This document shows, one piece after another, positions 1 to 36,655 of a stretch of 36,655 nt of DNA. The position numbers and the translations under genes are program-made. Under the pieces are notes generated by a model that ran no database searches, was not told the DNA's origin, and saw only the letters and a list, made by a program, of their open reading frames with translations. Source of the stretch: Phycisphaerae bacterium. Its GTDB lineage: Bacteria > Planctomycetota > Phycisphaerae > Phycisphaerales > SM1A02. How positions within the stretch are numbered: the first letter of the stretch is position 1; each line of letters starts with the position of its first letter. Location of the stretch: positions 1 through 36,655 of the forward strand of contig PBMX01000007.1 of assembly GCA_002722935.1 (NCBI GenBank), read 5' to 3'.

Positions 1-52
1 TCGCATGCGAGCCGGCGCCCGGAACCGTTTGAAGACACCTGGACCGAAGGTC

Positions 53-1249
53 TTATTCGACGACCTTGGTCACGACTCCGGAACCGACCGTACGACCGCC
101 CTCGCGAACTGCGAAACGCAGTCCTTCTTCCATGGCGATCGGCTTGTCGCCGAGGTCGATGTTCATCTGGACGTTGTCGCCGGGCATGCACATCTCGGCG
201 CCCTGCAACTCCAGCGAACCCGTGACGTCGGTCGTCCGGAAGTAGAACTGAGGCTTGTACCCGGAGAAGAAGGGGGTATGGCGGCCACCTTCCTCCTTGG
301 TGAGCACGTAGACCTCGGATTCGAACTTCGTATGAGGCGTGATCGTTCCGGGCTTGGCCAGGACCTGGCCACGCTCGATATCGTCCTTCTCGATGCCTCG
401 AAGGAGCGTACCGACGTTGTCGCCGGCCTGGGCATCCTCGAGGATCTTGTTGAACATCTCGACGCCCGTGACGGTGGTCTTGCGGGGCTCGGGGCTGAGA
501 CCGACGATCTCGACCTCGGTACCGACCTCAATCTTGCCACGTTCGATCCTGCCGGTGACGACGGTGCCACGGCCCTTGATCGAGAACACGTCCTCGATGG
601 ACATCAGGAAGTCCTTGTCGATGGCACGTTCCGGTGTCGGAATGTAGCTGTCGAGAGCATCCATCAGTTCATCGATGCACTTGCCGGACTCGTCGTCCTT
701 GCCCTCGGCTTCCATCGCCTTCAGCGCGGAACCACGGATGACCGGGATGTCATCGCCGGGGAAGTCGTACTTGCTGAGCAGTTCGCGGATCTCCATCTCG
801 ACGAGTTCGAGGAGCTCCTCGTCGTCGACCGCGTCGCACTTGTTCATGAAGACGACGATGTAGGGGACGCCGACCTGGCGTGCGAGCAGGATGTGCTCAC
901 GCGTCTGGGGCATCGGGCCATCGGTCGCTGCGACCACGAGGATTGCACCGTCCATCTGGGCGGCACCCGTGATCATGTTCTTCACGTAGTCAGCGTGACC
1001 GGGACAGTCCACGTGGGCGTAGTGCCGCGTCTCGGACTCGTATTCCTGGTGGCTTGTTGCAATCGTGATGCCACGAGCCTTTTCCTCGGGGGCATTGTCG
1101 ATCTGATCGAATGCCGACGCGCTTCCGAGGTCCTTGGCTGCCTGGCGCATTGTGATGGCCGCGGTCAACGTGGTCTTGCCATGATCGATGTGACCGATGG
1201 TGCCTACATTGACGTGCGGCTTGTCGCGGACAAAGGTCTCCTTGGCCAT
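53..1249 (-). CDS. tuf: Translation elongation factor Tu
   Basis: This GTPase carries aminoacyl-tRNA to the ribosomal A site in the cytoplasm. The protein is 398 aa, the normal EF-Tu length. The G1 loop GHIDHGKT lies at about residues 19-26, followed by DCPGH (G3), NKCD (G4) and SALK (G5), and then the two beta-barrel domains ending in [10 protein letters not shown]. An in-frame ATG lies 15 bases upstream at 1264, but the start at 1249 (MAKETF) is the family start and has a GGAG ribosome site about nine bases upstream, so I chose it. tRNA-Thr lies just upstream on the same strand, as in the classical tRNA-tufB operon. The identification is certain. Only the lineage is inferred. Confidence 0.97.
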
Positions 1250-1331
1250 TTCGTCTATCTCCATTCACGTTCAGCCCGCTCCTTGCATGCGTCCGGCGCA
1301 TGGTCGCAGCGGGTGTGTCTTCAAACCGTTC

Positions 1332-1347
1332 GGAACCTCTCGGTTCC
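1332..1347 (-). other. Short hairpin between tRNA-Thr and tuf
   Basis: Six-base arms GGAACC and GGTTCC enclose a four-base loop that reads GAGA (a GNRA-type tetraloop) on the minus strand. It lies in the spacer between the tRNA-Thr 3' end and the tuf start and has no following T run, so it is more likely an RNA-processing or stabilising hairpin than a terminator. The function is inferred. Confidence 0.35.
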
Positions 1348-1421
1348 TGCCCAGCCGCTCACGCGAGTGACTGGACCATCCTTGTTCCGACTCGAAACCC
1401 TCGAGAGGGAACTTCCTCTGA

Positions 1422-1493
1422 AGCCACCGACGGGACTTGAACCCGTGACCTCACCCTTACCAAGGGTGTGCTCTACCACTGAGCTACGGTGGC
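1422..1493 (-). tRNA. tRNA-Thr (anticodon GGT)
   Basis: Read on the minus strand, the 72-nt sequence folds as a standard cloverleaf. The acceptor arms are GCCACCG and CGGTGGC. The D arm contains AGCTCAGTGGTAGAGC. The anticodon stem CACCC/GGGTG carries the loop TTGGTAA, giving anticodon GGT (threonine, codon ACC). The T arm contains GGGTTCAAGTCCC. The genomic bases after the discriminator read TCA, so CCA is not encoded and must be added after transcription. The gene sits directly upstream of tuf on the same strand and is probably cotranscribed with it. Confidence 0.95.
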
Positions 1494-1573
1494 GGATTGC
1501 CGTCAGTGCTCGTCCTCTTTCAACGGCTCCGAAGCCCGTCCCACGCAATGGCGGCGCGGGTCCGAACCCGTTT

Positions 1574-1597
1574 AAAAACCGCCCCGGAGCGGGACGG
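1574..1597 (-). terminator. Intrinsic terminator-like hairpin with T5 tract
   Basis: On the minus strand, arms CCGTCCC and GGGGCGG (seven pairs, one G-T) enclose the loop GCTCC and are followed directly by five T residues. It lies about 75-95 bases past the prepilin-like stop codon and about 80 bases upstream of tRNA-Thr. It can end the prepilin transcript. Because a promoter-like sequence lies just upstream, it could also act as an attenuator at the very start of the tRNA-Thr-tuf transcript. Confidence 0.5.
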
Positions 1598-1607
1598 TCG
1601 ATCGAGG

Positions 1608-1636
1608 AGTCTACAGAAATTTGGACGGCGGCTCAA
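1608..1636 (-). promoter_or_regulatory. Putative sigma-70-type promoter for tRNA-Thr-tuf
   Basis: On the minus strand TTGAGC (1636-1631) and TAGACT (1613-1608) are separated by exactly 17 bases, matching the housekeeping promoter layout. The spacer contains the AT-rich run AAATTT. Transcription would start near 1601, directly before the terminator-like hairpin at 1574-1597. I see no better promoter between the prepilin gene and the tRNA. Confidence 0.45.
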
Positions 1637-1654
1637 GCGATGGACCGCAAGGAT

Positions 1655-1678
1655 GCCCCCTGACGGGCCTCAGGGGGC
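1655..1678 (-). terminator. Strong hairpin overlapping the prepilin gene stop codon
   Basis: Nine-base perfect arms (GCCCCCTGA and TCAGGGGGC) enclose a six-base loop. The arm includes the TGA stop of the prepilin-like gene. No T run follows on the minus strand, so it may stabilise the mRNA 3' end or assist the terminator about 60 bases further on. Confidence 0.35.
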
Positions 1679-2941
1679 CCCTCCGGGCTGCAGGGGGGGC
1701 GTCGCCTTTCGCTTGTCGAGGTCCATGATGCGGATATTTCGACCTGGGCCCAGATTCGAGCCTTCCAGTTCCCACACGGTGGACCAGGCATCTTCCTGGG
1801 CGACATGCCCATCGAGAAAGAGCATCAGGCAGGATGCGCCACCGTTGTAGCGGAAGTCGACCTCCTGGAGACAGACGCCGTCGTTGGGACGATCACTGAG
1901 GATGTTCCTGTCGACGTCGTAGATGAGGTCTCCTGGAACCGAGAACGAGTCCATCGTGTCCTGGTAGTAGTTCTGCAACTGCGACTGGTACGAAGGGCTG
2001 CCGAGAAACGCCGGTGTGCCGCCTATCGTCTCGCCCGCGAATGAATCCACGAGGTACATCGAACGTGAAGGCGCGTGAATCTGGCCCTCGGCCCACTCCC
2101 GATCGACCGATGACCGATTGAGATCACCCGAGTAGTCCTGCTCGGATCGACTGTCGAAGAAGTTGTTGGCCGCGAAGAAACCGGGCATGTTCTGCTGCCA
2201 GGCCCCGCTCCCGGCTGGGAAGGCCAGACCGGCCGGCCGGAAATCCGTGGCGCCGGGAAGCCCGACACGGGTCTTGTCGTAATCCACCTGGTCCCCGTTG
2301 TCGTCCCAGCGAGGGTAGTTCCAGCTGTTGGCTGCAACCGATCGAAGCGGGTTCTGTTCCCAGGATGAGAACTGCTCGTAGTAGGCCCGATCGGGCGCCG
2401 CGTACTTGTAGGAACGGTAGGACCGATCGCCACCTGCCCAGCTGTCCGGGTACTGGCTGTAGTAGGACGAGTCGGTCATGTGGGAGCCGATCTTGATGTC
2501 GGGCAAACCCAGCTTGTTGTTCAGGCCGTTCTCGACCCACAGGATGTCGGCCCAGGTTCCACGACCGATGAGATCGAGGACGGGGTCGCCCTGCATGTTG
2601 TATCGATTGTTGTTCTCGATCCACTGGACGACGTCACCCGCCTGTCCTGGAACGGACGCAAGATCGTAGGCCTTGCGTGATGCCACGCTGCCCACTTCCG
2701 ATCCATCCTCGTTGAGCCGATCGAACTGGCTGGGAAGTATCCGGCCGTCGTGGGAGTTGGTGTATCCCTGCGACCACTGGTTGATCTGTCGAAGATGATT
2801 CTTCGAGCGAACGAATGCATCGGAATCACCGAAGCCGCTCGTGACGTAGAGGACCATGGCGACGAGAATCGCGATGATCGAGATGACGACCATGACCTCG
2901 GTCAGGGTGAAACCTCCATCGTGCTGTCGGTGATGCTTCAT
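1670..2941 (-). CDS. Prepilin-type N-terminal methylation domain protein (type II pseudopilin-like)
   Basis: The start at 2941 gives 423 aa beginning MKHHRQHDGG followed by FTLTEVMVVISIIAI. This is the class III prepilin signature: a short basic leader, cleavage after Gly, Phe+1 and Glu+5, then one hydrophobic helix. A prepilin peptidase would process it, and it would be exported by a type II secretion or type IV pilus machine. The body is long, rich in Tyr, Asp, Gly and Asn, with no catalytic motif that I recognise. Near the C-terminus is a LMLFLDGHV segment, a motif common in planctomycete prepilin-like proteins. The reading frame is open 44 codons further upstream, but that part lacks a leader. 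No other pilin or secretion gene is in the window, so its partners are unknown. Confidence 0.85.
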   Translation of the reverse strand: MKHHRQHDGGFTLTEVMVVISIIAILVAMVLYVTSGFGDSDAFVRSKNHLRQINQWSQGYTNSHDGRILPSQFDRLNEDGSEVGSVASRKAYDLASVPGQAGDVVQWIENNNRYNMQGDPVLDLIGRGTWADILWVENGLNNKLGLPDIKIGSHMTDSSYYSQYPDSWAGGDRSYRSYKYAAPDRAYYEQFSSWEQNPLRSVAANSWNYPRWDDNGDQVDYDKTRVGLPGATDFRPAGLAFPAGSGAWQQNMPGFFAANNFFDSRSEQDYSGDLNRSSVDREWAEGQIHAPSRSMYLVDSFAGETIGGTPAFLGSPSYQSQLQNYYQDTMDSFSVPGDLIYDVDRNILSDRPNDGVCLQEVDFRYNGGASCLMLFLDGHVAQEDAWSTVWELEGSNLGPGRNIRIMDLDKRKATPPLQPGGAP

Positions 2942-2977
2942 GACGTGCGACCGCCCTCGTTCAAAGGGACCTCTGAA

Positions 2978-3005
2978 AGCATATACCCAAACGCAACCAA
3001 GTCCA
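2978..3005 (-). promoter_or_regulatory. Putative promoter of the prepilin-like gene
   Basis: On the minus strand TGGACT (3005-3000) and TATGCT (2983-2978) are 16 bases apart in an AT-rich stretch of the rho-prepilin spacer. The predicted start would leave a leader of about 30 bases before the ATG at 2941. The -35 box matches only moderately. Confidence 0.35.
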
Positions 3006-3020
3006 GTGTCCGGGGAAAGC

Positions 3021-3038
3021 TGCTGCCGAAACGCAGCA
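3021..3038 (-). terminator. Hairpin downstream of rho
   Basis: Six-base perfect arms TGCTGC and GCAGCA enclose a six-base loop, about 50 bases after the rho stop. On the minus strand it is followed by GCTTTCCCC, so the T run is short. It is a possible weak terminator separating rho from the prepilin gene, which has its own promoter-like sequence. Confidence 0.3.
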
Positions 3039-3089
3039 CATGACGGTGGCATGACCCGGATTCCGGACTGCACGACAGGAATCGACCCG

Positions 3090-4526
3090 TCAGGACAGGT
3101 TCATCGTCATCAGGAACTCGGCGTTCGACTTCGCCTTGGACATGCGACTGCTGAGAAGTTCCATGGCCTCGACGACGCTCATGTCAGAAACGACCTTCCT
3201 GAGCCGGACGACCAGGTCGAGTTCCTTGGGATCCAGCAGCAGTTCCTCGCGACGTGTGCCCGATGCGGCGATGTCGATCGCCGGCCAGATACGCTTCTCG
3301 ACGAGCTTGCGAGTCAAGTGCAGTTCGGAGTTGCCCGTGCCCTTGAACTCCTCGAAGATGACCTCATCGGCCTTGGAACCGGTGTCGACCAGGGCCGTGG
3401 CGATGATGGTCAGGGAACCGCCGTCCTCGATGTTCCGTGCGGAACCGAAGAACTTCTTGGGCTTGATGAGCGCCGTGGAATCGACACCACCGGTGCCGAT
3501 CTTCCCGGAATTGGGCGTGGCGTTGTTGTATCCCCTGGCAAGGCGAGTGATCGAATCGAGAAGAACCACGACGTTTCCGCCGAACTCCACGATCCTCCTG
3601 GCCTTCTCCATCACGATCTCCGCCACCTGTATGTGACGTGAAGCATGTTCATCGAATGTGCTCGCCACGACTTCGACCGAGTCGGGGGTGTTTCGCTTGA
3701 AGTCGGTGACTTCCTCGGGCCGTTCGTCGATGAGAAGCACGATCACCTTGACATCGGGATGATTGGTCGCGATCGCTGCGGTCATCTTCTGCAGAAGAAC
3801 CGTCTTGCCTGTTCTGGGTGGAGCGACGATGAGCGCACGCTGCCCGAAACCCAGAGGCGCGACGAGGTCGATGACCCGGGTTTCAAGCGGATCGGGACCC
3901 GTCTCGAGCATCACGCGGTCCTCGGGGTGAAGGGGCGTCAGGTTCTCGAAGACCGGGAGGGTCGAAAGGACCTTCGGCGGTTCGCCATTGACCGAATCGA
4001 CGCGGAGCAGGGCGAAGTAGGTTTCAGATTCCTTCGGGGGACGAATGATGCCCTGGATGATCTGTCCGCGGCGCAATCCGAATCGCCTGATCTGCGACGG
4101 GCTGACGTAGACGTCGTCCGGGGAAGCCATGTAGGAATACTCGGGACTGCGGAGGAAGCCGAAGCCATCGGCAAGAACTTCCAGCGTCCCTTCGCCGACC
4201 ATGAGTCCGTGCTTTTGAGCACGGGTCTTGAGAATCTCGAAGACCAATTGCTGCTTGGACAGTTTCGAGAAGTCGGCGACCTTCTCCTTCTTGGCGATCT
4301 TCGCCAACTCCTGTCCATTCATCGCCTGGAGAGATGCGAGGTCGTAGCCGTCCTTCTTCGCATCATCGAAGCGCTTCTGGGTCTTGGAATCGAGTTCCTT
4401 CTCCAGTTGCTTCGCTTCCTCCTCGAGCTGCTCGTCCGAGGGAACCTGTCCGGGCTCGAGGGTCATGACGGCCATGCCGCCACCCTTGCCTCCTGATTTC
4501 TTACGACGACGTCGCTTCTTCGCCAT
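3090..4526 (-). CDS. rho: Transcription termination factor Rho
   Basis: Rho is a hexameric RNA-dependent ATPase that ends transcription of untranslated RNA. The protein is 478 aa from [11 protein letters not shown] very basic N-terminus (about residues 2-14) and an acidic/basic helical linker precede the Rho_N fold. The cold-shock-like RNA-binding domain follows (about 108-185, [13 protein letters not shown]). The ATPase has Walker A APPRTGKT at about 235-242, then [10 protein letters not shown] and [11 protein letters not shown], and the loop [19 protein letters not shown] chose the start at 4526 because GGAAGAG lies just upstream. An in-frame ATG at 4556 has no such site. It is followed by the prepilin gene and preceded by coaE with a 153-bp spacer. 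Confidence 0.97.
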
Positions 4527-4619
4527 GGGTCTCTTCCGTGTGCTGGACTGCATCATGATGTCCGTGTGAAGTGTGTGCCGGGATTGCCGTACTACGTTGT
4601 CTGACGATCCAGGGCTGGA

Positions 4620-4669
4620 TGAAACGCGTACTCGGTGTCCCGCGCCAGCGGGGTTCGATTGAAACGCGT
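4620..4669 (-). repeat. Paired TGAAACGCGT repeats flanking a hairpin in the rho leader
   Basis: The ten-base word TGAAACGCGT occurs at 4620-4629 and again at 4660-4669 in the coaE-rho spacer. Between them is a hairpin at 4639-4652 with arms CCCGC and GCGGG and a four-base loop. On the minus strand this lies about 95-145 bases upstream of the rho start, in the untranslated leader. It may be a regulatory site for rho or the 3' end of the coaE transcript. No T run is present. Confidence 0.35.
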
Positions 4670-4679
4670 TGTATCGGGT

Positions 4680-5285
4680 TCACGGTCCGAGGAGAGCCTC
4701 GAGGATCCGGTCGACCTGTTCATCCAGGTCATCGATCCCGCCGTGATTCTGAAGAACATGATGCGCCCTTGCCCGCTTCTCGTCAAGGGGCATTTGTCGA
4801 TCTTCACGACGGTCCAGTTCCTCGGGAGACCATCCACGGGCCTCCACGACGCGTTCAAGGCGGATGGAACGTGGAGCATCGACGAAGAGAATGGCGTCGC
4901 ATTGTTCCGCAAGCCCGGCTTCAAACAGCAGTGGTGCATCGATCACCAGTGCTCGTGTGCCTTCGGGAGCCGCTTCGAACTCGGCTTTTCGCGCACGTTC
5001 GACGAGGGGGTGGAGCAGCGACTCGAGTTTCTTCAGTTCTTCAGGATGCTCGAAGACTCGCTCCGCCACCGCCGCCCTGTCGACATGACCGTCTTCATCG
5101 AAGACGGCGTCTCCCCACCACCCGGCGATGGCCTCGCGGACCGAGGTCTCGTCGAGCATGGCCTTCGCAAGAGCGTCCGCGTCCGAAACGACACATCCCT
5201 TCTCCCTGAGAATCGCGGCGACCCGGCTCTTCCCGGCACCGATGCCACCTGCAAGCCCGATGATGATGGGTCCCTCGTCGCTCAT
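4680..5285 (-). CDS. coaE: Dephospho-CoA kinase
   Basis: It phosphorylates the 3'-hydroxyl of dephospho-CoA with ATP, the last step of coenzyme A synthesis, in the cytoplasm. The 201-aa length is typical. The P-loop GGIGAGKS is at residues 13-20, followed by the DADALA segment and the DAPLLFE motif of the CoA-binding region. The ATG overlaps the cysS stop codon (ATGA), so translation is probably coupled. Context: cysS lies upstream, and three acyl-CoA-dependent transferases lie further upstream on the same strand. The start has no competing candidate. Confidence 0.95.
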   Translation of the reverse strand: MSDEGPIIIGLAGGIGAGKSRVAAILREKGCVVSDADALAKAMLDETSVREAIAGWWGDAVFDEDGHVDRAAVAERVFEHPEELKKLESLLHPLVERARKAEFEAAPEGTRALVIDAPLLFEAGLAEQCDAILFVDAPRSIRLERVVEARGWSPEELDRREDRQMPLDEKRARAHHVLQNHGGIDDLDEQVDRILEALLGP

Positions 5286-6829
5286 TGGATCACCCTCGAC
5301 CAGGTCGTCCCCTCCGGGTCATCCTTGATGGCGATCCCCTGCTCGAGGAGTTCATCGCGAATGCGATCCGCCTCGGCCCAGTCACGGGCATCACGGGCGG
5401 CGTTCCTGGCATCGATCGCGACCTGGATCGCGGCTTCATCGACATCCGAAGCCTGGGTTGCTTCACGCGCCAACCCCAGAACGCCGAGCACCACGTCCAT
5501 TCGCTCCAGCGCTTCCAGATCCTCGGACCAGGTTCCATCGCCTTCCCCGGAACCGCCTGCATCGACAGGGATGCTTCCGACCGCCTCGCTGAGAACACCG
5601 ATTGCCCCGGCCACGTTCAAGTCGTTGCAGAGCGCCTCCTCGAACCGTTCGAGTGCGCCGACAAGTGGACCCGGGCCGGGCCTTGCCGCATCCGCATTCG
5701 CTGCAAGCCATGCATGCGCCTTGGCCCAGCGATCGACCTGCCGCTGTGAATCCTTGAGTCCCTGGAGCGTGAAGTTCGAGTTGGCCCGGTAGTGCGTCTT
5801 GATGAGTTCAAGCCTGATGGCCGCCGGTGATGCACCGCGCTGAAGCAGGTCACGAAAGGTGAAGAAGGTCCCGTCCCGCTTGCTCATCTTGGCTCCGTCG
5901 ACCATCAGGTGACGCGTGTGGAACCAGTACCTCGCGAAACTCGGCGTACCGTTGGCACACCTGGATTGAGCAATTTCGCATTCGTGGTGGGGGAAGATGT
6001 TGTCTTCGCCGCCCGAGTGAAGGTCGATCTGTCCATCCGTGCCCTCCCCGAGCAGCGCGGCCGCCATCACGGAGCATTCGAGGTGCCATCCCGGGTAGCC
6101 GGTCCCCCACGGGCTGTCCCACTTCATCACGTGCGAAGGATCCGGCTTCCACAGCATGAAGTCGGCCGGATTTCGCTTGACGGCCTGGGTCTCCATGTCG
6201 ACCCGACCGCCTTCGCCACTTCGAAGTTCCTCGAGGGTGTTTCCCGACAGGCGGCCGTAGTCGGGGAATGAGGCCACGTCGAAGTAGACCACCCCGTCAC
6301 TGCCGACATAGGCATGCCCGTCTTCGACGAGTTGGCTCACCATGTCGATCATCGATTCGATGTACTCGGTGGGCCTGGGAAGAAGTTCAGGGCACGAGCG
6401 GGCTTCTTCGACCACCTTCATTCCCAGTTGCCGTGCATCCTCGATGAATGCATCGGCGTAGAAGGAAGCGATCGCCCATGGATCACCGGGATCGAGATCG
6501 ACCCCTTCCGGGAGCGTTCCCGACTTCTTGGCTTCCTGCAGTCGGCGAGACGCCTGTTCCATCTTGTCCTCTCCGCCGCCATCCGGGTTCGCATCGTCGG
6601 TCATGTGCCCGACATCCGTGATGTTCATCACGTGTCGCACCTCGTAGCCCAGGTACTCGAGGGTCCTCCGCAACACGTCCGCATTGAGAAAGGCCCGGAA
6701 GTTGCCGACGTGCGCGTAGTCGTAGACGGTCGGACCACAGGTGTAGAACCGAACGAGGCGACCATCCGGATCGAGCGGACTGAACTCCTCGTGCGTGCGT
6801 GTCAGGGTGTTGTAGAGCCGAAGTGGCAT
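5282..6829 (-). CDS. cysS: Cysteinyl-tRNA synthetase
   Basis: This class I enzyme charges tRNA-Cys with cysteine. The protein is 515 aa; bacterial enzymes are usually about 460-500. The CGPTVYDYAHVGN segment holds the HIGH-type motif (HVGN, 40-43). The predicted zinc ligands are Cys31, Cys252, His281 and Glu285, by comparison with the E. coli enzyme. The signature loop reads KMSKRDG at 314-320 instead of the usual KMSKSLGN. The C-terminal half contains the helical DALR-like and anticodon-binding region. It lies only 28 bp after the last acyltransferase gene and overlaps coaE by four bases, so it can be part of a long minus-strand transcript. Confidence 0.97.
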   Translation of the reverse strand: MPLRLYNTLTRTHEEFSPLDPDGRLVRFYTCGPTVYDYAHVGNFRAFLNADVLRRTLEYLGYEVRHVMNITDVGHMTDDANPDGGGEDKMEQASRRLQEAKKSGTLPEGVDLDPGDPWAIASFYADAFIEDARQLGMKVVEEARSCPELLPRPTEYIESMIDMVSQLVEDGHAYVGSDGVVYFDVASFPDYGRLSGNTLEELRSGEGGRVDMETQAVKRNPADFMLWKPDPSHVMKWDSPWGTGYPGWHLECSVMAAALLGEGTDGQIDLHSGGEDNIFPHHECEIAQSRCANGTPSFARYWFHTRHLMVDGAKMSKRDGTFFTFRDLLQRGASPAAIRLELIKTHYRANSNFTLQGLKDSQRQVDRWAKAHAWLAANADAARPGPGPLVGALERFEEALCNDLNVAGAIGVLSEAVGSIPVDAGGSGEGDGTWSEDLEALERMDVVLGVLGLAREATQASDVDEAAIQVAIDARNAARDARDWAEADRIRDELLEQGIAIKDDPEGTTWSRVIQ

Positions 6830-6857
6830 GGCGGGAACATGGTACCTGCTGCCAGTC

Positions 6858-7403
6858 TCAGTCCGTGGGGCGCTGCCGATCCTTCACCGCCACCGCGGGA
6901 TTCCCGATGAAGACCGTCCAGGCCTGCAGGTCCTTCATCGCGACCGAACGAGCCCCGAGGATGGCACCCTCGCCGACGGTCACGCCGGGGCCGATGAAGG
7001 CGCCGGCGGCGATCCAGGCATCATCCTCCACGGTGATGGGCGGCCGCAGCAGCGGCATGTCGCGACTCGAGTAGTCGTGGGTTCCGGCGCAGAGCTCGGC
7101 ATCCTGTGAAATCGAGACACGGGATCCGATCTTCACCTCGCCGAGGCAGTAGGCGTTGACTCGATCTCCAAGGCAGGAGTTGGCCCCCATCTCCAGGTTC
7201 CAGGGGCATTCGACGCGGACCGTCCTCCGGATGACGCACCCGGTGCCGATGACGGCACCGAATCGACGCAGGAGAAACCTGCGCCATGCGTACCAGTTGT
7301 GGAAACTGAGCCTGAAGCAGGTCGACTGGACCAGTGACCAGAGCACCCTCGCGATCTTCTCGCGCAGACCGAACGGACTGGAATGGCGTGCTGCGTCGTT
7401 CAT
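6858..7403 (-). CDS. Left-handed beta-helix acyltransferase, WcaF-like (1 of 3)
   Basis: The protein is 181 aa. After an N-terminal part rich in aromatic and basic residues (WYAWRRFLLRRFG) come hexapeptide-type turns: IGTGCV, MGANSCLGD, IGSRVSISQDA. The active-site-like CAGTHDYSSRDMPLLRPPI segment follows, then DDAWIAAGAFIGPGVTVGEGAILGARSV and a final GNPAV. This is the family layout of putative colanic acid acetyltransferases (WcaF type), which move an acetyl group from acetyl-CoA to a sugar. The histidine in GTHD is the likely catalytic base. The ATG overlaps the stop of the upstream glycosyltransferase. The exact sugar acceptor cannot be read from the sequence. Confidence 0.82.
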   Translation of the reverse strand: MNDAARHSSPFGLREKIARVLWSLVQSTCFRLSFHNWYAWRRFLLRRFGAVIGTGCVIRRTVRVECPWNLEMGANSCLGDRVNAYCLGEVKIGSRVSISQDAELCAGTHDYSSRDMPLLRPPITVEDDAWIAAGAFIGPGVTVGEGAILGARSVAMKDLQAWTVFIGNPAVAVKDRQRPTD

Positions 7404-8254
7404 GCCGCCCGCTCCACTGAATCGGCCGCCTGCCGGGACTCGAGTCGCAGCTCCCGCAACTTCAGGCCGATCTGCAGTTCATAGGAGGAGATGAACAGGC
7501 AGAAGCGGAATCCGTTGAGTCCGTCGAGAACACCCAGCCTGAGCACGTACATGTAGAGGAACCGCATGAGCCACTTGGCGGGGAGGCGACGATAGATGTG
7601 CCGCTTGAACCAGCGTCGACGCTGGAGTTCATGCCCGGTGAGGGATGCATCGAGGTCGCCACCGCGTGACTCGTTGAAGATGGCTTCCGCCTCGAGGGTG
7701 GAATACCGGTTGTGCTTCTCCATGTAGACCTCCAGGCCGCGGCGATCATCGTGGATCATCGGCGTGCGTATCCAGCCGGTCGGTCCGTCGACGAGGAGGT
7801 GCTCGTGAACGGCCCGGTCCTCGTATCGCCCACGACCGCGCTTGAAGAAGCGCAGGTTCCAGCTCGGGTGGTATCCACAGTGCCTGATGGGCTTCCCGAG
7901 GAAGTAGAGCAGCCGGTTGATGTAGAAGCCGGTCTCGGGAACCTCGTCGACGGGCCGGGCGGCGATGTCTTCGAGTCGTTCGCGCAGTCGAGGCGTTATC
8001 ACTTCGTCCGCATCGACGATGAGCACCCAGTCGGCCTCCATCGGAAGTGAATCAAGCGCCCAGTTCTTCTGGGCCGCGTACCCCTCCCAGGCATGCTCGA
8101 TCACTTCGGCACCGAGTTCACGGGCGATCTCGATCGTCCGATCGGTGGAACCGCTGTCCACGACGTAGATCGTCCGGGTCCAGCCAGCCAGCGCATGCAG
8201 GCAGTGAGGAAGATTGCATTCCTCGTTCTTCGTAATGACAAGGACGTCGATCAA
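7400..8254 (-). CDS. Glycosyltransferase family 2 (KdtX/WaaE-like)
   Basis: The protein is 284 aa with a GT-A fold. VITKNEECNL stands at the N-terminus. VVDSGSTDRT is the nucleotide-sugar site and IVDADE the DXD-type metal site. The NRLLYFLGKPIRHCGYHP and AVHEHL segments are typical of the KdtX/WaaE lipopolysaccharide group, and a basic amphipathic C-terminal stretch probably touches the membrane. The start is a TTG at 8254: no ATG is available near the conserved N-terminus, and a GGGGA stretch lies about 11 bases upstream. It overlaps the downstream acyltransferase by four bases. Role inferred: addition of a sugar to a surface glycan. Confidence 0.85.
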   Translation of the reverse strand: MIDVLVITKNEECNLPHCLHALAGWTRTIYVVDSGSTDRTIEIARELGAEVIEHAWEGYAAQKNWALDSLPMEADWVLIVDADEVITPRLRERLEDIAARPVDEVPETGFYINRLLYFLGKPIRHCGYHPSWNLRFFKRGRGRYEDRAVHEHLLVDGPTGWIRTPMIHDDRRGLEVYMEKHNRYSTLEAEAIFNESRGGDLDASLTGHELQRRRWFKRHIYRRLPAKWLMRFLYMYVLRLGVLDGLNGFRFCLFISSYELQIGLKLRELRLESRQAADSVERAA

Positions 8255-8353
8255 GAACAGGTATCCCCGGGAAGGTGAAGGATCGTAGCCCCCTTCTATC
8301 GACCAAATCGGATGGTTGTTCGAGGCATACGGAAGGTCCGAGAACGTCGAGCG

Positions 8354-8842
8354 TCAGGACCCCGTGTTGAGCACACGTTCCCTGCGTGCGACGGCCGGTT
8401 CACCAGTTGCGATCTGCCAACCCGGAAGGTGCCCCTCGACCATGGCCCGGGCACCGACGACGACCCCGTCTTCAAGCCGGGCCCCGGGCAGGACCAGGGA
8501 ATCGGTCGCGACCCAGCAGTCGTCCTCGATCATGATCTCCGACGGAGCCGTTTCCCGGGTCGAGGTGAGCAGCGTGCAGTACTGGCTGATGACGCACCGG
8601 GCCCCGATCCGGATCGGTGCCGAGGCTCGCATGAGCACGTCGTCACCGATCATCGTCAGGTCGCCGATGCTGATGTTCCAGGGATGATCGATGTCCACGC
8701 TCCGACGAAACCGGACGTTCCTTCCCTGGCGCATGCCGGCGAGTTTCAGGAGCAGGCGGCGATAGCCGTAGGTCGGATGCGGACTGCATCGAAACAGGAG
8801 CCGGCCGATGCATCTCCAGAAGCAGCGTCGAAGCAGGATCAT
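8354..8842 (-). CDS. Left-handed beta-helix acyltransferase, WcaF-like (2 of 3)
   Basis: The protein is 162 aa and the shortest of the three. An N-terminal basic region (YGYRRLLLKLAGMRQGRN) leads into hexapeptide turns with IDHPWNISIGD, IGDDVLM, IGARCVISQYC and an IEDDCWVATDSLVLPGA block. The segment equivalent to GTHD in its relatives reads TSTRETAPS, so the usual catalytic histidine is not visible. It may therefore be a weakened or differently acting member. The ATG overlaps the stop of the next acyltransferase gene (ATGA). A 99-bp spacer with no feature I can name follows before the family 2 glycosyltransferase. Confidence 0.78.
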   Translation of the reverse strand: MILLRRCFWRCIGRLLFRCSPHPTYGYRRLLLKLAGMRQGRNVRFRRSVDIDHPWNISIGDLTMIGDDVLMRASAPIRIGARCVISQYCTLLTSTRETAPSEIMIEDDCWVATDSLVLPGARLEDGVVVGARAMVEGHLPGWQIATGEPAVARRERVLNTGS

Positions 8843-9393
8843 GCGCCTCCCTCGACCGGTTTCGCGGGATTCCCGGCGAGCGTCGAGCCCGCGGGCTGCG
8901 AGGAGTAGACGCTCGCTCGATGCATCACCCTGCAGTCTTCACCGAGTTCGACGTCCGGCGCGATGTAGGCATCGATCCCGATGTGGCAGCGATCGCCGAT
9001 TGTGATCGGCGGACGAGTCAACGGGAATCTCGTATCGCGCATGTCATGGGATCCTGCGCACAGGTGCGCACGAACCTCGATGACGACATCGGAGCCGACC
9101 GTGATCGGACCCAGTGAATACAGGATGGCACGCTCCCCGATGAAGACCCGGTCACCGAGGGTGATGTTCCATGGAATCGTCAACTCCACCTTCCGTGGAA
9201 GATTGCAACCTCGGCCGACCCGCCCACCGAACATCCGCAGCGTCGGAACGCGCAATGCTGGAATCCACCAGGCTGCGCGACCGAAAGTACCCCACAGCAG
9301 TCGAATGCACTTCTGCCTGGTCGTCCATGCGGACCGACGGGCCGGGGGTGTTCCGGCCATTGCTTCCGTGTTTCGATCGGTGGACGACGTCAT
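8839..9393 (-). CDS. Left-handed beta-helix acyltransferase, WcaF-like (3 of 3)
   Basis: The protein is 184 aa from the ATG at 9393, which has AAGG a few bases upstream and sits seven bases after the methyltransferase stop. An upstream ATG at 9474 would overlap that gene by 74 bases and lacks family support. After a Thr/Ser/Arg-rich N-terminus come LPRKVELTIPWNITLGD, IGERAILYSLGPITVGSDVVIE, the CAGSHDMRDTRFPLTRPPI segment with the putative catalytic histidine, and GDRCHIGIDAYIAPDVELGEDC, ending GNPAKPV. It belongs to the WcaF-like acetyltransferase group. Acceptor unknown. Confidence 0.82.
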   Translation of the reverse strand: MTSSTDRNTEAMAGTPPARRSAWTTRQKCIRLLWGTFGRAAWWIPALRVPTLRMFGGRVGRGCNLPRKVELTIPWNITLGDRVFIGERAILYSLGPITVGSDVVIEVRAHLCAGSHDMRDTRFPLTRPPITIGDRCHIGIDAYIAPDVELGEDCRVMHRASVYSSQPAGSTLAGNPAKPVEGGA

Positions 9394-9400
9394 GGGGCCT

Positions 9401-10141
9401 TCATCGCTTTCGACAGAGGCAGAAGTGAACGGCCGCGAGGCTCGACAGCGGACCGCGTCGTGAAAGTCGATCAAGCACCTTCACGACCGGAAGCAGCTTG
9501 AACTTCTCCAGTTCCCTCGGCACATGCACATGCCCGGTTCTCGTCACGAGATCGAGCCCGGCCTTTCTGATGTGCCGCTCCATCACGCCCGGTCGTTCCC
9601 AGGTCGAATAGACCTCCTGGCCCACGGCCGATCCACGCGAGTTGATGCGCATCGCGGCGGGGAAGTACCAGCTGCAGAGATTGGCGTAGTTGAACAGCAG
9701 GGTCGAGCCGGACTTGATGACGCGTGCCATCTCGGACAGGGCCTGCCCGGGATCCTCGAGGTGATTGAACACGTTCAGGCAGATCGAGTGCGAGAACTCC
9801 TCGTCCTCGAAGGGCAGCTCGTAGATCGAGCCCTCACGATATGCCTTGACATGCTTGCCGAACCCGGCTCCTTCGATGTTCCTTCTCGCCACGTCGAGCA
9901 TGCCGCTGGAAATGTCGCAGACGGTCATCTTCAGCCCCTTCCGGAGCAGTGGTACCGTGAACCGGGCGGTACCCGGGCCGATCTCAAGACCCTCCCCGCC
10001 CCAGTCGGCGGTCATCTTCGCAACGATGGCCTGCTGTGTTTCATTCGTGAATACGCCGGACCTGCTGACCCACCGCTGCTGATCGTAGATGGTGCTGTCG
10101 GCATCGTAGAAGCCTGGATTCGCTTCTTCTCGAATGCTCAT
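9401..10141 (-). CDS. Class I SAM-dependent methyltransferase
   Basis: The protein is 246 aa with a Rossmann-type methyltransferase fold. Motif I is LEIGPGTARFTVPLL, followed by VCDISSGML, the ELPFEDEEFSHSICLNVFNHLEDP segment and a post-motif RVIKSGSTLLFNY. The family (Methyltransf_11/25 type) transfers a methyl group from S-adenosylmethionine to small molecules. In this locus a sugar or lipid carrier is the likely target, which is inferred. The ATG overlaps the stop of the upstream glycosyltransferase, and the acyltransferase starts seven bases after its own stop, so it is embedded in the operon. Confidence 0.85.
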   Translation of the reverse strand: MSIREEANPGFYDADSTIYDQQRWVSRSGVFTNETQQAIVAKMTADWGGEGLEIGPGTARFTVPLLRKGLKMTVCDISSGMLDVARRNIEGAGFGKHVKAYREGSIYELPFEDEEFSHSICLNVFNHLEDPGQALSEMARVIKSGSTLLFNYANLCSWYFPAAMRINSRGSAVGQEVYSTWERPGVMERHIRKAGLDLVTRTGHVHVPRELEKFKLLPVVKVLDRLSRRGPLSSLAAVHFCLCRKR

Positions 10142-11313
10142 GCCGCGATCTCCTCGTAGATGGTCCGGTGCTTCATGGCGATGGACTCCGGGTGAAAGGT
10201 CTCCTCGGTGAATGACCTCGCCGCAGCACCGACGCTGCGACGGGAATCCTCCTCCATGGCGAACCGGATGAGTCCGTCCGCGATGGACTGTACCGATGAA
10301 GGGTCGACAAGGCAGCCACGTTCATTCGAAATCACCTCGGACATGCCTCCCACATCAGATACGACGGTGGGTCGGCCTGTCGCCATGGCTTCAAGTACGA
10401 CCATGAAGTAATCCGAGGGTCCGTAGGAATCCTTGAAGGGTGCGACAAGCACGTCGCACGCCCGCATCAGTCCCGGCATGGTATCCACGATGCCCAGCTG
10501 GATCACTCGATCTTCGATGTCGAGTCGAACCATCTGGTCACGCAACGCCTGCAGGCGGGCATTACCGGATGTGCGAGGCAATTCCGTGGTCACGACGAGT
10601 CTTGCGGTCGGCATTCGATCGAGCAGGATGGCGAATGCATCGAGTACGCCGGAGAGATTCTTCTGCTCGGTCGCATTCCCAACGAACAGCACGACGAATT
10701 CGTCCTCCGCGATCCCAAGTTCCTCACGAGTCTCGGCCCGACCCGTCCCGTCCATGAAACGCTCCAGGTCGACCGGAGGAGGGATGACGCCCACCTCGTC
10801 CAGACCCCAGTCCTCCATCGACCGTGCGACGTTCCGACTCATCGCAAGCAGCCGATCCATCGACCGGGCGGATCGACGAAGCAGGCCTCGGACGATGGGA
10901 CGGTTGAACCGTCCACCGCGCAGTGGAATCGGGCAGTAGAGGGTGTGCAGGGACGGGAGTTTCACCGTCGAACGCACCCGGGAAGACGCCAGGAAATACT
11001 CCGGGAAACCCGAGTGATTGTGCACCACGTCGAAGTCCGACTGATGCGCACCGGCCCAGCTCGATGCCTGGCGAATGAACTCCATCCCGAAACGAATCGT
11101 CCCGGCATCAAGATGCTCGAGAATGGAGACGACTTCGAGTCCATCACGGACCCGGCCACGACCGGCTGGATCCTTCACCTGCCCGAGAATCGTGACCTCG
11201 TCACCCGCCTCGGCCCGCGCACGGGCCAGTCCGAGCACGCACGTCGAGTACCCCCCGATGATCGTGTCGCCTCCGAAATAGGGGAACTGAGGGATGATGT
11301 GAAGAATCCGCAT
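10138..11313 (-). CDS. Glycosyltransferase family 4
   Basis: The protein is 391 aa with a GT-B fold. The N-terminal domain opens MRILHIIPQFPYFGG, with a Gly-rich loop and VVHNHSGFPEY. The C-terminal domain contains VLFVGNATEQKN (nucleotide-sugar binding) and APFKDSYGPSDYFMVVLEAMATGRPTV, where the last Glu is the conserved donor-binding residue of the EX7E motif. It probably uses a nucleotide-diphosphate sugar at the cytoplasmic face of the membrane. It is the first gene of the minus-strand glycan run, divergent from another family 4 enzyme across 191 bp. Confidence 0.88.
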   Translation of the reverse strand: MRILHIIPQFPYFGGDTIIGGYSTCVLGLARARAEAGDEVTILGQVKDPAGRGRVRDGLEVVSILEHLDAGTIRFGMEFIRQASSWAGAHQSDFDVVHNHSGFPEYFLASSRVRSTVKLPSLHTLYCPIPLRGGRFNRPIVRGLLRRSARSMDRLLAMSRNVARSMEDWGLDEVGVIPPPVDLERFMDGTGRAETREELGIAEDEFVVLFVGNATEQKNLSGVLDAFAILLDRMPTARLVVTTELPRTSGNARLQALRDQMVRLDIEDRVIQLGIVDTMPGLMRACDVLVAPFKDSYGPSDYFMVVLEAMATGRPTVVSDVGGMSEVISNERGCLVDPSSVQSIADGLIRFAMEEDSRRSVGAAARSFTEETFHPESIAMKHRTIYEEIAA

Positions 11314-11421
11314 TTGACCATTCCCAGCTGGATTTCCGCTTGAAGTCTATCGGCCCCATCGGGCGCTGACCGTGCTCGAAGTACCAGAAACACCCGAAGC
11401 TCCTACCATTCGACTGGGCGT

Positions 11422-11429
11422 GGGGGGGG
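11422..11429. repeat. G8 homopolymer in the divergent glycosyltransferase spacer
   Basis: Eight consecutive G residues lie in the 191-bp region between the two divergent family 4 glycosyltransferase genes, 76 bases upstream of the plus-strand start. Such tracts can change length by slippage. The rest of this spacer (11314-11504) contains a TAGACT hexamer on the minus strand near 11349-11344 but no convincing promoter pair. Confidence 0.6.
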
Positions 11430-11504
11430 TGGCTGGTCGATCAATAAAAGACGCCTACGGGTACTTCCCTCGCCTTGGCCCCGCCTGACTCGAGGAGCGA
11501 CGCA

Positions 11505-12734
11505 GTGAAGGTCGTCATCCTGAACCAGTACTACGCTCCGGACGTCGCCTCGACGGGCCACCTTCTCCATGAACTGGCCAACAACCTCGCCGAGGGTGGG
11601 GCGGATGTCCAGGTGATCACGTGCAGGCCGTCATATGGTCCCCCCGAGACCTGGCAACCATGTCCGAAGCGTGAACGGACCCCGGCAGGCGTCCGCGTCT
11701 TCCGCATGCGGAGTACCCGGTACAGCAAGGATCGGATCCTCGGACGACTCATCAACTCGATCACCTTCCTCCTGCCCCTGTTCCTGCGGGTTCTCTTTCG
11801 CAAGCGACGTGGCGAGGTCTTTCTCTACACGACGAATCCCCCCTACCTGGGAATCGTGGGAACCATTGTCAGCTTCTTCAGGTCCCACCCCTACGTGCTT
11901 CTCCTGCACGATGCCTATCCGCAACTCGCCGTCTGGGTCGGGAAGATCCGCAAGGGGGGCCTCATCGACCGGTTCTGGCACTTTCTCAATGGAGTCATGT
12001 ACAGAAGAGCGAGGCAGACGATCGTGCTGTGCGATGCGGCGAAGGAACTCGTATGCAAGACGTATGGAGTGGATCCTTCGCTGGTACACGTCATTCCCAA
12101 CTGGGCGGATGGCGAGTTTCTCCACCCGATCGAGAAGAACTCATCTACCTTCGCGGTCGAGCACGGACTCCTCGAACCATTCACGGTCCTCTACTCGGGC
12201 AACCTCGGGCTCTACTACGAGTTCGACACGATTCTCAATGCGGCGACGATCCTCCGCGACGAGAACTTCAAGCTCGTGTTCGTCGGCGCCGGTGGCGTCC
12301 GTTCGCACATCGAGCAGCAGATCAGGGATCGGAAACTCGACAACACCCTCCTGCTTCCCCACCAGCCCTTCGAAACGCTCAACGAGTCGCTCAACGCCTG
12401 CGATGCCTCCCTGGTCACGATCGCCAAGGGAATCGAGGGCATCAGTTTCCCATCGAAACTCTACTCATCACTGGCCGTCGGCAAACCGATTCTCGCGATC
12501 TCCGAGCGGTACTCGAGCCTGAAGACCATCATCGAGAAGAACAATGCCGGACGCTGGGTCGAACTGGGAGACCCGGACGGCCTGGTCAAGGCGATTCGAG
12601 CGATGATGAATGATTCGGAGGAAGCCATGCGCATGGGCAAGTCCGCCCGGGACCTGTTCAACCGGGACTACACCCTCCAGTCGTCGGCATCCAGGTACGC
12701 AGACGTACTTGAGATGGCAGTGCCGAAGCCATGA
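11505..12734 (+). CDS. Glycosyltransferase family 4 (WbuB-like)
   Basis: The protein is 409 aa from a GTG at 11505, chosen because GAGGAG lies seven bases upstream and the product then starts directly with KVVILNQYYAPDVASTG, the conserved WbuB-type N-terminus. The C-terminal domain has VLYSGNLGLYYEFDT, VFVGAGG and GISFPSKLYSSLAVGKPIL. Relatives transfer amino-deoxy sugars such as N-acetylfucosamine to lipid-linked glycans, but donor specificity cannot be read here. It heads the plus-strand glycan run and overlaps the formyltransferase by four bases (ATGA). Confidence 0.88.
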   Translation: MKVVILNQYYAPDVASTGHLLHELANNLAEGGADVQVITCRPSYGPPETWQPCPKRERTPAGVRVFRMRSTRYSKDRILGRLINSITFLLPLFLRVLFRKRRGEVFLYTTNPPYLGIVGTIVSFFRSHPYVLLLHDAYPQLAVWVGKIRKGGLIDRFWHFLNGVMYRRARQTIVLCDAAKELVCKTYGVDPSLVHVIPNWADGEFLHPIEKNSSTFAVEHGLLEPFTVLYSGNLGLYYEFDTILNAATILRDENFKLVFVGAGGVRSHIEQQIRDRKLDNTLLLPHQPFETLNESLNACDASLVTIAKGIEGISFPSKLYSSLAVGKPILAISERYSSLKTIIEKNNAGRWVELGDPDGLVKAIRAMMNDSEEAMRMGKSARDLFNRDYTLQSSASRYADVLEMAVPKP

Positions 12735-13510
12735 GCAGCCGGCCGGAACATGTGGACCCGCTCCGGGTGATCATCATCACGGAGGACGACCCCCTCTACG
12801 TCATCCGGTTCTTCGAGGAGTTCTTCCCCACCATTCCCGAGACGATCGAGGTCATTGGAATCACCGTGTCCGAGGCCTTCCATGAACCCATCATGAAGAC
12901 CGCCTGGCGCATGCTCCGCTTCTACGGGCCGGTCGACTTCACGCGACTCTGCGCCCGCTACGCAATGGTGAAATTGCGGGGGCGTTCGATCGAACGGCTG
13001 GCCTCGGACGTCGGGATCGAGCTGTTCAGGACGCCGTCCGTGAACGATGCGGCCTATCTGGACCAGCTGCGATCTCTTGAGCCCGACGTCATCATGTCGG
13101 TTGCAGCCCCGGAAATCTTCCGGGCCGATCTGCTTGCCGTGCCAGCGCTTGGCTGCGTGAACATCCACTCCGGAAGGCTTCCCGCGTACCGGGGCATGAT
13201 GCCGACGTTCTGGCAACTGCTTGCAGGCGAATCGCACGCCACCGTGACCGTCCACGAGATGGTCGAACAGCTCGACATGGGTCGCATTCTTGCAACGCTC
13301 GAGTTCCCTCTCATGGAACGTGATCGACTTGATCGCGTGATCAATGGAACCAAGAAGGCCGGCGCCGGACTCATGCTGGATGTCCTTGAACAAATCAGGA
13401 CCGACAGCACCCAGCCCCGTGAACTTGATCTTTCAGAGAGTGGGTACCATTCCTTTCCACGACCCGGAGATGTCCGTGCATTCCGGCGACGTGGACACCG
13501 CATGCTCTGA
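12731..13510 (+). CDS. Formyltransferase-family protein (sugar or amino N-formylation)
   Basis: The protein is 259 aa. The central core has the formyltransferase signature GCVNIHSGRLPAYRG followed by MMPTFW, and later HEMVEQLDMGRI. These supply the family's Asn, His and Asp catalytic residues (N and H in NIHSG, D in LDMG). The fold uses 10-formyltetrahydrofolate. It is too short for methionyl-tRNA formyltransferase and lacks that protein's C-terminal tRNA-binding domain. Its place between a WbuB-like glycosyltransferase and a polysaccharide deacetylase suggests N-formylation of an amino sugar, which is inferred. The start overlaps the preceding stop. Confidence 0.82.
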   Translation: MSSRPEHVDPLRVIIITEDDPLYVIRFFEEFFPTIPETIEVIGITVSEAFHEPIMKTAWRMLRFYGPVDFTRLCARYAMVKLRGRSIERLASDVGIELFRTPSVNDAAYLDQLRSLEPDVIMSVAAPEIFRADLLAVPALGCVNIHSGRLPAYRGMMPTFWQLLAGESHATVTVHEMVEQLDMGRILATLEFPLMERDRLDRVINGTKKAGAGLMLDVLEQIRTDSTQPRELDLSESGYHSFPRPGDVRAFRRRGHRML

Positions 13511-13531
13511 ACATTCAACACCAGGCACGTC

Positions 13532-14379
13532 ATGAACCAGCATCCACCAGCAGCAATGTCGATCGACGTCGAGGACTGGTTCCAGGTCGAGAACCTGAAA
13601 TCCGTCGTCGATCGTTCCAGCTGGGATGAGCGTGAATCACGCGTGGAACGGAACATGAACAGGATGCTGGACCTCATGGAGGAGCGGAGCATCACGTGCA
13701 CCTGCTTCGTCCTCGGGTGGGTCGCCGAGCGATTTCCCGACCTGGTCCGCCGCATCGCCTCTTCAGGACACGAGGTCGCTTCCCACGGAACGAACCACGA
13801 CCTGATCTACTCGCTGTCGCCGGAGGAGTTCCGCGAAGACGTCAAGCGAAGCAGGGACGTCCTCGAGGACCTCGTCGGCCAACCCGTCCTCGGATACAGG
13901 GCGCCGAGTTTCTCCATCACCGACTGGGCCATCGACATTCTGCAGGAACTTGGATTCACATACGACTCGTCCGCCTTCCCGACCGTGGCCCATGATCGAT
14001 ACGGGACGCTGGAAGGCATGAGTTCCGGGGTGCCGGTGAGCGAGATACGCCCCGGGTTCCACGAGATCTGCGTGTCGTGCCTCCACATGGGCCGGCGCGG
14101 ATTTCCATGGGGCGGAGGCGGCTACTTCCGGATGATTCCCTACGGCCTGTTCCGTTCCGGTGTCCGCAGGATCCTCTCCAGGGGGAATCCCTACGTGTTC
14201 TACATCCATCCATGGGAGATCGACCCGGGGCAACCACGCCTCAGTGGACTCAGGAAATCCCATGCGTTCAGGCACACCGTGAATCTCGGTCGATGTGAAC
14301 GCCGCTGGACGAGCCTGCTTGATGATTTCACGTGGACGACGATGCGAAGCCTGCTGGACGACTGGCTTTCATCGCGCGC

Positions 14380-14383
<4 letters not shown>
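13532..14383 (+). CDS. Polysaccharide deacetylase with DUF3473-type C-terminus
   Basis: The protein is 283 aa. The NodB-like domain has AMSIDVEDWFQVEN (metal-binding Asp pair), SHGTNHDLIY (the two metal His), GYRAPSFSITDWA and YDSSAFP. The C-terminal PWGGGGYFRMIPYGLFRSG and FYIHPWEIDPGQPR segments match the DUF3473-type extension of deacetylases linked to exosortase and exopolysaccharide loci. It removes N-acetyl groups from hexosamines. No exosortase is in the window. It ends in a four-base CTAG shared with the stop of the convergent epimerase gene. Confidence 0.9.
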
Positions 14384-16400
<2,017 letters not shown>

Positions 16401-16549
16401 TCATGCCTGGGACGGGTTCCCCTTCCAGCGAGAAGGACTTCGCCTTGTTGAAATGACCCACAGGGGCATGGGCCGTCCGAGAACCTGCTCTGGGTGTCGA
16501 AGCGTGGACAATCGAGGGTTCTCCTTGCCCCCCATGAGGCCGGGACTGC

Positions 16550-16555
16550 TATCCT
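16550..16555 (+). promoter_or_regulatory. Putative -10 element for gmd
   Basis: TATCCT lies 55 bases before the gmd ATG, with a weak -35 candidate TTGCCC at 16525-16530 (19-base spacer). The 246-bp region between fcl and gmd is the only place for promoters of both genes. I see no strong operator in it. Confidence 0.28.
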
Positions 16556-16610
16556 GAACCACTCGCAGTACGGGGAAAGCGTCACATCAGCACGGGAATC
16601 GAGCAACACC

Positions 16611-17669
16611 ATGTCCAGCGGCAAACGAGCACTCATCACGGGGATCACGGGTCAGGACGGCAGCTACCTTGCCGAACTGCTTCTGGACAAGGGCTACGAG
16701 GTCCATGGCATCATCCGACGATCCGCGAGTTTCAATACGGACCGTATCGATCACATCTACCAGGACCCCCATGACAAGGGTGCACGCCTCTTTCTTCACT
16801 ACGGCGACCTGAATGATGGTGCTTCGCTTTCGGCGATCATCCGGAGCTGCAAGCCGACCGAGGTCTACAACCTCGGCGCCCAGAGCCACGTCCGCGTGAG
16901 TTTCGACAACCCGGTCTACACGGCCGACACCGTCGCGATGGGCGCCCTGAAACTGCTCGAGGCCGTGCGCGACTACCAGAATCACAGCGGGTACCAGATC
17001 CGCTACTACCAGGCCAGTTCATCCGAGATGTTCGGCGACGTGCGCGAGGTTCCTCAGACGGAAATGACACCGTTCTACCCGCGATCTCCCTATGGATGCG
17101 CCAAGGTGTGTGCACACTGGATGACCATCAATTACCGCGAGTCCTACGACATGTACGCCTGCTGCGGAATCCTCTTCAACCACGAATCACCGCGACGTGG
17201 TGAAACCTTCGTCACGAGGAAGATCACGCGCGCAGTCGGACGCATCAAGCACGGACTCCAGGAGAAGGTGTATCTCGGGAACCTCGAGGCGCAGCGCGAC
17301 TGGGGATTCGCCGGCGACTACGTCGAAGGCATGTGGAAGATGCTTCAACAGGAGAAGCCCGACGACTACGTGCTCGCGACCGGGAAGATGATTTCCGTTC
17401 GCACCTATGCGGAACTCGCGTTTGCCGAGGTCGGACTCGATCCGGACGACTTCATCGAAATCGATCCGCGCTACTACCGACCCGCCGAGGTCGAGCAACT
17501 GCTCGGTGACTGCACGAAGGCGAAGGAACAGCTCGGCTGGGAAGCGACGACCAGCCTCGAGGAACTCGTGAAGATGATGGTCGAACACGACATGGAACTT
17601 GCGGCACGCGAGAAGACGCTCCGCGATGCAGGACATGAACTTCCTGCGAACACCGGGCACGACCAGTAG
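16611..17669 (+). CDS. gmd: GDP-mannose 4,6-dehydratase
   Basis: The protein is 352 aa from the ATG at 16611 ([11 protein letters not shown]). An upstream extension to 16494 lacks similarity. Family marks are [54 protein letters not shown], the catalytic SPYGCAK (YxxxK) and [17 protein letters not shown], then [10 protein letters not shown]. It converts GDP-D-mannose to GDP-4-keto-6-deoxy-D-mannose, feeding fcl. Supply of GDP-fucose or GDP-rhamnose-type sugars to the locus is a firm pathway inference. No ribosome site stands out beyond GGGA about 13 bases upstream. Confidence 0.95.
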
Positions 17670-17702
17670 GTCCAGCGGTTCCCCGCCGACATCAGCCGCA
17701 CG

Positions 17703-18197
17703 TCAGGCTTCGATTTCGATGGATGATGTTCCCGCGTCATGTCGTCTCAGCAGGACCACCGCATCCCTCCATGCATCACGCTGGAACTCGATGATCTCGA
17801 GGACGTCATCAAGATCCGATGGACGGGATGCCTGGACCAGAAGCCCGTGAAGAAAGGAATGCAGAGCCGCCAGGCGGCGAGCAAGCCCATGCTCGACCCT
17901 GGTGTCGGTATCGACGCCGAGGGCCATGAGGATGGCTCGGCAACGGTTCCCGAATTCCTCGAGCGAGGCTTCGTCGTCACAGTCGAACGCTTCACGCAAT
18001 GATCTGAGTGATGTGACCGCCCCCTCCAGGAGCATCAGCCTGTGCCACGCGGGCGAAACACCCGGACGGGCGCGATGACCTGGTTGCTTGTTGACGGGGT
18101 CTTCCTTCACACACGCGTCATCGGCCCGCGCCCGGTTGATGGTGCAGGACAGGGCAAGCGATGTTCCGGCTACCGATAACGGGGCCTGGAAGCGCAT
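17703..18197 (-). CDS. FliS-like small helical protein (possible flagellin chaperone)
   Basis: From the ATG at 18197 it is 164 aa; from an in-frame GTG at 18110 it would be 135 aa, nearer the usual FliS length. The core SPAWHRLMLLEGAVTSLRSL, the RVEHGLARRLAALHSFLHGLLVQ stretch and LDDVLEIIEFQRDAWRDAV resemble the helical pattern of FliS, which binds unassembled flagellin in the cytoplasm. The resemblance is by eye only. A twelve-base gap separates it from the upstream 69-aa gene, favouring the longer form or coupling. It is convergent with gmd, 33 bp apart. No other flagellar gene is visible. Confidence 0.55.
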   Translation of the reverse strand: MRFQAPLSVAGTSLALSCTINRARADDACVKEDPVNKQPGHRARPGVSPAWHRLMLLEGAVTSLRSLREAFDCDDEASLEEFGNRCRAILMALGVDTDTRVEHGLARRLAALHSFLHGLLVQASRPSDLDDVLEIIEFQRDAWRDAVVLLRRHDAGTSSIEIEA

Positions 18198-18209
18198 CTT
18201 TGACCGTTT

Positions 18210-18419
18210 TCAGGCTGCCATTTCCTCGAACCAGGGATCGATCTGCCCGGGCCAGCGTGGGCCCTGCATCGACCGGCTCCTGAGAACGAGCATGTCGCCT
18301 GCCCACTTGGAAAGCGTCCGCTGGAAGAGCATCCGCGCTTCCTCGACCCGCTCGGCGACCTCGAGAGGATGCACCAGTTCATGTGGGTGGATTTGGATTG
18401 CCTTCGTATGTGCTTGCAT
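18210..18419 (-). CDS. Small hypothetical protein, 69 aa
   Basis: The start at 18419 has GGAG seven bases upstream. An ATG six bases earlier (18425) would put that site too close. Codon use shows the high third-position GC of real genes nearby. The protein is mixed and amphipathic with a probable helix VAERVEEARMLFQRTLSKWAG and a Trp/Phe-containing end PWFEEMAA. It has no membrane segment, no cysteine and no family I recognise. It lies twelve bases upstream of the FliS-like gene on the same strand, so a shared role is possible but unproven. Confidence 0.55.
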   Translation of the reverse strand: MQAHTKAIQIHPHELVHPLEVAERVEEARMLFQRTLSKWAGDMLVLRSRSMQGPRWPGQIDPWFEEMAA

Positions 18420-18436
18420 CGACATGCTCCAGGAGA

Positions 18437-18453
18437 AGCAAGTTCCAAGCCAA
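18437..18453 (-). promoter_or_regulatory. Sigma-54-like (-24/-12) sequence
   Basis: On the minus strand the 17 bases TTGGCTTGGAACTTGCT match the sigma-54 consensus (YTGGCACG-N4-TTGCW) at all but two defined positions, with the required ten bases between GG and GC. The predicted start near 18426 would be only one base before the ATG at 18425 and would exclude the GGAG preceding 18419. It is therefore either a leaderless promoter or a chance match. Confidence 0.35.
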
Positions 18454-18670
18454 CCGGTGGAACTCCTTCATGACTTGGAATCGACGATGCGACAGCCCGA
18501 CTTTGTTCCAACTTGCGCATCAAGCGCAGATGACGACAAGAATGGGCCTGAAGTCAGATAAACCCTTTGTTGTCAAGTATTTATGCGTTTTGATCACGAG
18601 GCGATCCTTCTTTTCCGATGAATCCGTCACACATCCGGAAGCCTGCAGCATAGAGGGGGGTGAACACTGA

Positions 18671-18721
18671 CTCCCTCCTCTCTCTCTTCTCTCTCTTCTC
18701 TCTCTCCTCTCTCTCTTCTCC
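18671..18721. repeat. 51-nt uninterrupted pyrimidine tract (C/T on plus strand)
   Basis: Every base from 18671 to 18721 is C or T on the plus strand, mostly CT dinucleotides with occasional TT or CC. A 16-base word (TCCTCTCTCTCTTCTC) occurs at 18676-18691 and again at 18705-18720. It lies just downstream of the parB-side hairpin, so a minus-strand read-through RNA would carry a long GA tract. Such polypurine-polypyrimidine tracts can form triplexes or vary in length. Confidence 0.85.
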
Positions 18722-18724
18722 AAG

Positions 18725-18756
18725 CACACGAGCCCCGGTATTCCGGGGCTCGTGTG
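18725..18756 (-). terminator. Perfect 14-bp hairpin downstream of parB
   Basis: Arms CACACGAGCCCCGG and CCGGGGCTCGTGTG pair completely around the loop TATT. It starts about 67 bases after the parB stop and is the strongest hairpin I found in the window. No T run follows on either strand. On the minus strand a GA-rich tract follows. It is most likely the 3' end or transcription block of the parB mRNA. Confidence 0.55.
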
Positions 18757-18798
18757 GTTCATGGATCATGTCAAAGCAAGTTCGGATGGACTGCCTGG

Positions 18799-18814
18799 TG
18801 TTCCACGTGAAACA
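18799..18814. promoter_or_regulatory. parS: parS-like ParB-binding site, downstream of parB
   Basis: TGTTCCACGTGAAACA differs at one position from the widely conserved parS TGTTTCACGTGAAACA. It lies nine bases past the parB stop codon. ParB dimers would load here and spread on DNA using CTP. Confidence 0.85.
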
Positions 18815-18823
18815 CACCAGACC

Positions 18824-19771
18824 TCAACTTGGCTTGAAGCCCATCTTCGAGAGGACCCCATCGAACTGGTCCATGTCGTAGAACTCGATGATCATCCTTC
18901 CCTTGCCGGGCTTTTTCCCCTGCTGCTTGATGTGAACTCGAGTTCCAAGGTGCTCTGAAAGCTGTGCACCAAGATCATCAAGGTGCGAACGAGTCGTATC
19001 GACTGCATCTGGAGTTGCAGGGATAGAACCTCCATCCTGGATTCGTCGGATACGGCGCTCCAGTTCCCGAACGGACCAGTTGCCTGATATGGCCATCCGA
19101 ACAAGCCTGGTTCGATCACTGATCGAGGCAATGGACAGCAGGGATTTCGCGTGTCCGCCACTGAGAAGCCCCGTCCTGACGGCCTCCTTCGTCCCCTCGT
19201 CAAGCTCGTTCATCCGCAGGTGGTTTGTCACCGACGACCTGTTGAGGCCGACCTGGTTGGCTATTTCCTGGTGCGTCAGGCCGAACTGGTCCTGCAGACG
19301 CATGAACGCCTCAGCTCGCTCAATGGGATTGAGATCCTCCCTCTGGATGTTCTCGATGATGGACCATTCCGCGGCAGTTCGATCATCTATCTCACGTAGA
19401 ACAACGGGTATTTCGCTCAAACCAGCGATTTCAGCTGCCCTGAGGCGTCTTTCTCCCGCCACGAGCTCATACCCACTTTCGACCTGGCGGACAAGAATCG
19501 GCTGCATGACACCGGCCGTCTTGATTGACTCCGCCAAGGACTTCAAGGCGTCCATCTCGAATGTTTGCCGTGGTTGCCATGGACTTGGCGTGATCTGGGC
19601 AACGGGAACCATGAGCAATCCTTCCGGAGTACTCGCTGGAGTAGTCTCAGAGGATGTTCCTCGTGGAACATCTCCCTCGCTCTTCCCAGGAACGGCATCA
19701 ATACGGACGGGGGTATTGATCATGCTCTTGAGACCTCGGCCAAGTCGGCTCTTCTTCTTTGTTGCGGCCAT
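18824..19771 (-). CDS. parB: Chromosome partitioning protein ParB (Spo0J)
   Basis: The protein is 315 aa. The N-terminal basic KKKSRLGRGLKSMI stretch is the ParA-stimulating region. PSPWQPRQTF and GERRLRAAEIAGL (106-118) form the CTP-binding ParB fold. The helix-turn-helix THQEIANQVGLNRSSVTNHLRM (mid-protein) recognises parS, and a C-terminal dimerisation domain ends IIEFYDMDQFDGVLSKMGF. It loads at parS as a sliding clamp and organises the origin region. Three parS-like sites surround or lie within the gene. Its usual partner parA is about 12 kb away on the opposite strand rather than adjacent. AAGG about twelve bases upstream may serve as ribosome site. Confidence 0.96.
   Translation of the reverse strand: MAATKKKSRLGRGLKSMINTPVRIDAVPGKSEGDVPRGTSSETTPASTPEGLLMVPVAQITPSPWQPRQTFEMDALKSLAESIKTAGVMQPILVRQVESGYELVAGERRLRAAEIAGLSEIPVVLREIDDRTAAEWSIIENIQREDLNPIERAEAFMRLQDQFGLTHQEIANQVGLNRSSVTNHLRMNELDEGTKEAVRTGLLSGGHAKSLLSIASISDRTRLVRMAISGNWSVRELERRIRRIQDGGSIPATPDAVDTTRSHLDDLGAQLSEHLGTRVHIKQQGKKPGKGRMIIEFYDMDQFDGVLSKMGFKPS
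19655..19670. promoter_or_regulatory. parS: parS-like site inside the parB coding sequence
   Basis: TGTTCCTCGTGGAACA differs at one central base from the perfect palindrome found upstream of parB. It lies in codons of about residues 34-39, in the low-complexity linker between the basic N-terminus and the ParB fold, where sequence is free to keep a DNA site. Confidence 0.7.
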
Positions 19772-19817
19772 GGGGATACCAATCCTTCTGATTCAATGCT
19801 CAAGCACAAGATGATCG

Positions 19818-19833
19818 TGTTCCACGTGGAACA
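19818..19833. promoter_or_regulatory. parS: parS-like perfect palindrome upstream of parB
   Basis: TGTTCCACGTGGAACA is a perfect 16-bp palindrome, two changes from the classical parS. It lies 46-62 bases before the parB start, where the parB promoter should be, so ParB binding could also adjust its own expression. Confidence 0.85.
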
Positions 19834-20009
19834 TCTCTGAAGATTTCGACTCACAGGGACGCTTCCGATAAGAAATTACTGGATTGAATCGCCCTCGACC
19901 GCCAGCCCCGTGCGCCCCTGGCATCGTCGGAGAGCGGTCTCGGCAATGTTGACAGAACAAAAGTGACGGCTTTATTGCCTAACTTTCGCTATCTATCGCT
20001 TAATGTTGG

Positions 20010-20033
20010 GTTCTTGCGTCTTCTTTCAAGAAC
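20010..20033 (-). terminator. Hairpin downstream of the ABC ATPase gene
   Basis: Seven-base arms GTTCTTG and CAAGAAC enclose a ten-base loop, five bases beyond the ATPase stop on the minus strand. There is no T run. The rest of the 19834-20009 spacer is AT-richer than its surroundings and contains a plus-strand TTGACA-16-TTTATT pair (19949-19976) with no gene downstream on that strand. Confidence 0.35.
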
Positions 20034-20037
20034 GCGT

Positions 20038-21096
20038 CTAGTCTGAAAGAAGTACCACGTCCGATGGGTCCACGTGAAGGTGCACGGTGCCCTCGCCCAC
20101 CTCATCACCTGGATTGAGGTGAAGCGTTCGAACGATCTCGCCACCGATTTCAACGAGGTGCTGCGCCTGGTCTCCCAGGAAGATCTGCTCGGAAATCGTC
20201 CCCGAGAAGACGTTGTTCTTCCCAGGCTTGGATACCTGCTGGAAGGCTTCGGGCCTGATGGAACACGTTACCCGTGCATCAGCAGCCCAGTTCTGGCCTG
20301 AACTTGTCGCGGAAAGCGTACCGGCAGGCGTCTCCAGCTTGACCGTATCTCCCTTTGAGGAAACCACTTGCGCCTGGAAGAAGTTGGTTTCTCCAAGGAA
20401 CTCAGCGACGAATCGAGATTCCGGCCTGCGATAGAGAGAGCGGGGGGGACCAAGTTGACGGACCGTGCCCTCCTTCAGAACAGCAATCCTGTCGGCCATG
20501 GACAAGGCCTCGTCCTGGTCATGGGTCACGTAGACCGTGGTTATTCCACTGGCCTTGCAGATACGCCTGATCTCCGTACGCATGTCCAAGCGCAGCTTTG
20601 CATCGAGGTTGCTCAATGGCTCATCCAGGAGCAGGACGTCGGGCTTGATGACAAGTGCCCGGGCAAGGGCCACTCGCTGTTGCTGGCCTCCGGAGAGTTC
20701 ATTGGGCTTCCGCTCACAATATCCACCCATCTGGACCATCTCGAGGGCTTCCTCGATGCGTTCCTCGCGCTGGGCCGGGGGCAGTTTTCTCAATACCAGC
20801 CCATACCCCACGTTTTCAGCCACGGTCATGTGCGGCCAAAGGGCGTAACTCTGGAACACCATTCCCGTGTTGCGGCGATTGGGTGGGGAATCGGTTACGT
20901 CTTGTTCATTGAAGTGGATGCGTCCAGCCGTAGGATCGATGAACCCGGCGATCATTCGCAGCAGAGTGGTTTTTCCACACCCGGACGGACCCAGGAGAAA
21001 GAACAGTTCGCCCGGCTCGATCACGAGGTCGATGCCGTCCACGGCCCGCGTCAGGCCATAGTGCTTCTGGATGCCGGAAAGTCTGATCGAAGTCAT
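20038..21096 (-). CDS. ABC transporter ATP-binding protein (MalK/PotA/FbpC type)
   Basis: The protein is 352 aa from MTSIRLSGIQ at 21096. A longer open frame to 21528 overlaps dciA and has no family similarity. Walker A GPSGCGKT is at 36-43, followed by the Q-loop MVFQSYALWP, signature LSGGQQQR, Walker B VLLLDEPLSNLD and the H-loop YVTHDQDEA. The C-terminal quarter (IRPEAF onward) is a TOBE-type regulatory domain. This group energises uptake of sugars, polyamines or iron. No permease or binding protein gene is adjacent, so it is an orphan ATPase and its substrate cannot be assigned. Confidence 0.9.
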   Translation of the reverse strand: MTSIRLSGIQKHYGLTRAVDGIDLVIEPGELFFLLGPSGCGKTTLLRMIAGFIDPTAGRIHFNEQDVTDSPPNRRNTGMVFQSYALWPHMTVAENVGYGLVLRKLPPAQREERIEEALEMVQMGGYCERKPNELSGGQQQRVALARALVIKPDVLLLDEPLSNLDAKLRLDMRTEIRRICKASGITTVYVTHDQDEALSMADRIAVLKEGTVRQLGPPRSLYRRPESRFVAEFLGETNFFQAQVVSSKGDTVKLETPAGTLSATSSGQNWAADARVTCSIRPEAFQQVSKPGKNNVFSGTISEQIFLGDQAQHLVEIGGEIVRTLHLNPGDEVGEGTVHLHVDPSDVVLLSD

Positions 21097-21111
21097 GCAG
21101 GACAAACGATA

Positions 21112-21124
21112 CCACTTGCAGTGG
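21112..21124. promoter_or_regulatory. Inverted repeat in the ABC ATPase/dciA divergent spacer
   Basis: CCACT and AGTGG arms flank a three-base centre in the 75-bp region between the two divergent starts. It is directly next to a -10-like TATCGT on the minus strand (21111-21106) placed nine bases before the ATPase ATG. It could be an operator. The binding protein is unknown. Confidence 0.3.
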
Positions 21125-21171
21125 GGAAATGATGGTCTGCCCACGACGGTTCCTCCTGTAGGATGCTCCTG

Positions 21172-21558
21172 ATGTCCAACACCCCCGTTACAGAGCGTCT
21201 CCAGCAGTTGCAGGCCTGGCGAGGGCCCCGCCGGAAGACGGCCTCCATGGGCGAAACCGTCGCATCCCTCCAACGGACCGCCGAGAAGGCCCACCAGCAA
21301 CTGGGCTCCTTCGTGGAAGCCTGGGACGAACTGCTTCCCGAGGAACTTTCTTCCCAGACGAGTGTCGAGGCCAGACGAGGCGGCGTCGTTCATGTTCGAG
21401 CCAGAAGCGCCTCCGTCGCATGGGAGCTTGATCGTCGCCTGCGGGAAGGACTCCTCGGGGAACTGCGCAGCAGGTGCTCGGGCGCCATCTCCCGAGTTCA
21501 GGTCCGGGTCGGCGGACAGGTGCGTCACGATGCCGTTCGACGACCAAGGACTGCATGA
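21172..21558 (+). CDS. dciA: DciA/DUF721-type replication protein
   Basis: The protein is 128 aa from the second ATG at 21172, preceded by AGGA with an eight-base gap. An in-frame ATG at 21163 is less well placed. The LGSFVEAWDELLPEELSSQTSVEARRGGVV pattern followed by VRARSASVAWELDRRLREGLL matches the DUF721/DciA fold, which helps load the replicative helicase in bacteria lacking DnaC. It sits among origin-type genes, in keeping with that job. Its last bases overlap the thioesterase start (ATGA). Confidence 0.75.
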   Translation: MSNTPVTERLQQLQAWRGPRRKTASMGETVASLQRTAEKAHQQLGSFVEAWDELLPEELSSQTSVEARRGGVVHVRARSASVAWELDRRLREGLLGELRSRCSGAISRVQVRVGGQVRHDAVRRPRTA

Positions 21559-21953
21559 CCAACGAACTGGAAATCCGGGTCAGGTATCGCGAGTGCGATC
21601 CGATGGGCGTGGTCCACCACACCGTCTACCCGACATGGTTCGAAATGGGACGTACTGAACTGCTTCGAGCGGCGGGGGGGGGCTATCGCGACATGGAAGC
21701 CGCAGGCATCTTCCTTGTCGTCGTGAAACTCGAAGTCCAGTACCGGCAACCTGCGCGCTATGACGATCTGCTCCAACTTGAAACCACGCTGGCCAAGGCA
21801 TCGCGTGCCAAGATCCAGCACGCCTACAGCCTGAAGCGGGACGGAATCGTGCTCGCAACCGGTGAAACGACGCTCGCATGCCTCGATGCTTCAGGGCAGG
21901 TTCGTGAAGTTCCTGATTCACTGGTCACCGCGGATGGTGCCCGGGCGAGCTGA
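21555..21953 (+). CDS. Acyl-CoA thioesterase, YbgC/4-hydroxybenzoyl-CoA type (hotdog fold)
   Basis: The protein is 132 aa. RVRYRECDPMGVVHHTVYPTWFEMGRTELL holds the family motif with the catalytic Asp of ECDPMGVVHH, followed by the central helix and the VKLEVQYRQPARYDDLLQLET strands. It hydrolyses short or aromatic acyl-CoA esters. In other bacteria YbgC is linked to the Tol-Pal envelope system, but no tol gene is present here. AAGGA lies four bases upstream of the ATG at 21555, which overlaps the dciA stop. A nine-G run lies inside the coding sequence. It is convergent with mnmE, five bases apart. Confidence 0.87.
   Translation: MTNELEIRVRYRECDPMGVVHHTVYPTWFEMGRTELLRAAGGGYRDMEAAGIFLVVVKLEVQYRQPARYDDLLQLETTLAKASRAKIQHAYSLKRDGIVLATGETTLACLDASGQVREVPDSLVTADGARAS
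21674..21682. repeat. G9 homopolymer inside the thioesterase gene
   Basis: Nine consecutive G residues encode parts of Ala-Gly-Gly-Gly in the segment RAAGGGYRDM. The frame is intact in this sequence. A change of one base by slippage would truncate the protein. Confidence 0.7.
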
Positions 21954-21958
21954 AGAAA

Positions 21959-23290
21959 CTACTTGCCGATGCAGAATGACGAGAAGATGCGTCCAAGCAC
22001 GTCATCAGGCGCGATGATGCCTCCGACGAGGCCGGTGGCATCGAGGGCTTCGCGCAACCGCGAGGCGACCAGTTCGGACGCACCATCCCGTTCCCGGACA
22101 AGAACCAGCGACTCCTCGAGATGTTCAATGAACTCCGACAGCGAGGCTTCGTGCCTCGGCTGCAAGGCAACAGCCTCCGAGGAAAGAGGAACCAGGCCGT
22201 CACGGGTCCGTTCCGAGATCAACCCGCGCACCGACTCCAATCCGACACCAGACCCGGCCGAAACGGCGACATCACCTTCGCGAGGGGAATCGTCCAGGTC
22301 GCACTTGGTGCGCACCTTGACGACCCGTTCATCGTCCATCCACTCCGTTGCATCACCGACGGGAAGACAGTGAAGCAGGAGATCCGCATCCGCCTTCACA
22401 CGGGCGGCGTTGTCCTGCATCTGGAGATCGATCGGGCTGCCGATCGATGTTTCGAATCCTGCCGCATCGACCAGGAGGACTTCCGCGCCCTCCACCTGCA
22501 TCGGCTCGATGATGACGTCGCGAGTCGTCCCGGGAACTTCAGCGACGACTGCGCGGCGATCCGAGAGCAGCGCATTGAACAAGGTGGACTTTCCCGCATT
22601 GGGTGGACCGCAGAGCATCACGACCGGCAACGCCTGCAGCACATCCATGCCGACGGCTCGCTCAAGCACTCCCTTCGCAGCGGCGAGCATCTCCTCGATG
22701 TGCGCAGCCAGCACCTTCGCTTCGATCGCCACGACATCCTCCTCGTCCGTGAAGTCGATTCCCGCCTCGACGAGAGCAAGGACTCCGGCGAGTTGATCGG
22801 CGATCCTCCCGGCGACCGAACCGAGTTTCCCGGAACGAAGCATCGAGGCGGCCCTCAGTTCCGCATCGCTGCGTGCCGCGATGACGGCCGAGACGCCCTC
22901 GGCCTCGGTAAGCGACAGGCGACCGTTGAGCCATGCCCTGTAGGTGAATTCACCAGGTTCCGAGCGACGGGATTCGATCCCGTTCACCCTGCCGGCCGCC
23001 ATCAAGGCATCGATGATCCGTTCGAGAAGTTCCGGATGCCCCGGCAACTGCAGTTCGATGACATCCTCGCCTGTGAAACTCGCAGGCCCGGGGAAGCTGA
23101 GCAGCTGGGCCGGAAGGTCGAACCCGTCCAATGAAAGTCGAACAGGGGAGATGCTCCTCGTCCGCGCGGGTGGGGCGAGAAGACATGCTTCGACGAGTTG
23201 GAAGGATTCCTCCCCGCTTGCGCGGATGATGCCCCGGCCGGCATGACCCGGCGGAGAACTGACCGCCAGGATGACAGCGGTACTGTCCAC
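21959..23290 (-). CDS. mnmE: tRNA modification GTPase MnmE
   Basis: With MnmG it places the carboxymethylaminomethyl group on the wobble uridine of certain tRNAs. The protein is 443 aa from a GTG preceded by GGGAG. The N-terminal tetrahydrofolate domain starts at HAGRGIIRASG. The inserted G domain has G1 GPPNAGKS (228-235), GTTRD (254-258) and DAAGF (275-279) where most relatives have DTAGI. G4 reads TKCD instead of NKxD. The C-terminal CIGK supplies the catalytic cysteine. It lies twelve bases after yidC on the same strand, the usual origin-region neighbour. mnmG is not in the window. Confidence 0.95.
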   Translation of the reverse strand: MDSTAVILAVSSPPGHAGRGIIRASGEESFQLVEACLLAPPARTRSISPVRLSLDGFDLPAQLLSFPGPASFTGEDVIELQLPGHPELLERIIDALMAAGRVNGIESRRSEPGEFTYRAWLNGRLSLTEAEGVSAVIAARSDAELRAASMLRSGKLGSVAGRIADQLAGVLALVEAGIDFTDEEDVVAIEAKVLAAHIEEMLAAAKGVLERAVGMDVLQALPVVMLCGPPNAGKSTLFNALLSDRRAVVAEVPGTTRDVIIEPMQVEGAEVLLVDAAGFETSIGSPIDLQMQDNAARVKADADLLLHCLPVGDATEWMDDERVVKVRTKCDLDDSPREGDVAVSAGSGVGLESVRGLISERTRDGLVPLSSEAVALQPRHEASLSEFIEHLEESLVLVRERDGASELVASRLREALDATGLVGGIIAPDDVLGRIFSSFCIGK

Positions 23291-23302
23291 GATGAACGCT
23301 CC

Positions 23303-25573
23303 CTACTTCCGCTTCTTGTACGTCTTGGCCTTCTTCTGCTTCGCCTCGGCCTTCCGGCGTTCAAGCATCTTGGCATAGGCGCGTGCCTGCGGATCCTTGG
23401 GCTTCTTCTTCGGTGCAGTCGGTCGACCCACAACGGGAGCATCGCCATCCTCGAGATCGACCTGCCTGCGGATGTGGCGCGCCTCGAGGATTCCGACGCT
23501 GCTGGAAGTCAGGATGTACAGGGTCAGTCCTGACGGGGCCGAGTAGAGCATCAGCGGGAACAGCGTCACCATCATGATCCGCATGATCTTCTGCTGGGAC
23601 TCCTGCTCGGGCGTCAGGGTGGTCGTCGGGGGGCTCATGTACTTCTGCTGGAAGAAGAACAGGGCGCCAAGCATGATCGGAAGAAGGTTGATGCCCGTCA
23701 GGTTCCACAGAAGGAACGACTTGGGAGTCTCGAACTCGTAGAAGAAGTGGTCCGGGCTGCTGAGGTCGGCCAGGAAGGACCAGTCCCAGAAGAGCTGGAA
23801 GAAGCCGAAGAACGCGGGTTCCTGGCGGAGTTCGAATGCGAAGTAGAGCACCGCGTACAGGGCGATCCAGATGGGCATCTGGAGGAACATGGGCAGGCAC
23901 CCGAGCATCTGCAGCGGGTTCACTCCGTGCTCCCTCATGAGCTTCATCTGCTCCTGCTGCTTCCGCTTGGGATCGTCGGCGTACTTCTTGTTGATCTTCT
24001 CCATCTGCGGCTTCAACTTGGACATCGTCCGCGAGAAGCGCTGCATGCCGGCCTGCGACTTCTTCGTGATCGGGTGCAGGAGCGTCCGGACGATGATCAC
24101 CAGGCCGATGATCGCAAGGCCCCAGTCGAAGAGGACGTAGTGATCGAGGAATGCGAGAACGACGACCAGGATGTCGGCCAGCCACTGGAAGGTGCAGATC
24201 GCGCAGAAGGCCGACATCTGGAAGAGGATCAGACCCCGCATGTTCAGGACCTTGTAGGGTTCCTCGTCATCCAGCATCTCCCGGTCAAGCGGACCGGCGA
24301 AGAGGCCCATGCTCAGGTCATGGGTTCCACCCGCGGGTACCGTCAACAGGGGACTGACCAGGTTGCTCAGGACGACGGGGTTCTCCGATCCTCCGCCCTG
24401 GACCCACTTGCCGATCTTCTCCACGACCGGAGCAAGTGACCGGCTTCCCGATCCATCCGCCGTGATAATCGGGTGCACCGCAAGGCCGAAGTACCGGTTC
24501 GTCGAGGCGAACCAGGACAACGTGTAATCACCTTCCTCGCTGAGAGGGTTGGGCCAGAAGACGCGGCTCTCCTCCAGGTCGGTGGCATCGCGCATTTCCT
24601 GGACCATGTCACCGCCTGCGATCACGTCCGCGACGTGGCCGGGATCCTGTTCTTCCGAGTACTCGTAACCGAAACGGAAGCGACGTTGATCCATGTATCT
24701 GGCACGGTCCGGATAGAGGCTGACGGGACCGTACTGGGTCCACCGAAACTGCATCGCCCCCTTCGTATGGTTCGTGATGGACTGGTGGAGCGTGATGTCA
24801 TATCCGCTGCCCAGTTCAAATCGGCGCTCGATGGTGGCAACAGGTTCGCCATCCTTGGACAGGATTCTCGAACTGAAATGTCCCGGTCCGAGTTCCTTCC
24901 AGACCTCGGGTGGCGTCAGGTCCAGTTTCGTCTTACCCCCGATCGTGATGAACTGGGTCGAGAAGATCGAGATGGTTCGATACTGCGTGGTTCCGTCGAG
25001 TCCGAGGTATGAAATGGGCTCTGCATTCTGCAGCACGTATCGTTCGGCGACAGGCAACTCGTGATTGGATGCGTCGCCGGCCTTCTTCGCGGCGAAGTAC
25101 ATGGACGCCTGTCGCCTGGCCGCGGCCGTCTCCCAGATGTTCGAGAATGGAATCGAGACGATTCCGGCACCGGCACGGGTGAAGGTCAACTGCATCGACC
25201 ACGTGTCGGGATCATCCAGGCTCCCCAGGACCGAGTTGGGATCATCAGCCGACCATGGGTACTCCTCGAGGCGCAGGTCCTCGAGCGAGGCGGGTTCGAC
25301 CGGGGGGGTTGACGCCTCCTCGGCGGGTGGCTCCGCTGGATCCGCGGCAGCAGTCGTCGTTTCCCCGGTCTTCCCGGTACTCGCAGGGGTTTCCGAAACA
25401 GGGGAGGACGTTGTCGTGGTCGCCTGCTCCTCCTTGCTGGCCCGGTCCCTTCCCGGGGCGAAGATCACCATGGAAACGAGCAGGATCGCGACCCCCAGTA
25501 CGGCAAGGGGTACGAATGTTCTGAGTTTCTTTGAGGGTGCTGCTGGCATTGGAGGAGAACTGTCCCGCGTCAA
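23303..25573 (-). CDS. yidC: Membrane protein insertase YidC
   Basis: It inserts and folds proteins in the cytoplasmic membrane. The protein is 756 aa, longer than most. An N-terminal membrane helix (FVPLAVLGVAILLVSMVIF) precedes a Thr/Pro/Glu-rich linker and a large periplasmic beta domain. The conserved insertase core follows, with helices around VVLAFLDHYVLFDWGLAIIG, the groove Arg in IIVRTLLHPITKKS and the KKYADDPKRKQQEQMKLM hairpin. It ends with a Lys/Arg-rich tail. The start is a TTG at 25573 with GAGG four bases upstream, overlapping the preceding stop. An ATG at 25549 has no ribosome site and is the alternative. Confidence 0.95.
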   Translation of the reverse strand: MTRDSSPPMPAAPSKKLRTFVPLAVLGVAILLVSMVIFAPGRDRASKEEQATTTTSSPVSETPASTGKTGETTTAAADPAEPPAEEASTPPVEPASLEDLRLEEYPWSADDPNSVLGSLDDPDTWSMQLTFTRAGAGIVSIPFSNIWETAAARRQASMYFAAKKAGDASNHELPVAERYVLQNAEPISYLGLDGTTQYRTISIFSTQFITIGGKTKLDLTPPEVWKELGPGHFSSRILSKDGEPVATIERRFELGSGYDITLHQSITNHTKGAMQFRWTQYGPVSLYPDRARYMDQRRFRFGYEYSEEQDPGHVADVIAGGDMVQEMRDATDLEESRVFWPNPLSEEGDYTLSWFASTNRYFGLAVHPIITADGSGSRSLAPVVEKIGKWVQGGGSENPVVLSNLVSPLLTVPAGGTHDLSMGLFAGPLDREMLDDEEPYKVLNMRGLILFQMSAFCAICTFQWLADILVVVLAFLDHYVLFDWGLAIIGLVIIVRTLLHPITKKSQAGMQRFSRTMSKLKPQMEKINKKYADDPKRKQQEQMKLMREHGVNPLQMLGCLPMFLQMPIWIALYAVLYFAFELRQEPAFFGFFQLFWDWSFLADLSSPDHFFYEFETPKSFLLWNLTGINLLPIMLGALFFFQQKYMSPPTTTLTPEQESQQKIMRIMMVTLFPLMLYSAPSGLTLYILTSSSVGILEARHIRRQVDLEDGDAPVVGRPTAPKKKPKDPQARAYAKMLERRKAEAKQKKAKTYKKRK

Positions 25574-26352
25574 CGACCCTCGAGAAGACGATCGCCCAGC
25601 CAGTTGCTCAACTCGGGAATGGCGTGGATCTTCTTGACGACCGAGTCGACATCGTATGGAAGCCGATGGAACTCGACATGTGATTGCGTTTCATCAAGCA
25701 CCGCGTAACTGGCTCTTGGGTCCATGTCACGGGGTTGACCTACGGAACCGGGGTTGATGATGAGAAGATCATCGCCTTCGAGCTTGTAGACCGAGTCGAC
25801 ATCCTCGGGCGGATAGAAATCGGGCTCATTGGTGAATACGCCGGGAACATGCGTATGGCCCACCATGCACCACTTCTGGACTCGGTCGAAGATCTGCTGC
25901 ATCTTGACCGGCGAGTTGATGGCGTCTTCAGGGAAGATGTACTCGTTGATGGGTCGACGGGGCGAACCGTGAACACAGAGGAAGTCGCCGAAACTCACGC
26001 GAACCTTCAAGCCGCCGAGAAACTCCCAGCGACGGGCGGCCGCTTCCTCGTCGGGCTCCTTCTCGAACTGGGCCCGGGTCCAGTAGGCGGCCTGCTCGGC
26101 CGCGGCATTGAAGTTGGTCGGCTCGTAGAGCGCTCCGTAGTCATGGTTTCCCAGGAGGGACCATTCGCAGACCTCGGCAACCCGGTCCACGCAGGCCACG
26201 GGGTCCGGTCCATACCCGAGGATGTCACCGAGGCAGATGATCCGGTCGACATTGCGGCCTTCTATGTCCGCAAGGACGACTTCGAGGGCCTCGAGGTTGC
26301 CATGGATGTCACTGACGATTGCCGTCCGCACGGGGGCGTCTCCTCCCGACAT
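25570..26352 (-). CDS. Calcineurin-like metallophosphoesterase (YfcE/ApaH group)
   Basis: The protein is 260 aa. The metal motifs are SDIHGN near the N-terminus, LGDILGYGPDP, LLGNHDYGA, VHGSPRR and GHTHVP, with NPGSVGQPRD near the end, the full set for a two-metal phosphodiesterase. The substrate is unknown: nucleotides or phosphodiesters are typical. It is the first gene of a minus-strand operon with yidC (overlapping) and mnmE. The start has no clear ribosome site but lies close to a promoter. Confidence 0.88.
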   Translation of the reverse strand: MSGGDAPVRTAIVSDIHGNLEALEVVLADIEGRNVDRIICLGDILGYGPDPVACVDRVAEVCEWSLLGNHDYGALYEPTNFNAAAEQAAYWTRAQFEKEPDEEAAARRWEFLGGLKVRVSFGDFLCVHGSPRRPINEYIFPEDAINSPVKMQQIFDRVQKWCMVGHTHVPGVFTNEPDFYPPEDVDSVYKLEGDDLLIINPGSVGQPRDMDPRASYAVLDETQSHVEFHRLPYDVDSVVKKIHAIPELSNWLGDRLLEGR

Positions 26353-26363
26353 GGGAAACGAGG

Positions 26364-26393
26364 ATGCTATGCCCTTGGATACCGCACCGTCAA
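26364..26393 (-). promoter_or_regulatory. Putative promoter of the phosphoesterase-yidC-mnmE operon
   Basis: On the minus strand TTGACG (26393-26388) and TAGCAT (26369-26364) are separated by 18 bases. The predicted start near 26357 would leave a leader of only about five bases before the ATG at 26352, which has no ribosome site. Confidence 0.45.
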
Positions 26394-26427
26394 TGTCGGC
26401 TGAGACACCAAGCTCGGGGCCTCACCG

Positions 26428-26433
26428 TACAAT
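26428..26433 (+). promoter_or_regulatory. Putative -10 element for lpd
   Basis: TACAAT lies 38 bases before the lpd GTG, leaving room for a normal leader with its GGAG ribosome site. No good -35 box is seen at the usual distance. The divergent phosphoesterase promoter is about 35 bases away. Confidence 0.35.
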
Positions 26434-26471
26434 GCTCGACCTTCAACCCCCCAGGAGCCTGGAGTACACGC

Positions 26472-27947
26472 GTGCCTGATTCAAAGCATTACGATCTCGT
26501 CGTCATAGGAAGCGGCCCCGGAGGCTACGTCGGGGCCATTCGTGCCGCCCAGATGGGCATGAAGACCGCCGTGATAGAGCGGAATCGCCTCGGTGGCGTC
26601 TGCCTGAACTGGGGCTGCATTCCCAGCAAGGCCTTGTTGCACAATGCCGAGCTCTGGAGCGAAGCGGTGACCCACGGGGACCAGTGGGGCTTCTCCTTCG
26701 AGAAGGCGACCCTCGATTTCCAGAAGGCGATCGGGCGGAGCCGCGGCGTCGCCGACAAGCTCAATACGGGCGTTGGATTCCTCCTGAAGAAGAACAAGAT
26801 CGATCACATCGAGGGGCACGCCACGATCACCTCGGGCGCCGAAGGAGGCACGCCATGCTCGATCGACGTGTCGAGCGCCGACGAGAACTACTACCACGGT
26901 ACGGGTGGCGAGGTTCGTGAAACCATCACGGCCGACAAGATCATCATCGCCACCGGCGCCGCTCCGAAGGAACTTCCATTCGCTCCGTTCAACGGAACGA
27001 CCATCGTCGGATCGCACGACGCCATGGTGCTGCCGAAGCAGCCCGAGAACCTGGTGGTCATCGGTTCCGGTGCCATCGGCATGGAGTTCGCCTACTTCTA
27101 CAACGCGATCGGTACGAAGGTCACGGTCGTCGAAATGCTGGACAGGATCCTCCCGGTGGAGGACGAGGACGTGTCCAAGGCGGCATTGAAGGCGTTCAAG
27201 AAGCAGGGGATCACGTTCCACGTCGGAAGCATGACCACCGCCATCGAGACCGATGGACAGGGAGCAACCGTCACGATCCAGGATGCCCAGGATGAATCGA
27301 AGACCCAGCAACTCCGGGCCGACGTGGTTCTCGTTGGAATCGGCGTCGCCGGCCGCTTCGAGGGCCTCATCGGCGACGGGCTCGACCTGCAGGTCGAGCG
27401 GGGGCATATACAGACTGATGCGCAGAGCGCGGACGAGCCGACCTATGCCACGAGCGTTCCCGGCATCTACGCCATCGGCGACGTGATCGGTCCGCCGTGG
27501 CTCGCCCACGTCGCCTCGGAGGAGGCCGTGACGTGTGTCGAGCGCATGGCTGGACACCACACCCTCGGGGTCGACTACAACTCGATACCCGGATGCACCT
27601 ACACGAACCCGCAGGTCGCCTCGATCGGAATGACCGAACGAGCCGCCCGGGACGCGGGGGTCGAGTACACCGTCGGCACTTTCCCGCTGAGTGCGCTGGG
27701 CAAGGCGATCGCGGTCGGACAGACCGAGGGCTTCGTCAAGATCATCGCCTCAAAGCCCTATGGCGAGATTCTCGGTGCACACATCATCGGAAAGGACGCC
27801 TCGGAACTGATCCACGAGTTCTGCCTGGCCATCCGGCTGGAAGCCACTGCCGAGGACATCATCTCGACCATGCACGCCCACCCGACGATGGCCGAGTCGA
27901 TCCACGAGGCGGCGCTTGGAACCGAATCACGAGCCATCAACTTCTGA
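26472..27947 (+). CDS. lpdA: Dihydrolipoyl dehydrogenase (E3)
   Basis: This flavoprotein reoxidises the lipoyl groups of 2-oxoacid dehydrogenase complexes with NAD. The protein is 491 aa from a GTG with GGAG seven bases upstream. A longer open frame to 26319 has no similarity. GSGPGGYVGAI binds FAD, GGVCLNWGCIPSKALL holds the redox disulfide (Cys44 and Cys49), and VIGSGAIGMEFAYFY binds NAD. TSVPGIYAIGDV and the HAHPTMAES catalytic His/Glu motif follow near the end. No E1 or E2 gene is nearby. The M16 peptidase follows by twelve bases. Confidence 0.96.
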   Translation: MPDSKHYDLVVIGSGPGGYVGAIRAAQMGMKTAVIERNRLGGVCLNWGCIPSKALLHNAELWSEAVTHGDQWGFSFEKATLDFQKAIGRSRGVADKLNTGVGFLLKKNKIDHIEGHATITSGAEGGTPCSIDVSSADENYYHGTGGEVRETITADKIIIATGAAPKELPFAPFNGTTIVGSHDAMVLPKQPENLVVIGSGAIGMEFAYFYNAIGTKVTVVEMLDRILPVEDEDVSKAALKAFKKQGITFHVGSMTTAIETDGQGATVTIQDAQDESKTQQLRADVVLVGIGVAGRFEGLIGDGLDLQVERGHIQTDAQSADEPTYATSVPGIYAIGDVIGPPWLAHVASEEAVTCVERMAGHHTLGVDYNSIPGCTYTNPQVASIGMTERAARDAGVEYTVGTFPLSALGKAIAVGQTEGFVKIIASKPYGEILGAHIIGKDASELIHEFCLAIRLEATAEDIISTMHAHPTMAESIHEAALGTESRAINF

Positions 27948-27959
27948 GCCTGGATTCCC

Positions 27960-29174
27960 ATGACGGACTTCAAAGAGCATGTTCTCGACAACGGCCTCCG
28001 AATCGTGGCCGAGATCGACGAACACGCCTTCTCTGCGGCGATGGGCTTCTTCGTCAAGACCGGCGCCCGTGATGAAACATCCGAACTGATGGGCGTCAGC
28101 CATTTCCTCGAGCACATGATGTTCAAGGGCACGCAGCGACGATCGGCCGCCGAGGTGGACCGGGATTTCGACGACATCGGTGCCAGGCACAACGCCTGGA
28201 CGAGCAGCGAAATGACGGCATTCCACGCGCATTGCCTCCCGAGGCATCTACCCGAGGCCGAGGACATCCTGTCCGACATTCTTCGGCCCGCCATTCGCGA
28301 AGACGATTTCAACGATGAGAAGAGCGTGATTCTCGAGGAGATCGCGATGTACGCCGACCAGCCGTTCTGGAGACTCTACGAACGGTCGCTCGAGTCCTTC
28401 TACGGTGACCATCCCCTCGGTCACCGGGTCCTGGGCACGAATGAAACGGTCGGTTCGATGCAGCGTGATGCGATGGCCGAGTACTTCGAACACAGGTATT
28501 CCGCGGACAATACGATCGTCGCCATGGCGGGCTGCCTCGACTTCGATGAAATGGTCGGGCGACTGGACACGCATTGCGGCGACTGGAAACGGACCAATGC
28601 GGATCGATCCTACGTCGACGCTGATCATGCCGATACGCGCTTCGATGAGAAGGACGAGCAACTCGCACGTCACTATTCCTGCATGGTCTGCCCCGGTCCC
28701 TCTCTCCAGTCCGACCAGAGGTACGCGGCTGGAATGCTCGCACACATCCTCGGGCACTACGAGGGCTCGCGCCTGTACTGGGCGATGGTCGAACCCGGGC
28801 TGGCCGAGGAGGCTCAGTGCCAGTTCAACGGTCGTGATGGTTGCGGCGAATTCATCCTCTGGCATGCCTGCAGCCCCGAGAATGCCTCCAGGTGCGAAGC
28901 CATCCTCCTGGAAACCCTCGGTGACCTGGTCGAATCCCTGTCCGAGAGTGATCTCGACCGGGTCCGAAGCCTCGCAGCGACTGCCGCGACCGTCGCCGGT
29001 GAACTGCCCGCCGGCCGAATGCAGCGGCTCGGACAGCTCATGACTTCGACCGGAACCTACCGGAGCCTGGACGAGGACCTTGACCGGATCCGCGACGTGA
29101 CCCTCGATGACCTGGTCCGGCTCGTCGAAGCCTTCCCCCTGACCCCGGTCGTGACGGGAACGCTCGGGCCCTGA
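27960..29174 (+). CDS. M16-family zinc peptidase (processing peptidase-like)
   Basis: The protein is 404 aa. The inverted zinc motif HFLEH is at 48-52, with the downstream glutamates in ILEEIAMY near 125-128, so it should be catalytically active. MGVSHFLEHMMFKGTQRR, the GARHNAWTSSEMTAFHA stretch and FYGDHPLGHRVLGTNE are the family landmarks. The C-terminal half is the paired non-catalytic domain. M16 enzymes degrade peptides or process precursors. It follows lpd closely and is probably cotranscribed. Confidence 0.92.
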   Translation: MTDFKEHVLDNGLRIVAEIDEHAFSAAMGFFVKTGARDETSELMGVSHFLEHMMFKGTQRRSAAEVDRDFDDIGARHNAWTSSEMTAFHAHCLPRHLPEAEDILSDILRPAIREDDFNDEKSVILEEIAMYADQPFWRLYERSLESFYGDHPLGHRVLGTNETVGSMQRDAMAEYFEHRYSADNTIVAMAGCLDFDEMVGRLDTHCGDWKRTNADRSYVDADHADTRFDEKDEQLARHYSCMVCPGPSLQSDQRYAAGMLAHILGHYEGSRLYWAMVEPGLAEEAQCQFNGRDGCGEFILWHACSPENASRCEAILLETLGDLVESLSESDLDRVRSLAATAATVAGELPAGRMQRLGQLMTSTGTYRSLDEDLDRIRDVTLDDLVRLVEAFPLTPVVTGTLGP

Positions 29175-29233
29175 AGGTTCGACCTGATCGACGCCGAACA
29201 TGACCTTCGGACATGCTATGCTCCGGGCTGGCG

Positions 29234-31303
29234 ATGACAACCACTCCAGGCACCAGGGGCATGATGCCCGCCGATGTGAATCACAGGCTCGATGAGCATG
29301 CCTTCGTCGACGCGGTGCTCGACCTCCAGAAGACAGTTCCACTGCCGGATGTTCCGGAGAAGGCGTGGGAGCAGCTCCTTACTGCAGCCTACGACCTGGC
29401 CTTCGCCTATCTCCACGACCAGCATCTTGATCATGAACCTGGCTGTTCGAATCCGGTCGCCTCGCGCTTCCTTGAAACGGTGTTCAGCGAGGATGGACCG
29501 GCGCTCGATGAGACCGGCCTGGCGACATTGCATGAAACGGTTCTCGAGCGAACTCCCGTCTACGACAGGAGTGGCTGCCTCGAGGCCATGGAACGCGATC
29601 GGGGAAGGCGGGAACGAATGGGAGCGTTCTACACGCCCGACCATGTCGTTGATTCGCTGCTTGAACGTTCACTTGATCCGCTGCTCGACATCGCGGAACA
29701 ACAGGACGACCCGGTGCGAGCAATGCTGCAGCTGCGCATCTGCGATCCGGCCTGCGGCTCGGGGCATTTTCTCGTACGAGCCGGCGAGCGCCTGGCGCAG
29801 CGAGCGGCGAAGTACGTTCACGAACGAGATGTTCACTGGGTGAGGGTGAACGCCTTCCGTGACTGTCTGTACGGCGCCGAACTTGATCCTGTCAGTGCCC
29901 ATGTCTGCAAGCGACGCCTCTGGAGCCTCGCCGCGGACTCGCAACTCTGCCCCTCGAGCTTCGATCAACGCATCCTTGCCGGGCATGGACTCCTTGGAGC
30001 CCTCCCGGGTACGGGGACGCTGGCTGAATGCGATGCCTGGACCGCTGAACGACTCGACGAGGAGACCGTCGAGGCCTTGAAGCCGGTCCACTGGCATCTC
30101 CTCGTGGAGGATGGATTCGACCTGGTGATCGGGAACCCCCCCTTCATGAACCAGCTTGCTCGTGACACCAGCATGGACAGGCGCCTGGCAACCCTGCTTC
30201 GGGATCGGTTCGGGGACGTGGTGAAGGGCTACCCGGATGTCGCCAACATCTTCCTCCGTCTGGCCGCCGACCTGGTGCGCCCGGGCGGTCGCATCGCACT
30301 CCTGCAACCGTGGTCCGTCCTCTCATCCCGTGATGCCGGGGGCATCCGCCGGGATCTTGCAAGGCGCTTGCGGATGACCGACCTCTGGGTTGCACTCGAA
30401 CACATCTTCGATGCGGGAGTGCATGTCTGCGCTCCGGTTCTTGAAAGGACGATGGAACGGAAAGGCGTTCTTCACAGGACCTCGGGAGCGGGCTTCGAAC
30501 CTGCTGAAGACATCCAGCTCGACATGGATGTCCTTGCCGACGAAGACACCTGGTCCGGCCTTGTCAGCGATCTCATGGGCATCCCCAGGATCGATGTATC
30601 CAGGCATGAGACACTGGACCGGATCGCGACCGCGACCGCCGACTTCCGTGACCAGTACTACGGCCTGAGGGGATGCGTCCAAGATGCACTGCATGAACGC
30701 CCCTCCGCCAACTGCGTGCCGCTCATCACGACGGGGCTGGTCGATCCGGCAACCTGCCGATGGGGCAGGAAGGTGACACGCTACGACGGTCGTCGATGGA
30801 ACCGCCCACAGGTGAATCTCCAGGAACTTGCCGCCCGGACCGAACTCGAGCCCTGGGCCACGTCGAGGCTGGTCCCGAAACTGCTGCTTGCGACACAGAC
30901 GAAGGTGCTCGAGGTCTACGTCGATGAAGACGGCGCCTGCCTTCCGCTGACCCCGTTGATCACGATCATGCCCCTCGATCCAGGCATGCTCTGGCACCTG
31001 GCGGCCGCCCTTGCCTCCCCGGTCTGCACGGCCCTGGCGGCCGGACGCTACCTGGGTGCTGCCCGAAGCACGAATGCAATCAAGTTGTCGGCCTCGCAGG
31101 CACTCACCCTCCCGATGCCAACCGTGCAGGACCAGTGGGACGCAGCTGCGAGTGCATTCCAGGCGGCTTCCGCCGCAGGGGATGATGCAGTTCGCCTTGA
31201 CCATCTTCACGAAGCCGCGATGGCATCCTGCCTGGCCTATGGATGCGGCAAGGAGCGGTCCAAGATGCTCCTGGACTGGTGGAAGGACCGATTGCCCCGT
31301 TGA
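29234..31303 (+). CDS. Solitary N6-adenine-type DNA methyltransferase
   Basis: The protein is 689 aa from the ATG at 29234. Alternatives at 29213 and 29261/29264 cannot be excluded. Motifs: RMGAFYTPDHVVD (motif X) near 128-140, DPACGSGHFL (AdoMet-binding motif I) near 171-180, GAELDPVSAHV (motif II) and DLVIGNPPFMNQ (catalytic motif IV, NPPF) near 301-304. The C-terminal third resembles the target-recognition part of Eco57I/TaqI-type enzymes (NAIKLSASQALTLPMP). No PD-(D/E)xK nuclease motif is visible in its N-terminus and no restriction gene is adjacent. It lies among housekeeping genes, 59 bp after the peptidase and convergent with recO. Confidence 0.85.
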   Translation: MTTTPGTRGMMPADVNHRLDEHAFVDAVLDLQKTVPLPDVPEKAWEQLLTAAYDLAFAYLHDQHLDHEPGCSNPVASRFLETVFSEDGPALDETGLATLHETVLERTPVYDRSGCLEAMERDRGRRERMGAFYTPDHVVDSLLERSLDPLLDIAEQQDDPVRAMLQLRICDPACGSGHFLVRAGERLAQRAAKYVHERDVHWVRVNAFRDCLYGAELDPVSAHVCKRRLWSLAADSQLCPSSFDQRILAGHGLLGALPGTGTLAECDAWTAERLDEETVEALKPVHWHLLVEDGFDLVIGNPPFMNQLARDTSMDRRLATLLRDRFGDVVKGYPDVANIFLRLAADLVRPGGRIALLQPWSVLSSRDAGGIRRDLARRLRMTDLWVALEHIFDAGVHVCAPVLERTMERKGVLHRTSGAGFEPAEDIQLDMDVLADEDTWSGLVSDLMGIPRIDVSRHETLDRIATATADFRDQYYGLRGCVQDALHERPSANCVPLITTGLVDPATCRWGRKVTRYDGRRWNRPQVNLQELAARTELEPWATSRLVPKLLLATQTKVLEVYVDEDGACLPLTPLITIMPLDPGMLWHLAAALASPVCTALAAGRYLGAARSTNAIKLSASQALTLPMPTVQDQWDAAASAFQAASAAGDDAVRLDHLHEAAMASCLAYGCGKERSKMLLDWWKDRLPR

Positions 31304-31321
31304 ACATCAGGGGCGAGCGTG

Positions 31322-32077
31322 TCACGTACCGGCCGAAGAGGAACTCAACTCGGGGAACGCCCATCGCATGGCTGCAGGCTCCTCGCCGAGGAGGTCGCGT
31401 GCATATACGGCCAGCAGTCGATTCGCACGTTGAACCACCTCGTCGTCGACGGCCATCGACGACGTGTCCGCATCGAGCGAACGAAGGAGTCGTATCGTCT
31501 CGGGACGGACGCGCCAGCGATCAGGCGCTCCCGTGTCGGCCACGGTCCCCCCACGCGTCGAACTGAAGCCGACCGCATCGAGCGTCTCGTCGAGCAGTTC
31601 ACCTGTCTCGACATCATGATCAAGTACCGGCCTGTATCCGCAGGAACACAGGAGCTGCCATTGGAACACGAGAGTGGCTCGTGCCGTTTCCCCCTTCAGA
31701 GCACACCTCGCGAGGGCCGCCTCGAGGGCATCGAAGACCTCGGGGTGGGGATCGTGGGTCGTCAACATCCTGTTGACGAGATCGACCATGTAGAGGGAGG
31801 CGCGATTCGCCGCCAGGTCCTGTCGAAGAGCTCGATGAACCTTCTCCAGGTGCCATGCCGTAAGGAGGGCCAGATCACGGCTGGGCTTCAGGATGGCGAC
31901 GATCTGGCCGCTCGTGAGCGGGTCGAACCCCCCCGAAAAGGAACTGTTGGCCCGCTTGGCTCCCTTGGCAAGCCCACGCAGAAGCCCATGCTCCCTTGTC
32001 AGGAGGCTGACTGTCTGGGATGTCTCGGAGAAATCCCAGCACCGGAGGCACACTGCGCTGTCGGTCAAACTGGCCAC
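31322..32077 (-). CDS. recO: DNA repair protein RecO
   Basis: RecO anneals strands and helps load RecA in the RecFOR pathway. The protein is 251 aa from a GTG at 32077. The N-terminal OB fold is recognised by AVCLRCWDFSETSQTVSLLTREHG, LLRGLAKGAKRANSSF and the LKPSRDLALLTAW stretch, followed by the helical bundle. Many relatives have a four-cysteine zinc site after LCSCGY. Here the following region reads RPVLDHDVETGEL, so that site appears lost. The divergent parA starts only 32 bp away. There is no clear ribosome site. Confidence 0.85.
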   Translation of the reverse strand: MASLTDSAVCLRCWDFSETSQTVSLLTREHGLLRGLAKGAKRANSSFSGGFDPLTSGQIVAILKPSRDLALLTAWHLEKVHRALRQDLAANRASLYMVDLVNRMLTTHDPHPEVFDALEAALARCALKGETARATLVFQWQLLCSCGYRPVLDHDVETGELLDETLDAVGFSSTRGGTVADTGAPDRWRVRPETIRLLRSLDADTSSMAVDDEVVQRANRLLAVYARDLLGEEPAAMRWAFPELSSSSAGT

Positions 32078-32083
32078 GAACTG

Positions 32084-32089
32084 ACTGTA
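32084..32089 (-). promoter_or_regulatory. Putative -10 element for recO (leaderless)
   Basis: TACAGT on the minus strand ends six bases before the recO GTG. No good -35 box is visible. If it is used, the mRNA would begin at or next to the start codon. Confidence 0.28.
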
Positions 32090-32096
32090 GCACGGA

Positions 32097-32102
32097 TATA
32101 CT
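32097..32102 (+). promoter_or_regulatory. Putative -10 element for parA (leaderless)
   Basis: TATACT ends seven bases before the parA ATG at 32110, and no purine-rich ribosome site is present. Transcription would start at or one base before the ATG. The -35 region would fall inside recO and is weak. Confidence 0.4.
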
Positions 32103-32109
32103 CGAACCC

Positions 32110-32967
32110 ATGGCCCGGGTCATAGCGATGCTGAATCAGAAGGGTGGTGTCGGCAAGACCACATCGGCGGTCAACCTGGCAGCCGCCCTCGCCAGTCGCG
32201 GACAGCGCACCTGCCTGGTCGATCTGGATCCGCAGGCCCACATGAGCCTGCATGTAGGTCTTGACCCGGACGAGGTGGGCTGCACGGTCTACGACCTGCT
32301 GATCGATCGGGACCGGAACATCGAGGACGCCATCGTGAACGTCGACGAACGGCTTGATGCCATCGTCTCCGAAACGGACCTCGCCGCGGCCGAGACGGAA
32401 CTGGCTGGACAGGCCGGGCGACACGATATTCTCGCCAGTGCCTTCAGTTCAATCGCTGATCGATACGACGTCGTGATGATCGACTGCCCCCCGAGCCTCG
32501 GGGTGCTCACCCTCAATGCCCTGGCCATGGCCGACGAGGTCTTCGTCCCGATGCAGGCTCACTTTCTCGCTCTCCAGGGCGTCGGAAAACTCCTTGAAAC
32601 GGTCGGGCTGGTCTGCCAGTCCGCCAATGAACGACTGCAGGTCACGGGGATTCTTCTGTGCATGCACGACAAGCACACCAACCTCGCGCGTGAAGTGGTT
32701 GATGATCTCGAGTCGTTCTTCGCGGAGGCGCGAGACACCGACCTTCCATGGCGGAATTGCAGGGTCCTCCTGCCCCCCGTGCGGCGAAACATCAAGCTTG
32801 CGGAAGCTCCGAGTTTCGGCCAGACCATCTTCCAGTATTCACCCACCAGCCACGGGGCGCGTGACTACGGAAAACTTGCCGACGGTCTGCTCGAACGATG
32901 GAACCAGGACGGGTCCGGCGAAGAGGAGATCTCCGAAGAGGCCTCCGAGGCGCAGGGCGTCACGTGA
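32110..32967 (+). CDS. parA: Chromosome partitioning ATPase ParA (Soj)
   Basis: The protein is 285 aa from MARVIAML. It has the deviant Walker A KGGVGKTT (11-18, both signature lysines), LVDLDPQAH, Walker B VMIDCPPSLG and the PVRRNIKLAEAPSFGQTIF segment, all typical of Soj-type ParA. It binds DNA non-specifically when ATP-bound and moves ParB-parS complexes. An acidic tail (GSGEEEISEEASEA) ends the protein. Its gene is about 12 kb from parB and in an operon with the VanZ-like and murJ genes. MinD-type proteins are excluded by the lack of a C-terminal membrane helix. Confidence 0.92.
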   Translation: MARVIAMLNQKGGVGKTTSAVNLAAALASRGQRTCLVDLDPQAHMSLHVGLDPDEVGCTVYDLLIDRDRNIEDAIVNVDERLDAIVSETDLAAAETELAGQAGRHDILASAFSSIADRYDVVMIDCPPSLGVLTLNALAMADEVFVPMQAHFLALQGVGKLLETVGLVCQSANERLQVTGILLCMHDKHTNLAREVVDDLESFFAEARDTDLPWRNCRVLLPPVRRNIKLAEAPSFGQTIFQYSPTSHGARDYGKLADGLLERWNQDGSGEEEISEEASEAQGVT

Positions 32968-34130
32968 TATCCACGGGACTGCTTGAACCCGATGTACTTC
33001 GGCGGGAACGTGTTGCACGTCCATGGCGAGTCGCGTTCGTCCTCTTCACCATCGCCCTGGTCATCGGCACCCACCTTCCAGGACCGGCTCCGGAAGACAT
33101 CCAGAGCACCCATGCGTCGCCGGACAAGTTCATGCATTTCATCGGATTCGGCGCATTTGCGATCCTGCTCTGGATGACCGGGTGGCTCCGCTGGTGGTGG
33201 ATCACGAGCCTCATCGCAATCGGATTCGCCCTTCTTGATGAATGGACGCAGTCCTTTCTCGGGATCAATCGGGAGACCTCGGGCAGTGACATCGCCGCCG
33301 GTGTCCTCGGCGTCCTCGCGGCGACGGGCTGGATGACGGCGATGTCGACTGCAGGTGACGATGTCTCCCGAACTCGCAGCAGCAGGAGCAACTACATCGT
33401 GGAGAGCATCCTGGGTCGAACGGAGAACTGGTTTCTCCTGGGTCTTGCCGGTGTCGTTCCCTTCATCCTCGTGGGCATCCTGGCCTACGCCTTCGCATGG
33501 AACATGCTGGGAACCAGCGTTCCCAACATCTCCTTCGTGCTCGGGATGGTCGCAGGCCTCGCCTGCGTGCTGATCCTCTTCGGAAGACTTCGAGAACGGG
33601 TGAGTGCAGCCATGCTCGAGGACCGCCCCTGCTTCTTCTGCGGCGTTTCATTGAAGCGAGACGAACCCGGTATCGATGGGTGGATGGATTGCCATTCCTG
33701 CAGGCGTCCAGCGCATCGTTCCCAGTGGCATGTTCTTGCCTTGCCTCGAATACCACTCTCCGTTCTGCTGGCCTCCGACGGCATGGTCGGGTTCGCATGC
33801 GTCCTCGTATACATCGTCATCTCGATCCTCGTCGGCCCGGCCATACTTCTCGGTGCGGGGGAGCCGGGCCTTGCCGGGGTGATCGCCTGTACGGGCCTGG
33901 CACTCCTGGGAGCGATGTTCTGGACATGGAAACGCAACTGCCTGGCGATGGTCTACCACGACCTGGGAACCCGGTGCGTTGGATGCGGGCTTGATCTCTC
34001 CCCGGTCGTCGATCACCGCGGCATGGGCACCTGTCCAGATTGCGGCGTGGATTTCGCGCGTTTCGAGCGTCGAACGGACGAAGACTCCGGTGCAGCGGTC
34101 CATGAACCCGATGCACACGATGATGCCTGA
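32964..34130 (+). CDS. VanZ-like membrane protein with two zinc-ribbon-like motifs
   Basis: The protein is 388 aa from a GTG that overlaps the parA stop (GTGA), with AGGG six bases upstream. The N-terminal part (to about residue 125) is VanZ-like: a first helix VAFVLFTIALVIGTHLP, then DKFMHFIGFGAFAILLW, DEWTQ and R..SGSDIAAG, the family's conserved D/H/E/Q/R/D pattern. Two membrane helices follow (FLLGLAGVVPFILVGILAY and VLGMVAGLACVLILF). A CFFC...CHSC ribbon lies near 223-246, two further helices follow, and a CVGC...CPDC ribbon lies near 338-360. The fusion is unusual. Function unknown: envelope or cell-wall related by context with murJ. Confidence 0.75.
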   Translation: MISTGLLEPDVLRRERVARPWRVAFVLFTIALVIGTHLPGPAPEDIQSTHASPDKFMHFIGFGAFAILLWMTGWLRWWWITSLIAIGFALLDEWTQSFLGINRETSGSDIAAGVLGVLAATGWMTAMSTAGDDVSRTRSSRSNYIVESILGRTENWFLLGLAGVVPFILVGILAYAFAWNMLGTSVPNISFVLGMVAGLACVLILFGRLRERVSAAMLEDRPCFFCGVSLKRDEPGIDGWMDCHSCRRPAHRSQWHVLALPRIPLSVLLASDGMVGFACVLVYIVISILVGPAILLGAGEPGLAGVIACTGLALLGAMFWTWKRNCLAMVYHDLGTRCVGCGLDLSPVVDHRGMGTCPDCGVDFARFERRTDEDSGAAVHEPDAHDDA

Positions 34131-35694
34131 TCGACTCGAGTCCAACACCCGAACCGTCACGGTCCTGACGGCATGCAGCCGCCTGACCGGATTGGTACGC
34201 GATGCCGTCCTCAGCCGGCTCTTTGGAATCTCGGAGTTGATGAGCGACTTCTGGATCGCCTTCCTCGTCCCGAACCTCTTTCGACGTCTCTTCGGTGAAG
34301 GTGCCCTGGGCGCCTCCTACCTGCCGGTCTACTCGCAGTTGATCAAGTCAAACCGGGGGCAGGCCGGGCAACTCGCCTCCCTGCTCCTGGCCTCCACGCT
34401 GGCCCTGATGGGGATGCTCGTGCTCGTGGGCGAACTTGTGCTCTTCCTCATATCGGCGACACGTGATCACTCCGACCCGGCCATCTGGCTCATGATGCTG
34501 ATGCTCCCGTACATGCCGCTGGTGTGCCTTGTCGCACTTCTTGGCGTCATGCTCCAGGTGCATGGACGATTCGGTCCACCTGCGGCGGCGCCACTCCTGC
34601 TCAATGGAGCCATCATCGCCGCCGCCCTGGGCGTGAGCCTGGCCACCGGCAATGCGACACCCCATGCTCGCATCGTGACGATCGGTTCGGTGGCCGGTGC
34701 CGTGGTGCTGGCAGGGGTCCTCCAGGCAGTCTGGCTCTTCTGGTCGCTCCGCAAGGACGTGCAATGGACCTGGAACCGGGCGGAGGCGGTTGCTCCACTT
34801 CGACGCGTCCTCCTCGCAGCCGGGCCGATGGTGCTTGGAATCGGGGTCCTCCAGTTGAACACCTTCATGGACGGAATGATCGCCAGCTATCCGACCTTCT
34901 TCGATACCGACCAGTTCCTCGGCTGGCAGTATCCGCTGGACACCGGCGCCATGGCCGTACTGAGTTTCGCCCAGCGCCTCTACCAGTTCCCGCTGGGTGT
35001 GTTCGCCATCTCGGTGGCGACGGCGATCTATCCGCTGCTTGCATTGCAGGCGGATGACGAGTCGAGTTTCAGTGATACGCTTCGACGCGGGCTGCGCCTG
35101 GTGCTCTTCATCGGTCTGCCCGCGAGCGTCGGACTCGCCCTCGTCCGTGAACCGCTGACGGCCTGTGTCTACCAGGGGGGCGTCTTCCCCTCCGCCGATA
35201 CGGCCCAGGTCGGAACCGTTCTCCTCGGATACGCCGTCGCGATCTGGGCGTATTCCGCCAATCAGGTCCTGACACGGGCCTGTTACGCCAAGCTCGACAC
35301 ACGAACCCCGGTCCGCATCGCCGTGCGGATGGTCGGCTTGAACTTCCTCCTCAACATCACCCTCATCTGGACTCCGCTTGGCATTTCCGGTCTTGCATGG
35401 TCGACCGCGATCTGCGCACTTCTCCAGTTCATGCTGCTCCTGAGAGCCTCGTCCGCGCATGTCCGGAACCCCTTCGACATGGCCGTCGCGCGATCGGCGA
35501 TCCGATCACTTCTTCTGGCGGTCGTCATGGGCATCGGCGTCGGGCTCGTCATGCTCTGGCTCGAACCGGGCGACAGCTTCCTTGACCACCTGATGCAGAT
35601 CGGTCTGCTCGTGATCGTCGGAACCGTCATCTACGGCGGGGGAGCCAAGCTGCTTGGGATGCCCGAGTTGAAGTGGGCCCTGGGCCGTCGCTGA
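34120..35694 (+). CDS. murJ: Lipid II flippase MurJ
   Basis: The protein is 524 aa from the ATG at 34120. ATGs at 34102, 34111 and 34123 are alternatives, and none has a convincing ribosome site. The N-terminus SNTRTVTVLTACSRLTGLVRDAVLSRLFG, FWIAFLVPNLFRRLFGEGAL and ASYLPVYSQ are MurJ hallmarks, followed by about 12-14 membrane helices. FAQRLYQFPLGVFAISVATAIYPLL and ANQVLTRACYAKLDTRTPVRI are further marks. It moves lipid-linked peptidoglycan precursor across the membrane. It overlaps the VanZ-like gene by eleven bases. Its stop abuts the stop of the convergent mqnE. Confidence 0.93.
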   Translation: MMPDRLESNTRTVTVLTACSRLTGLVRDAVLSRLFGISELMSDFWIAFLVPNLFRRLFGEGALGASYLPVYSQLIKSNRGQAGQLASLLLASTLALMGMLVLVGELVLFLISATRDHSDPAIWLMMLMLPYMPLVCLVALLGVMLQVHGRFGPPAAAPLLLNGAIIAAALGVSLATGNATPHARIVTIGSVAGAVVLAGVLQAVWLFWSLRKDVQWTWNRAEAVAPLRRVLLAAGPMVLGIGVLQLNTFMDGMIASYPTFFDTDQFLGWQYPLDTGAMAVLSFAQRLYQFPLGVFAISVATAIYPLLALQADDESSFSDTLRRGLRLVLFIGLPASVGLALVREPLTACVYQGGVFPSADTAQVGTVLLGYAVAIWAYSANQVLTRACYAKLDTRTPVRIAVRMVGLNFLLNITLIWTPLGISGLAWSTAICALLQFMLLLRASSAHVRNPFDMAVARSAIRSLLLAVVMGIGVGLVMLWLEPGDSFLDHLMQIGLLVIVGTVIYGGGAKLLGMPELKWALGRR

Positions 35695-36655
35695 TCAGTC
35701 GACCTGCCACTCGCGGCCATCTCGACGGACGGGCCTGTAGAGCGTGTCACGTTCAACCGGCTGGAAGCCCGCTTCACGGGCCGCACGCTGGAGATCACGA
35801 ACCGTGACTTCCTGATGGGTGCCGGCACCATCGACCTTCGTGATGTCGTACCACACCACGGTCCCGTCAATGTCATCGGCTCCATTCTGCAGCATGAGCT
35901 GGGCCATCTCGAGGGTCTGCATGATCCAGAACGCCTTCACGTGCGGGAAGTTGTCCAGCATCAACCTCGATACCGACAATGTTCTGAGGTTCTCGAGTCC
36001 CATGGGACCGGGAAGATGCTCGAGCTTGCTGTCATCCGGAATGAATGGCAGGGGAATCAGCGTCTGGTAGTACCCGGTCGAGCATGTTTCAGGAGTCGGC
36101 TGCAGTCCTCTGGCGGCGACCTGCGGATGCGAAAGCACGACACCCCGGGCTGGGCGACCTTCATGGTCGACGGCATCGACGAAGGGAACATCGTTGTCCA
36201 GAGCCCACTCGTCGAGTGTCCGATCCTGCTCCTGCCGGAGCAGTTGCAGGTGACGAATCCGGTCGGCGTGCGTCTCCACGTGTCCGTAGAGGATCGTTGC
36301 GTTGGTATTCAGACCTTCCTCGTGCGCAATGCGGTGTACATCGAGCCATCGATCTCCGCTGATCTTCGATCGATGCGTCTCGGCATGGACACGGTCATCG
36401 AAGACCTCGGCACCGCCGCCGGGCAGCGATCCAAGTCCCGCATCACGCAGCGACTGTATGACCCACCGGATTCCCTCGTCGCCTTCACGCCCCTTCCGGG
36501 CGATTCTCGCGAAGTGCACGATCTCGACCGCGGTGAAGGCCTTGATGTGCAGACCCGGCGCCGTGTCCCGGATCAGGTTCAGCATGTCGAGGTAGTACTG
36601 GAAGGGAAGCCAGGGATGAAGTCCGCCGACGATGTGCATCTCGGTCGCCCCGGCT
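35695..36655 (-). CDS. mqnE: Aminodeoxyfutalosine synthase MqnE, partial (5' end outside the window)
   Basis: This radical SAM enzyme of the futalosine route to menaquinone joins a chorismate-derived precursor to SAM-derived adenosine. About 320 codons are present. The frame continues through the window edge (GATEMHIVGGLHPWLPFQYY), so the N-terminal iron-sulfur CxxxCxxC motif is missing only because of the cut. HIKAFTAVEIVHFARIA, GLGSLPGGGAEVF and NTNATILYGHVETHADRI are family marks. MqnC is the nearest alternative, but the GGGAEVF context fits MqnE better. It is convergent with murJ. Confidence 0.88.
   Translation of the reverse strand, partial: AGATEMHIVGGLHPWLPFQYYLDMLNLIRDTAPGLHIKAFTAVEIVHFARIARKGREGDEGIRWVIQSLRDAGLGSLPGGGAEVFDDRVHAETHRSKISGDRWLDVHRIAHEEGLNTNATILYGHVETHADRIRHLQLLRQEQDRTLDEWALDNDVPFVDAVDHEGRPARGVVLSHPQVAARGLQPTPETCSTGYYQTLIPLPFIPDDSKLEHLPGPMGLENLRTLSVSRLMLDNFPHVKAFWIMQTLEMAQLMLQNGADDIDGTVVWYDITKVDGAGTHQEVTVRDLQRAAREAGFQPVERDTLYRPVRRDGREWQVD

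Follow-up and report, generated by a model that had tools for sequence, protein, structure and literature searches.

A stand-alone gamma-class adenine-type DNA methyltransferase kept in most genomes of several Phycisphaerales genera

What does a DNA methyltransferase do when it stands alone in a neighbourhood of housekeeping genes? The question is raised by a plus-strand gene at positions 29234–31303 of a 36,655-nucleotide stretch of DNA from a Phycisphaerae bacterium (contig PBMX01000007.1), the whole of which is called the window. A sequence-only reading had described the product as a solitary adenine-type methylase without the look of a defence gene, which could mark DNA for cell-cycle or repair purposes as CcrM and Dam do. 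The first part of this description is supported, as no restriction neighbour was found and the family is near-core in six genera, while the second part is not supported. The enzyme is probably a stand-alone gamma-class DNA adenine methyltransferase without a cognate nuclease, and its mark would have a standing function in the cell.

The gene is an intact open reading frame of 689 amino acids with orthologues at 83, 62 and 55% identity, and at 57–58% in two further genomes. An in-frame ATG occurs at 29213, 21 bp 5' of the start at 29234. Because the orthologues keep the latter (residues 1–2 are M-T in 4/4 aligned orthologue rows, and the open reading frame of genome G002 starts exactly there), we place the start at 29234. 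The complete set of methyltransferase motifs claimed earlier is real, and all of them could be located. Motif X (FYTP, residues 132–135, 29627–29638) aligns with CamA in such a way that F132 and Y133 fall on Y30 and Y31. The SAM-binding motif I (DPACGSGHF, residues 171–179, 29744–29770) has D171, G175 and G177 invariant in 21/21 alignment rows, and the catalytic motif IV (NPPF, residues 301–304, 30134–30145), placed on NPPY of CamA, is present in 42 of 44 rows and invariant in all 21 rows of the smaller alignment. The target-recognition-like end, also claimed, is borne out by the AlphaFold model, in which a C-terminal region (about residues 411–630, 30464–31123) has fold matches to CamA, MmeI, BrxX and M.BseCI, followed by terminal helices (residues 631–689, 31124–31300). 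Two family signatures of the 21-row consensus lie at residues 468–478 (TADFRDQYYGL, 30635–30667), part of which was one of the two search patterns used to gather relatives, and at residues 545–560 (RLVPKLLLATQTKVLE, 30866–30913). The order X, I, IV, recognition domain is that of gamma-class amino-methyltransferases of the TaqI/CamA type, and the protein passes the Pfam cut-offs of Eco57I (5e-12), N6_Mtase (9e-10) and MmeI_Mtase (3e-8).

The AlphaFold2 model was computed from a 21-row alignment of the window enzyme and 20 relatives from genome contigs, and reached a mean pLDDT of 83.1 and a pTM of 0.83, with residues 1–123 mostly below 60. In Foldseek the first 30 of the best 50 rows are CamA entries (E down to 6.5e-21), followed by M.BseCI, BrxX/PglX, MmeI, M.TaqI and further CamA rows. 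VIA-align also puts CamA at the top (Z 29.7 over 490 residues, model residues 89–671), ahead of MmeI (26.4), BrxX (25.3), M.BseCI (24.7) and M.TaqI (22.7). CamA is the orphan sporulation adenine methylase of Clostridioides difficile, a gamma-class enzyme with the asymmetric site CAAAAA, in which the flipped adenine is stacked by Tyr30 and Tyr168; like the window enzyme it is an orphan and core in its own lineage (PMC8187626). It also provides the best long fold match. On the other hand, identity on the structure is only ~15%, motif X is at residue 132 here but at residue 30 in CamA, and CamA is found in all genomes of one species while the present enzyme is near-core in several genera. At the sequence level, phmmer joins the two proteins in two weak pieces (E 1.2e-5).

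The remaining fold matches bring restriction-modification (R-M) enzymes into the picture. M.TaqI and M.BseCI have the same motif order and fold (Z about 22–25), but these type II gamma-class methylases stem from R-M systems, whereas no nuclease partner was found for the window enzyme. Type IIG/IIL enzymes such as MmeI have the methyltransferase and recognition fold in common with it but are fused proteins; the alignment starts at MmeI residue 182, past the MmeI nuclease domain. In the window enzyme the N-terminal ~120 residues (29234–29593) are poorly conserved, modelled as helical at low confidence and without a match in Pfam or PADLOC, and [DE]xK is absent from the first 130 residues in 5/6 orthologues. 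On these grounds we rejected an N-terminal nuclease: neither the model nor the profiles nor the motif scan revealed the PD-(D/E)xK domain of type IIG/IIL enzymes, as the sequence-only reading, which saw no nuclease motif, had supposed. Some relatives have longer N termini (1057 residues in L121, 950 in L116), and no nuclease profile matched the stretches tested of L121 (Pfam and PADLOC) or L116 (PADLOC only); type IIG restriction-methylase profiles do match the methylase part itself in these stretches. The Ferrithrix relative at L121 (3825–6998) carries an N-terminal extension of ~390 residues without a convincing family match and could be a fused form.

Around the gene, the arrangement is as first described, with an M16 peptidase upstream and recO and parA downstream. 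On the plus strand, a dihydrolipoamide dehydrogenase-type gene (Pyr_redox, lpd-type; 26319–27947), whose true start is probably further in, precedes the M16 gene (27960–29174), and the 59 bp between M16 and the methylase contain no plus-strand promoter- or terminator-like site by what is a weak test. Convergent with the methylase, recO (31322–32077, minus strand) ends 18 bp past its stop codon; then come a parA-type ATPase gene (32110–32967, plus strand), a VanZ-like gene that stays under the Pfam cut-off, and murJ. A Pfam scan of eight neighbours and ten further window proteins, one of them the transcription terminator Rho at ~25 kb from the methylase, found no nuclease, restriction or phage gene, in agreement with the claim that none lies nearby; these 18 are a part of the 96 open reading frames of at least 120 residues that the window holds, overlapping frames included. 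No cognate restriction gene was found either among the neighbours scanned here or, one cluster in genome G039 apart, in the flanks sampled in other genera. One reading frame of the window, 5–1663, is doubtful, since a tRNA-Thr (ggt) lies within it on the minus strand (1422–1493).

The distribution of the family depends on the level at which it is viewed. With an 8-row profile at E 1e-20 or better, 57/181 genomes of the GTDB family match, in 9/45 genera; as the other 124 give no match at this threshold, the gene is not a family-wide housekeeping gene, and its presence stays below half of the family, a level that orphan status does not require. By genus, the counts are 3/3 in the window's own genus (g1), 3/3 in g7, 15/16 in g60, 12/14 in g25, 8/9 in g34 and 11/16 in g61. 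Taken together, 52 of the 61 genomes of these six genera carry the family, as do 27/29 of those at least 90% complete and at most 5% contaminated, the six having been picked for their hits, with only three genomes each in g1 and g7 and with three other genera with hits (g2, g35 and g55; five genomes) left out of the genus counts. Sporadic presence, which the sequence-only reading had regarded as typical of mobile restriction systems, therefore describes the GTDB family as a whole but not the six genera. A single-sequence search over 301 genomes of the order returned 70 at E 1e-25 or better. In a 44-row tree, each of the six genera has its sampled rows together, split off by a branch from the other groups.

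This pattern is that of known orphans. Blow et al. (PMC4752239) report 57% of orphan methylases as conserved at genus level, against 9% of those in R-M systems, and the contrast recurs in Halobacteria (Fullmer et al., PMC6471742). Presence in at least 50% of the species of a genus (PMC4752239) is reached here in the own genus and over the six genera alike. The conserved orphan families described in 2016 by Blow et al. (TTAA in Arthrobacter, ATCGAT in Nocardiaceae, Dam and CcrM) are likewise solitary and conserved at genus level, a likeness in behaviour, but they occur in other lineages, and the string 'planctomyc' does not occur in the main text of that paper (PMC4752239). In its behaviour the window enzyme matches what Blow et al. 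call an orphan methylase, and the solved structure closest to it is that of CamA.

The orthologues are under purifying selection in g1 and g7, with dN/dS of 0.084 between the window genome G000 and G001 (dS 1.35) and of 0.17–0.19 within g7 (dS 1.07–1.26), most dS values being near saturation and those of other pairs nearer still. Within g7 the methylase evolves faster than its neighbours (70–75% identity, against 78–82% for M16 and 82–86% for recO); between G000 and G001 the values are 83.5 for the methylase, 83.7 for M16 and 89.2 for recO. Mean identity between groups is 16% for residues 1–120, 34% for 121–260, 37% for 285–410, 43% for 455–630 and 26% for 631–689 (887 pairs of 44 rows, one being the duplicate L117/G128, and with low-overlap pairs dropping out). 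For residues 285–410 and 455–630, the figures are 80% and 72% within g1, and 66% and 63% between g1 and g7. Overall, conservation of the recognition-like C-terminal half at least roughly equals that of the catalytic core, although it is the recognition domain that usually diverges most in R-M methylases. The target site of the family is therefore probably old and shared, as far as conservation can tell, and the conserved residues could also be structural.

In the other genera the family occupies different loci, with flanks that are common within a genus among the loci fetched. The gene rplT flanks the relative in 5/5 loci of g60, upp adjoins it in 4/4 of g34, and in g25 an aspartokinase-type gene (lysC) is found in 5/5 and bipA in 4/5, the fifth contig ending at the methylase; in g61 all four loci have a flanking gene in common with another, and L225 has both flank types. 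Five Nocardioidaceae-type loci also have neighbours in common (a NAPRTase/isochorismatase-type reading frame and NUDIX-NrtR), and a DEAD-box helicase flanks two copies in Actinomycetota (L119 and L122). Among the flank proteins of these other loci Pfam found no restriction gene outside one cluster in genome G039; apart from that cluster the proteins with a match are of housekeeping type or helicases, several having no match.

Because the gene is kept in most genomes of several genera with no cutting partner adjacent, it more probably serves the cell than defence, and standing cellular methylation is the more likely role over restriction. Mechanistically, the C-terminal recognition region would bind one short, probably fixed DNA sequence, and FYTP and NPPF would line the pocket into which an adenine is flipped to be methylated at N6 using SAM. 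The enzyme would act without a cognate nuclease, and its mark would most likely tune gene expression or DNA transactions, as that of CamA does. We infer the catalytic activity, the adenine target, the fixed motif and the regulatory role alike.

The enzyme might instead be the surviving or separated half of an R-M system, its nuclease lost or far away, and the methylase protecting the host or merely lingering. We consider this unlikely. The closest architectures include type IIG/IIL and type II R-M enzymes, some type II systems have their partners far apart (PMC4752239), and our nuclease search across carrier genomes covers HSDR_N in one genus only. That type I restriction marker, however, is itself sporadic there (3/16 g60 genomes, where the same search finds it in 9/14 control genomes), and a remnant is hard to reconcile with a family retained by most genomes of six genera, with flanks common within genera and with purifying selection in g1 and g7.

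Marking of DNA for cell cycle or repair through transient hemimethylation, in the manner of CcrM and Dam, is improbable as well, even if the enzyme is solitary, near-core within genera and, in g1 and g7, close to recO and parA. Palindromic gamma enzymes such as M.TaqI exist. The likeness to CcrM and Dam is nevertheless off by class, Dam being alpha and CcrM beta (PMC8187626), whereas the motif order here is neither of these but gamma, and the nearest fold, CamA, has an asymmetric site and therefore no hemimethylated state (PMC8187626). The neighbourhood argument fails too: recO is on the opposite strand, other genera keep their family members at unrelated loci (rplT, upp, lysC/bipA), and the history of the locus accounts for the proximity. 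Many genomes of the order have M16 and recO close together. In several genomes without an orthologue of the methylase (G017, G007, G022 and G037) an HDOD-GGDEF gene lies between the two, identified from the translations in these four and by Pfam for the G008 copy only, and in G010, G013 and G019 no reading frame separates them. The methylase directly follows M16 in all six g1 and g7 genomes, and in four of these (G002, G008, G183 and G184) the HDOD-GGDEF gene stands between methylase and recO, being missing from this position in G000 and G001. As it still separates methylase and recO in those four, the methylase was most likely inserted next to M16, a later loss then bringing it close to recO and parA in the window; we infer a single insertion at the M16-(HDOD-GGDEF)-recO locus before the split of g1 and g7. 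A functional linkage to recO/parA was accordingly rejected, the closeness following from the insertion site. In a further genome (G020; L091, 1213–4800) two consecutive long reading frames, HDOD-GGDEF-like by reading, lie between recO and M16, perhaps through tandem duplication.

It is very improbable that the enzyme belongs to a BREX, DISARM, Dpd or MADS-type defence system, or shields the host from the restriction of others. The best PADLOC profile is DrmMI of DISARM, but its 83 bits come from a partial match to a profile of 1347 positions, and drmA, drmB, drmC and drmD were not found among the neighbours scanned; mad2 follows with 50 bits. In NCBIfam the enzyme scores 50 bits for BREX-2 PglX against a cut-off of 400, with no brx neighbours among the proteins scanned, and 25.5 for MAD2 against 720. 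Of ten window proteins run against PADLOC, two matched: parA, weakly (25 bits), and an ABC/TOBE transporter-type ATPase at 20038–21528, 7.7 kb from the methylase, which matched mad3 (106.6 bits, over the 91 residues 264–354 only). The same ATPase also matches mad8 and AriA, and all three matches probably reflect the shared ATPase core. Neither Pfam nor PADLOC recognises a partner gene beside the methylase, and the flank proteins elsewhere that have a Pfam match are, as described, of housekeeping type or helicases. Defence contexts are not foreign to the family, however: in the exception, the G039 cluster, a relative of the C-terminal half (45% identity), split over two reading frames, comes after a DpdE-like SNF2 helicase. 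Besides this helicase and the DrmMI/type IIG-like methylase, whose two frames overlap, the cluster (L101, 204–11164) holds a second type IIG-like reading frame and another with a weak LmuB match.

That the substrate is RNA or protein instead of DNA is scarcely credible: NPPF-type motifs occur also in RNA and protein glutamine methylases, but the best 50 matches listed in each fold comparison are all DNA methyltransferases or R-M enzymes, many of them DNA-bound, and the best of them, CamA, spans the recognition region too.

The stand-alone orphan favoured here would represent a new lineage-specific family of conserved orphan methyltransferases, a kind already known; the literature matches listed include no characterised orphan methylase from Phycisphaerales, which is a weak statement. 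Its nearest tree relative outside g1 and g7 is an Acidimicrobiales gene (L113, 40% identity), on a branch with support 94/94, just below the tool's mark for a firm branch, which suggests, from the tree, a transfer between phyla at some time. It is possible, and we offer this only tentatively, that Phycisphaerales have in this family a lineage-core epigenetic writer, with branches also in Actinomycetota, whose recognition region, and with it the DNA motif, stayed constant across phyla while the chromosomal address changed between genera. It would then be a CamA-like regulatory methylase, rarely transferred and retained afterwards for a task in the cell. A real mark would offer a planctomycete entry point to regulation by DNA methylation, and should the recognition region prove as fixed as it appears, one cultured Nocardioides methylome could name the site of the family. 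The six m6A motifs of the Kuenenia methylome (PMC5854607) offered themselves as a source, but borrowing one was rejected: the matching record, a metagenome-assembled genome titled Candidatus Kuenenia stuttgartiensis (L117, CAMDMA010000002.1), has a methylase identical to that of G128, a genome of the window's own GTDB family, and the title is therefore probably wrong.

Among mobile elements, three phage records match the enzyme, over 31% of the query, and none of 74 loci in viral contigs spans it in a scan limited by two short patterns (the longest covers residues 115–567 at 21%). As no relative spanning the query was found in either set, a phage or viral origin was rejected. Mycobacterial MamA was considered and may yet be a relative, although of the 80 retained loci the two from Mycobacteriaceae match residues 87–258 only. 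Plasmid records with a match number 117, none covering 80% of the query. The top match is on a Georgenia plasmid (72% of the query at 36% identity), where the annotation reads 'N-6 DNA methylase'. An HNH-motif protein is encoded 1.9 kb downstream of that gene, and an ATP-dependent helicase at the margin of the region inspected, so that this copy is perhaps not solitary.
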